From Chloroflexia bacterium SDU3-3 (GTDB taxonomy: Bacteria; Chloroflexota; Chloroflexia; Chloroflexales; Roseiflexaceae): 64,000 nt of DNA. A program made the translations under genes and the position numbers. The notes beneath the pieces are model-generated. The model made no database searches and had not been told where the DNA came from. It worked only from the letters and a program-made list of their open reading frames with translations. The stretch spans positions 93,543 to 157,542 of the forward strand of contig WBOU01000008.1 of NCBI GenBank assembly GCA_009268125.1, written 5' to 3'. Position 1 is the first letter of the stretch; each line of letters opens with the position of its first letter. Positions 1-64,000 of this stretch are shown one piece after another.

Positions 1-85
1 CGCCCCCCCCCCCCCCCCCAAACCCCCACACCCCCCCCGCCACACAACCCCGGGGGGGGGGGGGGCCCCCCCCCCCCCCCCCCCG
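1..85. other. Low-complexity poly-C/poly-G edge
   Basis: Runs of C, then about 15 G, then about 20 C, with a few A residues in between. No coding or structured signal is visible. The composition is unlike the rest of the window, and its position at the very edge suggests a contig-end or sequencing artefact rather than biology. Confidence 0.7.
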
Positions 86-103
86 CTGTGTTTTGCCGCG
101 CCG

Positions 104-439
104 CTAGAACGGCTCGATGCCATACTCCGCCAGCTCGTCGGCGTAGTTCTCGATGTCGCTGGTGGTGCGCAGCTTCTTGAGCCGATCGAGCAGTTTGGCG
201 CGCGGCGCGTCGCCCGTCATCACCGCGCGCTCGATAAACTGCTGTAGGTACAGCTTGATGAAGCTCAGATTCTCAGGCGTGAGCTTCTGGCCCGCGAAGT
301 ACTCATCCATCGCCTCCGACAGCTTGCCGGTCTGCTCGGTCATCCAGAAGTGCGGCGGCGTCTCCACCGGGAAGGGGTAGGGGTAGTCGGGGTTAGGCTG
401 AAAAAGAAGATCGCCGATGGCCTCGGGATCGCTGCTCAT
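104..439 (-). CDS. Small conserved protein of unknown function (111 aa)
   Basis: A 111-residue acidic, probably all-helical soluble protein without signal peptide or membrane segment. The ATG at 439 is preceded by AAGGAGC at good spacing; a longer open frame upstream of it is only a shadow of the aminotransferase gene. The N-terminal third is rich in Pro and aromatic residues (NPDYPYPFPVETPPHFW) and the rest is charged helix ending in GIEPF. The general pattern (short PxFW segment, then a helical domain, then a GIxPF end) resembles small hypothetical proteins of cyanobacteria and Chloroflexota, recalled rather than searched. It lies 35 bp downstream of the aminotransferase on the same strand, so the two are probably co-transcribed. 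No function can be assigned. Confidence 0.75.
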   Translation of the reverse strand: MSSDPEAIGDLLFQPNPDYPYPFPVETPPHFWMTEQTGKLSEAMDEYFAGQKLTPENLSFIKLYLQQFIERAVMTGDAPRAKLLDRLKKLRTTSDIENYADELAEYGIEPF

Positions 440-474
440 AATCGTGCTCCTTGCGCATAGTTTATGGGCACTGA

Positions 475-1659
475 TTATATGCGAAATTTGGCCAGCCGCT
501 CCCCCGCCGCCGCGAGCGTCTCGTGGGTCTTCGCGAAGCAGAAGCGCACCAACGCGGGCGCGGCCTCTGGCTCGCGGTAGAATGCCGAGATCGGGATGGC
601 CGCCACGCCCGCCTCGGTGATCAGCCGGTAGCAGAAGGCGTTGGCATCCATCACCCCCAGCGAGCCGATGTCCACGCATGTGAAAAACGACCCCTCGGTG
701 GGCAGGGCGGGCAGCCCGGCCTGCGCGAGGCTGGCCTGCAGCATGGCGCGGCGCTCGGCGTAGTCGGCCACCAGCTGGGTGTAGTAGCCGGCCTCGCCGC
801 TGTGCGCGATGGCCTGGGCCGCCGCCTGCTGGAACGGCGTGGCTGTGGCGAACGTGACCCACTGGTGGGCCTGGCGCACCGCGTGGATGAGCGGCTGCGG
901 CCCGATGGCGTAGCCCACCTTCCAGCCCGTGACGCTGAAGGTTTTGCCCATGCTGTTGATCGTGAGCGTGCGGTCCCACATGCCGGGCAGCGTGGCCAGC
1001 GGCACGTGCGACGCCAGGTCGAACACGATGCGGTCGTACACCTCATCGGTGATGGCCAGCACGTTGTGCTCGCGGCAGAGGTGCGCGATCAGCTCTAGCT
1101 CGGATGTGGTGAAGACCTTGCCGGTGGGGTTGTGGGGCGTGTTGATCAGGATGGCCTTGGGCTGCTGCGCGAAGGCCTGCTCCAGCTCGCCCTCGTCGAA
1201 GCTCCACGCGCCCGACTCGTAGAGCGGCGGGTACAGCCGCACGAAGATCGGCTCGGCCCCGGCCATGGTCAGGTCGGCAACATAGGCGTCGTAGGCTGGC
1301 TCGAACACGATCAGCTTGTCGCCCGGGTTGCACAGGCCTAGGATGGCGTCGCAGAGCGCCTCGGTCGCGCCGCTGGTGACGGTGACCTCGTGCTCCCAGT
1401 CGGGCGCGTGGCCGTAGTCGCGCTCCCACTGGGCGGCGATGGCCTGGCGCAGCTGGGGCAGGCCGCTGGCCGGGGCGTACTGGTTCATGTCGGCGCGGAT
1501 GGCATCCGCCGCAGCCTGCTTCACAAAGTCGGGCGAGGCGAAGTCGGGGAAGCCCTGGCCAAGGTTGATAGCGCTATGGCGGATGGCGAGCGCCGTGATC
1601 TCGGTGAAGATAGAGGTTCCAAAGCCGCTGACGCGGTGGGCAAGTGGTATCGATCGCAT
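475..1659 (-). CDS. Class I/II PLP-dependent aminotransferase (methionine/kynurenine type)
   Basis: A 394-residue fold-type I aminotransferase of the subgroup that includes methionine aminotransferase YbdL and kynurenine aminotransferases. Visible signatures are INLGQGFPDF near the N terminus, the NTPHNPTGKVF loop, the TDEVYD segment with the PLP-binding Asp, and the Schiff-base lysine in SMGKTFSVTGWKVGY. The C-terminal arginine of the substrate carboxylate site is plausible in LVRFCFAKT. The ATG at 1659 has an AGGAG site five bases upstream; the frame stays open farther, into repeat sequence, which is not coding. The exact substrate (Met, Kyn, Gln or aromatic amino acids) cannot be read from sequence. 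The small 111-residue gene follows 35 bp downstream. Confidence 0.92.
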   Translation of the reverse strand: MRSIPLAHRVSGFGTSIFTEITALAIRHSAINLGQGFPDFASPDFVKQAAADAIRADMNQYAPASGLPQLRQAIAAQWERDYGHAPDWEHEVTVTSGATEALCDAILGLCNPGDKLIVFEPAYDAYVADLTMAGAEPIFVRLYPPLYESGAWSFDEGELEQAFAQQPKAILINTPHNPTGKVFTTSELELIAHLCREHNVLAITDEVYDRIVFDLASHVPLATLPGMWDRTLTINSMGKTFSVTGWKVGYAIGPQPLIHAVRQAHQWVTFATATPFQQAAAQAIAHSGEAGYYTQLVADYAERRAMLQASLAQAGLPALPTEGSFFTCVDIGSLGVMDANAFCYRLITEAGVAAIPISAFYREPEAAPALVRFCFAKTHETLAAAGERLAKFRI

Positions 1660-1785
1660 GGCCGCTCCTGTGTCACCCGCTTGGTTTCCTGTGCTACATG
1701 TGCTCGCAAGCATAGCATACCTTGGGGCAGCTGAAATCTGAACTATCTGGCTCAAGTTTGATGCGGAAACGGGAAGGCGCAGCCC

Positions 1786-2027
1786 TTACCACCAAGACAC
1801 CAAGGGGACGAATACCACGAGGACACGAAGGCACGAAGTTTCTTCCCTTTTCTTTTACCACCAAGACTCCAAGACACGAAGGGGAAGAATAACCACGAAG
1901 ACGCGAAGTTTCCCCCTTTTTTACCACCAAGACTCCAAGACACAAAGGGGAAGAAGAGGGGAGAACCACGAAGACACGAAGTTCTCTCCTAGTTTCCCCC
2001 TTCGCGCCTTCGTGTCTTTGTGGTAAA
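1786..2027. repeat. Dispersed octamer repeat cluster upstream of glmS
   Basis: Several blocks of the window's main intergenic repeat. One module is TACCACCAAGAC-CCAAGACAC, the other TACCACGAAGACGCGAAG; both are runs of an 8-bp unit (C[CG]AAGRCR). The last block, at about 1995-2027, is inverted (CCTTCGTG...GTGGTAAAG), so the cluster can form a weak long stem. Not coding. Confidence 0.85.
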
Positions 2028-2057
2028 GAATATGGATGGCGCATCACGGCGCTATCA

Positions 2058-2086
2058 TTTACGCGGGCGCGGGCTGATGGTATACT
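2058..2086 (+). promoter_or_regulatory. Sigma-70-type promoter for the glmS transcript
   Basis: TTTACG (2058-2063), 17-bp spacer, TATACT (2081-2086), with TGG just before the -10 box (extended -10). The predicted start near 2093 leaves about 50 nt before the ribozyme cleavage site. Confidence 0.55.
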
Positions 2087-2143
2087 CTAGCCCATCCGAC
2101 GAAGGGCACAGAAGAGGAGAAGGCACCAACTTTTTCGCTATGA

Positions 2144-2353
2144 GCGCTAGGGCTGCTGTGCCGCACGGCAGTTAACGAGGGCGGAGGTTCCCCACCGCGG
2201 GGTGGGGCTAACGGCCACACGGGCGGAAGCCCGCAGGCTGGCCGGAAAATCGAAAGACCAGCGGATGCCTCCCAGGCGCACCATCGCCTGCGAGCGTCCC
2301 CACAAGGCTCCCCGGCGACGGGCGAGAGGAAAGCGGGGCGCGGTGGTGAACAA
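2144..2353 (+). ncRNA. glmS ribozyme (glucosamine-6-phosphate-activated self-cleaving riboswitch)
   Basis: The region has the conserved order of the glmS ribozyme. A|GCGC at 2143/2144 fits the cleavage site. P2 is formed by CTGC/GCAG, followed by AGTTAACGAGG (2170-2180; consensus AGUUGACGAGG). Next come AATCGAAAGA and GCGGATGCCTCCC (2261-2273), then a P4 hairpin CAGGCG-CACCAT-CGCCTG followed by CGAGCG. Between the second and third elements there is a GC-rich extension with nested hairpins, longer than in the Bacillus examples. When bound to GlcN6P the RNA cleaves its own mRNA upstream of glmS, lowering glucosamine synthase. It lies directly before glmS and after a promoter, as expected. The 3' boundary is approximate. 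Confidence 0.85.
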
Positions 2354-2560
2354 AACCTCAGCAAAGCGGGCTATGCTACGTGCCCCGTGGTCTCTGCTTG
2401 CTCCCAATCTGTAAAGCATAAAACGATGGTGGCCGCGTCGCGCGCCAGCCGAGCTTTCTGCCCCATGGCCTGCGGGCGGCGCTGTGATGCCGCGCCCACG
2501 GCCCGCGCGGGCGGCGGGCATGGCCGCGCCGCGCGCCGCCGCACGAAAAGGAGCAACACC

Positions 2561-4405
<1,845 letters not shown>

Positions 4406-4421
4406 CGGCGGCTGCGGATGT

Positions 4422-4455
4422 GGGCGCTGGGAGAAAATCTCCCAGCGCCCTTTTT
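4422..4455 (+). terminator. Intrinsic terminator of glmS
   Basis: A 13-bp perfect stem (GGGCGCTGGGAGA / TCTCCCAGCGCCC) with an AAA loop region, followed by five T. Its T tract points in the glmS direction; the facing rtcB-like gene ends right at its base. Confidence 0.9.
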
Positions 4456-5991
4456 CTACCCCTTCACCGTGAGGATGGGGTGTAGCTCCACCACTGGCTC
4501 GGCCACCTGCGCGCCGCGCAGTGTCTCGATCACCGGGCCGATCTGCTTGTAGGCGAAGGGGGCCTCCTGCTTCACATCCTGCCGCCAGGCCGCCAGCAGG
4601 TCGGCGCGGGCCTGCAGCTGGGCTGGCTCGACGGGGGTGACGAGGCGGAACTCGCGTAGGAAGGCGTCCAGCTCGGCGTCGTGGCCGCGCTGGGCCTCGC
4701 CGCGCGCCAGGGCGCGGCCCGCCCCGTGGCATGCGCTGTAGAGCGCGTCGGCGCTGCCCAGGCTGCGCAGGATGTAGCTGGGCGCGCCCATGGAGCCGGG
4801 CACGATCACCGGCTCGCCCCAGGGGTAGGGCGTGGCCATCAGGGCCTCGGGGCTGCGGGCCGGGGTCGAGCCTTTGCGGTGCACCACCGCGCCGCCCTCC
4901 TCCTCCCACAGCAGGTTGTGCGGCGAGTCCCACAGCAGGCGCGGCTCCACATCGCCCACCGTTTTCTGCAGCACACGCATGGCCATGTGGGCCAGAAAGA
5001 ACCGATTCGCAAACGCGAAGTTGGCCGCCGCCTGGATGGCGTCGCGGGCGGCCTGGCGCTGGGCGGCGCAGCGCTGGCCCATGGGCAGGATGGCGATGCC
5101 GTTGGGCGGTGCGGGGAAGCCGTGCGGCAGCAGCTCGCGCATGGCCTGGCGGCAGATCGCGCTGGCGGTGTGGCCCACGCCCAGGCTGCCGGTGTGCACC
5201 ATCACCACCACCTGGCCCTCGCGCAGGCTCCAGGCGTGGGCGGTGGCGCGGTCGTGGATCTTGGCGATGCGGTCCAGCTCTAGGAAGTGGTTGCCGCCGC
5301 CCAGGCTGCCGATGTGCGCGTCGTAGGAGTGCCCGCCCGAGCCACGGATGTAGTCGGCCAGCATGGCCGGGACGCTGGCCTGCGCCCCGCCGCCGCCGTG
5401 GATGTAGGGCAGTTCGTCGATCAGCTGCTCCAGCAGCCCGCCCCAGTCAAGATCCTGCTCGCCCTCGGCATACTCTACCGCATCCACCAGCCCGGGCAGC
5501 CCGCCGCGCAGCATGGCCTCGCGCTGGTAGGGCGAGAGCGCGATGCCGCGCCCGCCTTGGAAGAAGCTGTGGCGGATGGCTCGCTCCAGCGCATCCAGGT
5601 GCGGCGCAACCTGCTCGTAGCTCAGGCCGGTGAGGTTGACGCGCATGCCGCAGTTCACATCGGTGCCCACCGCCTGGGGCACCAGCACGCCGCGCGTGCG
5701 CAGCGTGGTGCCTATGGGGATGCCCGAGCCACGGTGGAAGTCGGACGAGAGCGAGACAGCCTCGATGCTGGCATCGCCCTCGAACAGGTCGGGGGCCGCC
5801 GCCTGCAGCGCCTCGATGGTCTGCTGGGTGTCGAGCAGCTGCTCTAGCTCATCCACCGCCGTGCGCTCGATCGGCACCTGCTCGCTGGCGAAGATCCGCA
5901 CGGGCACGCCGTGGCGGTTCGGCAGCTCAAGCCGGTAGGCATCCTGTCGCCGCAGGCGGTAGTCGGATCTGGCTTTGCGTGGCTCGCTCAT
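4456..5991 (-). CDS. rtcB: RtcB-family RNA 3'-phosphate/5'-OH ligase
   Basis: RtcB joins RNA 2',3'-cyclic phosphate or 3'-phosphate ends to 5'-OH ends using GTP and manganese, in RNA repair or tRNA healing. The 511-residue protein shows the family's metal and guanylate residues: GTDVNCGMRV (metal-binding Asp and Cys), GGGNHFLEL, HTGSLGVGH, and the histidine that is guanylylated in HGAGRALARGE. The tail YKQIGPVIETLRG matches the C terminus of the family. It is longer than E. coli RtcB by an N-terminal extension of about 100 residues. The ATG at 5991 has AGGAG five bases upstream. It is convergent with glmS, and no archease or RtcA gene is adjacent. Confidence 0.9.
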   Translation of the reverse strand: MSEPRKARSDYRLRRQDAYRLELPNRHGVPVRIFASEQVPIERTAVDELEQLLDTQQTIEALQAAAPDLFEGDASIEAVSLSSDFHRGSGIPIGTTLRTRGVLVPQAVGTDVNCGMRVNLTGLSYEQVAPHLDALERAIRHSFFQGGRGIALSPYQREAMLRGGLPGLVDAVEYAEGEQDLDWGGLLEQLIDELPYIHGGGGAQASVPAMLADYIRGSGGHSYDAHIGSLGGGNHFLELDRIAKIHDRATAHAWSLREGQVVVMVHTGSLGVGHTASAICRQAMRELLPHGFPAPPNGIAILPMGQRCAAQRQAARDAIQAAANFAFANRFFLAHMAMRVLQKTVGDVEPRLLWDSPHNLLWEEEGGAVVHRKGSTPARSPEALMATPYPWGEPVIVPGSMGAPSYILRSLGSADALYSACHGAGRALARGEAQRGHDAELDAFLREFRLVTPVEPAQLQARADLLAAWRQDVKQEAPFAYKQIGPVIETLRGAQVAEPVVELHPILTVKG

Positions 5992-6087
5992 GTGGCTCCT
6001 GTCCTCGGTCGGTGCGTCGCTGGAGTCTATGCTAGCACGCTGCCGCGCTCGATTCCATACGCCAAAAGAGGGGGCGGTGCTGTTTCT

Positions 6088-6138
6088 TACCACCAAGAGT
6101 CCAAACCACCAAGCGGGCAGAGGACGCGAATACCACGT
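6088..6138. repeat. Single dispersed repeat block between rtcB and hsdR
   Basis: TACCACCAAGAGTCCAAACCACC, followed by a short CGCGAATACCACG remnant. A degenerate copy of the octamer family. Confidence 0.6.
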
Positions 6139-6214
6139 TTGTATCGGGCGGGCTGTGCACGCCTTGCGCCGCCGGAGGGGTGCCTTGGTGTCTGTTTGCG
6201 CTGTAGGCGGCGGC

Positions 6215-9200
6215 TTACTTCTTCGAGAGCCGCTGGTAGAGGTCATCCCCCAGCCGCTCGGCGATTACGCGCTGGAATTCGGGGTCGTTCATGTAGCGGG
6301 CGAACATCGCCTCGTTCTGATCCATGCGGTCGATGAAGATCTCCTCCAGCACCTTGCGGAACAGCAGTGTGAATTTGTCCGACGAGTTGACCTGTGCGGC
6401 CTTCTGTAGCTCGGGGGTGCTGGCGGCGACCTCGGCGATCTGGTCGAAGAACAGTTGGTCGGCCTGGGTGAAGGTGGTGCCGAAGCGCTCGTTGATGATG
6501 TCGATCAGCTGCGAGAGCGCGATCTCGCTTTCGCGCAGCGCGCCGCTGCCCACGCTGGCCGGGCCGCTCAGCGGGCGGGCCTCGCCCTGCGAAAGGTCGA
6601 TGGAGCCTTCGCTCACCTTCTGGAGCCGGTAGTACTCTAGCCGCACCTCGCTGTCGAAGTCGTACTGCGCGCTGTCGGGGCGGCTCGGCAGCTTGGCCGC
6701 CAGGTGCCGCAGGAAGACGTACAGCCGCTCAAGGTCGGAGTCCTGGTAGGGCATGATCTGGCTCAGGAAGGCGTAGAGATCGCGGAAGGCGGTTACTTTC
6801 TTGCGCCACAGCTCGGCCTCTTCGGGCTGGCGCTTGGCCAGCGCCGCGAATCGGTCGACGGCGGGGTCGAGCGCGGCGTTCATGCCCTGGTGGTCGGCGT
6901 AGCTCTGCTTCTGCCGAGGCCGGAAGTAGACCGCGCAGAACCGCTCGACCTCGGCCTGCTGGTAGATGCCCGATGCGTCTAGCTCGGCCTTGATGGTGTA
7001 GAGCTGCTTGGGGTCGGCCTCGTGCCCCATGGTCGCGCCGTCGTAGAACTGCTTGAATGCCTCGCGGATCTCGTCGGGGCTGTTCACAAAGTCGAGCACG
7101 AAGGTGTCTTCCTTCAGCGGGTGGGTGCGGTTGAGCCGCGAGAGCGTCTGCACGGCCTGGATTCCGGCCAGCCGCTTGTCGACATACATGGTGTGCAGTA
7201 GCGGCTGGTCGAACCCGGTCTGGTATTTCTCGGCCACCAGCAGCACCTGGTACTCGCCGCTGGCGAAGCGCTCGGGCAGCTCGCGCTCGGGGATGCCGCC
7301 GTTCATGGCCTCCTCGGTGTAGGTTTTGCCGGGGGCCTTGTCGTCGGCGACGACGCCCGAGAAGGCCACCAGGGTCTGGATGGGGTAGCGCTTGCGCCGG
7401 ATGTAGCGGTCGAAGCTCTGCTTGTAGCGCACGGCCATCAGCCGCGAGTCGGTGACGACCATGGCTTTGGCGTGCCCGCCGATCTTGTGGCGGGTGAAGG
7501 CGTGGAAGTGCTCGACCATCACCTCGGTCTTCTGGGCGATGCTGTGCGGGTGCAGCCGCGCGAACCGCGCCAGCGCTTTGGCGGCCTGCTTGCGCTCGAC
7601 AAACGGGTCTTTCTCGCTCTTCTGCAGCAGCCCGTAGTAGACCTGGTAGCTGGTGTAGCTGCGCAGCACATCCAAGATGAAGCCCTCTTCGATGGCCTGC
7701 CGCATGGTGTAGCGGTGGAACGGCCTGCCATCCCGCCCGAACAGCACCAGGGTCTCATGCTTGGGCGTGGCGGTGAAGGCGAAGAAGCTGATGTTTTTCT
7801 GCCTGGCCCGCTTGGCCATGCCCTCAAACACCTTCTGGTAGTCTTCTTTCCCCTCGTCGCGGGCCTGCTGCTGCGCGGCCTCCATCAGCCGCTCGCCGCC
7901 CAGCGCGCCTTTGAGGGTGGTGGATGTGTCGCCCGACTGCGAGCTGTGCGCCTCATCCACGATCACGGCGATGCGCCGCGTGGCCAGCAGCCCCCTGGCC
8001 GCTGGGGTGTCGCCCTCGCTGCGCCGCTCGGCCAGCCGCTGGAGCTGCTGGGCCAAAAAGGGGAACTTCTGCAGCGTGGTGATGATGATCGGCACCGCGC
8101 TCTCTAGCGCCTCGGCCAGCTGCCGCGTGTCCTCGTCGATTTTCTGCACCACGCCCTGGCGGTGCTCGAACTGGTAGATCGTATCCTGGAGCTGGCGGTC
8201 GAGCACGCGCCGGTCGGTCACCACCACCACGCTATCGAACACGCGCTGGCTGTCGCCGCTGTGCAGCGACGACAGCCGGTGGGCCAGCCAGCCGATGGTG
8301 TTGCTCTTGCCGCTGCCCGCCGAGTGCTCGATCAGGTAGTTGTGGCCCACGCCCTCGCGCTGCGCCGCATCCACCATCTGCCGGATGGCCTGGAGCTGGT
8401 GGTAGCGCGGGAAGACCATGCTTTCTTTGGTGTAGGCCCGCCCGTTCTCGTCGCGCCGCTGCTCGTTCTGAAGGTGCAGGAACTGCGCCAGCATGTCGAG
8501 CAGGCTGTCGCGCTCAAGCACATCCTCCCACAGGTAGGCGGTGCGGTAGCTGCGGCCCTGCGGGTCGGGCGGGTTGCCCGCGCCGCCCTGGTGGCCCTGG
8601 TTGAAGGGCAGGAAGTGGGTGGCCTCGCCCGCCAGCCGCGTGGTCATCCACACCTCCTCGGTGTCCACCGCGAAGTGCACCAGCGTGCGCCGCTTGAAGG
8701 CCAGCAGCGGCTCGCGCTGGTCGCGGTCGGCGCGGTACTGCTGCCGCGCGTGCTCCACCGTCTGCCCGGTGAGTGGGTTCTTCAGCTCCAGCGTGATGAT
8801 CGGGATGCCGTTGAGGCTGATCGCCATGTCCAGCGAGCGCAGCGGCTGCTTTTCGCTGTAGTGCAGCTGGCGGGTGATGCCGAGCTGGTTGTCGGCATAG
8901 CGCTGCTCAAGCTGGGCGTTGAGCTGGTGGGCGGCCTTGAAGTAGGCGACCCGCAGCGTGCGCCCGTAGCACTTGAAGCCGTGCCGCAGCGTGGCGAGCG
9001 CGCCGTGGGTGTCCAGCCAGAACACCAGGTCGCTCAGCACCTGGGCGCGGGTCTTCTCGCCCAGCAACATTTCGATCTTGGCCCACTCGGCGGGCTGGGT
9101 GCGCTGGATGAAGCCGATCACGGTGTCGGGGAAGATCGCCCGCTCGCGGTCGTAGCCGCCCGCCTGCCGCACGTAGCCGTGCCCCAGCAGGTGGGCCTCG

Positions 9201-9247
9201 ATCACGCGCTCGAACGCGGTCTCGCTGTGGCGGGCGCTGGTGCTCAT
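6215..9247 (-). CDS. hsdR: Type I restriction enzyme R subunit (translocase/endonuclease)
   Basis: HsdR gives the type I complex its ATP-driven DNA translocation and cleavage. The 1010-residue protein has the N-terminal PD-(D/E)xK nuclease with the catalytic pair in TLELKNPLTG. Two RecA-like helicase domains follow: Walker A SAGSGKSNT at about residue 300, the DEAH-type box VDEAHSSQSG, motif III FTATP, and the late helicase motif LSRLNR. The C-terminal helical region probably contacts HsdM. The start at 9247 is preceded by GGAGAG. It is the last gene of the five-gene operon, 29 bp after the HNH gene. Intact by reading. Confidence 0.95.
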   Translation of the reverse strand: MSTSARHSETAFERVIEAHLLGHGYVRQAGGYDRERAIFPDTVIGFIQRTQPAEWAKIEMLLGEKTRAQVLSDLVFWLDTHGALATLRHGFKCYGRTLRVAYFKAAHQLNAQLEQRYADNQLGITRQLHYSEKQPLRSLDMAISLNGIPIITLELKNPLTGQTVEHARQQYRADRDQREPLLAFKRRTLVHFAVDTEEVWMTTRLAGEATHFLPFNQGHQGGAGNPPDPQGRSYRTAYLWEDVLERDSLLDMLAQFLHLQNEQRRDENGRAYTKESMVFPRYHQLQAIRQMVDAAQREGVGHNYLIEHSAGSGKSNTIGWLAHRLSSLHSGDSQRVFDSVVVVTDRRVLDRQLQDTIYQFEHRQGVVQKIDEDTRQLAEALESAVPIIITTLQKFPFLAQQLQRLAERRSEGDTPAARGLLATRRIAVIVDEAHSSQSGDTSTTLKGALGGERLMEAAQQQARDEGKEDYQKVFEGMAKRARQKNISFFAFTATPKHETLVLFGRDGRPFHRYTMRQAIEEGFILDVLRSYTSYQVYYGLLQKSEKDPFVERKQAAKALARFARLHPHSIAQKTEVMVEHFHAFTRHKIGGHAKAMVVTDSRLMAVRYKQSFDRYIRRKRYPIQTLVAFSGVVADDKAPGKTYTEEAMNGGIPERELPERFASGEYQVLLVAEKYQTGFDQPLLHTMYVDKRLAGIQAVQTLSRLNRTHPLKEDTFVLDFVNSPDEIREAFKQFYDGATMGHEADPKQLYTIKAELDASGIYQQAEVERFCAVYFRPRQKQSYADHQGMNAALDPAVDRFAALAKRQPEEAELWRKKVTAFRDLYAFLSQIMPYQDSDLERLYVFLRHLAAKLPSRPDSAQYDFDSEVRLEYYRLQKVSEGSIDLSQGEARPLSGPASVGSGALRESEIALSQLIDIINERFGTTFTQADQLFFDQIAEVAASTPELQKAAQVNSSDKFTLLFRKVLEEIFIDRMDQNEAMFARYMNDPEFQRVIAERLGDDLYQRLSKK

Positions 9248-9276
9248 GGTGTTTTCTCTCCGTTTGTCAGTTGGCG

Positions 9277-9957
9277 TTACCTGCCCGGGTATGGGAAGGA
9301 TCTGCCGTGGGCGTCGAAGCAGTCGCTCGCGGTCCCTGGGAAGGCGGCGATCAGCCGCTGGCACATGTCGATGTCGTCTTTGAAGACTTCCATCCAGATC
9401 GAGAAGTTACCATCTCGTGCATTTATGATGATACACTCTCGCATTCTTGGCGTATCTAACTCGGCCAGGGTGTCCCGCATTGATATGGCTTTTTCCCATT
9501 GGTTGCGGCGATCATTCCACCGGCTGTCTTTATTGGTTGAGCGATGTGGGCGATGCCGATGATTGGGGTAGCGGTCTAGCCCAAAGAGCGCCAGCGTGCG
9601 CCGTGCTTTCCTACGCGCCCATCTAGGCAGCGATCTGCGGGGTTTTACGAAACCCTCAGGGGTGTATTCAAACACACAGAAGGTATTGTCGGTGTCGGGC
9701 CAGAAATAGCGCGAGAGCTTGATTTTTTGGTCGCTCTTGGTGGAATTGCAGTTCGGACATGCCAAGAGAAAGTTTGCCCAATCTAATCTGAATTGGGGGT
9801 AAGGATCTTTTGGTTTTTTATGTTCAACCGCAATACTTGTGGTTATGCGCCTCTCGCAATATGAGCAAAATTTTCCAATGGTGCTGATAAGATCTAGTTG
9901 AGCATCGCCATATTCGCGGTAGACTCTGGGGGCTGCCCCTTTATTGATCGGTCTCAT
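9277..9957 (-). CDS. ptuB: HNH endonuclease, PtuB-like (Septu-type defence partner)
   Basis: A 226-residue HNH nuclease with a zinc-knuckle pair. CSYC lies at residues 31-34, the HNH-type histidine in VEHKKP near 46, and CPNCNSTKSD at 67-76. The beginning MRPINKGAAP and the spacing CSYC-(V)EH-NFLL-CPNCN match the HNH family that accompanies retron and Septu ATPases. In Septu systems PtuB is the nuclease effector held by the PtuA ATPase. ATG 9957 is chosen by the MRPINKG start; a GTG at 9972 is possible. It overlaps the ATPase gene by 17 bp, arguing for coupled translation. Its base composition is more AT-rich than hsdR or hsdM, suggesting separate origin. Alternative: a generic HNH nuclease acting with a different ATPase class. 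Confidence 0.75.
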   Translation of the reverse strand: MRPINKGAAPRVYREYGDAQLDLISTIGKFCSYCERRITTSIAVEHKKPKDPYPQFRLDWANFLLACPNCNSTKSDQKIKLSRYFWPDTDNTFCVFEYTPEGFVKPRRSLPRWARRKARRTLALFGLDRYPNHRHRPHRSTNKDSRWNDRRNQWEKAISMRDTLAELDTPRMRECIIINARDGNFSIWMEVFKDDIDMCQRLIAAFPGTASDCFDAHGRSFPYPGR

Positions 9958-11266
9958 CTTCGCGTAGCGCACTTTCTCGCTGGAACTTCAAGAATGCGGT
10001 GAATGCGGCATCGTCGCTGTAGGGTATGGAAAGCTCGTCGAGGCGGTGCTTGAGCGCTTCTCGCTCTTCGCTCGGTGCGCCTTTGGCCTTGTGCACAATG
10101 CGGTAGTATTCTTCGGCGGTCTTCATCATGTCCAGGTAGCGCTGGCTTTTTTGGGGTAGCTCGATCCCCATCACATCCTCGGAGATGTCCTCAATGCTTT
10201 TGTCGGCGTAGTCCTCGGCATAGCCCTCTTCGTCGCTTTCGGGGTCGAGGTTGATGAGCTGCCCTGGCTTGAGCGATTGGATGACAAACGGCGAGTGGGT
10301 GGTGGCGATGAACTGGCACTGCGGGAAGGTGGCGGCCAGCCTGCCCACCACGCTGCGCTGCCAGCGCGGGTGCAGGTGCAGGTCGATCTCGTCGATCAGG
10401 ATGACGGCCTGGCCCTCGCGCAGCGGGTCGGCCAGCGTGGGGTTGGCCAGCGAGAGCCGCCGCGCCACATCCAGCACCAGCGAGAGCATGCCGCGCTCGC
10501 CGTCGGAGAGCTGGCTGACGCCGAGCGTGCGCTGGCCCTTGCGCAGCACCATGGTCGGCTCGCTTTCGTCGGTCACCCGCACGTCGCTGAAGTCATCTAG
10601 GAAGGTGAGCACGGCCTCCCGCAGCGCTTCCAGCCGCTCGGGGCTGCCGATCTCCTCCTGCACGCGCCACCAGCTCGTGAACTCGCGGATGCGTAGCTCT
10701 CGCGGGCGCAGCGCATCGGCGAAGGCGAAGGTTGGCCCGCCGCCGCTGCGCGCGCTCTGGCTGCCTGCGGCCTCGCTGTAGAGCGAGCGGCGGGCGGCGA
10801 AGTAGATGGCCAGCGGGGTGGCTTTTTTGATCTTGACATGCGCCGCTAGGTCTTTTTTTGCCTCCACCCGCAGCGGCGCGCCGTCGGGTGGGTGCAGGGT
10901 CAGCTCGTCGCGCGGCTCCAGCCCATAGGTCTGGTCGCGCACCTCGCCGCTCTGCTCGGTCTCGGCGTAGCGCTCGCGCGGTAGGTGGATGAGCTGCTCC
11001 AGGGTCTGCCCGCCGAGCGCGATCTGCATCTGCACGGTGAGCGAGCCGCGCCCGTTGGTGATGTCGCTGGCGCTGAAGCTCTCCTGCCGCATCTTGACGC
11101 TGGTCAGGCGCGGCAGCATGCGGCTGAGCGTAACCCGCAGCGCATCCAGCACGCTGGATTTGCCCGCGCCGTTGACGCCGACGATCAGGTTCATCCCCGG
11201 CTGGAACTGGAACTCGGCCTGCTCGATCCCGCGCATCTGGTTGAGGGTGAGCGATGTGACCTTCAT
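9941..11266 (-). CDS. ptuA: AAA/ABC-type ATPase, PtuA-like (Septu-type defence)
   Basis: A 441-residue ATPase of the AAA15/AAA21, OLD-like group. Walker A is VGVNGAGKSS (29-38), the ABC signature QLSDGERG lies near 255, Walker B is AVILIDEIDLHLHP near 295, and the switch histidine is in ATTHSPF near 330. After the ATPase core is a charged helical tail of about 90 residues with no TOPRIM motif, so it is not an OLD nuclease. It overlaps hsdS by ATGA and the downstream HNH gene by 17 bp. In the E. coli prr locus the gene in this position, between hsdS and hsdR, is the anticodon nuclease PrrC; this protein lacks any C-terminal nuclease motif I can see, and the nuclease seems to be supplied by the HNH partner. 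Confidence 0.8.
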   Translation of the reverse strand: MKVTSLTLNQMRGIEQAEFQFQPGMNLIVGVNGAGKSSVLDALRVTLSRMLPRLTSVKMRQESFSASDITNGRGSLTVQMQIALGGQTLEQLIHLPRERYAETEQSGEVRDQTYGLEPRDELTLHPPDGAPLRVEAKKDLAAHVKIKKATPLAIYFAARRSLYSEAAGSQSARSGGGPTFAFADALRPRELRIREFTSWWRVQEEIGSPERLEALREAVLTFLDDFSDVRVTDESEPTMVLRKGQRTLGVSQLSDGERGMLSLVLDVARRLSLANPTLADPLREGQAVILIDEIDLHLHPRWQRSVVGRLAATFPQCQFIATTHSPFVIQSLKPGQLINLDPESDEEGYAEDYADKSIEDISEDVMGIELPQKSQRYLDMMKTAEEYYRIVHKAKGAPSEEREALKHRLDELSIPYSDDAAFTAFLKFQRESALREDETDQ

Positions 11267-12510
11267 ACAACCTCGGCTGTGTCTATCTGCCCCGTCACCG
11301 CCGCCGCGATCAGCGCGGTGCGGCGCTCCTGGAGCAGCGCAATCCCTTTTTGTACTTCTTGGTTGAGGTTATCAATGGCAGTTACTTGGCTTTGCACATA
11401 ATCTACGATTTGTTTTTGTTCTGCAAGTGGCGGAACCGGCAAGAGTATTTCAAAAAACTCTTCAGGGTAAAGTCGTAACCGTGATGACCATACGCCCTTT
11501 GAATAGCGTGAGACTTCTGTTGCGAAGTGCGGCGTTCGTACAAACAGATCGATATAGGATGGCGCATATTTAGGGGACGGTCGATAGACATGGTAATCAG
11601 GGCTGACAATCCCCTCTTGAAATGCTATACCCATGGCTCCCATCCATGCCCAGAGTGTATTGATGACGAGATCTCCAGGCTGGCATTTTTTATAGCCTTC
11701 TAGGCTTTCTGCCATGAACATGTTGACGTCTTTATCTGCTCGACGTGTCACTCCAGTAAGATGCGAGACACTCAAAAGCTCTTCTTGCCCTGTGGTAGAG
11801 CGCATATCGATCAGATTGAATAGCCGCCGTGCATATTCAACTTCCCACCCCGCAGGCACATCCCCGATCCACGGCACGCCCGAGGGCCGCGTGGCCGCGC
11901 TGGGGTCCAGCCCCCGTGTCACGGCGTGGGTGATCAGGGCGCGGCGCTTTTCGGCCAGCAGCCCCAGCAGCCGCTGCTTCGCGCCGATCAGCCCGTCGAT
12001 CCGCGCCGTCTCGCGGTCCAGGTAGCTCGCGATCGCCCGCTGTGTGGCGAGGGGGGGGAGGCTAATGGGAATGAGACCTAGATCGGATGCATTTATTGCT
12101 GGGTAACTTACACCAGTAGATCGATTAATTACTTCGTGAATGAAATGCGGCTCACGAAGGGCATACTTACAAAAGTTTGTGTCAAGCACATCAGGTTGTG
12201 GACGAACAACGGCAAAACCAGTTGAGACGATCAAGTTTGTTGATGGCGATTCAATGGGCGCTATTGCTTTAAGATATGTTCGCACTGTTGAGATGATGAC
12301 ATCTCCATGTCGTACTATACGTCTTGCACGGCTGGGCGCATCCTTAAATTTATATTCGACAATATCATGGATTAAGCCATTGGAATCAACATTTCCAATA
12401 TCTATATACTGTAGCTCAAAGTCTGGATCTGTTGTTTCACTCAAAGCTTCATCGTTAATACTGGCCGCATACTTTAAGAGTAGTTTTGTATGTTCAGATG
12501 TCACACTCAC
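11263..12510 (-). CDS. hsdS: Type I restriction enzyme specificity subunit
   Basis: HsdS carries two target-recognition domains (TRDs) that read the two halves of the bipartite DNA site. The 415-residue protein shows the repeated layout: TRD1 (about 1-155), conserved helical spacer beginning LPPLATQRAIASYLD with EKRRALITHAVTRG, TRD2 (about 215-355), then the second spacer VPPLAEQKQIVDYV with ERRTALIAAAVTG. The start is GTG at 12510, overlapping the hsdM stop (GTGA). The two TRD segments are visibly more AT-rich than the spacers and the flanking genes, the usual mark of TRD exchange. No inverted repeats, recombinase or extra hsdS fragment was seen nearby, so no phase-variable shuffling is suggested. 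Confidence 0.93.
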   Translation of the reverse strand: MSVTSEHTKLLLKYAASINDEALSETTDPDFELQYIDIGNVDSNGLIHDIVEYKFKDAPSRARRIVRHGDVIISTVRTYLKAIAPIESPSTNLIVSTGFAVVRPQPDVLDTNFCKYALREPHFIHEVINRSTGVSYPAINASDLGLIPISLPPLATQRAIASYLDRETARIDGLIGAKQRLLGLLAEKRRALITHAVTRGLDPSAATRPSGVPWIGDVPAGWEVEYARRLFNLIDMRSTTGQEELLSVSHLTGVTRRADKDVNMFMAESLEGYKKCQPGDLVINTLWAWMGAMGIAFQEGIVSPDYHVYRPSPKYAPSYIDLFVRTPHFATEVSRYSKGVWSSRLRLYPEEFFEILLPVPPLAEQKQIVDYVQSQVTAIDNLNQEVQKGIALLQERRTALIAAAVTGQIDTAEVV

Positions 12511-14543
12511 CCCACCACCTCCCGCAGCAGGTGGAGGATCTCCTCCTCGACGGCGCGGAGGTCGGCGTCGATCTGGGCCAGCGGGCGGGGCGGCGTGTAG
12601 GTGTAGAAGTGGCGGTTAAAGTTGACCTCGTAGGCCGAGCGCACGCCCTCGCGGTCGGCCCAGGCATCGCCCACGTGGCGCAGCACCTGCGTGCGCACAT
12701 GCTCGGCCACATCCTCGCGCAGCACCACATTCTCAAAATCGCGCTTGTCGGCATCCGGCTCGTACTGCTCGACCCAGCCCTGCTTCTTGGCTGCGAACCA
12801 GCCCCAGATCCGCTCGTCGCCAGGGCGCTTGCGCCGCCGCTCGCGCACCACCGGCAGCGCCTCGGCGTGGCGCTCGGTGAACACATTGCGGAACAGCTTG
12901 CGCTCGGGGGCCTTCCAGCGCCGCCCCTGCCGCATCAGCAGCGCCGTCATCAGCTCGTCGAAGCTGCTCCAGTCCTCGTGCTGGTCGCGCCCATACTCGC
13001 GGTCGATCAGCTGCACATCATCCAGCAGGTGCGGGGCCGCATCCAGGAACCGGCTCTTGCGCTCGGAGTCCATCTGGTACACCAGGCGCAGCGGGCGCTC
13101 GATTGGCACACGGTGGTAGCCGAAGTCGACATTCTCGAAGATCTTGCTGGTGGCCGTCTCGGCGAAATTGCCATACTCGCGCACCACATCCGCGATATCA
13201 TCTTGGCCCAGCTCGCGGCGCTTGTCGCCCAGGCTGCGGCGCAGCGGCTTCCAGCGCTGGCGCGCGTCGATCAGCTGGATCTTGCCCTGGCGCTCGGCGG
13301 TCTTGCGGTTGGTCACCAGCCAGATATAGGTGCCGATGCCGGTGTTATAGAACATCTGCTCGGGCAGCGCCACAATCGCATCCAGCATGTCGGCCTCGAT
13401 CAGCCACTTGCGGATCTCGCTCTCACCGCTGCCAGCGCCGCCGGTGAACAGCGGCGAGCCGTTGAACACCACCGCCAGCCGCGACCCCATACGCTGCATG
13501 TGCGGCTGGTAGGGCACAAACTTGCTGACCATATGCTGCAAGAATAGCAGCGCACCATCGTTCACCCGTGGCAGCCCTGCCGCAAAGCGGTTCCACGACT
13601 CGTTGCGGTCGCGCTCCTCCTGGATCTTCTTCTGCTGGCGCTTCCAGTCCACGCCGAAGGGCGGGTTGGCCAAGAAGTAGTCGAACTGGCCCTCGGTCAG
13701 CTCGTCGGCGGGCGGGAACTGATCGTCGATCAGCGAGTCGCCGTAGCGGATATCGCTCTGCTCGTTGCCCTTCATCAGCAGGTCGGAAGCGGCGATAGCG
13801 TAGGAGCGCGGGTTGAAATCCTGGCCGAACACCCACAGCCGATTGTCGGGGTTGAGCTGGCGCAGGTGGTTCTGGGCCTCGGAAAGCATGCCGCCGGTGC
13901 CGCAGGTGGGGTCGAGCAGCTTGAACACCTTGCCGTCGGTGGCCAGCGTGTCATCGTCGGGCGCAAACAGCAGGTCGACCATCAGCTGGATGACCTCGCG
14001 CGGGGTGAAGTGGTCGCCCGCCGTCTCGTTGGCGGCCTCGTTGAACTTGCGGATCAGATCCTCGAAGATCAGCCCCATCTGGATGTTGTCCACCTTATCG
14101 GGGTGCAGATCCACATCGCAGAACTTGGAGATCACCAGGTAGAGGATCTGGGCCTCCTCCATGCGCTCGATCTCGGCGGTGAACTCGAAGCGCTCGAAGA
14201 TCTTGCGCACATCCTCCGAGAAGCCATTGATATAGTCATTCAGGTGCAGGGCCAGGTTGTTGGGGTCGCCCTTCAGCCGCTGGAAATCGAGCTTGGAGTG
14301 GTTGTGGAAGCGCTGGCCCGCCACCTTGTTCAGGCGGGCGTCGAGCGCCTTGCCCTGCACCGCCTGCTCGATCCGCTGGTGCTCGGCCAGCACCTGGGGC
14401 TTGGTGGGCGCAAGCACGCAGTCGAAGCGGCGCAGCACCGTGAGCGGCAGCATCACCCGCTCGTACTGCGGCGGGCGGTAGGGGCCGCGCAGCAGATCGG
14501 CGATCTGCCAGATAAAGTTGACGTAGTAGTGATGGTCGCTCAT
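12507..14543 (-). CDS. hsdM: Type I restriction-modification DNA methyltransferase subunit
   Basis: HsdM methylates adenine at the N6 position within the site read by HsdS. The 678-residue protein has an N-terminal helical domain (IWQIADLLRG onward), the SAM-binding motif DPTCGTGGM near residue 220, and the catalytic NPPFG motif (YFLANPPFGVDW) near 300. It is longer than classical HsdM by a C-terminal extension of about 150 residues (after MDSERKSRFLD). The ATG at 14543 has GGGAGA upstream; a -10-like TACAAT lies on the minus strand at 14582-14577. First gene of the operon hsdM-hsdS-ptuA-ptuB-hsdR, in which successive genes overlap or nearly touch. Confidence 0.95.
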   Translation of the reverse strand: MSDHHYYVNFIWQIADLLRGPYRPPQYERVMLPLTVLRRFDCVLAPTKPQVLAEHQRIEQAVQGKALDARLNKVAGQRFHNHSKLDFQRLKGDPNNLALHLNDYINGFSEDVRKIFERFEFTAEIERMEEAQILYLVISKFCDVDLHPDKVDNIQMGLIFEDLIRKFNEAANETAGDHFTPREVIQLMVDLLFAPDDDTLATDGKVFKLLDPTCGTGGMLSEAQNHLRQLNPDNRLWVFGQDFNPRSYAIAASDLLMKGNEQSDIRYGDSLIDDQFPPADELTEGQFDYFLANPPFGVDWKRQQKKIQEERDRNESWNRFAAGLPRVNDGALLFLQHMVSKFVPYQPHMQRMGSRLAVVFNGSPLFTGGAGSGESEIRKWLIEADMLDAIVALPEQMFYNTGIGTYIWLVTNRKTAERQGKIQLIDARQRWKPLRRSLGDKRRELGQDDIADVVREYGNFAETATSKIFENVDFGYHRVPIERPLRLVYQMDSERKSRFLDAAPHLLDDVQLIDREYGRDQHEDWSSFDELMTALLMRQGRRWKAPERKLFRNVFTERHAEALPVVRERRRKRPGDERIWGWFAAKKQGWVEQYEPDADKRDFENVVLREDVAEHVRTQVLRHVGDAWADREGVRSAYEVNFNRHFYTYTPPRPLAQIDADLRAVEEEILHLLREVVG

Positions 14544-14648
14544 GGCGGTTTTGTCTCCCTTGGTGGCTGTCGCGCAATTGTAGCATATGGCAAAAAAGCG
14601 CACCACAAGGCGGGGGGACCGTCTACCACGAAGATGCGAAGGGGACGA

Positions 14649-14990
14649 ATAACCACGAAGACGCGAAGGCGCGAAGGGGGATGGGAGAAACGTTTACCAC
14701 CAAGACGCCAAGACACCAAGGGGACGAATAACCACGAAGACACGAAGGCGCGAAGGGGGATGGGAGAAACGTTTACCACCAAGGGGACGAATAACCACGA
14801 AGACGCGAAGGCGCGAAGGGGGATGGGAGAAACGTTTACCACCAAGACGCCAAGACACCAAGGGGACGAATAACCACGAAGACGCGAAGGCGCGAAGGGG
14901 GATGGGAGAAACGTTTACCACCAAGACGCCAAGACACCAAGGGGACGAATAACCACGAAGACGCGAAGGCGCGAAGGGGGATGGGGGGCG
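14649..14990. repeat. 79-bp tandem repeat of the octamer family
   Basis: Units begin ATAACCACGAAGACGCGAAG at 14649, 14728, 14791, 14870 and 14949. Spacings are 79, 63, 79 and 79 bp; the third unit begins early because the second lacks a 16-bp piece (GACGCCAAGACACCAA). Each unit joins a CGAAGGCG-type octamer run and a CCAAGACG-type run. The copies are almost identical, so the expansion is recent. A short lead-in of the same sequence begins near 14622. Confidence 0.95.
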
Positions 14991-15017
14991 TGCGCGGCGT
15001 GCCATGCGCCGCGCCGA

Positions 15018-15143
15018 TGTAGGGGCGGATCTCGTGTCCGCCCACGATGTGCGCATCGCGGGCATCGCGTGGCCGTTCGATGATGTCGATGAACACGGCG
15101 TATTTCGATGCGGGCGGGCGTACAACCCGCCCCTACAGCATGG
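15018..15143. mobile_element. MITE-like element with terminal inverted repeats
   Basis: About 126 bp bounded by TGTAGGGGCGG and CCGCCCCTACA, with subterminal inverted GGTCCGCCC-type segments and an internal GCGCATCGCGGGCATCGCG. There is no ORF. Its ends and interior recur at 16461-16573, which supports a small non-autonomous mobile or REPIN-like element. Confidence 0.55.
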
Positions 15144-15439
15144 ATAGCGCGGATATTAACATTATTTGTGCGGCGAATATATCGAGATGTGAATTATTCT
15201 TATGTGTAAATAGTCGCTAAAAAGACAACATATATTGATCAAAGAGGAATAATTCGGCGGTATATATTGATTTCATTCGTGATATTGTTGTGGCGGTTTG
15301 ATATGACGTGTGGCAGTGTATTCATTGGCAAAAAGCACATGATCGAGCGGTGTGGTTCCGAGATGTATGTATTCATGGCTTGCTGATAGGTCATGGCTCT
15401 ATGCGAAGGGTGGTGATGGCAAAGAAAGAGGCCGCGCAT
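15144..15439. other. AT-rich spacer before the 21-bp array
   Basis: Strongly AT-rich compared with its surroundings (tracts such as TATATATTGATTTC). Stops in all frames; no gene, RNA or promoter I can defend. Confidence 0.5.
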
Positions 15440-15771
15440 GCCAGCGGCCCGCGATTGCAGGCCAGCGGCCCGCGAATGTAAGCCAGCGGCCTGCGATTGC
15501 ATGCCAGCGGCCTGCGATTGCAGGCCAGCGGCCTGCGAATGTAAGCCAGCGGCCCGCGAATGTAAGCCAGCGGCCTGCGATTGCATGCCAGCGGCCCGCG
15601 ATTGCATGCCAGCGGCCCGCGATTGCATGCCAGTGGCCTGCGATTGCACGTCAGCGGCCCGCGAATGTAAGCCAGCGGCCCGCGAATGTAAGCCAGCGGC
15701 CCGCGAATGTAAGCCAGCGGCCCGCGATTGCACGCCTGCGGCCCACGAATGTACGCCAGTGGCCAAGATCG
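15440..15771. repeat. 21-bp tandem array, 15 units plus a partial
   Basis: Unit GCCAGCGGCC[C/T]GCGA[A/T]TG[C/T]A[N], repeated head to tail with no spacers from 15440 to 15754 and a decayed unit after it. Units are of two kinds, GCGATTGCA (A) and GCGAATGTA (B), in the order A B A A B B A A A A B B B A B. Because 21 is divisible by three and the units lack stops, several frames on both strands are open, giving meaningless heptapeptide ORFs. Twenty-one bp is two helical turns, so every unit presents the same DNA face. Confidence 0.95.
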
Positions 15772-15791
15772 TTTAAGAAAGAGGATCGTAT

Positions 15792-16448
15792 ATGCCGAGT
15801 CCCTACAAGAATGCCATAGACGACCTGCTCGCCGCCGCCGAGGCATCCATCAGCAACGCCGCCGACCCGATCATCGCCCCGCTCCTCGCCGCCTACGGCT
15901 ACGACGGCGCGCGGATCGCCGAGGGGCAGGCGCTCTACGATACCGCGCTCGACACCCTGGCCCGCCAGCGCAAGGAGCAGGGCGAGGAGAACAGCGCCTC
16001 GGCCAGCTTCCAGGCCGCGAGGGAGGCCGCCGACACCGCCTACATGCGGCTGGTGAAGGTGGCCCGCGTGGCCCTGAGCCGCGATGCCGCCGCACTTCAG
16101 GAGCTGGGGCTGGTCGGCCCGCGCAAGCGCACGATCAACGGCTGGGTGGGCCAGGCGCGCCAGTTCTACACCGCGCTGGAGCGCACCCCAAGCCACCAGG
16201 CCGCGCTTACGCGCTACGGCATCACCGCCGCGCGGCTGGCCGCCGATCGTGCCAGCTTCGAGGCCATGCTAGAGGCGAAGAACATCTACGACCGCGAGCG
16301 AGGCGACTCCCAGGATGCCAGCGAGCATCGCGAGGTCGCCTTCGAGGCGCTGGAGGACTGGATGGATGAGTTTATCCCCATCGCCCGTGTGGCGCTGGAT
16401 GAGCACCCGCAGCTGCTGGAGAAGCTAGGTGTCCAGGTCAAGGGGTAG
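15792..16448 (+). CDS. Helical protein with internal duplication, unknown function (218 aa)
   Basis: A soluble, almost entirely helical protein with no signal peptide. It contains two related segments: VARVALSRDAAALQELGLV near 100 and IARVALDEHPQLLEKLGV at the C terminus, so the protein is an internal tandem duplication of a four-helix-like unit. ATG 15792 has AGAGGAT upstream. It begins 20 bp after the end of the 21-bp array, so the array lies in its promoter/leader region. I recall similar proteins of unknown function ending in LLEKLGI from Chloroflexota and Bacteroidota, but cannot name the family. No neighbour suggests a role. Confidence 0.75.
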   Translation: MPSPYKNAIDDLLAAAEASISNAADPIIAPLLAAYGYDGARIAEGQALYDTALDTLARQRKEQGEENSASASFQAAREAADTAYMRLVKVARVALSRDAAALQELGLVGPRKRTINGWVGQARQFYTALERTPSHQAALTRYGITAARLAADRASFEAMLEAKNIYDRERGDSQDASEHREVAFEALEDWMDEFIPIARVALDEHPQLLEKLGVQVKG

Positions 16449-16460
16449 GGAATAGGGAAT

Positions 16461-16573
16461 GGGGCGGATTTCGTATCTGCCCGCCCACGGCGCACGCATC
16501 GCGTGCATCGCGACGCGCGGGGCGTGGGGATTGCGGCGTCTTCCGATGGGGCGGACACGAGGTCCGCCCCTAC
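16461..16573. mobile_element. Second MITE-like element
   Basis: Begins GGGGCGGATTTCGTATCTGCC, ends GGTCCGCCCCTAC, with the internal GCGCACGCATCGCGTGCATCG that parallels the copy at 15018-15143. It starts 12 bp after the stop of the helical-protein gene. Confidence 0.5.
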
Positions 16574-16697
16574 ATCATGGCGGGGCATGGGCGGCATGGT
16601 GCGGGCGAGCGATGGGGCATTGCGGTATCGTTGCGGGCGGCATCGCGCCGCGCCGCCCGCATTGCGATCCCTGGGGCAGGCATGGCAATGCACGCAA

Positions 16698-16742
16698 TGT
16701 GGGCGGCGTCTTTCGATGCGGGCGGGCACAAGGTCCGCCCCG
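16698..16742. mobile_element. Remnant half of the MITE-like element
   Basis: GTGGGCGGCGTCTTTCGATG followed by a GGGCGGGC/GGTCCGCCCC end. It matches only the right half of the elements at 15018 and 16461; the bases between 16574 and 16697 show nothing else recognisable. Confidence 0.4.
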
Positions 16743-16829
16743 ACACCCGTGGCGATCATCGCATGTCTATCGTGGGTCAATGCGGGCGTGGGGCCTGCTC
16801 CTCCCAAACCTTGGTGGCCAATACCTCCC

Positions 16830-16897
16830 TCGCGCCCTCGCGTCTTCGCGGCTATCCGCCCCTTTTTTCCTTGGTGCCTTGGCGTCTTGGTGGTAAA
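16830..16897. repeat. Inverted-orientation octamer repeat block
   Basis: CGCGTCTTCGCGG... followed by CCTTGGCGTCTTGGTGGTAA: both modules of the dispersed repeat in reverse orientation, directly upstream of the MOSC gene. Confidence 0.75.
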
Positions 16898-16989
16898 CGG
16901 CGCTCGACCCCCGATCTCCTTCCCCAGCCCCTTGCTCTGCGCGTGCCGAGGCGGTATGCTGTGGCCCAGCGAAGAGAAAGGAAGACCCT

Positions 16990-17532
16990 ATGGAAGGCAC
17001 CGTCCTGGCCGTGAGCGCCAGCGCCGACCACCACTTCAGCAAAGAGAACCGGCCAAGCATCCGGCTGCTGGAGGGCACCGGCGTGGAGGGCGACACCCAC
17101 CGAGGCATCACCGTGCAGCACCGCTCGCGCGTGGCCCAGAACCCCACCCAGCCCAACCTGCGCCAGGTCCACCTCATCCACGCCGAGCTGCACGACGAGC
17201 TGCGCGGCGCGGGCTTTGCGGTCGAGGCCGGGCAGCTGGGCGAGAACATCACCACGCGCGGGGTGGATCTGCTGGGGCTGCCCGCCGGGGCGCTGCTGCA
17301 CATCGGCGCGAGCGCGGTGGTGGAGGTGACGGGGCTGCGCAACCCATGCCTGCAGATCGAGCGCTTCCGCACGGGCATGCTGGCCGCCGTGCTGGATCGG
17401 GACGAGCAGGGCAACCTGATCCGTAAGGCCGGGGTGATGGGGGTGGTGCGGGCTGGCGGCGTGGTGCGCCCCGGCGACGGCATCCGCGTCGAGCTGCCGC
17501 CCGAGCCGCGCCGCGCGCTCGGGCCAGTGTAG
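16990..17532 (+). CDS. MOSC domain protein
   Basis: A 180-residue stand-alone MOSC (molybdenum cofactor sulfurase C-terminal) domain. The family binds or transfers sulfur/Moco through a conserved cysteine, seen here in TGLRNPCLQIERF. Other family marks are VEGDTHRG near residue 35, HLIHAELHDEL, and LGENITTRGVDL near 85. ATG 16990 follows AAGGAAG. The AlkZ-like gene starts 11 bp after its stop, so the two are probably one transcript, although no functional link is evident. The substrate is unknown; stand-alone MOSC proteins include the YiiM/YuaD types that act on N-hydroxylated compounds. Confidence 0.9.
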   Translation: MEGTVLAVSASADHHFSKENRPSIRLLEGTGVEGDTHRGITVQHRSRVAQNPTQPNLRQVHLIHAELHDELRGAGFAVEAGQLGENITTRGVDLLGLPAGALLHIGASAVVEVTGLRNPCLQIERFRTGMLAAVLDRDEQGNLIRKAGVMGVVRAGGVVRPGDGIRVELPPEPRRALGPV

Positions 17533-17543
17533 GGGGGCGCAGC

Positions 17544-18617
17544 ATGGCATGGGTGAATATTGGCATGGCGCGGCTCGCGAGCCTGCGGGTGGGCCGCCCG
17601 CTGGCCAGCCCCGCCGCCGCCGTGGCCTGGATGGGCGCGGTGCAGGCCCAGGAGTACCCCGCCGCCGCGTGGGCCATCGGCCTGCGCGCCGTGGGCGCGA
17701 CCGCGGCCAGCGTGGCCCACGCGCTGGACACGCGCGACATCGTGCGCACCTGGGCGCTGCGCGGCACGCTGCACATCCTGGCGGCGGAGGATGTGCGCTG
17801 GGTGCTGGGGCTGATCGGGCCGGGCGCGATGGCGCGGCTGCAGCCCTACTTCCGGCGCTTCGACATGGATTCGGCCACGGTGACACGCTGCGTGGATGTG
17901 ATCTGCCGCGCGCTGCAGGGCGGCAGGCAGCTGACCCGCAAGCAGCTGGCGGCGGCGCTGGAGGAGGCCGGGCAGCGCACCGACCTGATGGCCTTCCTGC
18001 TCTACCGCGCCGCCGCCGAGCGCCTGATCTGCATCGCTGGCTCCAGCGGCCCGCGCGACACCTACGCCCTGCTGGACGAGTGGCTGCCGCCCGCGCCCGC
18101 GCGCAGCGCCGACGAGGCCCTGGCCGAGCTAGCGCGGCGCTACGTGCGCAGCCACGGCCCGGCCACCGCCCACGACTTCGCGTGGTGGTCGGGGCTGCCG
18201 GTGGGGCAGGCGCGGGCCGCGCTGGCCGCCGCGCCGCAGCTGGCCTGCCTGAAGCAGGATGGCGCAAGCTACTGGCACGCCCCAGAGGAGGCGGATGCGC
18301 CGCCCACGGGCGGGCTGTGGCTGCTGCCGGGCTTCGATGAGTTTGTGGTGGGCTACGCCGAGCGCGGCGCGGTGCTGGATGAGGCCCAGGTGCGCCAGAT
18401 CGTGCAGACCAACGGCATCTTCAACCCAGCCATGGTGATCGATGGCAAGGTGGCGGGGGTGTGGCGGCGGGTGGGCCGCAAGACGCGGCTGGAGCTGGAG
18501 CTGCAGCCGTTCGCGCCGCTGGGCGAGGCGCAGCGCCAGGCCGCGCTGGCCCAGGTGGAGCGCTACGCGGCCTTTGTGGGCATGCCCGCCCAGGTGCGCA
18601 TCGGCGGGGAGGGCTAG
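17544..18617 (+). CDS. Winged-helix DNA glycosylase, AlkZ-like (HTH_42 family)
   Basis: A 357-residue protein of the winged-helix family that includes AlkZ and YcaQ, DNA glycosylases that unhook interstrand crosslinks and bulky alkylated bases. The catalytic QxQ-type motif is present as AVQAQEYP near residue 35. The following WAIGLR and RTWALRGTLHILAAEDV segments are the family's other conserved stretches (WxxRGTxH). The C-terminal domain ends in a beta-rich part with WRRVGRKTRLELELQPF. It lies directly behind the MOSC gene. Soluble, no signal. The substrate could be crosslinks, as in YcaQ, or a specific natural-product adduct as in AlkZ; no biosynthetic cluster is nearby. Confidence 0.85.
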   Translation: MAWVNIGMARLASLRVGRPLASPAAAVAWMGAVQAQEYPAAAWAIGLRAVGATAASVAHALDTRDIVRTWALRGTLHILAAEDVRWVLGLIGPGAMARLQPYFRRFDMDSATVTRCVDVICRALQGGRQLTRKQLAAALEEAGQRTDLMAFLLYRAAAERLICIAGSSGPRDTYALLDEWLPPAPARSADEALAELARRYVRSHGPATAHDFAWWSGLPVGQARAALAAAPQLACLKQDGASYWHAPEEADAPPTGGLWLLPGFDEFVVGYAERGAVLDEAQVRQIVQTNGIFNPAMVIDGKVAGVWRRVGRKTRLELELQPFAPLGEAQRQAALAQVERYAAFVGMPAQVRIGGEG

Positions 18618-18639
18618 CCAGCCCCTCCCCGCGCGGGGC

Positions 18640-19107
18640 CTAGCCCAGGGCGGCCACGGCCTTGGCCACGCTGTCCTTGGGGCTGATCTTCACCTGCGCG
18701 TCGGCGATGTTGCCCTGCTCGTCGATCACGAAGTGCGAGCGCTCGACGCCCATGTATTTGCGGCCATACATCGACTTCTCGGCCCACACGCCGTAGGCCT
18801 CGGCGATCTGGTGGTCCTCATCCACCACCAGGGTGAATGGCAGGTCGTACTTGGTCTTGAACTTCTGGTGCGAGGCCACGCCATCCGGGCTGACGCCCAG
18901 CACCACGGCGTTTTTCTCCTCGATCTGGGGGTAGCTGTCGCGGAACCCGCAGGCCTGGGTGGTGCAGCCGCTGGTGTCGTCCTTGGGGTAGAAGTACAGC
19001 ACCACGCGCCTGCCGCGCAGGTCGGAAAGGCGCAGCTTCGCGCCGGTGTCGGTCGGGGCCTCGAAGTCGGGGGCGGCGTCGCCCACGCTCAGCTTGTGCT
19101 CTGCCAT
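18640..19107 (-). CDS. bcp: Peroxiredoxin, BCP/PrxQ type
   Basis: A 155-residue thiol peroxidase that reduces hydrogen peroxide and organic hydroperoxides with thioredoxin. The peroxidatic cysteine lies in PKDDTSGCTTQACGF, with the second cysteine five residues later, the atypical two-cysteine spacing of PrxQ/BCP. The fold marks GDAAPDFEAP and VVLYFYPKDDT are intact. AGGAG precedes the ATG at 19107. It is convergent with the AlkZ-like gene with only 22 bp between stops. Confidence 0.96.
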   Translation of the reverse strand: MAEHKLSVGDAAPDFEAPTDTGAKLRLSDLRGRRVVLYFYPKDDTSGCTTQACGFRDSYPQIEEKNAVVLGVSPDGVASHQKFKTKYDLPFTLVVDEDHQIAEAYGVWAEKSMYGRKYMGVERSHFVIDEQGNIADAQVKISPKDSVAKAVAALG

Positions 19108-19251
19108 CTCTCGCTCTCCTCTGTTGCTACATAGCGGTGTCCTCGCCCCGCCAGATGTCGCGCGTCTGGTAGGGCTTTGCCACGCCGTATGGCGAAAAAA
19201 GAGACCTGGCGGGGCTTCCCGCCAAGCCTCGTATGCTGCCAGCGGGGGTGC

Positions 19252-19614
19252 CTAGCCCGCCCGCGTGCCGTTGGGCACCGGGGCCTCGGGCATGGCCAGC
19301 ACGGGGCGGATGCCGTCGGCGAAGCCGATGTCGAACAGCATGCCCTCGGACGTGATGCCCTTGACCTTGCGCGGCGCGAGGTTCAGCACGAACAGCGCCT
19401 GCTTGCCCACCAGCTCCTGCGGGTTCTCGCGCTCGCCCTTGATGCTGGCCACGATGATCCGGTCGCGGTCGCCGAAGTCGACGGTCAGCTGCATCAGCTT
19501 GTCGGACTTGGGCACGTCGCCGACGGCCTTGATGGTGCCGACGCGGATATCGAGCTGCTCGATCAGGCTGAAGTCGATTTCGGCCTTGATCGGTGCGGGG
19601 GTGAAGTCGCTCAT
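19252..19614 (-). CDS. tRNA-binding domain protein (CsaA/MetRS C-terminal type)
   Basis: A 120-residue OB-fold protein of the type found free as CsaA/YgjH or fused to the C terminus of methionyl-tRNA synthetase. Visible marks are LDIRVGTIKAVGDVPKSDKL near the N terminus, the ASIKGERENPQELVGKQALFVLNLAPRK core split around the conserved NLAPRK, and the late SEGMLF. The start is the ATG at 19614 with AAGGAAAAGGAA upstream; the longer frame runs into non-coding sequence. Its role may be tRNA or chaperone binding; it is not part of a synthetase here. Confidence 0.9.
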   Translation of the reverse strand: MSDFTPAPIKAEIDFSLIEQLDIRVGTIKAVGDVPKSDKLMQLTVDFGDRDRIIVASIKGERENPQELVGKQALFVLNLAPRKVKGITSEGMLFDIGFADGIRPVLAMPEAPVPNGTRAG

Positions 19615-19725
19615 GGTTCCTTTTCCTTGATAGATGCCGTTAAAAGCTACGGTATGATACCAGAAAAGGATCTTGGCGCGGCAGGTTGCGCAGGGCCGAT
19701 GCGTTTTTGCTGCCACCACGATTCT

Positions 19726-19787
19726 TCACCACCAAGGCACCCAAGACACCAAGGAAAAAGGGGACGAGTGGGTGCGAAGGTGCGAGT
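19726..19787. repeat. Octamer repeat block
   Basis: CACCACCAAGGCACCCAAGAC and a degenerate GCGAAGGTGCGAG module in the 530-bp gene-free stretch between the tRNA-binding protein and the solute-binding lipoprotein. That stretch also holds a small hairpin, CTAGGGG-CCAG-CCCCTAG, near 19869-19887, and otherwise nothing I recognise. Confidence 0.65.
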
Positions 19788-20059
19788 TACAAGGTCGGGC
19801 CGACCGACTGCGGCCTCGATGATGATAGATCCTCTTGGTTGTTTGGCGAATGCCCTGCGCGGGCGGCGGCTAGGGGCCAGCCCCTAGCGACCACGCCATG
19901 GGGCTACGCCCCCTTGGAACCCCCAATTTGAGGCATTCCCGTGCTGTTTCCTAGCGGCTGGTGTTCGTGCATAGGGCCATCAACACCGTAGCGGCACCTT
20001 CGCCGCATGGGCCGGGTGGGGAGGATTCTGGCCTATCGCCATGTTTCATCACCTTTTGC

Positions 20060-20134
20060 TTCCTTGGTGTCTTGGTGTCTTGGTGGTAAATGGCTCTCTC
20101 GTCCCCTTCGTGCCTTCGCGTCTTCGTGGTAAAT
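20060..20134. repeat. Octamer repeat block, reverse orientation
   Basis: TTCCTTGGTGTCTTGGTG...TGGTAA followed by CCTTCGTGCCTTCGCGTCTTC: both modules in reverse, ending 13 bp before the lipoprotein stop. Confidence 0.8.
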
Positions 20135-20146
20135 CGTTTCTCTCGT

Positions 20147-22654
20147 TCACTGGCCGTAGCTGGGGTCGGCCTGGGCGGCGCACTGCCGGGGCTGGCCGCC
20201 GCCCGCCGCGCAGTCGACGTAGGCCTGGGTGTGGGCCTGGGCTTCGGCCAGTTCGCGGCGCAAATCGCCGCCCTGGAGGGCGCGGTCGGCGGCGCGGTAG
20301 AGCCAGTACATGTCGATGCGGGGGTCGTCGAAGGCGTCCCATGCCAGCAGGGCGGCGTCGGCGCGCTCAAGCTGGGGCAGGGCGGCGGCGTACAGCTGGG
20401 CGCTGCCCTGGGGCGCGGCGCTGAGGAAGGCCTGCGCCACCGAGCGGCGGGCGGGGTAGCCATCAAATAGCGCGGTCTGCTCGCTGAGCGTGCGGCCTAG
20501 GCCCCAGCACGCATCCGTGTTGGCCGAGCGCGCGCTGATGAAGAAGGCTAACCCCAGCCGCACGCGGGGCCGCGTGCCGCCCGCGCCAGCGGGGAAGGCC
20601 GCCACGGCCATGCCGTCGGGCATGCTCTCCCCATCCGCGTACCAGAAGGCCGCGTCATATTGTGCGCCATCCTCGTAGCTGGTGTGCCCGGCGTAGCCCG
20701 CCACCGCGCGGTGGGGCGAGTCCTCGCGTAGCAGGGACAGGGCGTCGGCCAGGGCCTCGCGCACGTCGGGCGCATCCAGGTGCGGCGTCACGCGGCCCTG
20801 CTCCAGCGCGGCCACCTGCGCCCCCGAGGCCTCTAGCCACGCCTGAAGGAAGAAGGTCTGGTAGCCGGGCGCGGCGAAGCCGTAGGCCGCGCCGCCGGGC
20901 TGGGCGTGGGCCTGTTGGCGCAGGTCGCCTAGCGTCCAGCCCTGGGCGGGCGCGGCCACGCGCTCGGGGCGGTAGCCCAGCTGCGGCAGGGCCACGGACA
21001 GCGGCAGGCCGCGTATGGCCGCGCCGCCTTGGAATGGGGCCAGCACGCCAGTCGGGTAGTCGTCGGCGTGGAACGCGGGATCGGCGGCAAGCAGCGGCTG
21101 GAGGTCGAGCAGCTCGGGGGTGGTGATTGCGGCGCTGGCGGGAGCAATGAAGCAGTCGTACTTTGCGGCCAGCGCGGGCAGATCGGGCGCGCCGCTGGCC
21201 ATGCTGGCGCGCTCCACATCCATGCTCAGTCCGGGCTGCCGCTGGGCGAAGCCCTGGGCCAGCGCGGCGAGGGCCTGCCGATCCATGCCGATCTCGCCCA
21301 CGCGCACGCGCCGCGCGGCCACGGCGGTGGGCTGCGGCGTGTTGACCGCGATGACGACCGTGGGCAGGGGCGTGCTGGTCGGCTCGGCTTGATCTCTTTC
21401 ATAGCTGGCCTGGGCCTCGGCCAGGGCGCGCTGGTTGCTATAGCCCTTATTCTGCACCAACCACAGCACTTGGCTGAGCAAAAACAGCTTCCTGCGCGAC
21501 CGCATCTGTATCGAGATATCAGCAGGTGGGCGGCTGAGCATGGTGCGGATGGCCCGCGCCTGATCGGGGCGGCGCGACTGCCAGAAGCCGATGCGCTCGG
21601 CCACCGAGCGGCGGGCGGGCACCGTGCCCGGACCCATGAATTCGAGACTGGGCGACTCGCTGCGGCTCAAGTAGGCGATCAGATCCCAGGCCTGCTTGGG
21701 GTGGGCCGTGCCGCTGCTGATCATAAAGGAGCTTCCGCTCCTTTCGGTAGCGTAGCCATCTGCTACATTTGGTAGATAGCCGAAGTTGTCAGAGCTATCT
21801 CCATGAAGCAATGTTGAAAGCATGATCGCAACTTTTCCTGACGTAGCCTGTTGGATCCTCCCATCTATTGTGTCTTTCTCATTGGGAACAGCGAGGGCGT
21901 GGCTGCGCACCATGTCGGCTAGGTCGTTGGCCACCGCCTCGAACGTGGGGTCGTCGATCGGCGTATTCGTGAGGTCGCTCAGGCCCGCCTCTTTGAGCGC
22001 CGCCTGCGTTGCAAATACCCCCATATCGTCAAGGAAACCGACAATAGGTGTTTTGTCATCATGATGAGTAGTAGCTTGCCGCGCGGCGCTGGCCACATCC
22101 GACCAGCGGATGTGGCCATTCTCCTCCAGGGCGGAGAGGTCGGCGAGCTTGCGGTTGTAGACCAGTAGATTGAAGGTGCGTTCGGATGGCAGCGCGTACA
22201 TATGCTGGCCATCGCTGGCTATATCGAGCGTGCCGGTGTAGAAGTCGCTGGCGTCGAAGCTGGCGTCGGCTAGCATCAGTGGGCGCAGGTCGAGCCATGG
22301 GCTGCCATTTTTGTGCCAGAACGAGATAGCAGTCGGCAGAATGGCGGCAATGCTGATATCAGCCAGCTTGGCCTGTTCGGCATGCTGCTCGACCACATTG
22401 TCGAGATTCTCGGGCCAATCCACAATGGCCACATGCACATCGGGGTGCTCCTGCATGAAGCGGTCGATCAGCGGGCCGTAGGCATCTTTTCCGAAGTCGT
22501 CGAGCATGATGCTGATGGTGGCAGGGCCTTGGTCTATGGTGGGCGCGGGGGCGGGTGTGGGCAGGTCCAGCGGCGCTTCGCCCTGCCCCTGCGGGCCAAG
22601 GCAGGCGCTGAGCAGCGCGGCGCAGGCGATCGTGGCCAGTGCGCGGTGTCGCAT
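20147..22654 (-). CDS. Lipoprotein with two tandem solute-binding domains
   Basis: An 835-residue secreted lipoprotein: signal peptide with lipobox LLSAC near residue 15-19, then a Pro/Thr-rich linker. It holds two complete type-1 extracellular solute-binding (sugar-type) domains in tandem, about 45-420 and 460-835, joined by a second proline linker (STPLPTVVIAVNTPQPTA). Each half repeats the same landmarks: a hydrophobic first strand, a LDLxPL segment (WLDLRPLMLAD, LLDLQPLLAAD), a DDY/SDFYTGxL segment, and a late FISSG/FFISA followed by tract PARRSVA near the end of each half. No permease or ATPase gene is adjacent, so it is an orphan; one role could be sensing or capture at the cell surface. 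The ATG at 22654 has AAAGGAA. Confidence 0.85.
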   Translation of the reverse strand: MRHRALATIACAALLSACLGPQGQGEAPLDLPTPAPAPTIDQGPATISIMLDDFGKDAYGPLIDRFMQEHPDVHVAIVDWPENLDNVVEQHAEQAKLADISIAAILPTAISFWHKNGSPWLDLRPLMLADASFDASDFYTGTLDIASDGQHMYALPSERTFNLLVYNRKLADLSALEENGHIRWSDVASAARQATTHHDDKTPIVGFLDDMGVFATQAALKEAGLSDLTNTPIDDPTFEAVANDLADMVRSHALAVPNEKDTIDGRIQQATSGKVAIMLSTLLHGDSSDNFGYLPNVADGYATERSGSSFMISSGTAHPKQAWDLIAYLSRSESPSLEFMGPGTVPARRSVAERIGFWQSRRPDQARAIRTMLSRPPADISIQMRSRRKLFLLSQVLWLVQNKGYSNQRALAEAQASYERDQAEPTSTPLPTVVIAVNTPQPTAVAARRVRVGEIGMDRQALAALAQGFAQRQPGLSMDVERASMASGAPDLPALAAKYDCFIAPASAAITTPELLDLQPLLAADPAFHADDYPTGVLAPFQGGAAIRGLPLSVALPQLGYRPERVAAPAQGWTLGDLRQQAHAQPGGAAYGFAAPGYQTFFLQAWLEASGAQVAALEQGRVTPHLDAPDVREALADALSLLREDSPHRAVAGYAGHTSYEDGAQYDAAFWYADGESMPDGMAVAAFPAGAGGTRPRVRLGLAFFISARSANTDACWGLGRTLSEQTALFDGYPARRSVAQAFLSAAPQGSAQLYAAALPQLERADAALLAWDAFDDPRIDMYWLYRAADRALQGGDLRRELAEAQAHTQAYVDCAAGGGQPRQCAAQADPSYGQ

Positions 22655-22720
22655 GGGTGTTCCTTTCTCGCGGTGCTGAGTGCGTGTCGCGGTTAGGGAT
22701 TATACGCCCATGGTAGGCCA

Positions 22721-22754
22721 AAGAAAAGCGGGCACCAGCCGCGCCGGTGCCCGC
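22721..22754 (-). terminator. Intrinsic terminator of the class III aminotransferase
   Basis: On the minus strand, GCGGGCACC - loop - GGTGCCCGC followed by TTTTCTTT. It ends the aminotransferase transcript before the lipoprotein gene. Confidence 0.85.
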
Positions 22755-22770
22755 GCCTCTTCCCGCCGCG

Positions 22771-24114
22771 CTAGATCAGCGACTTGAGCGTGGCCTCGAA
22801 GATCGCCAGCGCCTCATCCACCTGGGCCTCGGTGATCACCAGGGGCGGGCAGAGCCGGATGGTGGACGCGCCGCAGGTGAGCAGCAGCATGCCGCGCCGG
22901 AACGCCTCGTCGGCGATGTTGTGCGACAGCTCCTTGTCCGGCTCCTTGGTGGCCGGGTCTTTCACCAGGTCGATGCCGACCATCAGGCCGCGCCCGCGCA
23001 CGTCGCCGATCTGCGGGTAGCGCGCCTGCATCGCCCGCAGGCCATCCATCAGGTACGCGCCCACGCGGGCCGCGTTGTCGGTCAGCTCCTCCTCCACCAG
23101 CGAGAGCACCTCGTAGGCGGCGGCGCAGGAGAGCGCGTTGCCGCCGTAGGTGTTGCCGTGCGAGCCTGGCTCCCAGCGCTCCATCAGCTCGCGGCGGGCG
23201 ATCATCGCGCCGATCGGCACGCCGCCGCCCAGGCCCTTGGCCGAGGCCACGATGTCGGGCACCACGCCCTCGTGCTCGAACGCCCACATCTTGCCGGTGC
23301 GGCCCACGCCGCTCTGCACCTCGTCGCAGATCAGCAGGATGCCGTACTTGTCGCACAGGGCGCGCAGGCCGGGCAAGAAGCCGGGGGCGGGCACCACGTA
23401 GCCGCCCTCGCCCTGGATGCTCTCAAGGATGATCGCCGCCACATCGCGGGCGGGCACCACCGTTTGGAACAGGGTCTTCTCGATGTAGTCTAGGCAGATC
23501 TGGGCCACGCTCTCCTGCGGCACGCCAAACGGCGTGCGGTAGGGGTTGGCGTAGAAGCCGTGGAAGGTGCCGGGCACCAGCGGGAAGAAGCCGCCGCGCT
23601 GGGCGGGCTTGGATGCGGTGAGCGAGAGCGAGCCGTAGGTGCGCCCGTGGAACGCGCTCAGGAAGGCGATCACGCCCTGGCGGCCCGTGCTGTAGCGCGC
23701 CAGCTTCACCGCCGCCTCTACCGACTCGGTGCCCGAGTTGGTGGGGAACAGCTGCCACTCGTGGCTCTTGGGCATCAGCGAGATCAGCTTCTCGCCAAAC
23801 TTCACCATCGGCTCGCTGTAGAAATCCGTCCCGGCCATGTGGATAAACTTGGCGGCCTGCTCCTGCACGGCCTTCACCACGCGCGGGTGCGAGTGCCCAG
23901 CGGAGACCACCGCGATGCCGGCGTTCATGTCCAGGTAGCGGTTGCCATCCACATCCCACACGTAGCAGCCCTCGCCGCGCTCGATCGCGAAGGGGTAGAC
24001 GCGGCCAGCGGCGGGGGTGTACACGGCCTGATCGCGGGCGACCAGCGACTGGGCGCGAGGCCCTGGGGTGTTCAGCAGTTCGGGGGTGGATGCGGGCGAT
24101 TCCAGAGTTGTCAC
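22771..24114 (-). CDS. Class III aminotransferase (4-aminobutyrate/acetylornithine type)
   Basis: A 447-residue PLP enzyme of the omega-aminotransferase group. Landmarks: FPTNSGTESVEAAVKLAR (cofactor phosphate loop), AFHGRTYGSLSLTASK, the ICDEVQSGVGRTGKM Asp segment, and the Schiff-base lysine in ASAKGLGGGVPIGA. GSHGNTYGGNALSCAAA and GLMVGIDLV follow. Overall it looks most like 4-aminobutyrate aminotransferase, but acetylornithine or putrescine substrates are possible. The start is GTG at 24114 with GGAGG upstream. It is a single gene ended by its own terminator. Confidence 0.92.
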   Translation of the reverse strand: MTTLESPASTPELLNTPGPRAQSLVARDQAVYTPAAGRVYPFAIERGEGCYVWDVDGNRYLDMNAGIAVVSAGHSHPRVVKAVQEQAAKFIHMAGTDFYSEPMVKFGEKLISLMPKSHEWQLFPTNSGTESVEAAVKLARYSTGRQGVIAFLSAFHGRTYGSLSLTASKPAQRGGFFPLVPGTFHGFYANPYRTPFGVPQESVAQICLDYIEKTLFQTVVPARDVAAIILESIQGEGGYVVPAPGFLPGLRALCDKYGILLICDEVQSGVGRTGKMWAFEHEGVVPDIVASAKGLGGGVPIGAMIARRELMERWEPGSHGNTYGGNALSCAAAYEVLSLVEEELTDNAARVGAYLMDGLRAMQARYPQIGDVRGRGLMVGIDLVKDPATKEPDKELSHNIADEAFRRGMLLLTCGASTIRLCPPLVITEAQVDEALAIFEATLKSLI

Positions 24115-24233
24115 GGGGGCCTCCTCGCACGAATCGTATCTAATATCTAATTGTGCCGGAAATGAGGTACATTCCGCATTGTAGCCGAGGGCTTGAAGCT
24201 ATGTCAAGCCTGCGCGAGCGGGAGGAGAACGGA

Positions 24234-24383
24234 TTTACCACGAAGACGCCAAGGCACCAAGGAACACACGGGGACGAATACCACGAAGGCGCGAAGGCAC
24301 GAAGGGGAGAAAGGGGCTGATTCACCACCAAGACGCCAAGACATTAGGAGAACGAATACCACGAAGGCGCGAAGATACGAAGT
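24234..24383. repeat. Octamer repeat cluster, four modules
   Basis: TTACCACGAAGACGCCAAGG, ATACCACGAAGGCGCGAAGG, TTCACCACCAAGACGCCAAG and ATACCACGAAGGCGCGAAGA in the same orientation. It occupies the middle of the 410-bp gene-free stretch between the aminotransferase and the flavin reductase; the rest of that stretch shows only a possible -10 (TATACA) at 24486. Confidence 0.85.
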
Positions 24384-24524
24384 GCGCAAAAGGGCAGTTT
24401 TATCACCATCTTGCCATCATTATCCTCCTCTATGCCCCAATCCCTAACCCCTGATCCCTAATCCCCATCTCGGCCCCAGATGTGCTATACATAGGATGCA
24501 GTCTGCGCCATACGAGGAGGGGAC

Positions 24525-25913
24525 ATGGAGACACACTACCACACCATCGTGATCGGGTCGGGGCAGGGCGGCGGGCCGCTGGCCACCACGCTCGCGCGGG
24601 CGGGCCACCGCACCGCGCTGGTGGAGCGCGCCCACATCGGCGGCACGTGCGTAAACGAGGGATGTACGCCCACCAAGACCATGGTGGCCAGCGCCAGGGT
24701 GGCCCACCTCACGCGGCGCGGCGCCGACTACGGCGTGCGCTCGGGCGGCATGTCGATCGACATGGTGCGGGTGCGCGAGCGCAAGCGCGTGATCGTCGAC
24801 AGCTTCCGGGGCGGCAGCGAGCGCCAGACCTACGCCACCCCGAACCTGGATGTGATCTGGGGCGACGCCAGCTTCAGCGGGCCGAGAGAGCTGCGGGTGG
24901 CGCTGCGCGAGGGTGGCACCGCCACGCTCACCGCCGACCAGATCGTGATCAGTACGGGCGGCAGGCCAGCGCCGCTGGATGTGCCGGGGGCCGACATGGT
25001 GCCTGCGCTCGACTCGACCTCGATCATGGAGCTGGACAGCGTGCCCGAGCACCTGGTGGTGGTGGGCGGCGGCTACATCGCGCTGGAGTTCGGCCAGATG
25101 TTCCGCCGCTTCGGCAGCCACGTGACGATCATCCAGCGCGGGGCGCAGCTGCTGCCGCGCGAGGATGCCGATATCGCCCAGGCCGTGGCGGGCATCCTGC
25201 ATCAGGATGGGGTGCAGGTGCTGCTGGGGGCCAGCCCCACCCGCGTGGAGCGGCTGGCCAGCGGGGTGCGCGTGGTGGTGCGCACCGCCTCGGGCGGCGA
25301 GCGCGAGGTGGATGGCTCGCACCTGCTGGTGGCCGCTGGCCGCGTGCCCAACACCGACACGCTGAACCTGGCCGCCGCAGGCATCGAGGCCGACAAGCAC
25401 GGGTTCATCACGGTCGATGGGCGGCTGGCCACCAGCGCCCCGGGCGTCTACGCCATCGGCGATGTGAAGGGCGGCCCGGCCTTCACCCACATCGCCTACG
25501 ACGACTTCCGGATCCTGCGCGCCAACATGCTGCACGGCGGCGAGGCCACGGCGGATGGCCGCATGGTGCCCTACACCGTGTTCACCGACCCGCAGCTTGG
25601 CCGCGTGGGCCTGACCGAGCGCGAGGCCCGCGAGCAGGGCCGCCGCATCAAGGTGGCATCCATGCCCATGTCGAGCGTGGCGCGCGCGCTGGAGACCGAC
25701 GAGACGCGCGGGCTGATGAAGGCGCTGGTGGACGCCGACAGCGGCCAGATCCTGGGCTGCGCCATCCTGGGTGTGGAGGGCGGCGAGATCATGTCGATGA
25801 TCCAGCTGGCCATGATGGGCGGGCTGCCCTACACGGCGCTGCGCGACGCCACCTTCGCCCACCCAACCTTCGCGGAGTCGCTCAATAACCTGTTCACGAC
25901 CATCGAGGAGTAG
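24525..25913 (+). CDS. FAD-dependent pyridine nucleotide-disulfide oxidoreductase (mercuric reductase-like)
   Basis: A 462-residue flavoenzyme of the dihydrolipoamide/mercuric reductase fold. The FAD site is [13 protein letters not shown] at the N terminus and the redox-active pair is in [13 protein letters not shown] near residue 42-47. The NAD(P)H site is [13 protein letters not shown] near 180 and the second FAD motif is GVYAIGDV near 305. The C terminus [12 protein letters not shown] has the dimer-interface shape of the family but no terminal cysteine pair and no N-terminal metal-binding domain, so it is not a classical MerA. No mer genes and no lipoyl enzymes are next to it. A disulfide, quinone or RclA-like role is possible. 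ATG 24525 follows GAGGAGG. Confidence 0.9.
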
Positions 25914-26008
25914 GGCGGGGCGGGCGGGCGCAAGGCCTGCCCCGCGTCGGTGTTGTGCATGGCGGGCATGGCGGCGCGATGGGGCTTTTCCCTGATTGAC
26001 ACGCCGAA

Positions 26009-26035
26009 GGGCGGACATAACGTCCGCCCTTTTTT
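26009..26035 (+). terminator. Intrinsic terminator downstream of the flavin reductase
   Basis: GGGCGGAC-ATAAC-GTCCGCCC followed by six T, 95 bp after the stop. The stem resembles the end sequence of the local MITE-like elements, so a mobile repeat may have supplied it. Confidence 0.85.
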
Positions 26036-26092
26036 GTTCCCTTGGAGCCTTGGAGCCTTGGTGGTAAAACGGTCTTTCCCTTCGCGCCTTCT
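26036..26092. repeat. Octamer repeat block abutting the NHL gene
   Basis: CCTTGGAGCCTTGGAGCCTTGG then TGGTAA and CCTTCGCGCCTTC, in reverse orientation, reaching to the last codon of the NHL-repeat gene. Confidence 0.75.
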
Positions 26093-26093
26093 C

Positions 26094-27239
26094 CTACCGC
26101 GCCACGATCGGCAGGTAGACCTGCGGGCTGACGGTGATGCTGCCGCCGTTGCCGCGCAGGCTGTGGTTGTAGGTGTCCGCGATCAGGATGCGCTCGCCCG
26201 CCGCCGCCACGCCAGCCGGGAAGCGCAGCAGCGCGCTGTTGCCTGCGCCGTCGGCGCTGCCCGGCAGGCCCGCCGTGCCGAACAGTGTGCTGACCGCGCC
26301 GCTGGCCAGATCCACGCGGCGGATGGTGCTGTTGGAGAAATCGGCGATGAGCGCCGCGCCGTCGGGGGCGATGGCGATGCCGCGCGGGAAGTTGAACAGC
26401 GCCGCCGTGCCGTCGGTGCTGCCGGGCTGGCCCGCCGTGCCCGCCACGGTGGTGACGGCCCCGCTGGCCAGGTCGATGCGGCGGATGGTGTGGTTGTCGC
26501 TGTCGGCCACCAGGGCGAAGCTAGCATCCGCCGCCAGCGCCACGCCGCGCGGGCTGCTGAAGCGCGCCGCCGCGCCCACGCCGTCGGCGCTGCCCGAGGT
26601 GCCCGGCGAGCCTGCCACGGTGGTGACGGCCCCGCTGGTCAGGTCGATGCGGCGGATGGCGTGGTTGTCGGTGTCGGCCACCAGGGCGAAGCTGGCATCC
26701 GCCGCCAGCACGATGGCCGAGGGGCTGGCGAAGCGCGCCGCAGCGCCCACGCCGTCGGCGCTGCCCGCCGCGCCGGGCGTGCCCGCGACGGTGGTGACGG
26801 TGCCGCTGATCACATCCACGCGGCGGATGATGCGGTTGTCGGCGTCGGCCACCAGGGCGAAGCTGGCATCCGCCGCCAGCGCCACCCCCGATGGGTAGGC
26901 GAACTGCGCATCCGGGCCGGTGCCGTCGTTCCAGCCGCGCTGCCCCGCCGTGCCCGCGATGGTGGTGACGCTGCCGGTGGCCACATCCACGCGGCGGATG
27001 ATGTTGTTTTGCGCGTCGGCCACTAGGGCCACGCTGGCGTCGGCGCTCAGGCTGATGCCCGATGGGTAGTTGAAGCGGGCGGCGTCGGCCACGCCGTCGG
27101 CGGAGCCGCGCTCGCCGCTGGCGCTGCCCGCCAGGCGGTGCAGCAGCGGCACGGCGGTGTCGGCGTGGGTCACGCCTGCGAACCCGAGACATGCCACGGT
27201 CAGGGCGGCGATGGGCCATGGTGAAAGGTGGAGGCGCAT
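26094..27239 (-). CDS. Secreted NHL-repeat beta-propeller protein
   Basis: A 381-residue exported protein: N-terminal signal (RLHLSPWPIAALTVACLGFA, cleavage near THADT). Five to six NHL blades of about 57 residues follow, each with the pattern YPSGVALAADASFALVADAD, IRRVD, SGxVTTVAGTxGxxGxxDG. Such propellers bind proteins or glycans outside the cell. The protein ends QVYLPIVAR, a short tail with YLPI shared with the M14 peptidase here (TWLPIIAH). The ATG at 27239 has AAGGAGC. The blades are nearly identical to each other at DNA level, suggesting internal expansion. The 21-bp array lies about 140 bp upstream of its start. Confidence 0.88.
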   Translation of the reverse strand: MRLHLSPWPIAALTVACLGFAGVTHADTAVPLLHRLAGSASGERGSADGVADAARFNYPSGISLSADASVALVADAQNNIIRRVDVATGSVTTIAGTAGQRGWNDGTGPDAQFAYPSGVALAADASFALVADADNRIIRRVDVISGTVTTVAGTPGAAGSADGVGAAARFASPSAIVLAADASFALVADTDNHAIRRIDLTSGAVTTVAGSPGTSGSADGVGAAARFSSPRGVALAADASFALVADSDNHTIRRIDLASGAVTTVAGTAGQPGSTDGTAALFNFPRGIAIAPDGAALIADFSNSTIRRVDLASGAVSTLFGTAGLPGSADGAGNSALLRFPAGVAAAGERILIADTYNHSLRGNGGSITVSPQVYLPIVAR

Positions 27240-27379
27240 GTCAGCTCCTTCAGTAGCTTGGTGGAATGGCCCAAGCTTACCATAGATGTACATACGATGG
27301 TATAGCGTGGCTTGATGAAAGAGATAGAGGAAGCGATGTTTTTTCTCACAATAGTGTGATATTTGGCGTGAAGAATGGC

Positions 27380-27673
27380 AGAAGGCCGCGAAGGTGTGAC
27401 GGAAGGTCGCGAAGATGTGATGGAAGACCGCGAAGGTGTGACGGAAGGCCGCGAAGATGTGACGGAAGGCCGCGAAGGTGTGACGGAAGGCCGCGAAGGT
27501 GTGACGGAAGGCCGCGAAGGTGTGACGGAAGGCCGCGAAGGGGTGGCGGAAGGTCGCGAAGATGTGATGGAAGGCCGCGAAGGTGTGACGGAAGGCCGCG
27601 AAGGGATGACAGAAGGCCGCGAAGGGGTGGCGGAAGGTCGCGAAGATGTGATGGAAGGTCGCGAAGGTATGGC
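27380..27673. repeat. Second 21-bp tandem array, 14 units
   Basis: Unit GGAAGGCCGCGAAGGTGTGAC, 14 units without spacers, with recurrent variants GAAGATGTGAT and GAAGGGGTGGC. It has the same 21-bp period as the array at 15440 and shares a CCGCGAA[G/T]GT core with its B units. A 137-codon plus-strand ORF (TEGREGV heptapeptide repeats) and an antisense ORF (FRHTFAA heptapeptides) span it; both are explained by the 21-bp period. It lies between the divergent starts/ends of the NHL gene and the ABC permease gene. Confidence 0.95.
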
Positions 27674-27784
27674 GGAACCAGCGGCCTCGCCCATTCGCGA
27701 GGCCGCCGCGCCCATGCCGCTGGCCATAATCCCGCCCGCAGCGGCGGGGCCTGCCCCAGCGTGGCAGCCCCGCTTTTCCCGCCG

Positions 27785-29524
27785 CTAGAACTCCAGCTTG
27801 TCCAGCTGGCGCGCGCCCAGGCCCAGGAAGCCCCACGCCACCAGCGCGGTGAGGCCCAGCCCCAGCGCCCAGCCCAGCAGCCCCAGCAGCCAGGCCCAGG
27901 CGGGCAGCAGCGTGCCGGTGAGCGGCAGCCCCACGATCGCCCCCAGCGCCAGCGCCAGGTAGAGGATGTAGAAGATCGGCATCAGGCAGCCCGCCTGCAG
28001 GCTATTCTGGTCGGTGGGCTTCTCCCAGTCGAACTTGGGGAACGATGCGCCGATGCCCAGCGTGATCGCGCTCAGACCCACGCCCACGATCTGCACGATC
28101 AGCCAGGCCACCAGCGCGTGCTGCGGCAGGGCGTGCTGCAGGTACGAGATCAGGCCGATGAACAGCGTGCCCATGATGGGGTAGGGCAGGAAGGCCAGCG
28201 CGAACTTGCCCAGCAGCAGCCGCCGCGTGCTGATCGGCGCGAGCCGCAGGATCCAGAAGGCCTTGCCCTCGCGGCTGATGTTGGGGCCGCCCAGCGCCGA
28301 CGAGAAGGTGAGGCAGATAAAGGTGCTGATGCCCACAGGCGTGAGCAGGCCGAGCGCCGAGTTCACGGCGCTGGGTGCATCCTCGATAGTGGGGCTGCTG
28401 GTGAACAGCTGGTAGATCCAGAACCCGCTCATCATCAGCGGGAACAGCAGCTGCTGCACATTGCGCAGGTCGCGGGCGAACAGCCGCAGGTCTTTGAACA
28501 GGATGGCCCCGGCATCCACGGGCAGGCCTGGGATGCGCATGGCCAGCGGGGCTTGCGGCTCGCCCTGGCCGCGCGGCTCGCGGCGGCGCACCCGCCCGCT
28601 CTCGGAGGACATGTTGGCCCAGCCCGCGTAGTAGATGCGCTCGCCCAGCACCAGGGCCGCCGCGAAGCCGCCCAGCGACACCAGCGCGAACGGCAGGCCG
28701 TAGGCCAGCGTGGTGGCCCATTGGTGCGCGCCCGCCGCCGCCACGGCCCGCCCGGCCCAGGCCGAGGGCAGCAGCGGGCTGTTGAGCCGACCCAGCAGCC
28801 CCACCATCTGCGCGCCGCCGCTGCTGGGGCTGAATCGGTAGGACAGCTGCGAGAAGGCGTACCATGCCAGGCCGAACAGGCCGCCCAGCACACCCACGAT
28901 CTCGCGCGCCCGCTTGGCGGGGATGATGCGCACCACCGCCATCACCAGCAGCGCGCCCAGCGAGAAGGGCAGCAGCGGCAGCAGCAGCACCGCCAGCAGC
29001 GCGGCCACGTAGTAGGCTGGGCCGTAGCCCATGCCGTGGCCGAAGCCCAGCAGCGCCGGGGCCAGCAGCATGAACAGCAGCAGGTAGGGGAACGACAGCC
29101 CGCCGAAGAACTTGACCACGAACACCGCCCGCATGGGCACCGGCGCGACCAGCAGCATGTCGATGTCGCCCGAGAGGTAGAGCGACGAGAGCACCGTGCT
29201 GAAGCTGGTGAGCAGCATCATCAGCAGCGCGATCAGCAGCGCGGTGCTGGGCAGCCCCACCAGGTAGGCGTCGAGCTCGGCCAGGGTGGTGGGCACCTGC
29301 AGGCGCGGGTTCTCCTGCGCGGCCTCGCGCAGCGCGTCGAGGAAAAACTCGTTGCGCAGCGAGCTGACCGCCCCGCGCATCAGGCCGTAGATCGAGAGGG
29401 CCAGCAGGCCCAGCACCAAGAACAGCATGCCCCAGCGCAGCTTCTTGCGCAGGTCGCCCCGCCAGATATTGTTGCGCAGCACCATCAGCTTGGACTGCGT
29501 GATCACCCCAATCGCATGAAGCAT
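27785..29524 (-). CDS. ABC exporter permease subunit, putative
   Basis: A 579-residue polytopic membrane protein with about 12 hydrophobic segments, in two halves: about 25-300, and 350-575, with a cytoplasmic loop rich in Arg between them (RVRRREPRGQGEPQ). Short motifs such as LYLSGDIDMLLVAPVP and FWILRLAPISTRRLLLGK are the paired coupling-helix segments typical of large two-half permeases of ABC-2-like exporters. The gene follows an ABC ATPase gene by 65 bp on the same strand, so the pair forms one transporter. ATG 29524 is preferred over upstream TTG/GTG codons because those lie in a repeat block. The substrate is unknown. Confidence 0.85.
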   Translation of the reverse strand: MLHAIGVITQSKLMVLRNNIWRGDLRKKLRWGMLFLVLGLLALSIYGLMRGAVSSLRNEFFLDALREAAQENPRLQVPTTLAELDAYLVGLPSTALLIALLMMLLTSFSTVLSSLYLSGDIDMLLVAPVPMRAVFVVKFFGGLSFPYLLLFMLLAPALLGFGHGMGYGPAYYVAALLAVLLLPLLPFSLGALLVMAVVRIIPAKRAREIVGVLGGLFGLAWYAFSQLSYRFSPSSGGAQMVGLLGRLNSPLLPSAWAGRAVAAAGAHQWATTLAYGLPFALVSLGGFAAALVLGERIYYAGWANMSSESGRVRRREPRGQGEPQAPLAMRIPGLPVDAGAILFKDLRLFARDLRNVQQLLFPLMMSGFWIYQLFTSSPTIEDAPSAVNSALGLLTPVGISTFICLTFSSALGGPNISREGKAFWILRLAPISTRRLLLGKFALAFLPYPIMGTLFIGLISYLQHALPQHALVAWLIVQIVGVGLSAITLGIGASFPKFDWEKPTDQNSLQAGCLMPIFYILYLALALGAIVGLPLTGTLLPAWAWLLGLLGWALGLGLTALVAWGFLGLGARQLDKLEF

Positions 29525-29589
29525 TCGTTTCTCTGCTCTTACCACCAAGGCGCGACGCCCGGCGTCCAGCAGCCCTAGTGGTAGCTATG

Positions 29590-30363
29590 TCAGGCTAGCG
29601 CCGCCGCGATCTCGGCCTCCTCGTCGCCGCCGGTGAGCTTGAGGAAGATGTCCTCTAGGCTGGCCCCGGCGCTCCCGGCGCGCAGCTCATCCAGGGTGCC
29701 GGTGGCGATCACGGTGCCGCCGCTGATGATGGCCACGCGGTCGCACATGCGCTCGGCGATCTCCAGGATGTGGGTGGTGAGGAACACCGAGGTGCCGCGG
29801 TCGGCCACGCCGCGCAGGATGTCCTTGATCAGGCGGGCGCTGCGCGGGTCGAGGCCCACGGTCGGCTCATCGAGGAAGAAGGCGCGCGGGCTGTGCAGCA
29901 GCGCCCCGGCCAGCGCGGTCTTCTGGCGCATGCCGTGCGAGAAGCCGCCCACGAACTCGTCGCCGCGATCTTCCAGCCCGAACAGCTTCAGCAGCTCCTC
30001 GCCACGCCGCCGCGCCTCGGCGCGGTCCATCTGGTACAGCCCGGCGATGAAGGTCAGGTACTCGCGGGCGGTCAGCTTCTCGGGCAGGTAGGGCTGGTCG
30101 GGCACATAGCCGATCAGCGATTTGGCGGCGATCGGCTCGCGCTGGATGTCGTGGCCGCCGATGCTGGCCACGCCAGCGCTGGGGCGCAGCAGCCCGATCA
30201 GCATCTTGATCGTGGTGGTCTTGCCAGCGCCATTTGGCCCCAGGAAGCCGAAGATCTCGCCAGGGCGCACCTGCAGGTCCACGCCCTTTACGGCCAGCGT
30301 GTCGCCGTAGCGCTTCTGGAGGCCGCGCGCCTCGATCACCGGCTGGTCTATCGCTATGCTCAT
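29590..30363 (-). CDS. ABC transporter ATP-binding protein
   Basis: A 257-residue nucleotide-binding subunit: Walker A GPNGAGKTT near 45, Q-loop region YVPDQPYLPE, signature FSHGMRQK (the exporter-type variant of LSGGQ) near 145, Walker B AFFLDEPTVGLDP near 165, switch His in TTHILE. It belongs to the group that powers drug, lantibiotic or uncharacterised exporters together with ABC-2-type permeases. Partner permease gene lies immediately downstream; a GT-C-like membrane protein gene precedes it by 103 bp and may share the transcript. Confidence 0.93.
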   Translation of the reverse strand: MSIAIDQPVIEARGLQKRYGDTLAVKGVDLQVRPGEIFGFLGPNGAGKTTTIKMLIGLLRPSAGVASIGGHDIQREPIAAKSLIGYVPDQPYLPEKLTAREYLTFIAGLYQMDRAEARRRGEELLKLFGLEDRGDEFVGGFSHGMRQKTALAGALLHSPRAFFLDEPTVGLDPRSARLIKDILRGVADRGTSVFLTTHILEIAERMCDRVAIISGGTVIATGTLDELRAGSAGASLEDIFLKLTGGDEEAEIAAALA

Positions 30364-30466
30364 GTCTCTCGCTCCACTGCTTGGCTGCGGCGCACCCAGG
30401 CCGCGCCACAAAAGGGATGGATGGCCCGCCTCGTGGTACGGGGCGGGGCACGCGCAGGTTGCGGCG

Positions 30467-31921
30467 CTAGGGCCTGCGGCGGAAGTAGATCGCCTCGTCA
30501 TCCTCGTACTGCTGCTGCCAGCCCGGCATGGCGCGCATCTGCTTGATCAGCGGCCCCTGCTGCTCTTTGCTCAGCAGCATGCCGTCGAGCTGGTACTTGT
30601 CGATCAGCGCCTGCACGTCGTGGCCGCCGCTGAGCGCCAGGTGGTCGGCCCACTGCTCGAAGGGGTACAGCTCGATGCGCGTGTCGATAAACACCTTCTG
30701 CTCGGGCGCGGCGTAGTCGAGGTACGAGCCGTAGGCCTCGGTGTGGTAGAGCCGCTGGGGCCTGTCGGGCTGCTGGCGCAGCCAGGCCACCGCCGCCACC
30801 GGCGTGTGCTTGAGCAGCTGGCCCTGCGGCCCGGCCATCCACAGCGGCTTCACCCAGGGCAGGCACAGCAGCACCGCCAGCCCCAGCATGGCCACGATCG
30901 CGCCGTTGGCCAGCGACGAGCCGCTCGCCGCCGCTGGCTCGTCCTCGGCCAGCGGGCGGGCGGCGGCGCGCACCACCAGCGGCACCGCCACGAAGGCGAA
31001 CCACACGGTGTTGCGGCTGGCGCTCAGGCTCATCCACAGCAAGGGTAGCGCCATCAGCCAGTCGGTCAGGTCGGGCTTGCGCGGGCTATAGATCAGCACC
31101 AGTCCGCCCACGATCAGGAAGGCGAAGAAGATCAGGCCTCCCGGGTTGCGCACGGTGGGCGCGGCCCACTCGCTCACTAGCTGCGTCACCGCGCTGTTGC
31201 TGGTGAGGTTGCGCACATAGGCCAGCACGCCCAGGCCGCTGGGGTTGGCCAGCGTGGCCAGCGCGGTGGCCGCGCCCCAGCCCAGCAGCGGCAGCGGCGG
31301 CCCGCCCGCCTCGTCGCGGCGCAGCAGCGTGCCCACGAAGGTGGCGCCCAGCAGCGCCAGGCCCAGCGGGAACGAGCCGTGCAGGTTCACCCACAGCGCC
31401 ATCAGCGGCGGCAGCAGCCACAGGCGGCGGAACCAGCCCAGCCGATAGGCGGTGAGCACATACAGGAAGGCGGCGAACAGCGGGAAGACGAAGGTCTGCG
31501 GGCGGATGTTCCAGTCGGGGAACGACACCGGCAGCGCGGCTAGGAACACCGGCACCACCACGCGCAGGCGCGGGCTGCGGCGCAGGCACAGCCGCAGCAG
31601 CAGCCCGTAGGCCAGCAGCAGCGTCAGCGCGTGGGCCACCAGCAGCAGCGGCACGCCGCCCAGCGCGTTCAGGCCGTAGAGCAGCAGCTGGGCCAGCCAG
31701 GGCTGGTTGGCGAAGGGCTGCCCGGCGCGGGTGTACGAGAAGCTGTCGGTGGCGGGCACCGCGCCCTCGGCCACCATGCGCTGGCCGGTGGCCACGTGGA
31801 ACCACAGGTCGTTTGGCGGCACCGGCGTCACCAGCGGGCCGATCAGGATGAGGGCCAGCACCGCAGCCACCCACACGTGCTCCAGGGTGATCGCGGGCCG
31901 GGGGGAAGGGATGTTGCTCAT
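30467..31921 (-). CDS. Polytopic membrane protein, GT-C glycosyltransferase-like
   Basis: A 484-residue protein with about 11 transmembrane helices and a C-terminal extracytoplasmic domain of about 110 residues. The first loop PNDLWFHVATGQRMVAEGAVP, with acidic residue and DSFSYTR after it, looks like the catalytic loop of GT-C polyprenyl-phosphate-sugar transferases. The C-terminal domain has YHTEAYGSYLDY and KVFIDTRIELYPFEQW, features shared by many uncharacterised bacterial membrane proteins. Divergently transcribed next to a polyprenyl-phosphate mannose synthase, which could make its sugar donor. Function not proven; it could be an oligosaccharide transferase. Confidence 0.7.
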   Translation of the reverse strand: MSNIPSPRPAITLEHVWVAAVLALILIGPLVTPVPPNDLWFHVATGQRMVAEGAVPATDSFSYTRAGQPFANQPWLAQLLLYGLNALGGVPLLLVAHALTLLLAYGLLLRLCLRRSPRLRVVVPVFLAALPVSFPDWNIRPQTFVFPLFAAFLYVLTAYRLGWFRRLWLLPPLMALWVNLHGSFPLGLALLGATFVGTLLRRDEAGGPPLPLLGWGAATALATLANPSGLGVLAYVRNLTSNSAVTQLVSEWAAPTVRNPGGLIFFAFLIVGGLVLIYSPRKPDLTDWLMALPLLWMSLSASRNTVWFAFVAVPLVVRAAARPLAEDEPAAASGSSLANGAIVAMLGLAVLLCLPWVKPLWMAGPQGQLLKHTPVAAVAWLRQQPDRPQRLYHTEAYGSYLDYAAPEQKVFIDTRIELYPFEQWADHLALSGGHDVQALIDKYQLDGMLLSKEQQGPLIKQMRAMPGWQQQYEDDEAIYFRRRP

Positions 31922-32012
31922 GGTCTCCGCTCGTCTGGGCCGCCCGAGCAGCCTCGGCGCGGTCAGCGCACATCGTTTGGCGGGCCGATCTCACCGCACG
32001 TCGTAGCGCCGT

Positions 32013-32041
32013 TTGTGAGAACTGGCATTCGTGCCTATAAT
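32013..32041 (+). promoter_or_regulatory. Promoter for the mannosyltransferase gene
   Basis: TTGTGA, 17-bp spacer, perfect TATAAT at 32036-32041, 64 bp before the ATG. Confidence 0.7.
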
Positions 32042-32104
32042 AGCGTCTGTTGAGAATTTCAGCCACTGGTAGTTGATTGGAAAGCGACACTGGATCGCAA
32101 ACCT

Positions 32105-32839
32105 ATGGCATCAACCAATAGCACACACGCCGCCGCAACCGCCGACTGCACGGTTGTGATCCCCACCTATAACGAGATCGAGAACATCGCCACCCTGATC
32201 GACCGCGTGCTCGAGAACCCGCGCTTCCGCGTGCTGGTGGTGGACGACGGCTCGCCCGATGGCACCGGCACGCTGGTGGCCAACCTGGCCGCGCAGAACG
32301 AGCGCGTCGGCCTGCTCTCGCGCTCGGGCAAGCTGGGCCTGGGCACGGCCTACATCGCCGGGTTCAAGCGCGCGCTGGCCGAGGGCGCGCAGTACATCTT
32401 CGAGATGGACGCCGACTTCTCGCACGACCCCGTCTACCTGCCCAAGCTGCTAGAGGCCGCCGAGACCCGCTTCGACCTAGCGCTCGGCTCGCGCTACACC
32501 GCAGGCGGCGGCACCACCGACTGGGGCGCGGTGCGCAAGTTCATCAGCCGGGGCGGCAACATCTACGCCGGCCTCATCCTGGGCCTGCCCGTGAGCGACG
32601 CCACCGGCGGCTACCGCTGCTACCGCCGCACGGTGCTGGAGACGATCGCGCTCGACCGCATCCGCTCCAATGGCTACGCCTTCCAGGTCGAGATGGCCTA
32701 CCGCGCCGTGCAGGCCGGGTTCCGCGTGGGCGAGATCCCGATCATCTTCCCCGACCGCCGCGTCGGCAAGTCGAAGATGTCGCGCCGGATCGTCTTCGAG
32801 GCCCTGATCAACGTGTGGCGCATGCGATTCACCAAGTAG
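32105..32839 (+). CDS. Polyprenol monophosphomannose synthase (DPM1-like GT2)
   Basis: A 244-residue family 2 glycosyltransferase, which moves mannose (or another hexose) from GDP to a polyprenyl phosphate on the cytoplasmic face. Marks: VVIPTYNEIENIATLIDRV at the N terminus, VVDDGSPDGTG, the metal-binding DxD in EMDADFSHDP, GSRYTAGGGTTDWG, and the C-terminal VGEIPIIFPDRRVGKSKMS. It lacks C-terminal membrane helices, as in the soluble DPM1 type. ATG 32105; the ribosome site is weak. The adjacent divergent GT-C-like gene may use the lipid-linked sugar. Confidence 0.93.
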   Translation: MASTNSTHAAATADCTVVIPTYNEIENIATLIDRVLENPRFRVLVVDDGSPDGTGTLVANLAAQNERVGLLSRSGKLGLGTAYIAGFKRALAEGAQYIFEMDADFSHDPVYLPKLLEAAETRFDLALGSRYTAGGGTTDWGAVRKFISRGGNIYAGLILGLPVSDATGGYRCYRRTVLETIALDRIRSNGYAFQVEMAYRAVQAGFRVGEIPIIFPDRRVGKSKMSRRIVFEALINVWRMRFTK

Positions 32840-32870
32840 CCGCCTACACCGCCCTGTAATCAAGGCGCTG

Positions 32871-32899
32871 TTGACGCGACCTAATGCGGCATCTATAAT
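32871..32899 (+). promoter_or_regulatory. Promoter for the cytosolic histidine kinase
   Basis: TTGACG, 17-bp spacer, TATAAT at 32894-32899; near-consensus sigma-70 type, 71 bp before the GTG start. Confidence 0.8.
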
Positions 32900-32970
32900 T
32901 TGATCAGGACATACACGGCCAAACCGCTGGCGGCCAACGTGCTGGCAGCCTCTACCACGGGAGACTCACC

Positions 32971-34023
32971 GTGCCATCAAGCGAAGCGAACGCGACAATC
33001 GAAGAACTGCGCACGAATGCGAATGCCGAACTTGACAAAGCGCGGCGCGAGCTAGCCGAGCTGGAGACCCTTCTGCGCCAGACCCAGTCCGAGGTCGAGA
33101 AGCTGGCCCAGCGCGAGCTAACCGTCGCCAACCGCCTGCGCGATCTTGAGATTAACATCGATAAGTACAACAAGGCCGACATCAAGAACTTCTACACCTC
33201 CGCACAGGAGGTGCAGATGCGCCTGCTGATGATGCGCGGCCAGCTGGAGCAGCTGCAGTTTCGCCAGCAGAGCCTCAAGGCCCGCCAGAGCCAGCTGTTC
33301 GAGCTGACGACTGCGCTGGAGGGCATCGCCCCCGCAGACTCGGGCGGCGGCGCGGGTCGCTCCGAGGAGAGCGACATGATCGCCAACATCATCCAGGCCC
33401 AGGAGAACGAGCGCCTGCGCATCTCGCTGCAGATGCACGACGGCCCGGCCCAGTCGATGAGCAACCTGGTGCTGCGCGCCGAGATCTGCCAGCGCATGCT
33501 CGACCGCGACGCCGAGATGGCCCGCGCCGAGCTGAGCGGCCTGAAGTCTGCGATCAACGGCACGCTGCAGGATGTGCGCCGCTTCATCTTTGAGCTGCGC
33601 CCCATGACCCTGGATGACCTGGGCCTGGTGCCTACGCTGCGCCGCTACATCCAGCAGTACACCGAGAAGAACAAGGTCGACGTCAACTTCATGGCCCCCA
33701 ACCTCGACTCGCGCCTGCCGCCCCACTACGAGATCGCGATCTTCCGCTTTGTGCAGGAGGCGCTGACCAATGTCTCCAAGCACGCCAACGCCTCGCAGGT
33801 GCGCGTGGTGGTGGACAACACCGGCAGCTCCATCCATGTTTCGGTGGAGGACGACGGCAGCGGCTTCCCGCTGAACGAGGTGATGAGCGAGAATAGCTCA
33901 CATCGGAACCTGGGCATCTCGACCATGCGCCAGCAGGCCGAGTCGCTGCTGAACGGCGAGTTCGGCATCGAGAGCGCGATCGGGCGCGGCACCCGCGTGG
34001 CGGCGGTCATCCCGCTGCCCTAG
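32971..34023 (+). CDS. Cytosolic sensor histidine kinase, NarL/LiaS type (HisKA_3)
   Basis: A 350-residue soluble kinase. Residues about 5-115 form a long coiled coil rich in Glu, Leu and Arg (RRELAELETLLRQTQSEVEK). HisKA_3 contains the phosphorylated His in QMHDGPAQSMSNLVLRAE near 155. The HATPase_c domain has the N box EALTNVSKHANAS, the G1 box VEDDGSGFPL, and GLxxMR-like LGISTMRQQAE. There are no transmembrane segments, so the signal is cytoplasmic or comes through a partner protein. The start is GTG with GGGAGA upstream. No response regulator lies nearby; a NarL-type regulator must be elsewhere. A strong terminator follows. Confidence 0.92.
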   Translation: MPSSEANATIEELRTNANAELDKARRELAELETLLRQTQSEVEKLAQRELTVANRLRDLEINIDKYNKADIKNFYTSAQEVQMRLLMMRGQLEQLQFRQQSLKARQSQLFELTTALEGIAPADSGGGAGRSEESDMIANIIQAQENERLRISLQMHDGPAQSMSNLVLRAEICQRMLDRDAEMARAELSGLKSAINGTLQDVRRFIFELRPMTLDDLGLVPTLRRYIQQYTEKNKVDVNFMAPNLDSRLPPHYEIAIFRFVQEALTNVSKHANASQVRVVVDNTGSSIHVSVEDDGSGFPLNEVMSENSSHRNLGISTMRQQAESLLNGEFGIESAIGRGTRVAAVIPLP

Positions 34024-34049
34024 CCCCACACCGCACATGCCAGCCACAC

Positions 34050-34086
34050 GCGGCCCGCAGGCTTCTGCCTGCGGGCCGCTGCTTTA
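34050..34086 (+). terminator. Intrinsic terminator of the histidine kinase gene
   Basis: A 13-bp stem GCGGCCCGCAGGC / GCCTGCGGGCCGC with TTCT loop, followed by TGCTTTAT. Confidence 0.8.
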
Positions 34087-34104
34087 TCCTCAAGAAAAGA
34101 ACCA

Positions 34105-34290
34105 TACCACGAAGACGCGAAGACGCGAGGCTCTGCTCTTCCCCATTCCTCAATAGGGCCTCTGCGTTCTCGACAGAACGCCAATTCTTTTACCACCAAG
34201 ACTCCAAGAACAAAAGGAACGCCCCCACAAAGGTGCAAACATTCATAAAAAGGATGAAAAAATCTTCGTGCCTTCGCGTCTTCGTGGTTC
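34105..34290. repeat. Octamer repeat blocks facing each other
   Basis: TACCACGAAGACGCGAAGAC at the left and CCTTCGCGTCTTCGTGGT at the right are inverted relative to each other, with a CCACCAAGACTCCAAGAAC module between. A possible -10 (TATGAT) for the next gene is at 34363-34368. Confidence 0.8.
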
Positions 34291-34383
34291 AAAATCTTCG
34301 GTGAATCAAGAACGCATAGGCCCTATATTCCTCAATGATGCATCTATACGTTGGGTAGCTTCTATGATAGGATGTGAATATAT

Positions 34384-34818
34384 ATGCGAGCCTATCTGAA
34401 AGATTTTCTACGCAGCGGTGTATTGGGCGATATCTGCATCGGTATGAGTCTCGATGTGGTGCTGGCGACCCTCGGCGCTCCCGAGGATATCTCGCATAAC
34501 AGGCTGGCCTACAAGTACCAGGGCGTGCCGATCCACTTCTGGCAGCACAAGGCCGATTTCATCGGCCTGTATCTGCGCGGCGGCATGCTGGCCGCGCCCG
34601 CCCGGCTGGCGCTCGACGTGCCGCCGACCGAGGTATACACCCGCGCCTCTATCGAGCGACTCATGGCGACCCACGCCATCCCCTACTGCCAGCACCCACT
34701 GCTGACCTTTGGCGACCAAACCGGCCTGGAGACCGCATGCGGGGTGCAGATCGTGTGCGGCGTGGGCAGCTGCCTGGTCGACAGCATGCAGTACCGCTCT
34801 ACGGCTGCGGGGCGCTGA
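34384..34818 (+). CDS. Hypothetical small protein, possible immunity-array member (144 aa)
   Basis: A 144-residue soluble protein beginning MRAYLKDFLRSGVLGDICIG. The pattern GxLGDIxIGMSxxxVxxxLGxPEDI, followed by a strand-rich stretch (YKYQGVPIHFWQHKADFIGLYL), resembles small proteins that are common beside polymorphic-toxin genes, recalled from memory rather than searched. The late region has several Cys (YCQHP, ACGVQIVCGVGSCL). It begins the island of small genes 34384-38973. ATG 34384 is very close to a TATGAT -10, so the leader would be short. Function unknown. Confidence 0.65.
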   Translation: MRAYLKDFLRSGVLGDICIGMSLDVVLATLGAPEDISHNRLAYKYQGVPIHFWQHKADFIGLYLRGGMLAAPARLALDVPPTEVYTRASIERLMATHAIPYCQHPLLTFGDQTGLETACGVQIVCGVGSCLVDSMQYRSTAAGR

Positions 34819-34853
34819 TCCCGCTGCGCCTATTCTGGCAGGAAATACGACAT

Positions 34854-35590
34854 ATGGACCGACAGACCATTATCGCGATGCTGGGCGAGGAGGTCTACGC
34901 CAGCGAGGGTGCGGCTGCCCGCCGCGCAGCGCCGCACACGGGCTACCGCGGCCCTCCCTATGCCTACGCCTCAACCGTGCCCGAGGAGATCGGCGCGCTG
35001 GTCTGGGCCACGCCCGAGGCCGAGCTGGATGCGCAGGGCAAGATCCGGCTGCTGTTTGCGTGCTACCGCGACATCCCCGACTACGCATGGCTGTCGGATC
35101 TCGCCGTCTTCCACTACGATGACTTCTCCCCAGCCAGTGCTCTGTCTTCTGGGCAGAAGTGCAAGCCCTGCTCGCCATAGACGATGAGGCGCTGGCGAGG
35201 CCGGTGTGCTACATGCTCTGGTGCGACTTCTTCGCACGGCAGTCGCGCAGCGCCGCCGCCTGGGCCGCCCTGGCGGGCGATGGGATGGATGCCAGCACCA
35301 CCCGTCGGCTGTTGAGCGTGTCCGGCCCGGTCGAGTTTGCCCTCAAGGATGCGCTCTACCGTCGGCTGCTGCCCGATCATGCATGGCACGCCGAGATCTT
35401 CCGCAGCCTGCTGATGAGCTGGAGCGATTCGTTTGGCCATATCGACTACCCGCGCGCCCGCGCGGTGCTGGCGGCGCTGGCCATACCGCCTGGCACCGAT
35501 GGGCTGGCCGCCCTGTGCGCTGGGCTTGCATCCGAGCTGCGCCCGTGGGAGCGCGGCTCGCACAAAGGAGCACCGCCATCGAACCTGTGA
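34854..35590 (+). pseudogene. Hypothetical protein gene broken by a single-base frameshift
   Basis: Reading from ATG 34854 gives MDRQTIIAMLGEEVYASEG to FHYDDFSPASA, then a wrong-frame tail (SSGQKCKPCSP). In the next frame, from about 35145, the sequence continues as VFWAEVQALLAIDDEAL to a stop at 35590. Inserting one base near 35140-35146 restores one protein of about 245 residues with uninterrupted codon use. So the gene lost one base, or the assembly did. The product is soluble, helical, with no family I recognise; it belongs to the small-gene island. The last codons overlap a GTGA start of the next gene, as in an operon. Confidence 0.6.
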
Positions 35591-36090
35591 GCGCCGCCGA
35601 GCAGGCATTCATCACCTTTTTACGCGATGGTTGCTTTGGTCCCCTGCATGCGAATATCACCAAGGAAGAACTATTGCAGATCCTTCCAGAGCTTTGGGAA
35701 GCCAAGGGGGCTACCTTACCGCCCTATACATTATTTAGTTTTGAGAATTTTGAGTGTGCCTTTGAGAATGACCAGTTGCTCAAAATCAAAATCTTGTTTT
35801 TTGAGAAATACGAGCAACAGACATGGTTCGAGACATTTGATATTCGTTGGTATGATTTCACCCGTGCTACACATTTACTAACGATGCGCGAATTTTTACA
35901 GCAGCATATGATTGCTCATAGCTGCTTGTTCTTTATTGACGACTCTGTCAGTATACAGATTATTGGAATGCCGATATCAATAAACTTCCGACCAGGTATC
36001 CAGAATATCCAGAATATCTATCGCTTTTATGTGGGGATGACAGATTGGCGGGGAAGTGATCTTGTTCGCGGGGTGATCGAATTTCCGTGA
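35587..36090 (+). CDS. Hypothetical protein, immunity-like (167 aa), with a truncated paralogue at 38596
   Basis: A 167-residue soluble protein with N-terminal helix (AAEQAFITFLRDGCFG) and a beta-rich middle (LFSFENFECAFENDQLLKIK, FFEKYEQQTWFETFDIRWYD) ending IYRFYVGMTDWRGSDL. It is AT-richer than the genes before it. The start is uncertain: GTG at 35587 overlaps the previous stop, but AAAGGAG fits an ATC codon three codons upstream. Amino acids from the PPYTLF segment onward are repeated at 38596-38973. Duplicated small genes of this kind are usual in toxin-immunity arrays; a specific toxin is not known. Confidence 0.6.
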   Translation: MSAAEQAFITFLRDGCFGPLHANITKEELLQILPELWEAKGATLPPYTLFSFENFECAFENDQLLKIKILFFEKYEQQTWFETFDIRWYDFTRATHLLTMREFLQQHMIAHSCLFFIDDSVSIQIIGMPISINFRPGIQNIQNIYRFYVGMTDWRGSDLVRGVIEFP

Positions 36091-36171
36091 GGTGTGCGGG
36101 AAGCATAGCAGCACGCTCTGCGCATTATTCTCCTGGTTTTATTTCAAACATATGCGCTGTTTGGAGGAAAT

Positions 36172-36407
36172 ATGTCAAAAGTTGTGGTTTATGGCTGGGA
36201 AGAGGGATTCAAAAAATATCTTTTATCAAGCTTTTGAGGCAAAGTGCGAACACAGGCCTGAAAGAGGCGGCGGATATGCTCGATTGTGTTTTGGCGTATC
36301 AGGAGGTCAGCTTCTCCTTTGAGACAGAAGAGGCAGCTCAGGCCTTTGTGCGTGATGTTGTGGCGCTCGGCGGGCTGGCGAGGGTAGAGGCTCCTACGCC
36401 TGAATAG
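36172..36407 (+). pseudogene. Ribosomal protein L7/L12 C-terminal-like gene with a frameshift in an A-run
   Basis: A good ribosome site (GGAGGAAAT) precedes ATG 36172, reading MSKVVVYGWEEGFKK before stopping at TGA. The next frame continues ISFIKLLRQSANTGLKEAAD to VARVEAPTPE-like end at 36407. One extra A in the run of six A at 36211-36216 would join the two halves into a 78-residue protein. The joined product has the L7/L12 C-terminal pattern (K.ISFIKLLR..TGLKEA...L), an interaction domain, but no hinge or N-terminal domain, so it is not the ribosomal stalk protein. Assembly error, contracted homopolymer or programmed slippage are all possible. Confidence 0.6.
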
Positions 36408-36448
36408 CGCATCGCCATAGGCGTGTAGATGAGAATGCGAGTACTGCT

Positions 36449-37093
36449 ATGCTCGAACCCCTGGTCAAAAGAGATCGGATCGCGCTTGAGAGCCGCCACG
36501 AGGAGCGCACATGGCTGTGGGATACGCCGCTCGCTGGGCTGACCCGCACTGCCGCATGGCTTGCAGATGTGCGGCGCGGTGGTATCGATGATACGCCGTG
36601 GGATAGGGGTGAGCACCTGCTGCGCGCCACGATCCGCAGCGAGCAGCTGCTGGTCTCGCTGGTGCTGAAGACTGACCGTGGCGGCATCGCCTGGGGGAAG
36701 CAGCGCTTTTACACAGATGCGCCGCTGGCCGTGCCATGGGAAATTACGCGATACACCAAGCCTTCGGGCCAAGTCAGCCACTGGGTACGCGGCCATCTGA
36801 ATAGCGAGGGCGGACTGCTCTACCCAGGTCAGCAGGTTATGCTGCACCCGCTCCCCGCGCCGGAGACGCTCCACACGGGCGGGCTGTTCCCGCTGCTCTC
36901 GGCCAGCGAGCCGCTGCGGTGGATGTGCGGCCTGCTGCTGCTGGCCCGCGCCGATGTGGTGATTGGCCGGTGCCACATCTGGCGCGTGCGCCCGCGCATC
37001 GCCGCGCTCCTGCCGCAGCCCTTCCGCGAGATGCTGAGCCACCAGCGCACCGGCCAGCGCACCTGGCAGCAGATCGACGCCCTGGGCGCATAG
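36449..37093 (+). CDS. Hypothetical protein (214 aa), island gene
   Basis: A 214-residue soluble protein rich in Trp and Arg (WLWDTPLAGLTRTAAWLAD, AVPWEITRYTKPSGQVSHWV) with a C-terminal helical stretch (WMCGLLLLARADVVIG) too polar at its flanks to be a clear membrane anchor. No recognised family. GC content is similar to the chromosome, unlike the AT-rich genes that follow. ATG 36449; ribosome site weak. Placed among toxin/immunity-like genes and in the same direction, so a role as immunity or accessory protein is an inference from position only. Confidence 0.6.
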   Translation: MLEPLVKRDRIALESRHEERTWLWDTPLAGLTRTAAWLADVRRGGIDDTPWDRGEHLLRATIRSEQLLVSLVLKTDRGGIAWGKQRFYTDAPLAVPWEITRYTKPSGQVSHWVRGHLNSEGGLLYPGQQVMLHPLPAPETLHTGGLFPLLSASEPLRWMCGLLLLARADVVIGRCHIWRVRPRIAALLPQPFREMLSHQRTGQRTWQQIDALGA

Positions 37094-37204
37094 CGAGGGT
37101 GAGGATTAGGTAGTACCTAATCCAGCGGAAGGATTCATACCAACACCCACCCCCAAACACAACAGTGCCCCTCCCCGGGCCTGCGCCCGATCAGCACGAT
37201 TGCG

Positions 37205-37960
37205 GTGGGCGAGCTGGTGCTGGCCTGGGATGCGACCACGCGCTCCACCGGCTACTACACCGTGACCGCCGTGATGCTGCACACCGACGCGGCCCAGGTC
37301 CACCTGAGCGTGGGCGGCGAGCACGTGGAGACCACGCCCGAGCACCCGTTTTACACCCTGGAGCGCGGCTGGGTGAATGCTGGCGACCTGTGGGATGGCG
37401 CGCACGTGCGCCGCGCCGACGGCAGCTACGCCCTGACCCTGGTGCTGTGGCTGGATGCCCAGCCGCAGATGATGTACAATCTCACCGTCGCAACCGCACA
37501 CACCTTCTTCGTGGGCGTCGAGCGGGCGCTCGTGCATAATGCCGGTTGCCCACTTCGATCTGATCAGGAACTTTTTGATCTAGTAAGAGCGAGAGCACCT
37601 AAAAGCAATAGATCGCAAGAGAATGGTGTATATACTGTTCTACAAGCCCCTGATGGCGAGCTATTTTATGCAGGAAGTAATCGGCTAGATAGATATCCTA
37701 TTCGGGATGAGGTGATGAAAATTTACCAAAATAATCCGTGTAAGGATGCCACAGCAGGAGCTTGTGGCGAAGCAAGAGCTATAAGTATAGCTATGGATAA
37801 AGGATATAGCTTAGACGATTTAGTAGGATCGACTATAGTCTCAGTGTTTGTCCGTAGTAATGTAGAGAATCCTAAGCATCTGACACTGGCTGCACCATGT
37901 GAGGCAAACTGCTCTATTGTTTTGCCTATGTTGGGTATTCGAGGTGTTGATCGCTTGTGA
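37205..37960 (+). CDS. 5'-truncated HINT domain fused to YwqJ-like deaminase toxin
   Basis: The open frame starts right after a stop at 37118, without a plausible start codon before GTG 37205. Residues up to about 115 are the C-terminal part of a pretoxin-HINT domain: GLRPISTIAVGELVLAWD, TPEHPFYTLERGWV, and the autocleavage end NLTVATAHTFFVG...ALVHNAG. Its N-terminal catalytic part is missing. The rest is a deaminase-like domain with CGEARAISIAM (CxE) and APCEANCSIVLP (PC...C), the pattern of YwqJ-type nucleic-acid deaminase toxins. The second motif is CxxxC, one residue longer than the usual PCxxC. The 3' half is strongly AT-rich. It is followed by a SUKH-3 immunity gene. It looks like an orphan toxin tip that would need recombination onto a full toxin gene to be secreted. 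Confidence 0.7.
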   Translation: MGELVLAWDATTRSTGYYTVTAVMLHTDAAQVHLSVGGEHVETTPEHPFYTLERGWVNAGDLWDGAHVRRADGSYALTLVLWLDAQPQMMYNLTVATAHTFFVGVERALVHNAGCPLRSDQELFDLVRARAPKSNRSQENGVYTVLQAPDGELFYAGSNRLDRYPIRDEVMKIYQNNPCKDATAGACGEARAISIAMDKGYSLDDLVGSTIVSVFVRSNVENPKHLTLAAPCEANCSIVLPMLGIRGVDRL

Positions 37961-38108
37961 TTTTTGTCTATACAATTAAGATACTCTAGACAGATACTAT
38001 TTTGATATAATATTCTATCTAGAATTTTAGAAAGACATATACTATAAAATAGGCAGCTATTGATTGTATATTTTATAGTATATGTGGAATATATTCCTTG
38101 GAGGCTTT

Positions 38109-38555
38109 ATGATTAATTTGTCGGAAAGAGTTAGTCGTGTTTTTGTTAATTATGGATGGTCGCCAGAACGTTCTGTCGATATTACAACATTTATTGATAA
38201 ATTATCTGAAGAGGGTTTCCAAATATTTGATGTTGCTGAAAAATTCTTAAGAAACTTGCACGGGTTGAAAATAGAGCCTCGTTTGGGATTACATACCGCT
38301 ATAGATTTTCATGCCGGTGAAGGTTTAGGTACATTACATAGTATACAACCTTGGGCAGTAGCAAATGATTTGCAAGTTTATGCCATTGGTATGTGGGTAT
38401 CTAGACCAATATATGTGGACTCTCAGGGGAGATTATATATAACTGATTTTAGTGTTTATGAAAGAGTTAGCGAAACTATAGAAGAGGGTTTAGATAACCT
38501 CCTCTTTTTTCGCGGAGCACAATCGTTTGTACTTATACCACCAATTTTGATGTAG
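38109..38555 (+). CDS. SUKH-3 family immunity protein
   Basis: A 148-residue soluble protein with the SUKH-3 pattern: NYGWSPERSVDITTFIDKLS, then GFQIFDVAEKFLRNLHGLKI, and a strand-rich C-terminal half (AIGMWVSRPIYVDSQGRLYI). SUKH proteins neutralise toxins, and SUKH-3 members are known companions of deaminase toxins, matching the gene just upstream. ATG 38109 with GGAGG; the ATG at 38082 is less likely. AT-rich throughout, with codon use unlike the host genes, so it probably arrived with the toxin gene. Confidence 0.8.
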   Translation: MINLSERVSRVFVNYGWSPERSVDITTFIDKLSEEGFQIFDVAEKFLRNLHGLKIEPRLGLHTAIDFHAGEGLGTLHSIQPWAVANDLQVYAIGMWVSRPIYVDSQGRLYITDFSVYERVSETIEEGLDNLLFFRGAQSFVLIPPILM

Positions 38556-38595
38556 TTGTTTTGGCGAAACTGATTTTTATTTAAAACCTATATAA

Positions 38596-38973
38596 CCGCC
38601 CTACACACTATTTACTTTTGAGAATTTTGAGTGTACCTTTGAGAACGACCAGTTGCTCAAGATTAAGATCTTGTTTTTTGAGGAATACGAGCAACAGACA
38701 TGGTTAGAGACATTTGATATTCATTGGTATGATCTTATCCGTACTACACATTTACTAGCGATACGCGAATTTTTACAGCAGCATATGATTGCCCATAGCT
38801 GCTTGTTCTTTATTGACGATTCTGTCAGTATACAGATTGTTGGGATGCCGATATCAATAGGTTTCCGGCCCGGTATCCAGAGTATCCAGAATATCTATCG
38901 CTTTTATACGGGTGTGGAAAATTGGCGAGGAAGTGATATTGTCAGGGAAGAGATTGACTTTCCGAGTACCTAG
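38596..38973 (+). pseudogene. 5'-truncated duplicate of the 35587-36090 gene
   Basis: Begins abruptly at CCGCCCTACAC, right behind an in-frame TAA, and repeats the earlier gene from PPYTLF to its end with roughly 80 percent identical residues by eye (for example LLKIKILFFEEYEQQTW). There is no start codon for the first part; TTG 38653 would give only 106 residues. Sharp left boundary and in-register homology show duplication followed by divergence, not an independent gene. Confidence 0.85.
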
Positions 38974-39134
38974 TTGGTGAGATAAGATTAGCTCCTTCTC
39001 CTAAAAAACCTGCACCCTCCCTGCTGATTGCACCCGGCGAACGCAGCGTGGTGATGTCCTCACGCTACCGCCGACGCCCATGGCGCAGCAGATATGTGGC
39101 CGATGCTGGCCTTTGTCCTGCCCACCCCCAACAC

Positions 39135-39171
39135 AAAAAGCACCCCTCCCCGAGCGTTCGGGGAGGGGCGC
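39135..39171 (-). terminator. Intrinsic terminator of the 5'-nucleotidase gene
   Basis: On the minus strand, GCGCCCCTCCCCGA / TCGGGGAGGGGTGC with ACGC loop, then TTTTT. The same CCCCTCCCCGGG-type sequence occurs near 37165, just before the truncated HINT. Confidence 0.8.
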
Positions 39172-39184
39172 TGCCGCGTGTGGG

Positions 39185-40981
39185 CTACTGCACGGTCTCG
39201 ACGATCGGAATCCAGGTCAGGTAGCTGCGCGCGATGCGCCCTCCGGTGATGTCGGCGTCGGCCACCGCGCCGCCGTCGGCGCTCAGCGCGGCGATGTGCT
39301 CGGCCAGCGCGTCGGCCAGCACGAAGCCGATGTCCAGCTTGTTGCTGCCCTCGGTGAAGGCGGTGTAGCCGTCGCCGCCGGTGAGCATGTAGTTGTTGGT
39401 GTAGACGCGGTAGGTCGCCGCCGCATCCAGCGCCACATAGCCGTCGGCGGTCTTGATCTCCACGCTCAGCACGCGGCTGCCCGCCGGGCGGCTGGTGGTG
39501 AAGCTGTAGCGCAGCCCGGCCACCTGCGGGAAGCGCCCGGTGTTGGATGCGCCGCCCACATAGCCCAGGCCGTTCTCCAGCGCCGCCAGCAGCTGCGCGC
39601 CGGTGATGTCGGTGCGGGCGATGGTGTTGCCGAAGGGCAGCACGCTCAGCACGTTGCCGTAGTTGATGTCGCCCGCCGCGATGCTGGCGCGGATGCCGCC
39701 GCCGTTGGTGATCACCACCTTGGGATAGGCGACCTTGGCCGCGTCCTCGGCCACCTTGGCCAGCACGGCGTCGGTCAGCAGGTTGGCCAGGTTGGTCTCG
39801 CGGCTGCGCACGTTGGCGGTCACGCCATCCAGCGCGATCTCGCTCTTGCCCACGGCACGGGCCGAAACCTCGGCGATCTGCTTCTTGTAGCCGGTGGTCT
39901 CGGTGCCGATCAGCGTCTCGAAATCCGCATCCGGCTCGATGTAGCCCTCTTTGGTATTGTCGGCCTGCATCTCGGTGGGCGAGGATGTGACGGTCGAGAC
40001 GTTGCCGTCGGCGTCGAAGCCGACCACGATATCGCCGCACCAGCGGCCATACTCCCAGTCGGTCAGCACCAGCACGGGCTTGCCTGCGGCGTTGGTGACG
40101 ACGGTGGGGTAGTCGCCCTGGGCGTTGGGCTGGCCGCCCAGCGGCGTGTGGCTGTGCCCGCCGATGATCAGCGCGATGCCCGAGGTGTTCTTGGCAAGCT
40201 CCACATCCACGCCGTAGCCCAGGTGGGTCAGCGCGATGATCTTCGCGCCCACGATCGGCTGCAGCTCCGCCACCTGGGCCGTGGCGCGGGCCACAGGGTC
40301 GGCGAAGGTGGTGCCCGCGCCCGGGCTGCTGATCTCGGTGGTCTCGGGCGTGGTCAGGCCGAAGAGGCCGATCTTCTGCTCGCTGCCGGTGTCGCTCAGC
40401 GCGATGACCGTGTTCGGCTGGATCAGGCCCGCAAGCGGGTCGCCAGCGGGCACGTCGATGTTGGCGCTGATGATTGGGAAGCTGGTGCCGCCCAGCACGG
40501 GCGCTCCGGCGGGCACGTCGGGGTAGGTGCCGGTGGCCGCACCATGGATGAACTTGGCCAGGTTGGCGTTGCCGTCGTCGAACTCGTGGTTGCCGATCGT
40601 GCCCACCTGGTAGCCCATCCGGCGGTAGAAGTCGAGGTCGGCGTAGCCCTTGTACTGGCTGTAGTAGAGCGAGCCTTGGAAGTAGTCGCCCGCATCCACC
40701 AGCAGCAGGTCGTAGGGGTCGCTGCCACCCTTGGCGGCCTGCTGGGCCGCGCGCACGCTGGCGATGTAGGTCTGCCGCCGCGAGACGCCGCCGTGCTTGT
40801 AGCTGTCGCTCACCGGCTCGATGTGCGAGTGGTGGTCGTTGGTGTGCAGGATGCGCAGCTTGTACACCGGCGCGGCTGCGAGCGCGTTGGTGAACTGGAA
40901 GCCGCCATTTGCGTACAGGGTGAGCGTGCCAGCGCCGACGACCACGCGCTTGAGGAATGCGCGTCGCGAGATGTTCGCCAT
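39185..40981 (-). CDS. Tat-exported 5'-nucleotidase / 2',3'-cyclic phosphodiesterase family (UshA-like)
   Basis: A 598-residue secreted enzyme that releases phosphate from extracellular nucleotides. A Tat signal is clear: SRRAFLK at residues 5-11, hydrophobic region, AxA end (NALAAAP). The metallophosphoesterase domain has LHTNDHHSH, GDYFQGS, GNHEFDDGN, and GGHSHTPLG; the 5'-nucleotidase C-terminal domain has TNGGGIR, and VLPFGNT. The C terminus YLTWIPIVETVQ resembles the YLPI tails of other exported proteins here. A -10-like TATAAT lies on the minus strand at 41024-41019, about 40 bp before the start. Phosphate regulation is possible but no Pho box was identified. Confidence 0.93.
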   Translation of the reverse strand: MANISRRAFLKRVVVGAGTLTLYANGGFQFTNALAAAPVYKLRILHTNDHHSHIEPVSDSYKHGGVSRRQTYIASVRAAQQAAKGGSDPYDLLLVDAGDYFQGSLYYSQYKGYADLDFYRRMGYQVGTIGNHEFDDGNANLAKFIHGAATGTYPDVPAGAPVLGGTSFPIISANIDVPAGDPLAGLIQPNTVIALSDTGSEQKIGLFGLTTPETTEISSPGAGTTFADPVARATAQVAELQPIVGAKIIALTHLGYGVDVELAKNTSGIALIIGGHSHTPLGGQPNAQGDYPTVVTNAAGKPVLVLTDWEYGRWCGDIVVGFDADGNVSTVTSSPTEMQADNTKEGYIEPDADFETLIGTETTGYKKQIAEVSARAVGKSEIALDGVTANVRSRETNLANLLTDAVLAKVAEDAAKVAYPKVVITNGGGIRASIAAGDINYGNVLSVLPFGNTIARTDITGAQLLAALENGLGYVGGASNTGRFPQVAGLRYSFTTSRPAGSRVLSVEIKTADGYVALDAAATYRVYTNNYMLTGGDGYTAFTEGSNKLDIGFVLADALAEHIAALSADGGAVADADITGGRIARSYLTWIPIVETVQ

Positions 40982-41121
40982 AGTATCCTCTCTCTACCAA
41001 GGGTGGGAAGACCGCGCGATTATAGCACGGCCTGAAGAGATGTTTTGTGAGGCAAAAGGTATTGCGCTGGAATTATGCGGGCTAAAAACTAAATAGCTGT
41101 GAACGCTGCATTAAGCGCGTG

Positions 41122-41157
41122 TAAAGCAATAGCCCAGCCATATGGCCGGGCTATTGC
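41122..41157 (-). terminator. Terminator of the iron-permease operon
   Basis: GCAATAGCCC / GGGCTATTGC around a GC loop, with TTTACA following on the minus strand, 28 bp after the permease stop. Confidence 0.7.
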
Positions 41158-41184
41158 CGCGAGGGCTAGGGTGTGCGCCAGGGC

Positions 41185-43557
41185 CTAGTCGGTGCCCTGC
41201 GTGCTGGTGGAGCTGGCCGGGGCCTGCTGGGCCGCTGGCTCCTGCGCCTTGGGCGCGGGCTTCTTGTGCTTCTGGCCCTCGGCCAGGAAGAAGCTGCCGA
41301 TCACGAAGGCAGCGGCGGCGAACTGCAGGATGATGCCCTCCCAGGTGGCGTAGATGCCGAACCACATGCCCGCCCAGTAGGGCAGCGCCCCCGCGATCTC
41401 GCGGATGGGGTTGGTGGGCACCCAGCCGATCACCTGCATCACGTGCACCGTCTTGCCCACCATCTGCAGCAGCACCGCGCCGATCATCACGCCGGTCACG
41501 ATCAGCATGCGCTTGTGGGGCAGCTTGGCCTGCACGAAGAACACCAGCACGCCCACGGCTAGCGTGGCCGCGAGGCCCACCGCCACGCCGCCCAGCACCA
41601 CCGCCGTGGTGCTCTCCAGCACCAGGGCCTGCAGGAACAGCACGGTCTCGAAGCCCTCGCGGTAGATGCTGGAGAAGCCCAGCACGCCTAGACCGATCCA
41701 CTTCCCGGCCTCGCCGCCCACGATCCGGCGCTTCTGCTGGTGGAAATTGGCCATCCAGCCCGTCCAGTAGACCTGGTGGAAGAACCAGTTGGTGATCAGC
41801 AGCAGTACGCCGATCGCGATCAGCGAGACGATCACCTCCAGCATCTCGGAGTTGATGCCGTACTGCAGCAGCGCGTTCAGCAGGGTGTGCGACATAACCC
41901 AGGTGAGCGCCGTGAAGCCGAAGGCTAGAGCCGCGCCCACCCACATGGGCATGCGGTAGCGGCGCATCTCGGCGGTCTTCAAGCTGCCCATCAGCGAGGC
42001 CAGGATGAGCACGGCCTCTAGGCCCTCGCGGAACACGATGATCGCGGCGTTGGATGCGACCGCCACCGGCGCGTTCTGGCCGCTGATCGCGACCTTGGCC
42101 TGGGCCAGCTGGGCGTCCAGCGCCTTGCGGCTGGCCTTGATCTCGCCTGCGGTGGCGCTCTTGGCGATCAGGCTGGCCAGGCCCTTCTGCTCGCCCACGC
42201 CGTACCAGAACAGCTCCTCGATCGGCTGCTTCATCTCGGGCGCGAACACCACCAGCTTGGCCTCGGGGCCGCTCTCCAGCACCGCGTAGGCCTCAAGCCG
42301 CGCCGACTCGGCCAGGTCGTACTGGCCCGCCGCCACCGCCGCCTCCATCTGGTCGAGCATCGAGTCGATCACGTCGAAGTCGCCCGCGCTGCTGCGCTGC
42401 TGCCACTCGGGCGGCATGGCCTGCTGCAGGGTGGCCAGCAGGGCGTCGGTGGCCTGCTGCAGCTGGGGGCCGCTGGCCACGGCGCTGCGGGCGCTGGCCT
42501 TGGCTAGCATGTCCTCGACGGTGGCGAACTGGGCGGCGGCCTGGGCGGCCAGCGCCGGGTCGCGGGCATCCAGCAGGCTGCGCAGGTCGGCGAAGGCCGC
42601 CGCCGCACCCTCGTGGAAGGTCACGGCCTCGCGGATCTCTAGGTCGGTGGTCACAGTGTTGCCGCTCACGCCGCGCTTGTACTCCACCGGCACCAGGCTG
42701 AGGAAGCGCAGCATCTGCCCGGCGCGGCGCTCCTGCTCCTCGGCGCTCAGCGGGGCGGCGCGGAAGCCCTGCAGCGCCTGCTCGACCTGAGCCAGCGCGG
42801 CGGCGTTGGCCTCGCCCTTGGCGGCCACCAGCGCGGCCAGAGCGGCCTGGGCCTGGGCCAGCGGCTGCTGGCCGCGCTGCTCGGCGTAGGCCGGGGCCAG
42901 CAGCGCGAAGTAGCCCTCGGCCAGGGCGGCGGCCTCGGCGCGGCGCGCGGCGAAGCCCTGCTGCTGGGCGGTGGTGGTGTCGTGCAGGGCCTCGGTGAGG
43001 CGGGCCTGGTAGGTGTCCAGCAGGTCGGCGCGCAGGGCGGCCTGGGCGTCGGCCTGGCTCACGGTGCCCGTGGCCAGCCCGTCGATGGCCTTGGTGGCGT
43101 CGGCGTCGGGGCGCGAGAAGCGGGTGGCGTGGCGGAACTCGCGCAGCGGCAGCCAGCGCTGGGCGGTCGCCGCATCGCCCTTGGCCACGGCCTGCTCGAC
43201 CTGGGCGTAGCCCCCGGCCAGCAGCCCGGTCCAGATCCGCGCGCGCGCCACCGCGAAGGCGGCGCTGTCGCCCGCCGCGAGGGCGCGGCCCGCCTCGCCA
43301 AACGCCGTGTCGATGCGCTGCGCGGCCTCGGCGGGCATGGCGCTGGCCAGCGCGCCCTGGTAGGTGGTCTGGGCCTGGGCCAGCAGCTCACGCGCGGCGG
43401 TGGCGTCGCTGGCCATGTGGATCTGGGCCTGCACCAGCGCGCTGCGCACCTGCTCGGCGCTGGCGGCGGGCGTGGCGGCCTGCGCTGCCGCCAGGGCGGG
43501 CGCGATCAGGGCCGCCAGCAGCAGCCCGAGGATGATAGGGAAGATACGGCGAAACAT
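41185..43557 (-). CDS. efeU: FTR1/EfeU-family iron permease with long extracytoplasmic domain
   Basis: A 790-residue protein: signal peptide (FPIILGLLLAALIAPALAAA), then a helical extracytoplasmic domain of about 440 residues, then a 7-helix FTR1-type permease (about 515-740). The ferric-ion path residues are in VFREGLEAVLILASL and SIYREGFETVLFLQAL (two REGxE motifs). A Lys/Gln-rich tail ends the protein. Such proteins import ferrous/ferric iron with an EfeO-type partner. The lipoprotein gene precedes it by 83 bp on the same strand. ATG 43557; GAGGG upstream. No EfeB-like peroxidase is present, so the system is a two-component EfeU-EfeO type. Confidence 0.92.
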   Translation of the reverse strand: MFRRIFPIILGLLLAALIAPALAAAQAATPAASAEQVRSALVQAQIHMASDATAARELLAQAQTTYQGALASAMPAEAAQRIDTAFGEAGRALAAGDSAAFAVARARIWTGLLAGGYAQVEQAVAKGDAATAQRWLPLREFRHATRFSRPDADATKAIDGLATGTVSQADAQAALRADLLDTYQARLTEALHDTTTAQQQGFAARRAEAAALAEGYFALLAPAYAEQRGQQPLAQAQAALAALVAAKGEANAAALAQVEQALQGFRAAPLSAEEQERRAGQMLRFLSLVPVEYKRGVSGNTVTTDLEIREAVTFHEGAAAAFADLRSLLDARDPALAAQAAAQFATVEDMLAKASARSAVASGPQLQQATDALLATLQQAMPPEWQQRSSAGDFDVIDSMLDQMEAAVAAGQYDLAESARLEAYAVLESGPEAKLVVFAPEMKQPIEELFWYGVGEQKGLASLIAKSATAGEIKASRKALDAQLAQAKVAISGQNAPVAVASNAAIIVFREGLEAVLILASLMGSLKTAEMRRYRMPMWVGAALAFGFTALTWVMSHTLLNALLQYGINSEMLEVIVSLIAIGVLLLITNWFFHQVYWTGWMANFHQQKRRIVGGEAGKWIGLGVLGFSSIYREGFETVLFLQALVLESTTAVVLGGVAVGLAATLAVGVLVFFVQAKLPHKRMLIVTGVMIGAVLLQMVGKTVHVMQVIGWVPTNPIREIAGALPYWAGMWFGIYATWEGIILQFAAAAFVIGSFFLAEGQKHKKPAPKAQEPAAQQAPASSTSTQGTD

Positions 43558-43591
43558 ACTCCAGCCCTCGCAGATCTGGTAGAACGCCAGA

Positions 43592-43619
43592 GGCCAGCGC
43601 CGTGAGATCGGCGCTGGCC
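43592..43619. promoter_or_regulatory. Intercistronic hairpin between efeO and efeU
   Basis: An 11-bp perfect stem GGCCAGCGCCG / CGGCGCTGGCC, loop TGAGAT, without a T tract. It probably stabilises or tunes the ratio of the lipoprotein and permease messages rather than ending transcription. Confidence 0.5.
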
Positions 43620-43640
43620 CAGGCATCGCGGCAGTTCGAG

Positions 43641-44828
43641 CTACTCTTGGATGGACACGTTCAGCTTGGCGGCCACCTGGCTGATCTGGCCGGTGATCGC
43701 AGTGGCGCGGTTCTGGGCCTCGGCCCCTAGCAGGTCGGCGTCCTCGGCGGTGAACTTCTGGCCGCCCTGCTCCTTGGTGTAGATGTCGGCGATGAAGCTA
43801 CGCAGGCCCGTTAGGTCGCTGCCGATCTGCTTGCTCTGGGCGGCATCCACGGTGTCGACCAGCGGGCTGATGCCGCCGTACACCACCTCCAGGCCCGAGA
43901 GGATGTCCTGCATGTCGGCCAGGCGCGAGATCGCCACGAAGTCGCCCTGGGTCGAGGCATCGCCCGCCACAAAGCGCGAGTTCTTCCACGACTCGAAGTA
44001 CTCGTTCATGGTCGGCACCATCACCACCAGCGCCGTGAAGGCATCGGACTCGCTGGGCTGCCAGTTCTGCGCGGCCACCGACAGCTCGCCGGTGTAGCGG
44101 TCGAGCGCCTCGGCCCCAGCCTTCAGCACATTGGCGTCGGGCAGCGCCTCGCCAAAGGTTATCTTGCCGTCGCCGTCGAAGTCGGCCTCGGCGGGGGCGG
44201 TGTAGGCCTTCTCAGTGCCCCACAGGCTCTTCTCGGTCACGCCGAACAGGTTGCCGGGCTTGGCCAGCGTGCGCCCGTCGGGCAGGCTCAGGTCGAAGGG
44301 CACAACGCTATCGCCGCCCTCCTCCGCCGAGGCTCCGGCGTCGAGGATCACGTCGTAGTCGGCCAGGGTAGGCACGCCCGCCACCAGGCCTTCGATCTTC
44401 TCGTAGCCGGGGCTGGCCAGCTTCCAGGCATCGCGGGCCTTCTCCACGGCAGCCTGTGTGGCCTTGGGGTCGGCCTTCCACAGCGCCGCGTAGTCGAAGT
44501 TGGCGGCCTTGGCCATGTCGTAGTAGGCGCTGCTGGCCGTCACCAGCTCGGCGGTGCTGCCCTTGAGCTTGGCCACGTTGTCCAGCAGGTAGGCTTTTAC
44601 CGTGGTCAGGTCGGCCTGCGCAGCTGCTGTGGTGGCGGCGGGCATGGTAGCCTCGGCGGCGGGCGCTGCGGTGGCCTCGGCGGCGGGTGCGGTGGCGGGC
44701 GCTGCGGTGGCGGGCGTGGTAGCCTCGGCGGCGGGCGCTGCGGTGGCGGGCGCTGCGGCCTGCGGCGTCGAGCCGCACGCGCTCAGCAGCACCAAGCCAG
44801 AAAGGGCGAAGGGCAGAAGGCGACGCAT
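43641..44828 (-). CDS. efeO: EfeO-like iron-binding lipoprotein (imelysin/M75 family)
   Basis: A 395-residue lipoprotein: lipobox LLSACG at 14-19, then a low-complexity linker of repeated AAP/AEAT units (about 20-70), then the helical imelysin-like domain. The order and size match EfeO/EfeM-type iron-binding proteins, and it sits upstream of the permease. An unusual feature is ADFDGDGKITFGEAL near 215, a textbook EF-hand loop (DxDGDGxIxxxE) within the domain. The GC-rich linker is probably a cell-wall spacer. Divergent from the DtxR-family gene. The first cysteine after cleavage would be lipidated and hold it outside the membrane. Confidence 0.85.
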   Translation of the reverse strand: MRRLLPFALSGLVLLSACGSTPQAAAPATAAPAAEATTPATAAPATAPAAEATAAPAAEATMPAATTAAAQADLTTVKAYLLDNVAKLKGSTAELVTASSAYYDMAKAANFDYAALWKADPKATQAAVEKARDAWKLASPGYEKIEGLVAGVPTLADYDVILDAGASAEEGGDSVVPFDLSLPDGRTLAKPGNLFGVTEKSLWGTEKAYTAPAEADFDGDGKITFGEALPDANVLKAGAEALDRYTGELSVAAQNWQPSESDAFTALVVMVPTMNEYFESWKNSRFVAGDASTQGDFVAISRLADMQDILSGLEVVYGGISPLVDTVDAAQSKQIGSDLTGLRSFIADIYTKEQGGQKFTAEDADLLGAEAQNRATAITGQISQVAAKLNVSIQE

Positions 44829-44968
44829 CGGAAAGCTCCTCGTTGGGAATATGGGCGCAGAAAACTAAGCCAGCGCTGCTTGCGTGGCCCTAGTGGGCGG
44901 GCTATAATGGGCAGGATCTGCATCCTGCTCTCCATCGTGGATGACTTTGGGAACCGTTCAAGCCGGGG

Positions 44969-44991
44969 TTAGTATATTTTAATATCGGCTA
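44969..44991. promoter_or_regulatory. Candidate iron-regulator operator
   Basis: An imperfect inverted repeat: TTAG-TATATT ... AATAT-CGGCTA, in an AT-rich patch of the efeO/DtxR intergenic region. The outer TTAG/CTAA-like ends fit DtxR/IdeR-type boxes. A + strand TATAAT lies upstream at 44903-44908, followed by a GCAGGAT/ATCCTGC hairpin. Confidence 0.35.
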
Positions 44992-45097
44992 TTTGTCAAC
45001 AAATTACTATTTTATATTACGATACCAAAACCAACCTACGCCCAGGCGAGTCCAGCCCTCTTGCCCTCTCCCGCGCCCAGTGCAGAAGGAAGACACC

Positions 45098-45796
45098 ATG
45101 AGCAGCTCTATGCCACATATCGAGGCGCGCAAGCGCCAGGGGCAAGATGGCCCGACCGAAAAGATGCGCGAGTACCTAGAGGTGATCTACTACCTCTCGA
45201 CCCGCAGCGAGCCAGTGATCGCGGCGCGGCTGGCCGAGTGGATGCGGGTCACGCCGCCCACCGTCACCAACATCCTCAAGCGCATGGAGGACAAGCACTA
45301 CATCACCCGCGATGCGCGCGGCGAGATCAAGCTCACCCCCGAGGGCTTCGAGGTGGCCGAGAACGTGGTGCGGCGACATCGCATCCTAGAGCGCTTTTTG
45401 GTGGATGTGATGGGTATTCCCTGGCACGCCATCCACGAGGAGGCGGTGCGGCTGGAGCCAGCGCTCTCGCCGCTGATGGAGGAGCGGATCGAGGCGCTGG
45501 TGAGCGGCGTGACCACCTGCCCGCACGGCAACCCCATCCCAGGCACCGGCAGCCTGCCCGGCGGCACCCACCGGCTGATCCAGGCCGAGGTCGGCCACAC
45601 CTTCACCATCCGCCGCATCGCCGAGGAGGCCGAGGAGGACACCGACCTGATGCGCTACCTGCAGGAGGGCGGCCTGGTTCCTGGCGAGCGCTTCGATGTC
45701 TCGGGCAGCTCGCCCGCCTTCGGCACCACGCTCAGCCGTGGCGGGCGCTCGATCACGCTCACCCCGCAGATCGCAGCGCTGCTCTGGGGCGAGTAG
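45098..45796 (+). CDS. DtxR-family metal-dependent transcriptional regulator
   Basis: A 232-residue regulator. N-terminal winged helix with EKMREYLEVIYYLSTRSEPV, then the recognition region MRVTPPTVTNILKRMEDKHYI. The metal-binding and dimerisation domain has RRHRILERFLVDVMGIPWHAIHEEA with the usual His/Glu/Cys ligands nearby (TTCPHGNPIPG). A C-terminal SH3-like FeoA-type domain follows. Divergent from the iron-uptake genes, so it is probably their Fe- or Mn-dependent repressor; Fe is suggested by context only. ATG 45098 with AAGGAAG; the 35 upstream codons in frame have no start of similar quality. Confidence 0.92.
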   Translation: MSSSMPHIEARKRQGQDGPTEKMREYLEVIYYLSTRSEPVIAARLAEWMRVTPPTVTNILKRMEDKHYITRDARGEIKLTPEGFEVAENVVRRHRILERFLVDVMGIPWHAIHEEAVRLEPALSPLMEERIEALVSGVTTCPHGNPIPGTGSLPGGTHRLIQAEVGHTFTIRRIAEEAEEDTDLMRYLQEGGLVPGERFDVSGSSPAFGTTLSRGGRSITLTPQIAALLWGE

Positions 45797-45812
45797 CACC
45801 CCGGCAGCGCAG

Positions 45813-45844
45813 CAAGGCCCCTGGGCATATGCCCAGGGGCCTTG
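45813..45844. terminator. Perfect 32-bp palindrome, bidirectional terminator
   Basis: CAAGGCCCCTGGGCAT followed by its exact complement, between the convergent DtxR-family and membrane-protein genes. It has no clear U tract, so it may also limit read-through by structure. Confidence 0.7.
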
Positions 45845-45861
45845 TGTTGCTATATTAGCTG

Positions 45862-46377
45862 TTAGGCGCGCTGCTCGATCTGCTGCTCGATGGCCTCTAC
45901 CAGCCGCTCGTGGCCGTCCAGCTCGCGCGGCAGCGGCAGGCGGCCCTTGCCCAAGGCCAGCCGCAGCAGCAGCCGCGCCGCCGGGCTGGCGATGTCGGCG
46001 GTGGTGTCGCGCCGCAGCAGGATGGTGTCGCGCTGCGCCGAGCGGGCGATCTCGCGCATGTCGGCCCAGGGGAAGGTGTGGGCGATGCCCATGCTCTGGT
46101 AGCGCAGGCCATCCTCGGCCAGCCAGAGGCGGGCGTCGTACTCGGCCAGGGTGCCCCACAGCACCACCGGCACCGCCACCACCGCGCCCAGCATCAGCAG
46201 CGCGGGCGCGAGCTGGCTGATGCCCAGCCCCTGCGGCCCGCCAAACCAGCCCTCGGTGGCCATGGCCCCCAGGGTGTCGCGCAGCGACCAGAAGGCCAGC
46301 GCCCAGATGATCAGCGCGCCCACGATATAGGCCAGCAGCATGCGGCGGCCAGCGGCAGTTATGCGGTAGGTGTGCAT
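45862..46377 (-). CDS. Membrane protein with PH-like C-terminal domain (171 aa)
   Basis: Two N-terminal membrane helices (LLAYIVGALIIWALAFW and LLMLGAVVAVPVVLWGTLAE), then a beta-rich domain with DARLWLAEDGLRYQSMGIA, TFPWADMREIARS and DTILLRRDT, the pattern of small bacterial PH-like domains. ATG 46377. It starts 47 bp after the stop of the uracil-DNA glycosylase gene on the same strand, so it is probably in the same transcript. No enzyme activity evident. Confidence 0.7.
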   Translation of the reverse strand: MHTYRITAAGRRMLLAYIVGALIIWALAFWSLRDTLGAMATEGWFGGPQGLGISQLAPALLMLGAVVAVPVVLWGTLAEYDARLWLAEDGLRYQSMGIAHTFPWADMREIARSAQRDTILLRRDTTADIASPAARLLLRLALGKGRLPLPRELDGHERLVEAIEQQIEQRA

Positions 46378-46424
46378 GGCGTGGTGTGCGCGGCGGCGCG
46401 GGCCGTGGCCCCGCCGCCAGCGTG

Positions 46425-47090
46425 CTAGAACATCGAGAGCTGCTCCATCGGCGGGTCGTCGCGGGTGGCCTCGGTGGCGGCCTGCTGCGCTGCGGCCTCG
46501 GCGGCTGCGGCGGCCTGCTGCTCGGCCATGCGCTCGGCGTAGGCCAAGAACTCGGGCAGCCTGCGGAAGTCGTCCTCGATCAGCTGGCGGTTCTGCGGCT
46601 GGTGCAGCGCGGCGGCGGGGTGCATCATCGGCACGATCAGCCGCCCGCCCGCCTTCTTGGGCTTGCCGTGGATGCGCGTGATCCGCTCGTTCGGGAACCA
46701 CCTGGCCATGGAGAACCGACCGAGCGTGACGATCACGCTGGGGTTCAGCGCGGCGATCTGTCGCTCCAGGAAGAGCGCGCACGGCGCGATCTCGTCCGGC
46801 TCAGGGTCGCGGTTGTTCGGCGGGCGATGCTTCACCACATTGGTGATGAACACATCCCTGCGCCGCAGCCCGGCCAGCCCCAGCAGCTCTTCGAGAAACT
46901 GGCCCGCCGCGCCCACAAACGGGCGGCCCTGCCGATCCTCGTTGAAGCCAGGGGCCTCGCCGATAAACATGATCTTGGCGTCGGCTGGGCCTTCCCCAGG
47001 CACGCCCTTGTTTGCCGTCTGGTGCAGCTTGCACTGCGTGCAGCCCCGCACCTCCGATGCGATCTGCCCAAGCTCTTCGGCAGCGCTCAT
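46425..47090 (-). CDS. Uracil-DNA glycosylase, family 4 (Fe-S type)
   Basis: A 221-residue enzyme that removes uracil from DNA in base-excision repair. Core motifs are GEAPGFNEDRQGRPFVGAAG near residue 45 and MMHPAAAL near 155. The Fe-S cluster ligands begin with GCTQC at 16-20 and include EIAPC near 105, but the position that is normally Cys in VKCRPPGNR reads VVKHRPPNNR. Either the cluster uses His or three Cys only, or it is degenerate. C-terminal 30 residues are Ala/Gln-rich low complexity. ATG 47090; a minus-strand TATAAT-like box is at 47180-47175. Downstream is the PH-like membrane protein. Confidence 0.92.
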   Translation of the reverse strand: MSAAEELGQIASEVRGCTQCKLHQTANKGVPGEGPADAKIMFIGEAPGFNEDRQGRPFVGAAGQFLEELLGLAGLRRRDVFITNVVKHRPPNNRDPEPDEIAPCALFLERQIAALNPSVIVTLGRFSMARWFPNERITRIHGKPKKAGGRLIVPMMHPAAALHQPQNRQLIEDDFRRLPEFLAYAERMAEQQAAAAAEAAAQQAATEATRDDPPMEQLSMF

Positions 47091-47240
47091 CCTCGCGCCT
47101 TTCTCACTCGCAGCCGCGTTTGGCGTATGCCGCACGGCACCGCGCCATCCATGGCCCACGGGAACAGCCGTGCTATTATAGCATAGGCAAGCCGCATCAC
47201 CACGCGGGAGAACTATTTTCACCACACGAGAGAACCATTT

Positions 47241-47396
47241 TCACCACGAAGACTCTAAGGCACGACGAGAAGAAAGACGCCTCGCCTTTTCGCTCCACAT
47301 TCTTCTTGTGTTTCTTGGAGTCTTGGAGTCTTGGTGGTAAAAGATCTTCGCGTCTTGGCGGTAAAGAATCTTCGTGCCTTCGCGTCTTCGTGGTAT
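47241..47396. repeat. Octamer repeat blocks, both orientations
   Basis: CACCACGAAGACTCTAAGGC at the left and CTTGGAGTCTTGGAGTCTTGG, CCTTCGCGTCTTCGTGGTA at the right: the two orientations face each other in the 384-bp gap between UDG and the small membrane protein gene. Confidence 0.8.
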
Positions 47397-47474
47397 TCGA
47401 TTCGTCTCTCAGAGCATTGGGGGGAGAAGGGGTGTGGAATGCCGCGCTGCATTCCTCTGCCGCATCCTAGCGGC

Positions 47475-47996
47475 CTAGCGGGGGACAAGTGCCTCGTGGC
47501 TGGGCTTCAGCGGCTCGCCCAGGTCGAGCGGGTCGCGCAGCCCCATCCAGCTGGCGTTGGCCTCGTTGGCGAAGCGCTCGAACACCCGCGATCGGCGCTG
47601 GTGGGCCATCAGCTGGCCCAGGATCGCGGCCCAGCGCTGGCGCATGCCCTGGCGTAAGATGCAGTGGAAGATCGTGATCGTGAGCGCGGCGAGGCCAAAG
47701 GCCACCCATTGCATCGTGGTGCCCGGCGTGCTGAACAGCCGGGCGAGCACCACCGCGATGCCAATGCTGCCGCCGGTCGCCAGCACCTCGATGGCCTGTC
47801 GCCACGGGCGCTGTGTGACCTCATCGGAGCGTGTTGTTTCCAGAGTAGACCTCGCATGGTTCAGGATGCGGATACTCGCTGTGATCGCGGTGCGGCGGGG
47901 ATGGCGTGGTTCCGAGGCACGGTTTGATCGATCACATGCCACACTGCTAGCAAACTGCGTACCAACCGACATAGTTGTTGACGGCTCCGTGGGCAC
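47475..47996 (-). CDS. Hypothetical two-helix membrane protein (173 aa)
   Basis: The first 65 residues are polar and Arg-rich. They are followed by two membrane helices (AIEVLATGGSIGIAVVLARL and MQWVAFGLAALTITIFHCI) and an amphipathic, Arg-rich C-terminal domain (MAHQRRSRVFERFANEAN). The GTG at 47996 is supported by a minus-strand TATACT at 48037-48032 and AAGGAG upstream; it is the longest start and may be too long. No recognised family and no informative neighbours. Confidence 0.55.
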   Translation of the reverse strand: MPTEPSTTMSVGTQFASSVACDRSNRASEPRHPRRTAITASIRILNHARSTLETTRSDEVTQRPWRQAIEVLATGGSIGIAVVLARLFSTPGTTMQWVAFGLAALTITIFHCILRQGMRQRWAAILGQLMAHQRRSRVFERFANEANASWMGLRDPLDLGEPLKPSHEALVPR

Positions 47997-48131
47997 GATG
48001 ATGCGTTTCTCCTTTGCTTGGGGGCTGCACCAGTATAAACGGATAGTGCCTAGGTATTGGAGCCGGACGCTATCTACTACAGTGCTACATACGTGTGAGG
48101 GATATTCCCGCCGAGGGTGCCCCGCGCGCTG

Positions 48132-48683
48132 CTAGACGCCCCCCATCACCACGCGCCGCGCCAGGCGCTCGCCGCCCACCATCTCGGCTAGGTGCCCAAG
48201 CTGGGTTTCCTCGCAGGCCTGGTTGAGCAGGGCCACATCGAGCGTGAGCGCCCTGCGGAAGCTGCCCAGCACCTTGGCTGGGTCGGGGCACTGCTGCGCC
48301 GCCAGATCACCATACTGCATGGCCACATCCACCAGCGCCAGCGGGTAGCGCACCGGCAGCCCGGCACGCACGAATGCCGCGCCCAAATCCAGCCGCCGCT
48401 GGGCGTGGGCACCGTCGTAGCTGCCGCTGAACAGGTCGATAAACCAGAGCGTCAGCTGACGCAGCATGTCGTCGCGCGCCACCTGGCCTAGGAACTCGGC
48501 GGAGGGGGCGTGCTGCGCCAGCCGCCCGTAGAGCGCCACGGCCAGCGGCGCGGCCTGCTGGGCCGCCGCGCCCCGCGCCGCCGCCAGCGTGGTCGCATCC
48601 TCGTCGGTGATCCCCATCAGCTCCTTCAGCTCGCGTATCGTCTCCTGGCCTTTGATCTGCCAGCATGTTGGGTCGCTGTTCAT
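48132..48683 (-). CDS. Globin-coupled-sensor-type globin, probably without heme histidine
   Basis: A 183-residue helical protein matching the sensor-globin/protoglobin domain. Segments align by eye: ELKELMGITDEDATTL (early helices), WFIDLFSGSYDGAHAQRRLDLG, and GAAFVRAGLPVRYPLALVDV. In sensor globins the latter reads xVHxxIGLPxxW/YxxG, with the proximal heme His before the second residue pair; here Phe takes that position (GAAFVRAGLP). So heme binding through that residue is unlikely. No GGDEF or kinase domain is attached. Function unknown; it could sense or bind something other than oxygen. ATG 48683 with AAGGAG eight bases upstream. Confidence 0.65.
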   Translation of the reverse strand: MNSDPTCWQIKGQETIRELKELMGITDEDATTLAAARGAAAQQAAPLAVALYGRLAQHAPSAEFLGQVARDDMLRQLTLWFIDLFSGSYDGAHAQRRLDLGAAFVRAGLPVRYPLALVDVAMQYGDLAAQQCPDPAKVLGSFRRALTLDVALLNQACEETQLGHLAEMVGGERLARRVVMGGV

Positions 48684-48734
48684 TTCGCTTGCTCCTTCTG
48701 ATCGGCTGGGGCCTATGCGACTGTTTGCCTTTTC

Positions 48735-48805
48735 CCTTCGCGCCTTCGTGCCTTCGTGGTATTCGTTCCCTTTTGTCCCATTGGTGCCTTGGAGCCTTGG
48801 TGGTA
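48735..48805. repeat. Octamer repeat block between divergent genes
   Basis: CCTTCGCGCCTTCGTGCCTTC and TTGGTGCCTTGGAGCCTTGG, reverse orientation, in the 213-bp gap between the globin-like gene and the LeuD-like gene. Confidence 0.75.
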
Positions 48806-48882
48806 GAAGAATCTCCGGTCTGCTGAGAGCGCAGAAGCCCTGGCTGAGCGGCTGCGTCGGGCGGGGCGGGACGAGCGCCATG

Positions 48883-48888
48883 GTATAC
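48883..48888 (+). promoter_or_regulatory. TATACT -10 box eight bases before a start codon
   Basis: TGG-TATACT (extended -10) ends at 48888; the ATG is at 48897. Transcription starting six to seven bases downstream would begin at or near the A of the ATG, giving a leaderless message. Confidence 0.5.
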
Positions 48889-48896
48889 TAGCCGGA

Positions 48897-49403
48897 ATGG
48901 TGCTCTATGGGACAATATACCGAATAGACGGCGCGATCTCAAGCGCCCAGGTGGTGCCGCCCGCCATGGCCCAGGCCGACCCCGCCGAGCTGGCGGCGGC
49001 ATGCCTGGCCCAGGCCGACCCGGCTGCGGGCGATGCGCTGGCCGAGGGCGGCGTGCTGCTGGTGGGCGGCGCGCTGGGCCATGGCGCGGATGCCGAGCTG
49101 GCCGTGCTGGCGCTGCAGGCGCTGGGCGTGGCCGCAGCGATCTGCGCCGAGGCCGACCCAGCGTTTGGCCAGGCGGCGGGGGCCTATGGCCTGCCTGTGC
49201 TGGCCGCGCCCCAGGCCGCCAGCGCCCTGCCCCATGGCGCGCTGGTGCGGATCGACCTGGCCAAGGGCCTAGTGGAGGATCGCGGCGGCGGGGCGCGCTA
49301 CCCCGCCGCGCCGCTGCCGCCCGCCGCCCTGGCCGCCGCCCGCCGCGCTGCCCTGCTCGGCCACATGCGCCGCGCTGTTGAAGATGAAGACCTAGGTGGA
49401 TAA
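48897..49403 (+). CDS. LeuD-like (aconitase swivel domain) small protein
   Basis: A 168-residue protein resembling the small subunit of isopropylmalate/homoaconitase isomerases. GGVLLVGGALGHGADAELAV fits the swivel-domain segment (normally GxNFGxGSSREHA) with the catalytic GSSRE replaced by GHGADAE; LPVLAAPQAA follows where LeuD has LPV. So it is probably not an active isomerase. There is no LeuC gene nearby. Very Ala-rich and GC-rich. No ribosome site before the ATG; see the leaderless promoter. The next gene starts 6 bp after its stop. Confidence 0.5.
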   Translation: MVLYGTIYRIDGAISSAQVVPPAMAQADPAELAAACLAQADPAAGDALAEGGVLLVGGALGHGADAELAVLALQALGVAAAICAEADPAFGQAAGAYGLPVLAAPQAASALPHGALVRIDLAKGLVEDRGGGARYPAAPLPPAALAAARRAALLGHMRRAVEDEDLGG

Positions 49404-49409
49404 CACGGC

Positions 49410-50606
49410 ATGATCCTTTCCAATAAAGCCCTCAAGCAGTTTGTGATCGGCGCGGTGCGCGAGACCGAGCCGACCCCCATGCGCTGCCAGCACGCCGATG
49501 AGTGCGGCGGCTGCGCCTTCCAAGACCGCGCCTACGAGGCCCAGCTGGCCGTGAAGACCCGCGCGCTCCAGCAGATCTGGGATGAGGCCCTGCCCGGCCT
49601 AGCCCCCGAGCCGCTGGCCGTGGTGGCCTCGCCCGAGCCGTTCGGCTACCGCACCCGCATGGACTACGCCGCCAACCGCTGGCGCATGGGCCTGCGCCGC
49701 AGCGGTAAGTTCAACTGGGTGGTCGACCTCAGCGAGTGCCACCTCATCCCGCCCTCCTCGTTCGCGGCCATCCGCGCTGTGTACGACCGCTCGGTCGAGC
49801 TGGGCCTGCGCGACTACAACCTGCGCTCGCACCAGGGCTTCACCCGCTACTTTGTGGTGCGTCGCAGCCCCCAGGGCACCCTGATGCTGGCCGTCGTCAC
49901 CGCCTCGCGCGAGCACGCCGCCGAGATGGAGCAGCTGGCCCAGGTGGCGCTGGCCCAGGAGCACGTGGTCAGCTTCCACTGGCTGCTCAACGACCGCCTG
50001 ACCGATCTCTCGTGGGGCGATTCCATCCAGCACTGGGGCCAGGAGCTGCTGCCCATGCAGGTGGGCCAGCGCTCGCTCGATATTGGCCCCAACACCTTCT
50101 TCCAGAACAATATCTTCCTGCTCGGGCCGCTGCTGGATGATGTAGCCGCCGCCTGCGATCTGGGCGCGGGCCTGCCCTCGGTGGCCGATCTGTACGGCGG
50201 TGTGGGCACCATCTCGCTGCACCTGGCCGACAGTGCCAGCCGTGTGGTGACGGTGGAGGAGTTCGGCGAAAGCTCGGCCCTGGCCCAGCGCAACATCCAG
50301 CAGAACGGCGTGGCCAACGTGCAGGCGGTGCACGCCGACACCCTGGCCTACCTGAAGGATCAGGTGCCCGGGGCCTTCGATGTGGTGGTGGTCGACCCGC
50401 CGCGCATCGGCCTGGGCGAGGATGTGTGCCGCGAGCTGGTGCGCATCGCGCCCAAGCGCCTGGTCTACGTCTCGTGCAACCCGATCACGCAGGTGGTGGA
50501 TATCCCGGTGCTGCTCAAGGGCTTTCGCCTGGCCGAGCTACGTGGCTACGACATGTTCCCCCAGACGCCACACCTAGAGAGCCTGGCCATCCTCGATCGC
50601 ATCTAG
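49410..50606 (+). CDS. RNA (uracil-5-)-methyltransferase, TrmA/RlmC/RlmD family
   Basis: A 398-residue SAM-dependent enzyme that methylates uridine in tRNA or 23S rRNA. Its Fe-S-type ligands are at the N terminus (C26, C32 and C35 in CQHADECGGC, with a fourth Cys in SECHLI). SAM motif VADLYGGVGTISLHLA, VDPPRIGLG, and the catalytic Cys in YVSCNP are intact. Unlike RlmD it lacks an N-terminal TRAM domain, so the exact target is unsure (TrmA-like or RlmC-like). It follows the LeuD-like gene by 6 bp and is ended by a strong hairpin terminator. Confidence 0.92.
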   Translation: MILSNKALKQFVIGAVRETEPTPMRCQHADECGGCAFQDRAYEAQLAVKTRALQQIWDEALPGLAPEPLAVVASPEPFGYRTRMDYAANRWRMGLRRSGKFNWVVDLSECHLIPPSSFAAIRAVYDRSVELGLRDYNLRSHQGFTRYFVVRRSPQGTLMLAVVTASREHAAEMEQLAQVALAQEHVVSFHWLLNDRLTDLSWGDSIQHWGQELLPMQVGQRSLDIGPNTFFQNNIFLLGPLLDDVAAACDLGAGLPSVADLYGGVGTISLHLADSASRVVTVEEFGESSALAQRNIQQNGVANVQAVHADTLAYLKDQVPGAFDVVVVDPPRIGLGEDVCRELVRIAPKRLVYVSCNPITQVVDIPVLLKGFRLAELRGYDMFPQTPHLESLAILDRI

Positions 50607-50632
50607 GCGCGCTGAGCCTGCCGCTATTTTTG

Positions 50633-50665
50633 AAAAAGCTGTCTGCTACGGCGGGCAGCTTTTTT
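50633..50665 (+). terminator. Intrinsic terminator of the uracil methyltransferase
   Basis: AAAAAGCTGTCTGC - TACG - GCGGGCAGCTTTTT: ten paired bases (with G-U pairs), then T tract. Confidence 0.85.
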
Positions 50666-50701
50666 GCAAAGAAAATAGCCTAACTGGTATTGCTCTCTAT
50701 C

Positions 50702-50740
50702 AAAAAAAGGCCCCAAGCTTTGAAAAGAGCTTGGGGCCTT
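50702..50740 (-). terminator. Intrinsic terminator of the leuS-side methyltransferase gene
   Basis: Minus-strand AAGGCCCCAAGCT / AGCTTGGGGCCTT stem with seven T, 66 bp downstream of the stop at 50806. Confidence 0.85.
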
Positions 50741-50770
50741 CTTGTGTTTATCTAAAAGACGTTACCCACA

Positions 50771-50799
50771 TCTTCGCGCCTTCGCGTCTTCGTGGTAAA
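50771..50799. repeat. Single octamer repeat module
   Basis: CTTCGCGCCTTCGCGTCTTCG then TGGTAA, reverse orientation, between terminator and gene end. Confidence 0.7.
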
Positions 50800-50805
50800 A
50801 CGTCC

Positions 50806-51582
50806 CTACCCGATCTTGCGCGCCCGCAGGCCGAGGAATAGCGGGATCTCGCGGTCGGCGATGTTCTCGGCGCGCGGCTTGGAGGCCGCCTCCTGCTCGT
50901 CGTACGAGTCGATCTCCTCCATGCGCTCGGTCAACAGGCCGTTGTTGGCCAGGCTGTTGATGTAGGCGTTCAGCGGGCGGTGGAAGCTGCGGGTCGCCCC
51001 ATCGCGCAGCGGGATGTGCAGCGGCGAGAGGTAGCGATCCACGCGGCGGTACTCCAGCTTGCGCTCGTCGTCCCAGCCCCAGCCGCTCTGGCGGGGGATG
51101 CGGAAGGCCGGGTGGGTCATCAGCAGCACCACGCGCCCGCCGGGCTTCACCGCCCAGGCCGCGCTGCGCAGCACCTCGGGCAGCGGGTCCATGTCCTGGA
51201 TGCTGAGCAGGAAGGTGGCCGCGTCGAACTGGCCCGCGCCCAGGCCGCGCACCGCCCACAGCTTGCTGGCGTCGCCCAGCAGGAAGGTGCCAGCGCCGCC
51301 GTGGTGCTCGCGGGCCGCATCCAGCAGGCGCGGGCTGGCGTCCACGCCGGTGTAGCTGGCCCCCGCCTCGGCCACGAAGGGCGCGAGCGGGGCAGGCCCG
51401 CAGCCGATGTCGATCACGGCCTCGCCGGGCTGGGGGGCCAGCAGGCCCAGCAGCGCGGGGATGGCCAGGCGGCGGTGGAACTTGTGGCCGCCCTCGCCCA
51501 CCATGCCGCGGTACCACTCGGCCACGCCGTCCCAGCTTGTCTTCGCGGCGGGCGACTGCCGCTGCCGCCGTTGTGGAGGCAT
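50806..51582 (-). CDS. Class I SAM-dependent methyltransferase
   Basis: A 258-residue soluble enzyme: SAM motif I VIDIGCGPAPLAPF near 55, acidic motif II GVDASPRLL, motif III region ATFLLSIQDMDPL and post-motif KPGGRVVLLMTHPAF. The substrate pocket residues (SGWGWDDERKLEYRRV) do not identify the target. ATG 51582 with AAAGGAT. It is transcribed on the same strand as leuS and 84 bp downstream of it, so it may belong to the same T-box-controlled transcript. Confidence 0.88.
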   Translation of the reverse strand: MPPQRRQRQSPAAKTSWDGVAEWYRGMVGEGGHKFHRRLAIPALLGLLAPQPGEAVIDIGCGPAPLAPFVAEAGASYTGVDASPRLLDAAREHHGGAGTFLLGDASKLWAVRGLGAGQFDAATFLLSIQDMDPLPEVLRSAAWAVKPGGRVVLLMTHPAFRIPRQSGWGWDDERKLEYRRVDRYLSPLHIPLRDGATRSFHRPLNAYINSLANNGLLTERMEEIDSYDEQEAASKPRAENIADREIPLFLGLRARKIG

Positions 51583-51666
51583 CGCTTGTATCCTTTCAGG
51601 CAGCGGAACGGCGAAGAGACCCAGCTCTTCGCCGTTCTGCCGCGTTACGACGCTGTTGGGGTGGCG

Positions 51667-54345
<2,679 letters not shown>

Positions 54346-54504
54346 TGCAAAAGCTCCTGCTGACAGATATAGCGTAGAAAAGCAGACACACGTCGGCCCC
54401 TGCGGCCCATGGCCACAGCCCATGCTGCGCGCCCCGCGCTGCGGCTAGGGTCTGGTGGCTGGCCCAGGCGGCATATTCAAATGGCGTGTGTGCGCTTGCC
54501 ATCA

Positions 54505-55266
54505 TCATTTTGTTTCGCTTCTTTCGGTGCGCCTCTCGCACCAGTAGGTGGCCCGCCGCCCATCCAGGCTGCCCTCGGTGGGCTCGCAGCTGAGGATGCA
54601 CAGCCCCGCCGCGTCCAGCGCCGCCGCGATCTCGGCGGGCCGCCAGGCGCGCTGGGTGTGGGTCTCCTCGCCGCGCCACCAGCGGTCGATCTCGCGCACG
54701 AACCAGCCGATCTTGCCGGTGCCCAGGCGCGTGCGCTGATTATAACGCAAGCGCTGGTAGAGCAGAAGATCGCCGCTGCTGTAGGCCAGCACGTCGCGGT
54801 CGGGCCAGGTGGCGTACTCGGCCTCGGTGTTCAGGTCGAACAGCAGCCGCCCGCCGGGGCGCAGCGCCCGCGCGGCCCCGCGAAACAGCCCGGCCAGCGC
54901 CTGCTCGTCCAGCACATAGTTCACGCTGTCGGTCAGGCAGGTGGCCAGGTCGTACGACCCCGGCTCGATGCTGCGCTCGTCCTCCAGCGCGCAGATGTCG
55001 CGCTCCAGCCATTGCGCCGGGGTGCGCTGGCCCTGGGCCTTGGCCTGGGCCACGCCCAGCATCGCCGCCGAGCGGTCGACGCCCAGCACATGGCAGCCGG
55101 CGCGGGCCAGCGCTAGGGCGGCGGCGCCAGTGCCGCAGGCCAGGTCGAGCGCGCGCCAGGGGCCGTGGCCCTGCGTGGCCAGCCATGCCAGGGCGCGGTA
55201 GGCCAGCAGTTCGCCCAGGCGGCCCTGCTGGGCCAGATCGTAGATTGCGGCGTAGGATTGGTACAT
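54505..55266 (-). CDS. SAM-dependent methyltransferase under T-box control
   Basis: A 253-residue class I methyltransferase: MYQSYAAIYDLAQQGRL at the start, SAM motif LDLACGTGAAALALA near 45, VDRSAAMLGVA, and motif IV region SYDLATCLTDSVNYVLD. The final beta-strands (DLLLYQRLRYNQRTRLGTG) are of the type found in small-molecule methyltransferases; substrate unknown. ATG 55266 lacks a clear ribosome site. It is the first gene after the T-box and is followed by leuS on the same strand. Confidence 0.85.
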   Translation of the reverse strand: MYQSYAAIYDLAQQGRLGELLAYRALAWLATQGHGPWRALDLACGTGAAALALARAGCHVLGVDRSAAMLGVAQAKAQGQRTPAQWLERDICALEDERSIEPGSYDLATCLTDSVNYVLDEQALAGLFRGAARALRPGGRLLFDLNTEAEYATWPDRDVLAYSSGDLLLYQRLRYNQRTRLGTGKIGWFVREIDRWWRGEETHTQRAWRPAEIAAALDAAGLCILSCEPTEGSLDGRRATYWCERRTERSETK

Positions 55267-55281
55267 GCCAGCCCAAGCTAT

Positions 55282-55509
55282 AAAAAAAGCCCCCGCCCCG
55301 CGCCGGGACGAAGGCGAGCGCCTCGTGGTACCACCCCGCTTCGGCAGGTGGCCACGGCCCGCTGCCCTCGCGCGCGCTGTAGGGGGCGCACCCCAGGCCA
55401 CCGCTGTGCTGGCACAGCCGCCGGGCGAGTTCGGCAGGGCGCGCAGCCTCGCACCATCCGGCTGCTCTCTGCAAAGGGTGCCTACTACTCCCAGCATGGC
55501 GCTATTGCG
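55282..55509 (-). ncRNA. T-box riboswitch (probable Leu specifier)
   Basis: Read on the minus strand. After a TGG-TATACT promoter (55524-55516) come stem I elements GGGAGTAGTAGG, AGAGAG and GGTGCGAGG, a specifier region with GAACTCG where CTC is a Leu codon at 55429-55427, the T-box AGCGGGGTGGTACCACGAGG with antiterminator, then the terminator GCCTTCGTCCCG / CGGGGCGGGGGC and seven T. Uncharged tRNA-Leu would pair CUC and the T-box bulge and allow transcription into the methyltransferase and leuS genes. Specifier assignment is by eye; other codons in the loop cannot be ruled out. Confidence 0.85.
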
Positions 55510-55636
55510 CCAAAAAGTATACCATAACCCCCACTGGAACGCCATCCGTCCCTCGTACGATCTGCGCGGCGGCCCCATATGCTACACTCAGCCCACAGGC
55601 GATAGAGCCAAGAGCAAGAATAAGGAGGGTAGACCC

Positions 55637-55681
55637 ATGTATGCCACAACTGCGATGACATCGGTGAGAAGCCACCGCTAG
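55637..55681 (+). other. Possible 14-codon leader ORF or frameshifted mini zinc ribbon
   Basis: ATG 55637 follows an excellent AAGGAGGG site and gives MYATTAMTSVRSHR. In the neighbouring frame the same bases read CHNCDDIGEKPPLA, which looks like a Cys-pair zinc ribbon but has no start codon. Either a leader peptide or a one-base-broken small protein; no clear homologue. Confidence 0.25.
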
Positions 55682-55768
55682 CCTCGCCGCCGCATATGCG
55701 GGTTTCCGGCGCTGGCTAGCGGCAGACCAACGTTTGCCAACCACCACCAGCACAAGGAGAACCCCGCG

Positions 55769-55963
55769 ATGGCTTCTATCAAGCCGCATCAGTACGACCC
55801 CGAATCATGGGATGACGGCGATGCCGAGCCGACCTTTCAGCAGATAACCAAGCAGTCGGACAAGGCCCAGACCACCAAAGACCTGCGCAGGCAGCAGGGC
55901 AAGGAGTGGGGCCGCTCGATGCACAAGTTCCAAAAGCAGCGCCAGAAGAATGGCAAGCCATAG
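55769..55963 (+). CDS. Small basic-acidic protein of unknown function (64 aa)
   Basis: A 64-residue hydrophilic protein, MASIKPHQYDPESWDDG, followed by a Lys/Gln/Arg-rich half (GKEWGRSMHKFQKQRQKN). It resembles small nucleic-acid-binding or DUF-type proteins, but no family is certain. AAGGAG lies upstream of the ATG, and a strong terminator follows its stop, so it is an independent short gene. Confidence 0.7.
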   Translation: MASIKPHQYDPESWDDGDAEPTFQQITKQSDKAQTTKDLRRQQGKEWGRSMHKFQKQRQKNGKP

Positions 55964-55971
55964 CGCTACCC

Positions 55972-56001
55972 AAAGGGCGATGATCTGCATCATCGCCCTT
56001 T
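55972..56001 (+). terminator. Intrinsic terminator of the 64-aa gene
   Basis: AAAGGGCGATGAT - CTGC - ATCATCGCCCTTT, a perfect 13-bp stem. Confidence 0.8.
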
Positions 56002-56341
56002 CCTATGCCATGCTATCTCCTGTAGTTCTATGTGCAAAATGTGTTTAAGAAGGCGTTCTTTCTTAAAAAGATATATTCTTTCCAAGATTCACACAGTTGC
56101 AATCGAAATGCGATAATCTTCTCGATAATCACCAGCCTAACAGCACATCTACCCCGCGTAATCTAGGTATAACCATCTACACACAGATCTTGGCGCATAA
56201 AACCAGCCGTTCTGTCACCATAATGCTATCGAACTAACGCAGATCGGTTTCCCCTATACGTTATAGCACCATGTTAGAATCCTATCGTACTGTGACAAAA
56301 CCTCTGCTGGTTTACCCATATATGCCAAGCTGCTGACGCCC
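56002..56341. other. AT-rich intergenic region before the 7TM histidine kinase
   Basis: 340 bp with stops in all frames. A small TTTAAGAA/TTTCTTAAA inverted repeat is at about 56041-56064, and a weak TAGAAT near 56274 could be a -10. Nothing else supported. Confidence 0.4.
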
Positions 56342-58183
56342 ATGAACATGCTTCTGCCCGCCACAATTTTGCTGTTCACCATCACAGCAGTAATGCTGCT
56401 CCTAACCACCTACACGCTGCCGCTGCGTCATACCCCCACCGTCTTACCATTTAGCCTGCTCACCATCGGCATCGCGCTGTGGACGTTTGGCTACAGCTTC
56501 GAGCTGCTCTCCCAGGCATTCGCGGTGAAGCTGTTCTGGGCCAAGCTGCAGATCTCGGTGGTCGCGATCATGCCGATCATCTGGATGGTCTTTGGCCTGA
56601 GCTATATCAACTCAAGGTTTCTCACCAGCCGCACTATCGCTCTCCTCTGCATCATTCCCACCATAACGATCTTGGTGATCTGGACAAATGACCTTCATCA
56701 TCTGCACTGGACCACCGTCATCGCCCCTCGGCGCGGCACCTTCCCCGCGCTGATCGTCACACGTGGTCCATATTTCTGGGTGCACACCATCTACTCCTAC
56801 GTCGCGCTGCTGATCGGCACCAGCGCGCTGTTTCGCTCGCCTCGGCCAGTGCTCAGGCGCTACCGCTATCAGACGATCGCCATGATCATCGGCGGCATCA
56901 CGCCCTTTATCGGCAATGTGATCTATATCGCTGGATTCAGCCCCATCCCGCAGCTCGATCTTACCCCCTTTGCCTTTGCGGTCAGCGCCTTTGTGTTCAC
57001 ATGGAGTATCTTTGGCTTTCAGATGTTTCATATCGGCCCGATCGCCTACAAGCTGATCGTCGATGGTATGCACGATCCGGTGATCGTGCTGGATGCCCAT
57101 GGCCGGATCGCCACCACCAACACCAGCACCGCGCCGATCCTTGGCCAGGAAGGCACACTGCTGGTGGGGCACTACATCACCAATGTGCTGCCCTGGTGGG
57201 GCCAGATCGTGCAGCAGGAGCATAGCGAGATCGCGCTAGAGTACGAGGGCGAGCAGCGCCACTTCGACATTCGCCTCACGCCGCTGCTGCGGCAGGGCGG
57301 GCGGCTGCGCGGCCATGTGGCGGTGTTCCACGATGTGACCGACCGCAAGCGCACCGAGACCGCGCTGCGCGCCATGTACGATGCACAGTCGGATCTGATC
57401 GCCCAGATCGCCCACGCCAAGCAGGATGCCGAGGATGCAAATGTGGCCAAGACCGAGTTTATCTCGTTTGTCTCGCACGAGCTGAAGACGCCGATGGCCG
57501 CCATCCGCGGCTACACCGACCTGATGAGCATGGGCTTTGCTGGGCAGCTCACCCCGACCGTCGAGGAGTACATCTCGAACATACGCTCCAATATCGACTC
57601 GCTGGTGATGCTGGTTACCGATCTGAGCGATGCGGCGCGCATCGAGACCGATCAGTTCGAGCTTGATTTCAACTACGTCAATCTGGATGAGGTTGTGTCT
57701 CAGGTGCTGCGCTCGACCGATAGCATTATCAATAACTATCAGCATACCGTTGTGCACGATCTGCCGCAGGATCTGCCGTTTATCTGGGGCGATCGGCGGC
57801 GAATTATTCAGATCATGACGAATCTGCTGAGCAATGCGTGCAAATATACCCCCGGCGGTGGGCTGATTCGGATCAGCGCAGCGCGGGATGAGCTGAGCGA
57901 TCAGTTTATCCGCATTAGCGTGAGCGATAATGGCTATGGGATCGAGCCGGATCAGCAGCTGATGCTGTTCAATAAGTTTTTTCGCGCCAAGGGGGCAAAG
58001 CAGCGTGGGATCAACGGCACCGGGCTGGGGCTGCACATCACGCGGCACCTCGTCGAGCACCACGGCGGCAAGATCTGGTTCGAGAGCGAGGTCGGCGTGG
58101 GCACCACATTTTACTTTACGCTGCCGACTGTAGCCGAGCCGCAGCTCTCTATTCACACCCCGAATATCTCCTCAACCTTCTAG
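56342..58183 (+). CDS. Histidine kinase with 7TM receptor, PAS, HisKA and HATPase domains
   Basis: A 613-residue kinase. The first about 225 residues form seven hydrophobic segments of the kinase N-terminal 7TM type (starting MNMLLPATILLFTITAVML, with conserved WTFGYSFE and WMVFGLSY-like positions). A PAS domain follows (about 240-345, IVLDAHGRIATTN). HisKA has FVSHELKTPMAAIRGYTDL near 385, and HATPase_c has NLLSNACKYTPGG, DNGYGI and GTGLGLHI. A receptor-like sensor whose ligand is unknown. Codon use is a little more AT-rich in the 3' third. ATG 56342; no strong ribosome site. No response regulator adjacent. Confidence 0.93.
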   Translation: MNMLLPATILLFTITAVMLLLTTYTLPLRHTPTVLPFSLLTIGIALWTFGYSFELLSQAFAVKLFWAKLQISVVAIMPIIWMVFGLSYINSRFLTSRTIALLCIIPTITILVIWTNDLHHLHWTTVIAPRRGTFPALIVTRGPYFWVHTIYSYVALLIGTSALFRSPRPVLRRYRYQTIAMIIGGITPFIGNVIYIAGFSPIPQLDLTPFAFAVSAFVFTWSIFGFQMFHIGPIAYKLIVDGMHDPVIVLDAHGRIATTNTSTAPILGQEGTLLVGHYITNVLPWWGQIVQQEHSEIALEYEGEQRHFDIRLTPLLRQGGRLRGHVAVFHDVTDRKRTETALRAMYDAQSDLIAQIAHAKQDAEDANVAKTEFISFVSHELKTPMAAIRGYTDLMSMGFAGQLTPTVEEYISNIRSNIDSLVMLVTDLSDAARIETDQFELDFNYVNLDEVVSQVLRSTDSIINNYQHTVVHDLPQDLPFIWGDRRRIIQIMTNLLSNACKYTPGGGLIRISAARDELSDQFIRISVSDNGYGIEPDQQLMLFNKFFRAKGAKQRGINGTGLGLHITRHLVEHHGGKIWFESEVGVGTTFYFTLPTVAEPQLSIHTPNISSTF

Positions 58184-58202
58184 ATGTGACATAACGCAGT
58201 TG

Positions 58203-58242
58203 GAGCACAAGGGGCACGGCCTAGGCCGCGCCCCTTGTGCTC
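58203..58242. terminator. Bidirectional terminator between convergent genes
   Basis: GAGCACAAGGGGC ... GCCCCTTGTGCTC, a 13-bp inverted repeat around CGGCCTAGGCCG, between the histidine kinase and the M20 peptidase. Confidence 0.8.
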
Positions 58243-58246
58243 TGTG

Positions 58247-59422
58247 CTAGCGGCGCTCGGCGGCACGCAGCATCAGCAGGGCCAGCAGCGCGGTGCGCGG
58301 CACGATGCTGCTGGCCAGGATGTACTCGCTGGGGCTGTGGTCTTGCCCGCCCACCGGCCCCAGGCCATCCAGCACCGGCAGGCCCAGGGTGGCGAAGCTA
58401 TTGGCGTAGGAGATGCCGCCAGTGGCCGCGTCGCGCACTTGGAAGCCGAGCTCGGCGGCGGCCTGGCCTGCGATCTCGGCCAGGGCGGCGATCTCGGGGG
58501 TGCGCGCCATGGGCGGGAAGTGCCAGCCGTCGGAGACGACGGTGGTGGTGCCGGGCACATGCTGGGCCTGGGCGATCTGGGCGATGGCGTCGCCCACCGG
58601 CCCCATGTCCGCCGGGTCGCTGAGCCGCACGTCGATGATGGCCTTGGCGTAGTCGGCGATGCTGTTGGGCACGGTGCCGCCCGCGATCACGCCCACGTTG
58701 AGGGTGACGCCGGGGCGCATGCCATTGAGCAGCTGGAGCGCGATGATCTTCTGGGCCAGGGCCAGAATGGCATTGGCCCCCTTGTGCGGCTCTACGCCCG
58801 CGTGGGCCGAGCGCCCGTGCACCTCGAACACGAACTGGCCGTTGCCCTTGCGCGCCCCGACGATGTCGCCGTTCTCGCGGCCTGCCTCCATCACCAGGGC
58901 GATGTCGTGCTCGGGGGCAAGCTCGCGCATCAGGGCGAGCGAGGCCTGCATCTCGGTCTCCTCGTCGCCGCCGCACATCAGCGTGATCTTCTCGAAGGGG
59001 GCCAGCATCCCGCAGTCCTCCAGCGCGGCCATGGCGTAGAGGCTGGAGAGCAGGCCGCTCTTGTTGTCGGCTGCGCCGGGGCCGAGGATCTTGTCGCCCT
59101 CCTGGCGCATGGGGCGCGCGGCCGCCACGCCCACCGGGTAGACCGTGTCGAGGTGGGCGGCCAGCAGCACGCGCAGCCCGCCGGGCCTGCCGCCTCGCAG
59201 CGTGGCCGTCAGGCCATCGCCCACCTCGGCCTGCGGGAAGCGGCGCAGCTCCCAGCCGCGTCGCGCCACCCAGCTGCGTACCCACGCGCCCGCCGCATCC
59301 ACCCCGGCCTTCGATGTGGTCGGGCACTCGATCGCGCACAGCTGGCGCAGCTCCTCGATATAGGTCTCGTACCGCGCTGCGATGCTATCGCTGATCTGGG
59401 CCGCCGCTTTTGTTGTGGTCAT
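58247..59422 (-). CDS. M20-family metallopeptidase (glutamate carboxypeptidase type)
   Basis: A 391-residue cytoplasmic zinc peptidase. Metal ligands: His/Asp in AHLDTVYP, bridging Asp in AADNKSG, the catalytic Glu pair in GGDEETEM, Glu/Asp in VMEAGRENGD, and the last His in DHSPSEY. The dimerisation domain (about 175-290) contains VHGRSAHAGVEPHKGAN. Overall closest to carboxypeptidase G2-like enzymes that remove C-terminal glutamate. Shares direction with the M14 peptidase downstream promoter side but is separated from it by 62 bp. Confidence 0.92.
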   Translation of the reverse strand: MTTTKAAAQISDSIAARYETYIEELRQLCAIECPTTSKAGVDAAGAWVRSWVARRGWELRRFPQAEVGDGLTATLRGGRPGGLRVLLAAHLDTVYPVGVAAARPMRQEGDKILGPGAADNKSGLLSSLYAMAALEDCGMLAPFEKITLMCGGDEETEMQASLALMRELAPEHDIALVMEAGRENGDIVGARKGNGQFVFEVHGRSAHAGVEPHKGANAILALAQKIIALQLLNGMRPGVTLNVGVIAGGTVPNSIADYAKAIIDVRLSDPADMGPVGDAIAQIAQAQHVPGTTTVVSDGWHFPPMARTPEIAALAEIAGQAAAELGFQVRDAATGGISYANSFATLGLPVLDGLGPVGGQDHSPSEYILASSIVPRTALLALLMLRAAERR

Positions 59423-59484
59423 ATCTTTCTCACCATAAGCAGAATGGCATTCGCCTGGCTATTGTACGCCTTCCTGCTGCTACT

Positions 59485-60804
59485 CTAGTGCGCTATGATC
59501 GGCAGCCATGTGCTCTGCTGTGGCTCGTAGGGGGCGGTGGCGCAGTAGCTGGCCGCCTGCCCGATAAGCCCGTAGGGGCACCCCGCGTGCCGGATGAGCA
59601 GCAGCACCGCCTCGCGATTGCGCGCGGTCTCGCTTTTGATGGCGGCGCTGGGCGGGTAGAAGCCGTAGAACGTGCCATTATGATAGCCGCTCATCTCGAA
59701 GGTGTAGCCAAAGATGTGCTGGCTGCCATAGGCCCAGTCGCTAAAATCGCCGTTGGTGGGGTAGAGCGCGCTGGCCTGCTCGGCGGTGTAGCCGTTGGCG
59801 GCGGCCATGGCCTGGCCTAGCGCAGCCAGCGCCTCGGCGTCGGCGGCGGGCATGTCCTCGGGGGTGGTGCTGGTGGTGTAGCCATAGGGCCACAGCACCA
59901 GCTCGCCGTAGGTGTGGAACGAGATCGCGGCGGTGATCTGCTGGGTGCCGCCCACCACGCGGCTGGACACGAACTGCTCAAGCGCGGCCACCTCGGCGGC
60001 GCTGGCCGCATTTGGGCCGCGGTAGGTCTCGCTGCATAGGTCTCCCGAGGAGCCGCCGTCGTCGTAGCCCCAGCGGTAGCTGTGGTTGCGGTTGAGGTCG
60101 ATGCCGGAGCCGTAGCCATAGCCGCTGTCGCTATAGCCGCATCCGCTGGGCTGCATGTTTTTGCGCCAGTTGCGGTAGATGTCGCCGGTGATGTCGTACT
60201 CGCCGCCGTCGGGGTTCATGTCGAACACCAGCCAGATCTCGCGGGTGTTCACCAGCTGGTCGATGCTGGCGTGATCGGCTGTGCCATAGCCGTCGACCAG
60301 CATGTGGAGGCTTGCCAGCATCATCTCGACAGTCAGGTGCTCGCGCGCGTGGTAGTGGCCCACCAGCAGCACCTCTGGCTCCTGCTCGTCGCTGGCCACG
60401 TTGTCGCTCAGCTTGGCGGCCAGCAGCGCGCGGCCCTGGTAGGATGTGCCGATGCTGAAGGTGCTGACGATGCCGGGGTGGGCGGCGGCGACCGCGGCGA
60501 TGTCGTCGGCCATGGCCGCGTAGGTGTGGTAGCCGCTGTCCACCGCCACCTTGGGCTGGGGCTGCGCCTCCACCACGTAGCCCTGGGCGCGCAGCTCGCC
60601 CACCTGCCCAGGGTTGGCGGTGATCTCGACAAAGCCGTTGCCCACGCCCTCCAGCACCGTGCTTCGGGGCATGGGGATCTCGCGAATATCGCCCATCACG
60701 CGGTACAGGCCGATCGGCTCCTCTTTATCGCTTGGCAGGGTGGCCATGCCAAGGCAGATGGTCAGCAGGGCGAGGCAGCGGGCGATGATAAGCAGGACGT
60801 GCAT
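59485..60804 (-). CDS. Secreted M14 zinc carboxypeptidase (carboxypeptidase T-like)
   Basis: A 439-residue exported protein with signal peptide (VLLIIARCLALLTICLGMA). A propeptide-like region (to about 110) precedes the M14 domain. Zinc ligands HYHAREHLTVE (HxxE with His) and the third His in SFHTYGELVLWPYGY; substrate-binding NRN in GIDLNRNHSYRWG; catalytic Glu in FTFEMSG. The stretch GGSSGDLCSETYRGP is the disulfide-bearing loop of carboxypeptidase T. The protein ends STWLPIIAH, sharing the YLPI-type tail with other secreted proteins in this window. ATG 60804; AAGGAA upstream. Confidence 0.92.
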   Translation of the reverse strand: MHVLLIIARCLALLTICLGMATLPSDKEEPIGLYRVMGDIREIPMPRSTVLEGVGNGFVEITANPGQVGELRAQGYVVEAQPQPKVAVDSGYHTYAAMADDIAAVAAAHPGIVSTFSIGTSYQGRALLAAKLSDNVASDEQEPEVLLVGHYHAREHLTVEMMLASLHMLVDGYGTADHASIDQLVNTREIWLVFDMNPDGGEYDITGDIYRNWRKNMQPSGCGYSDSGYGYGSGIDLNRNHSYRWGYDDGGSSGDLCSETYRGPNAASAAEVAALEQFVSSRVVGGTQQITAAISFHTYGELVLWPYGYTTSTTPEDMPAADAEALAALGQAMAAANGYTAEQASALYPTNGDFSDWAYGSQHIFGYTFEMSGYHNGTFYGFYPPSAAIKSETARNREAVLLLIRHAGCPYGLIGQAASYCATAPYEPQQSTWLPIIAH

Positions 60805-60936
60805 GGCGGCGGGTTCCTTGGCGCGGATGAGATGTTTTGGTGTTTGGTACACACTATACCGAATTTCGCGGTGGTATGCTGGGAATCTAACAATATGCTC
60901 ACATGGCACAAACAACGTTATAGCCTGCTACCCGGT

Positions 60937-60965
60937 TTGCATGACCTTTTTCTTTCTGTTATACT
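60937..60965 (+). promoter_or_regulatory. Promoter of the DHH-type gene
   Basis: TTGCAT, 17-bp spacer, TATACT at 60960-60965, with start near 60972, only a few bases before the first possible start codon. Confidence 0.45.
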
Positions 60966-60978
60966 TTTCACATAATTT

Positions 60979-61887
60979 GTGCTTTTGGTCACAGCGCACT
61001 CTTCAGCTTCACCATCGGTGCGCGTGCCGCGCACCGTGCCTCGCGCCGCAGGCACCTGGAAAGAGTTTTGGTCGGTTGTGGAGCAGCCTAGCGTACTTGT
61101 GGGGCATTTCGCCCCGGATCTGGATTGCATCACTGCGATCTGGCTCCTCAAACGCTTTGCCAACGCCGAAGGTGCCGAGCTACAGTTTGTGCCATCGGGT
61201 CAGACCCTTGGCGGTTTTCCCGCAGACTCAAACCCCTCCGTTATACACGTTGACACCGGCGGTGGCCGATTTGACCATCATCAGCGTTCCTCCACCGAGC
61301 TCTGCGCCGCAGAGCTTGTTCGGCGCGCCTTCATCCCCAACGACACCGCGATCAAAAAGATCGTCTATCATGTCTGCCAGATCGACAACGCGCGCCAGAC
61401 CAGCAGCGACCCAAGCTGCCTGAACGTCACCGCGCTGATCGCGGGCTACAACCAGATCTACCCCGATTCCCCTGCGGAGGTGGTGGCGGCCATGCTGCCT
61501 AATCTGGATGCCTGGTATCGCTACGAGCAGTGCCAGGCCCAGGCGCTGCAGGCCTTCGCCCAGCGGATCGAGTTCGATACACCCTGGGGCATGGGCATCG
61601 CCGTCGAGAGCGAGACAGGCGGATCGAGTACCATGGCCTACAGCTACGGGGCGGTGCTCTACGCCTACCGCGACGCGCGTGGCTGGATGGGCATCGCGGC
61701 GCAGTCGCGTTCGGCGGTCGACCTCTCGCGGGTCTACGCCGAGCTGTGCGTGATCGATGCGGGGGCCGACTGGTACCTGCACCCCAATCGGCGGCTGCTG
61801 CTGTGCGGCACCGCCAAGTCGCCGCCGCGATCGCCGTCGCGGCTCTCGCTGGTAGAATTGGTCGCGGTGATCGAGAACCAGCGGTAG
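60979..61887 (+). CDS. DHH/MYG1-like phosphoesterase family protein
   Basis: A 302-residue (or shorter) soluble protein. Motifs of the DHH superfamily: HFAPDLDCITAIWLLKRF near 45 (metal Asp pair), HVDTGGGRFDHHQ near 90 (the DHH-like motif), and a late DTPWGMGIAVE. It resembles the group that includes MYG1 exonuclease-like proteins rather than RecJ, because the C-terminal DHHA1 glycine-rich motif is not evident. The start is uncertain: GTG 60979 has no ribosome site, and other TTG/GTG codons lie within the next 60 bp. It stands alone between the M14 gene and the pdhA gene. Substrate unknown. Confidence 0.7.
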   Translation: MLLVTAHSSASPSVRVPRTVPRAAGTWKEFWSVVEQPSVLVGHFAPDLDCITAIWLLKRFANAEGAELQFVPSGQTLGGFPADSNPSVIHVDTGGGRFDHHQRSSTELCAAELVRRAFIPNDTAIKKIVYHVCQIDNARQTSSDPSCLNVTALIAGYNQIYPDSPAEVVAAMLPNLDAWYRYEQCQAQALQAFAQRIEFDTPWGMGIAVESETGGSSTMAYSYGAVLYAYRDARGWMGIAAQSRSAVDLSRVYAELCVIDAGADWYLHPNRRLLLCGTAKSPPRSPSRLSLVELVAVIENQR

Positions 61888-62186
61888 GTTTGCAACGTAT
61901 AAGGCGTAGTGCAGGCGCTTGTTCGCCAGCGATGGCGGAGAAACTGCATAGAGCGAAGGGTACGAGCCGAGGGCAGCCTACGCCGCCGTGGCTCTATCGG
62001 TATTGATTGTGTCGACCTGGGGATGCGATGCCGCCGCCCCTGCAATATATGGCCGGACCTTTGTCGCATGCCTTGTCGCATCGGCAAATGGCAATAGACC
62101 ATTCTGAAAGTCTCTTTCCTCTACGTGGGCTATATACCGCATAGCGGAGCTGCACAGCGAGGGAGGATGTAAGGAGTCTCAAAGGG

Positions 62187-63317
62187 ATGACCGATACCAA
62201 GAAGGCCAAGGCCGCCGCAAAAAACGGTGCCCTCAATGGTGTCGTACTCAACGACGAGGGCTACGCCCCCGTCACCTACGACATCGCCAAGGAAAACCCC
62301 GAGGAGCTAAAGCAGCACTACACCATGATGCTGCTGCTGCGCCGCTTTGAGGAGCGCACACGCGAGATGTACACCAAGGCCAAGATCGGCGGCTACTGCC
62401 ACCTGAACCTTGGCGAAGAGGCCACGATCGTGGGCCTGATGACCGCGCTGCAGCAGGAAGACTATATCTTCACCAACTACCGCGAGCACGGCTACATCAT
62501 CGCGCGCGGCGCAGAGCCAGGCCCGGTGATGGCCGAGCTGTTTGGCCGCGAGACGGGCGTCTCGGGCGGGCGCGGCGGCTCGATGCACCTCTTCGACGCC
62601 AGCCGCCACTTCATGGGCGGCTACGGCATCGTGGGCGGCCAGGTGCCGCTGGCCACTGGCGCGGCCTACGCCCTGCGCTACAAGGAAGAGCCGGGCGTGG
62701 TGCTGGCCCAGGTGGGCGACAGCACCACCAACATCGGCGCGTGGTACGAGTCGCTGAACCTGGCGGCGCTCTACAAGCTGCCGATCCTGTTCTTCATCGT
62801 CAACAACGGCTTTGGCATGGGCACCACGGTCGAGGAGCACTCGTCGGAGCCCGACCTGTGGAAGAAGGGCATCTCGTTCCGCATCCACGGCGAGCGCGTG
62901 GATGGCACCGATGTGCTGGCCGTGCGCGACGCGGTGCACCGCCTGCGCGAGCGCGCCGAGAAGAACGGCGAGCCGGCCATCCTGGATGTGGTCAGCTTCC
63001 GCTTCATCGGCCACTCGGTGATCGACTCGGATCGCTACCGCGACCAGGCCGAGGTCAAGGCCAACCGCCTGAAGTTCGACCCGATCAGCCGCTACGAGAA
63101 GCAGCTGCTGGACGCGGGCGTGGTCGATCAGGCCTGGCTGGATGCGCAGGCCGAGCAGATCGAGAAGGACGTGCAGGACGCGATCGACTTTGCCGACAAG
63201 AGCCCCGCGCCCAAGATGGAAGATATGTACAAGTTCATGTATGCGACCGAGGTGCCGAATACAATCAGCGACGCCGAGCGCGAGCTGTTTGAGGCCCGCC
63301 TGAACGGAGGGCACTAG
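62187..63317 (+). CDS. pdhA: Pyruvate dehydrogenase E1 component, alpha subunit
   Basis: A 376-residue alpha subunit of the thiamine-diphosphate-dependent 2-oxo acid dehydrogenase E1. ThDP-binding motif GDSTTNIGAWYESLNLAAL near 175, GSMHLFD near 130, and the phosphorylation-loop-like SFRFIGHSVIDSDRYR near 275 match E1 alpha. The N-terminal 30 residues are Lys/Ala-rich, a bit longer than usual. Ribosome site AAGGAG lies 10 bases before ATG 62187. The beta subunit gene starts 4 bp after its stop, so they are one operon; lipoyl transferase and dehydrogenase genes would be expected beyond the window. Confidence 0.95.
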   Translation: MTDTKKAKAAAKNGALNGVVLNDEGYAPVTYDIAKENPEELKQHYTMMLLLRRFEERTREMYTKAKIGGYCHLNLGEEATIVGLMTALQQEDYIFTNYREHGYIIARGAEPGPVMAELFGRETGVSGGRGGSMHLFDASRHFMGGYGIVGGQVPLATGAAYALRYKEEPGVVLAQVGDSTTNIGAWYESLNLAALYKLPILFFIVNNGFGMGTTVEEHSSEPDLWKKGISFRIHGERVDGTDVLAVRDAVHRLRERAEKNGEPAILDVVSFRFIGHSVIDSDRYRDQAEVKANRLKFDPISRYEKQLLDAGVVDQAWLDAQAEQIEKDVQDAIDFADKSPAPKMEDMYKFMYATEVPNTISDAERELFEARLNGGH

Positions 63318-63320
63318 ATC

Positions 63321-64000
63321 ATGCCAGTTATCACCTACCGACAAGCGCTCAACGACACCCTGGGCGAGGAGCTTGCCCGCGACCCGAACGTAGTCCTGAT
63401 GGGCGAGGAGATCGGCAAGTTCCAAGGCTCATACCGCATCACCGAGGGCCTGCTCTCCGAGTTTGGCCCCAAGCGCGTGGTGGACACGCCGATCGCCGAG
63501 CTGGGCTTCGTGGGCCTGGCCACCGGCGCGGCCATGCTGGGCATCCGCCCCGTGGTCGAGATCATGACGATCAACTTCATCCTGGTCGCGATCGATCAGG
63601 TGGTCAACCACGCCTCGAAGATCCACTACATGTTCGGCGGGCAGTCGAAGGTGCCGCTGGTGATCCGCACGCCCTCGGGCGGTATGGGCCAGCTGGCCGC
63701 GACCCACTCGCAGAGCTTCGAGAACTGGTTTGCCTACTGCCCCGGCCTCAAGGTCGTGGCCCCTTCTACCCCCTACGACGCCAAGGGCCTGCTGCGCGCT
63801 GCCATCCGCGACGACGACCCGGTGATCTTCATCGAGAGCCTGCCGCTCTACGACACCAAGGGCGAGGTTCCCGAGAACGACGACTTCACCGTGCCGATCG
63901 GCAAGGCCGAGGTCAAGCGCCAGGGCACCGATGTGACGATTGTGGCCTACTCGCGTATGACCGTGCTGGCCATGCAGGTGGCCCAGCAGCTTGAGAAAGA
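63321..64000 (+). CDS. pdhB: Pyruvate dehydrogenase E1 component, beta subunit (partial, 3' end outside window)
   Basis: Reads MPVITYRQALNDTLGEELAR from ATG 63321 for 226 codons to the window edge. Characteristic stretches are MGEEIGKFQGSYRITEGLL, VDTPIAELGFVGLATGAA, MFGGQSKVPLVIRTPSGG and the VVAPSTPYDAKGLLRAAI segment, all from E1 beta. Together with pdhA it makes the alpha2beta2 E1 that decarboxylates pyruvate (or a branched-chain 2-oxo acid; the two cannot be told apart here). GGAGG precedes the ATG, with the stop of pdhA between. Confidence 0.93.
   Translation, partial: MPVITYRQALNDTLGEELARDPNVVLMGEEIGKFQGSYRITEGLLSEFGPKRVVDTPIAELGFVGLATGAAMLGIRPVVEIMTINFILVAIDQVVNHASKIHYMFGGQSKVPLVIRTPSGGMGQLAATHSQSFENWFAYCPGLKVVAPSTPYDAKGLLRAAIRDDDPVIFIESLPLYDTKGEVPENDDFTVPIGKAEVKRQGTDVTIVAYSRMTVLAMQVAQQLEK

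Follow-up and report, generated by a model that had tools for sequence, protein, structure and literature searches.

Does a spacer-free array of 21-bp repeats, found between two genes of the draft genome of Chloroflexia bacterium SDU3-3 (6.76 Mb, 51 contigs), stand alone, or is it one locus of a larger class, and what would the members of such a class have in common? Two explanations are usually given for bacterial minisatellites: slippage at loci scattered over the genome, with units of assorted length, or carriage by a single mobile element. The array is located in a stretch of 64,000 nucleotides (C8:93543-157542), hereafter the window, and positions given without a contig name refer to it.

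The Array and Its Neighborhood

The studied array (array 2, 27378..27677, not assigned to a strand) is made up of 14 units, GGAAGGCCGCGAAGGTGTGAC or a close variant of it, that follow one another without spacers. TRF delimited it at 27381-27677, with a period of 21, 14.1 copies, 87% matches, 0% indels and the consensus GAAGGCCGCGAAGGTGTGACG. Set out in phase, the units run contiguously from 27378 to about 27677 without spacers. Period, absence of spacers and copy number are exactly those given in an earlier sequence-only reading of this DNA. The array occupies the gap between the 3′-end of a permease-like gene (27785..29548, minus strand; ABC_tran_2, PF16949), which faces it, and the 5′-end of a gene for an NHL-repeat protein (26094..27236, minus strand), which starts about 140 bp away. 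The latter gene includes a 171-bp tandem repeat of its own (26409-27140, 4.3 copies) that encodes NHL blades. A copy of a dispersed repeat described below, element B, was identified by nhmmer at 27682..27761 on the plus strand (C8:121224-121303, plus strand; score 26.6). Its 5′-end is found 4 bp past the array; element B reads CCAGCGGCCTCGCCCATTCGCGAGG...GCTGGCCATAATCCCGC....

A second array in the window (array 1, 15436..15764, also not assigned to a strand) has 15-16 spacer-free 21-bp copies of AGCGGCCCGCGAWTGYANGCC (15436-15764 and 15.7 copies by TRF), and its unit family is shared with an array at C19:22087-22300 (20/21 identical positions). It stops 28 bp before the start of a gene (15792..16448, plus strand) for a helical protein without a Pfam match. 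This protein and the product of C3:7295-7927 are paralogous; in both cases a 21-bp array is located 24-28 bp before the start, and the two arrays belong to different unit families. The helical protein has 12 matches in the genome, three of them on contig C23.

The two arrays had been thought to share a core. The best alignment between the "B" unit of array 1 and the array 2 unit reached 13/21, a value attained by 2.7% of shuffled pairs, and that between the array 1 consensus and the array 2 unit reached 11/21, attained by 42% of the shuffles. At least eight arrays of this genome nonetheless do have the CGCGAA core, but they came from a search that looked for CGCGAA every 21 bp, with the core as query. 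Between the two arrays for which it was proposed, the shared core is weak. By single linkage, the array 2 unit groups with those at C12:164818, C3:123542, C8:87275 and C19:76422.

A Genome-Wide Set of 21-bp Arrays

Because that search had used the core itself, 2.38 Mb (35% of the genome) were scanned by TRF without regard to sequence. The scan identified 45 arrays of the 21-bp class. Two were set aside, one inside a predicted gene (C1:353644) and one consisting of a 42-bp repeat with no clear 21-bp sub-unit (C3:295735), leaving 43 non-coding arrays. When only contigs picked without reference to arrays were considered (C1, C2 and C4; 1.48 Mb), about 22 arrays remained, which extrapolates to roughly 100 across the whole genome. 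The suggestion that the two arrays of the window represent a genome-wide class was thus correct, if too modest, and the possibility that the genome holds no other arrays of exactly 21 bp was refuted by many further ones. One of the arrays (C12:42068-42263) is found within a CRISPR-Cas locus, in a gap immediately before cas1 (C12:42510).

The period was then compared with the copy number after removing arrays inside predicted genes. Among intergenic arrays of at least five copies in the 2.38 Mb sample, 31 of 33 have a period of 21 and the other two a period of 42. At 3-5 copies the period is 21 in 4 of 17 arrays and 42, 63 or 84 in six more, and among intergenic duplications of 1.8-3 copies it is 21 in 8 of 49, with many other lengths represented. 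Duplications of many lengths hence arise, and only those of 21 bp were found amplified. We infer that the lock on length acts on expansion or maintenance rather than on the first duplication. This bears on the idea that the arrays are written by an enzyme with a fixed 21-nt step, e.g., an integrase or a polymerase that copies a template. Such an enzyme would leave the unit sequence free and the length fixed, as observed, and one reverse transcriptase-like match and two matches to Cas1 are present in the genome. However, period 21 is only mildly enriched at 2-3 copies, where writing should already show, no gene was found consistently associated with the arrays, and reverse transcriptases and Cas1 are common elsewhere. 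We regard this explanation as quite unlikely.

The 21-bp length is also kept inside the arrays. The 446 units comprise 263 distinct substitution variants and no internal indels, a count to be read with the caveat that TRF could close an array at an indel, and a few indels were found at array edges. As a control, nearest-neighbor pairs of the intergenic element A (see below) differed by 106 indels and 1674 substitutions (0.063 per substitution), a rate at which about 17 indels would be expected in the arrays versus the zero seen. Local alignment opened eight gaps, none of them internal to a 21-bp array: they were in C3:295735, which had been set aside, or at the edge of an array. Super-repeats of 42 and 63 bp are visible within arrays. 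Since the genome is a draft, in which one array is found at a contig end and another includes a run of N, array copy numbers may be wrong.

Unit Families Share Length and Not Sequence

All units were compared in every rotation and on both strands. About ten families with more than one member emerged, along with about ten singletons, and the similarity between families followed the distribution obtained with shuffled units. Within families, identical or near-identical units are dispersed: AAGCTTCCGGCGATGGTGATT units are present at about 11 loci, and GGTCGA-type and GATTGCGTCAC-type units at several loci each. The proposal that a common core unites the class had therefore to be abandoned, as the families are unrelated to one another beyond chance and arrays 1 and 2 themselves are only weakly alike. 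The occurrence of scattered arrays with one length and many unrelated sequences points to something in the cell that amplifies or keeps 21-bp repeats only.

One could instead consider the arrays neutral slippage minisatellites whose common period is a historical accident, a single ancestral 21-bp satellite having spread and diverged. Unit families do spread, and the super-repeats are indicative of unequal exchange. On the other hand, the resemblance among about ten families and the singletons does not exceed that among shuffled units, and common descent would require that all resemblance was erased while the length stayed exact. We find this account rather unlikely.

Another interpretation is that the arrays are selected DNA-binding sites on which a protein polymerizes along one face of the DNA, with sites two helical turns (21 bp) apart, in nucleoid anchoring or gene control. 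Twenty-one bp are two turns of B-DNA, and an exact period with zero internal indels fits this interpretation. The sequences of the units speak against it: we found no motif common to the array families, no excess of palindromes and no 10.5-bp composition signal in the units, and the orientation of the arrays and their distance to gene starts are inconsistent. We consider such a function unlikely. The units were also inspected for a 7-bp sub-period. Identity at lag 7 was 5.49 versus 5.62 in shuffles, and an apparent 7-bp harmonic (p = 0.003) vanished when one unit per family was used.

Coding Status and Genomic Placement

As 21 bp also correspond to seven codons, the arrays might be small genes for heptapeptide-repeat proteins. 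At first sight both arrays of the window are compatible with this possibility. Array 2 is open from an ATG at 27375 to a TAG at 27788, and array 1 is open from an ATG preceded by AAAGAGG, a plausible ribosome-binding site, to a TAA that immediately precedes the next gene. Every array indeed has at least one open frame, but open frames are about equally frequent in shuffled units. Among 125 open frames in 24 variable arrays, a synonymous excess was detected at p < 0.05 in 2.4% and at 0.01 in none, so that no array exceeds chance. The frame common to most CGCGAA arrays, otherwise open, is interrupted by a TAG in C28:26094, and the start codon before it is absent in C8:87275. On the basis of the synonymous test, this stop and this missing start, the arrays were treated as non-coding, and heptapeptide genes are a very improbable explanation.

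The two arrays of the window had each been placed next to an intergenic regulatory region. At array 2 this is only loosely correct, with the 5′-end of one neighbor and the 3′-end of the other facing the array, and a regulatory reading of the class is not supported. Among gaps with both neighbors known, 28 are co-directional, 9 divergent and 7 convergent, and the arrays tend to be nearer gene ends than gene starts, with no consistent orientation or distance to the starts. None of the arrays matched an Rfam family, and an origin from plasmids or viruses was dismissed, as no match was found. The arrays are not CRISPRs either, as their units are contiguous and have no spacers; true CRISPRs, with 37-bp repeats, are found elsewhere in the genome.

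Dispersed Elements at the Array Edges

Comparison of the array flanks led to two related intergenic repeats. Element A is about 177 bp long and hairpin-rich, and the 2.38 Mb contain about 134 matches to it, C12:164546-164722 being one; element B is about 88 bp long. In a strict scan for the 5′-end common to both elements, 15 A/B copies faced an array by this end within 100 bp and none by the 3′ side. These 5′-ends face 11 of 45 arrays, four of which are flanked on both sides by inverted copies, and a profile search added two further A/B-adjoining arrays, array 2 and C4:5972. About a third of the arrays thus abut the 5′-end of a dispersed A/B element, and, with no A/B detected at the edge of most arrays, a composite model covers about a third of them. 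In four arrays of the GATTGCGTCAC family the junction with B falls at the same unit phase, which suggests joint movement of array and B.

The motif at the A/B 5′-end matched 250 sites in this genome and a single one in 59 relatives, and the central part of element A recurs weakly in a few further Chloroflexales. Element A is nearly private to this genome. The flanks of 83 full-length A copies, whose ends are not fixed, showed no excess of direct repeats that would indicate target-site duplications. With flanking direct repeats not above control, an origin of the 21-bp units from a long target-site duplication by element A was rejected. Seeding of the units from A/B ends was also discarded, as at least nine bases were shared in 4 of 24 cases versus 1.4 expected and the mean length of the shared stretch was not significant.

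Two other features of the window were recorded. Element C, made up of degenerate ACCACGAAGACACGAAGG / ACCACCAAGACACCAAGG repeats, occurs at 14639-14985 and 1824-1955 and has about 150 copies in 2.38 Mb. The region 2132-2351 matched the glmS ribozyme with 37.5 bits, barely above the cut-off of 37.

Comparison with Relatives

The permease-like gene next to array 2 (27785..29548) was used as the anchor to compare orthologous sites. None of the five relatives with an orthologous gene carries a 21-bp array beside it. In one of them, Chloroflexales bacterium ZM16-3, a 17-copy array of an 8-bp unit, CGCCTCAG, is found directly after the orthologous gene (L213:11747-11882), at the site that array 2 occupies in the genome studied here. 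Outside this genome, a pattern of the array 2 unit had no exact match in 84,980 genomes. A four-unit CGCGAA pattern gave scattered and mostly weak matches in 59 relatives, several of them visibly coding, as well as a single 21-bp array that is likely non-coding, at the end of a contig in genome G031. In this genome, a relative from another family, positions L074:1-160 (contig C369) hold a 21-bp array of GATGATCACGCACTCGCGAAC with 7.6 copies; it is located at the contig start, mostly outside long frames. The arrays in the sampled relatives are mainly of 7 bp, with one of 8 bp. Period-7 arrays occur at 0.4 per Mb in the genome studied here, at about 44 per Mb in a small sample of 205 kb from relatives (nearly all of it from one genome, G002), and at 131 per Mb in another small sample, 84 kb around one locus in other relatives.

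Discussion

The same length, and not the same sequence, is found in the well-amplified intergenic arrays of this genome, which separates length from sequence. We propose, with a probability of about 0.62, that array 2 belongs to a system of minisatellites that is specific to this lineage, locked in unit length and entangled with the MITE-like repeats A and B. According to this proposal, short tandem duplications of many lengths would arise between genes, and only those of exactly 21 bp would be amplified to 5-16 copies and held in phase. The copies in one array would be homogenized through multi-unit duplication, visible as the 42- and 63-bp super-repeats. Some units, together with part of their flank, may then have spread to many loci beside or between inverted A/B copies (about 80-180 bp), the array forming the inner, variable segment of a composite. 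Dispersal would then take place as part of this composite repeat. As to what sets the length, a tentative possibility is a sequence-blind, length-specific process that acts on two helical turns and amplifies or protects exact 21-bp tandem duplications. Any intergenic sequence so duplicated could become a satellite, and the outcome would be about 100 arrays with one period and unrelated sequences. The question of what sets the unit length of a satellite thereby becomes testable in a bacterium. In practice, the array loci should vary strongly between strains, which would make them strain markers, and should interrupt assemblies built from short reads.

In a literature search that misses most subscription journals, we found no published description of such arrays in Chloroflexales. 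Several known systems share some of their properties. VNTR/MIRU-type minisatellites are likewise non-coding tandem arrays, and they too change through duplication of several units at a time. In VNTR/MIRU genomes, however, the unit length differs from locus to locus, while all well-amplified intergenic arrays described here have units of 21 bp or double that length. CRISPRs resemble them as intergenic tandem repeats near 21-37 bp but have unique spacers, whereas these arrays are contiguous; the genuine CRISPRs of this genome combine 37-bp repeats and spacers at other loci, one of which starts at C12:44827. The heptanucleotide satellites, namely cyanobacterial STRR and (GATAGRA)n of Chloroflexus aurantiacus, are also species-specific tandem arrays (PMC6749651). 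The (GATAGRA)n family is known from the same bacterial order, and 21 is 3 × 7; C. aurantiacus is the bacterium with the most satellites in the set of Subirana and Messeguer, many of them from one heptamer (PMC6749651). These satellites have a 7-bp unit, however, and the units described here lack a 7-bp sub-period.

Closest among known systems is the BrickBuilt repeat of Porphyromonas gingivalis, in which spacer-free 23-nt units form a minisatellite within a MITE that has a leader and a tail; it is present at 19 intergenic loci in one to about 23 copies (PMC4596501). Both systems are spacer-free, of near-constant unit length, always intergenic and dispersed. BrickBuilt has recurring segments on either side of the repeat, and in this genome a recognizable flanking element accompanies about a third of the arrays. 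The 23-nt unit of BrickBuilt is absent here, where the unit length is 21 in every array. Indels reach up to 6% in BrickBuilt repeats (PMC4596501), and none were found within the 21-bp arrays. Terminal inverted repeats with a target-site duplication, as in a MITE of the BrickBuilt type, were not found for element A. Finally, the 19 BrickBuilt loci share a single unit family, whereas in this genome many unrelated families of one single length occupy about 100.
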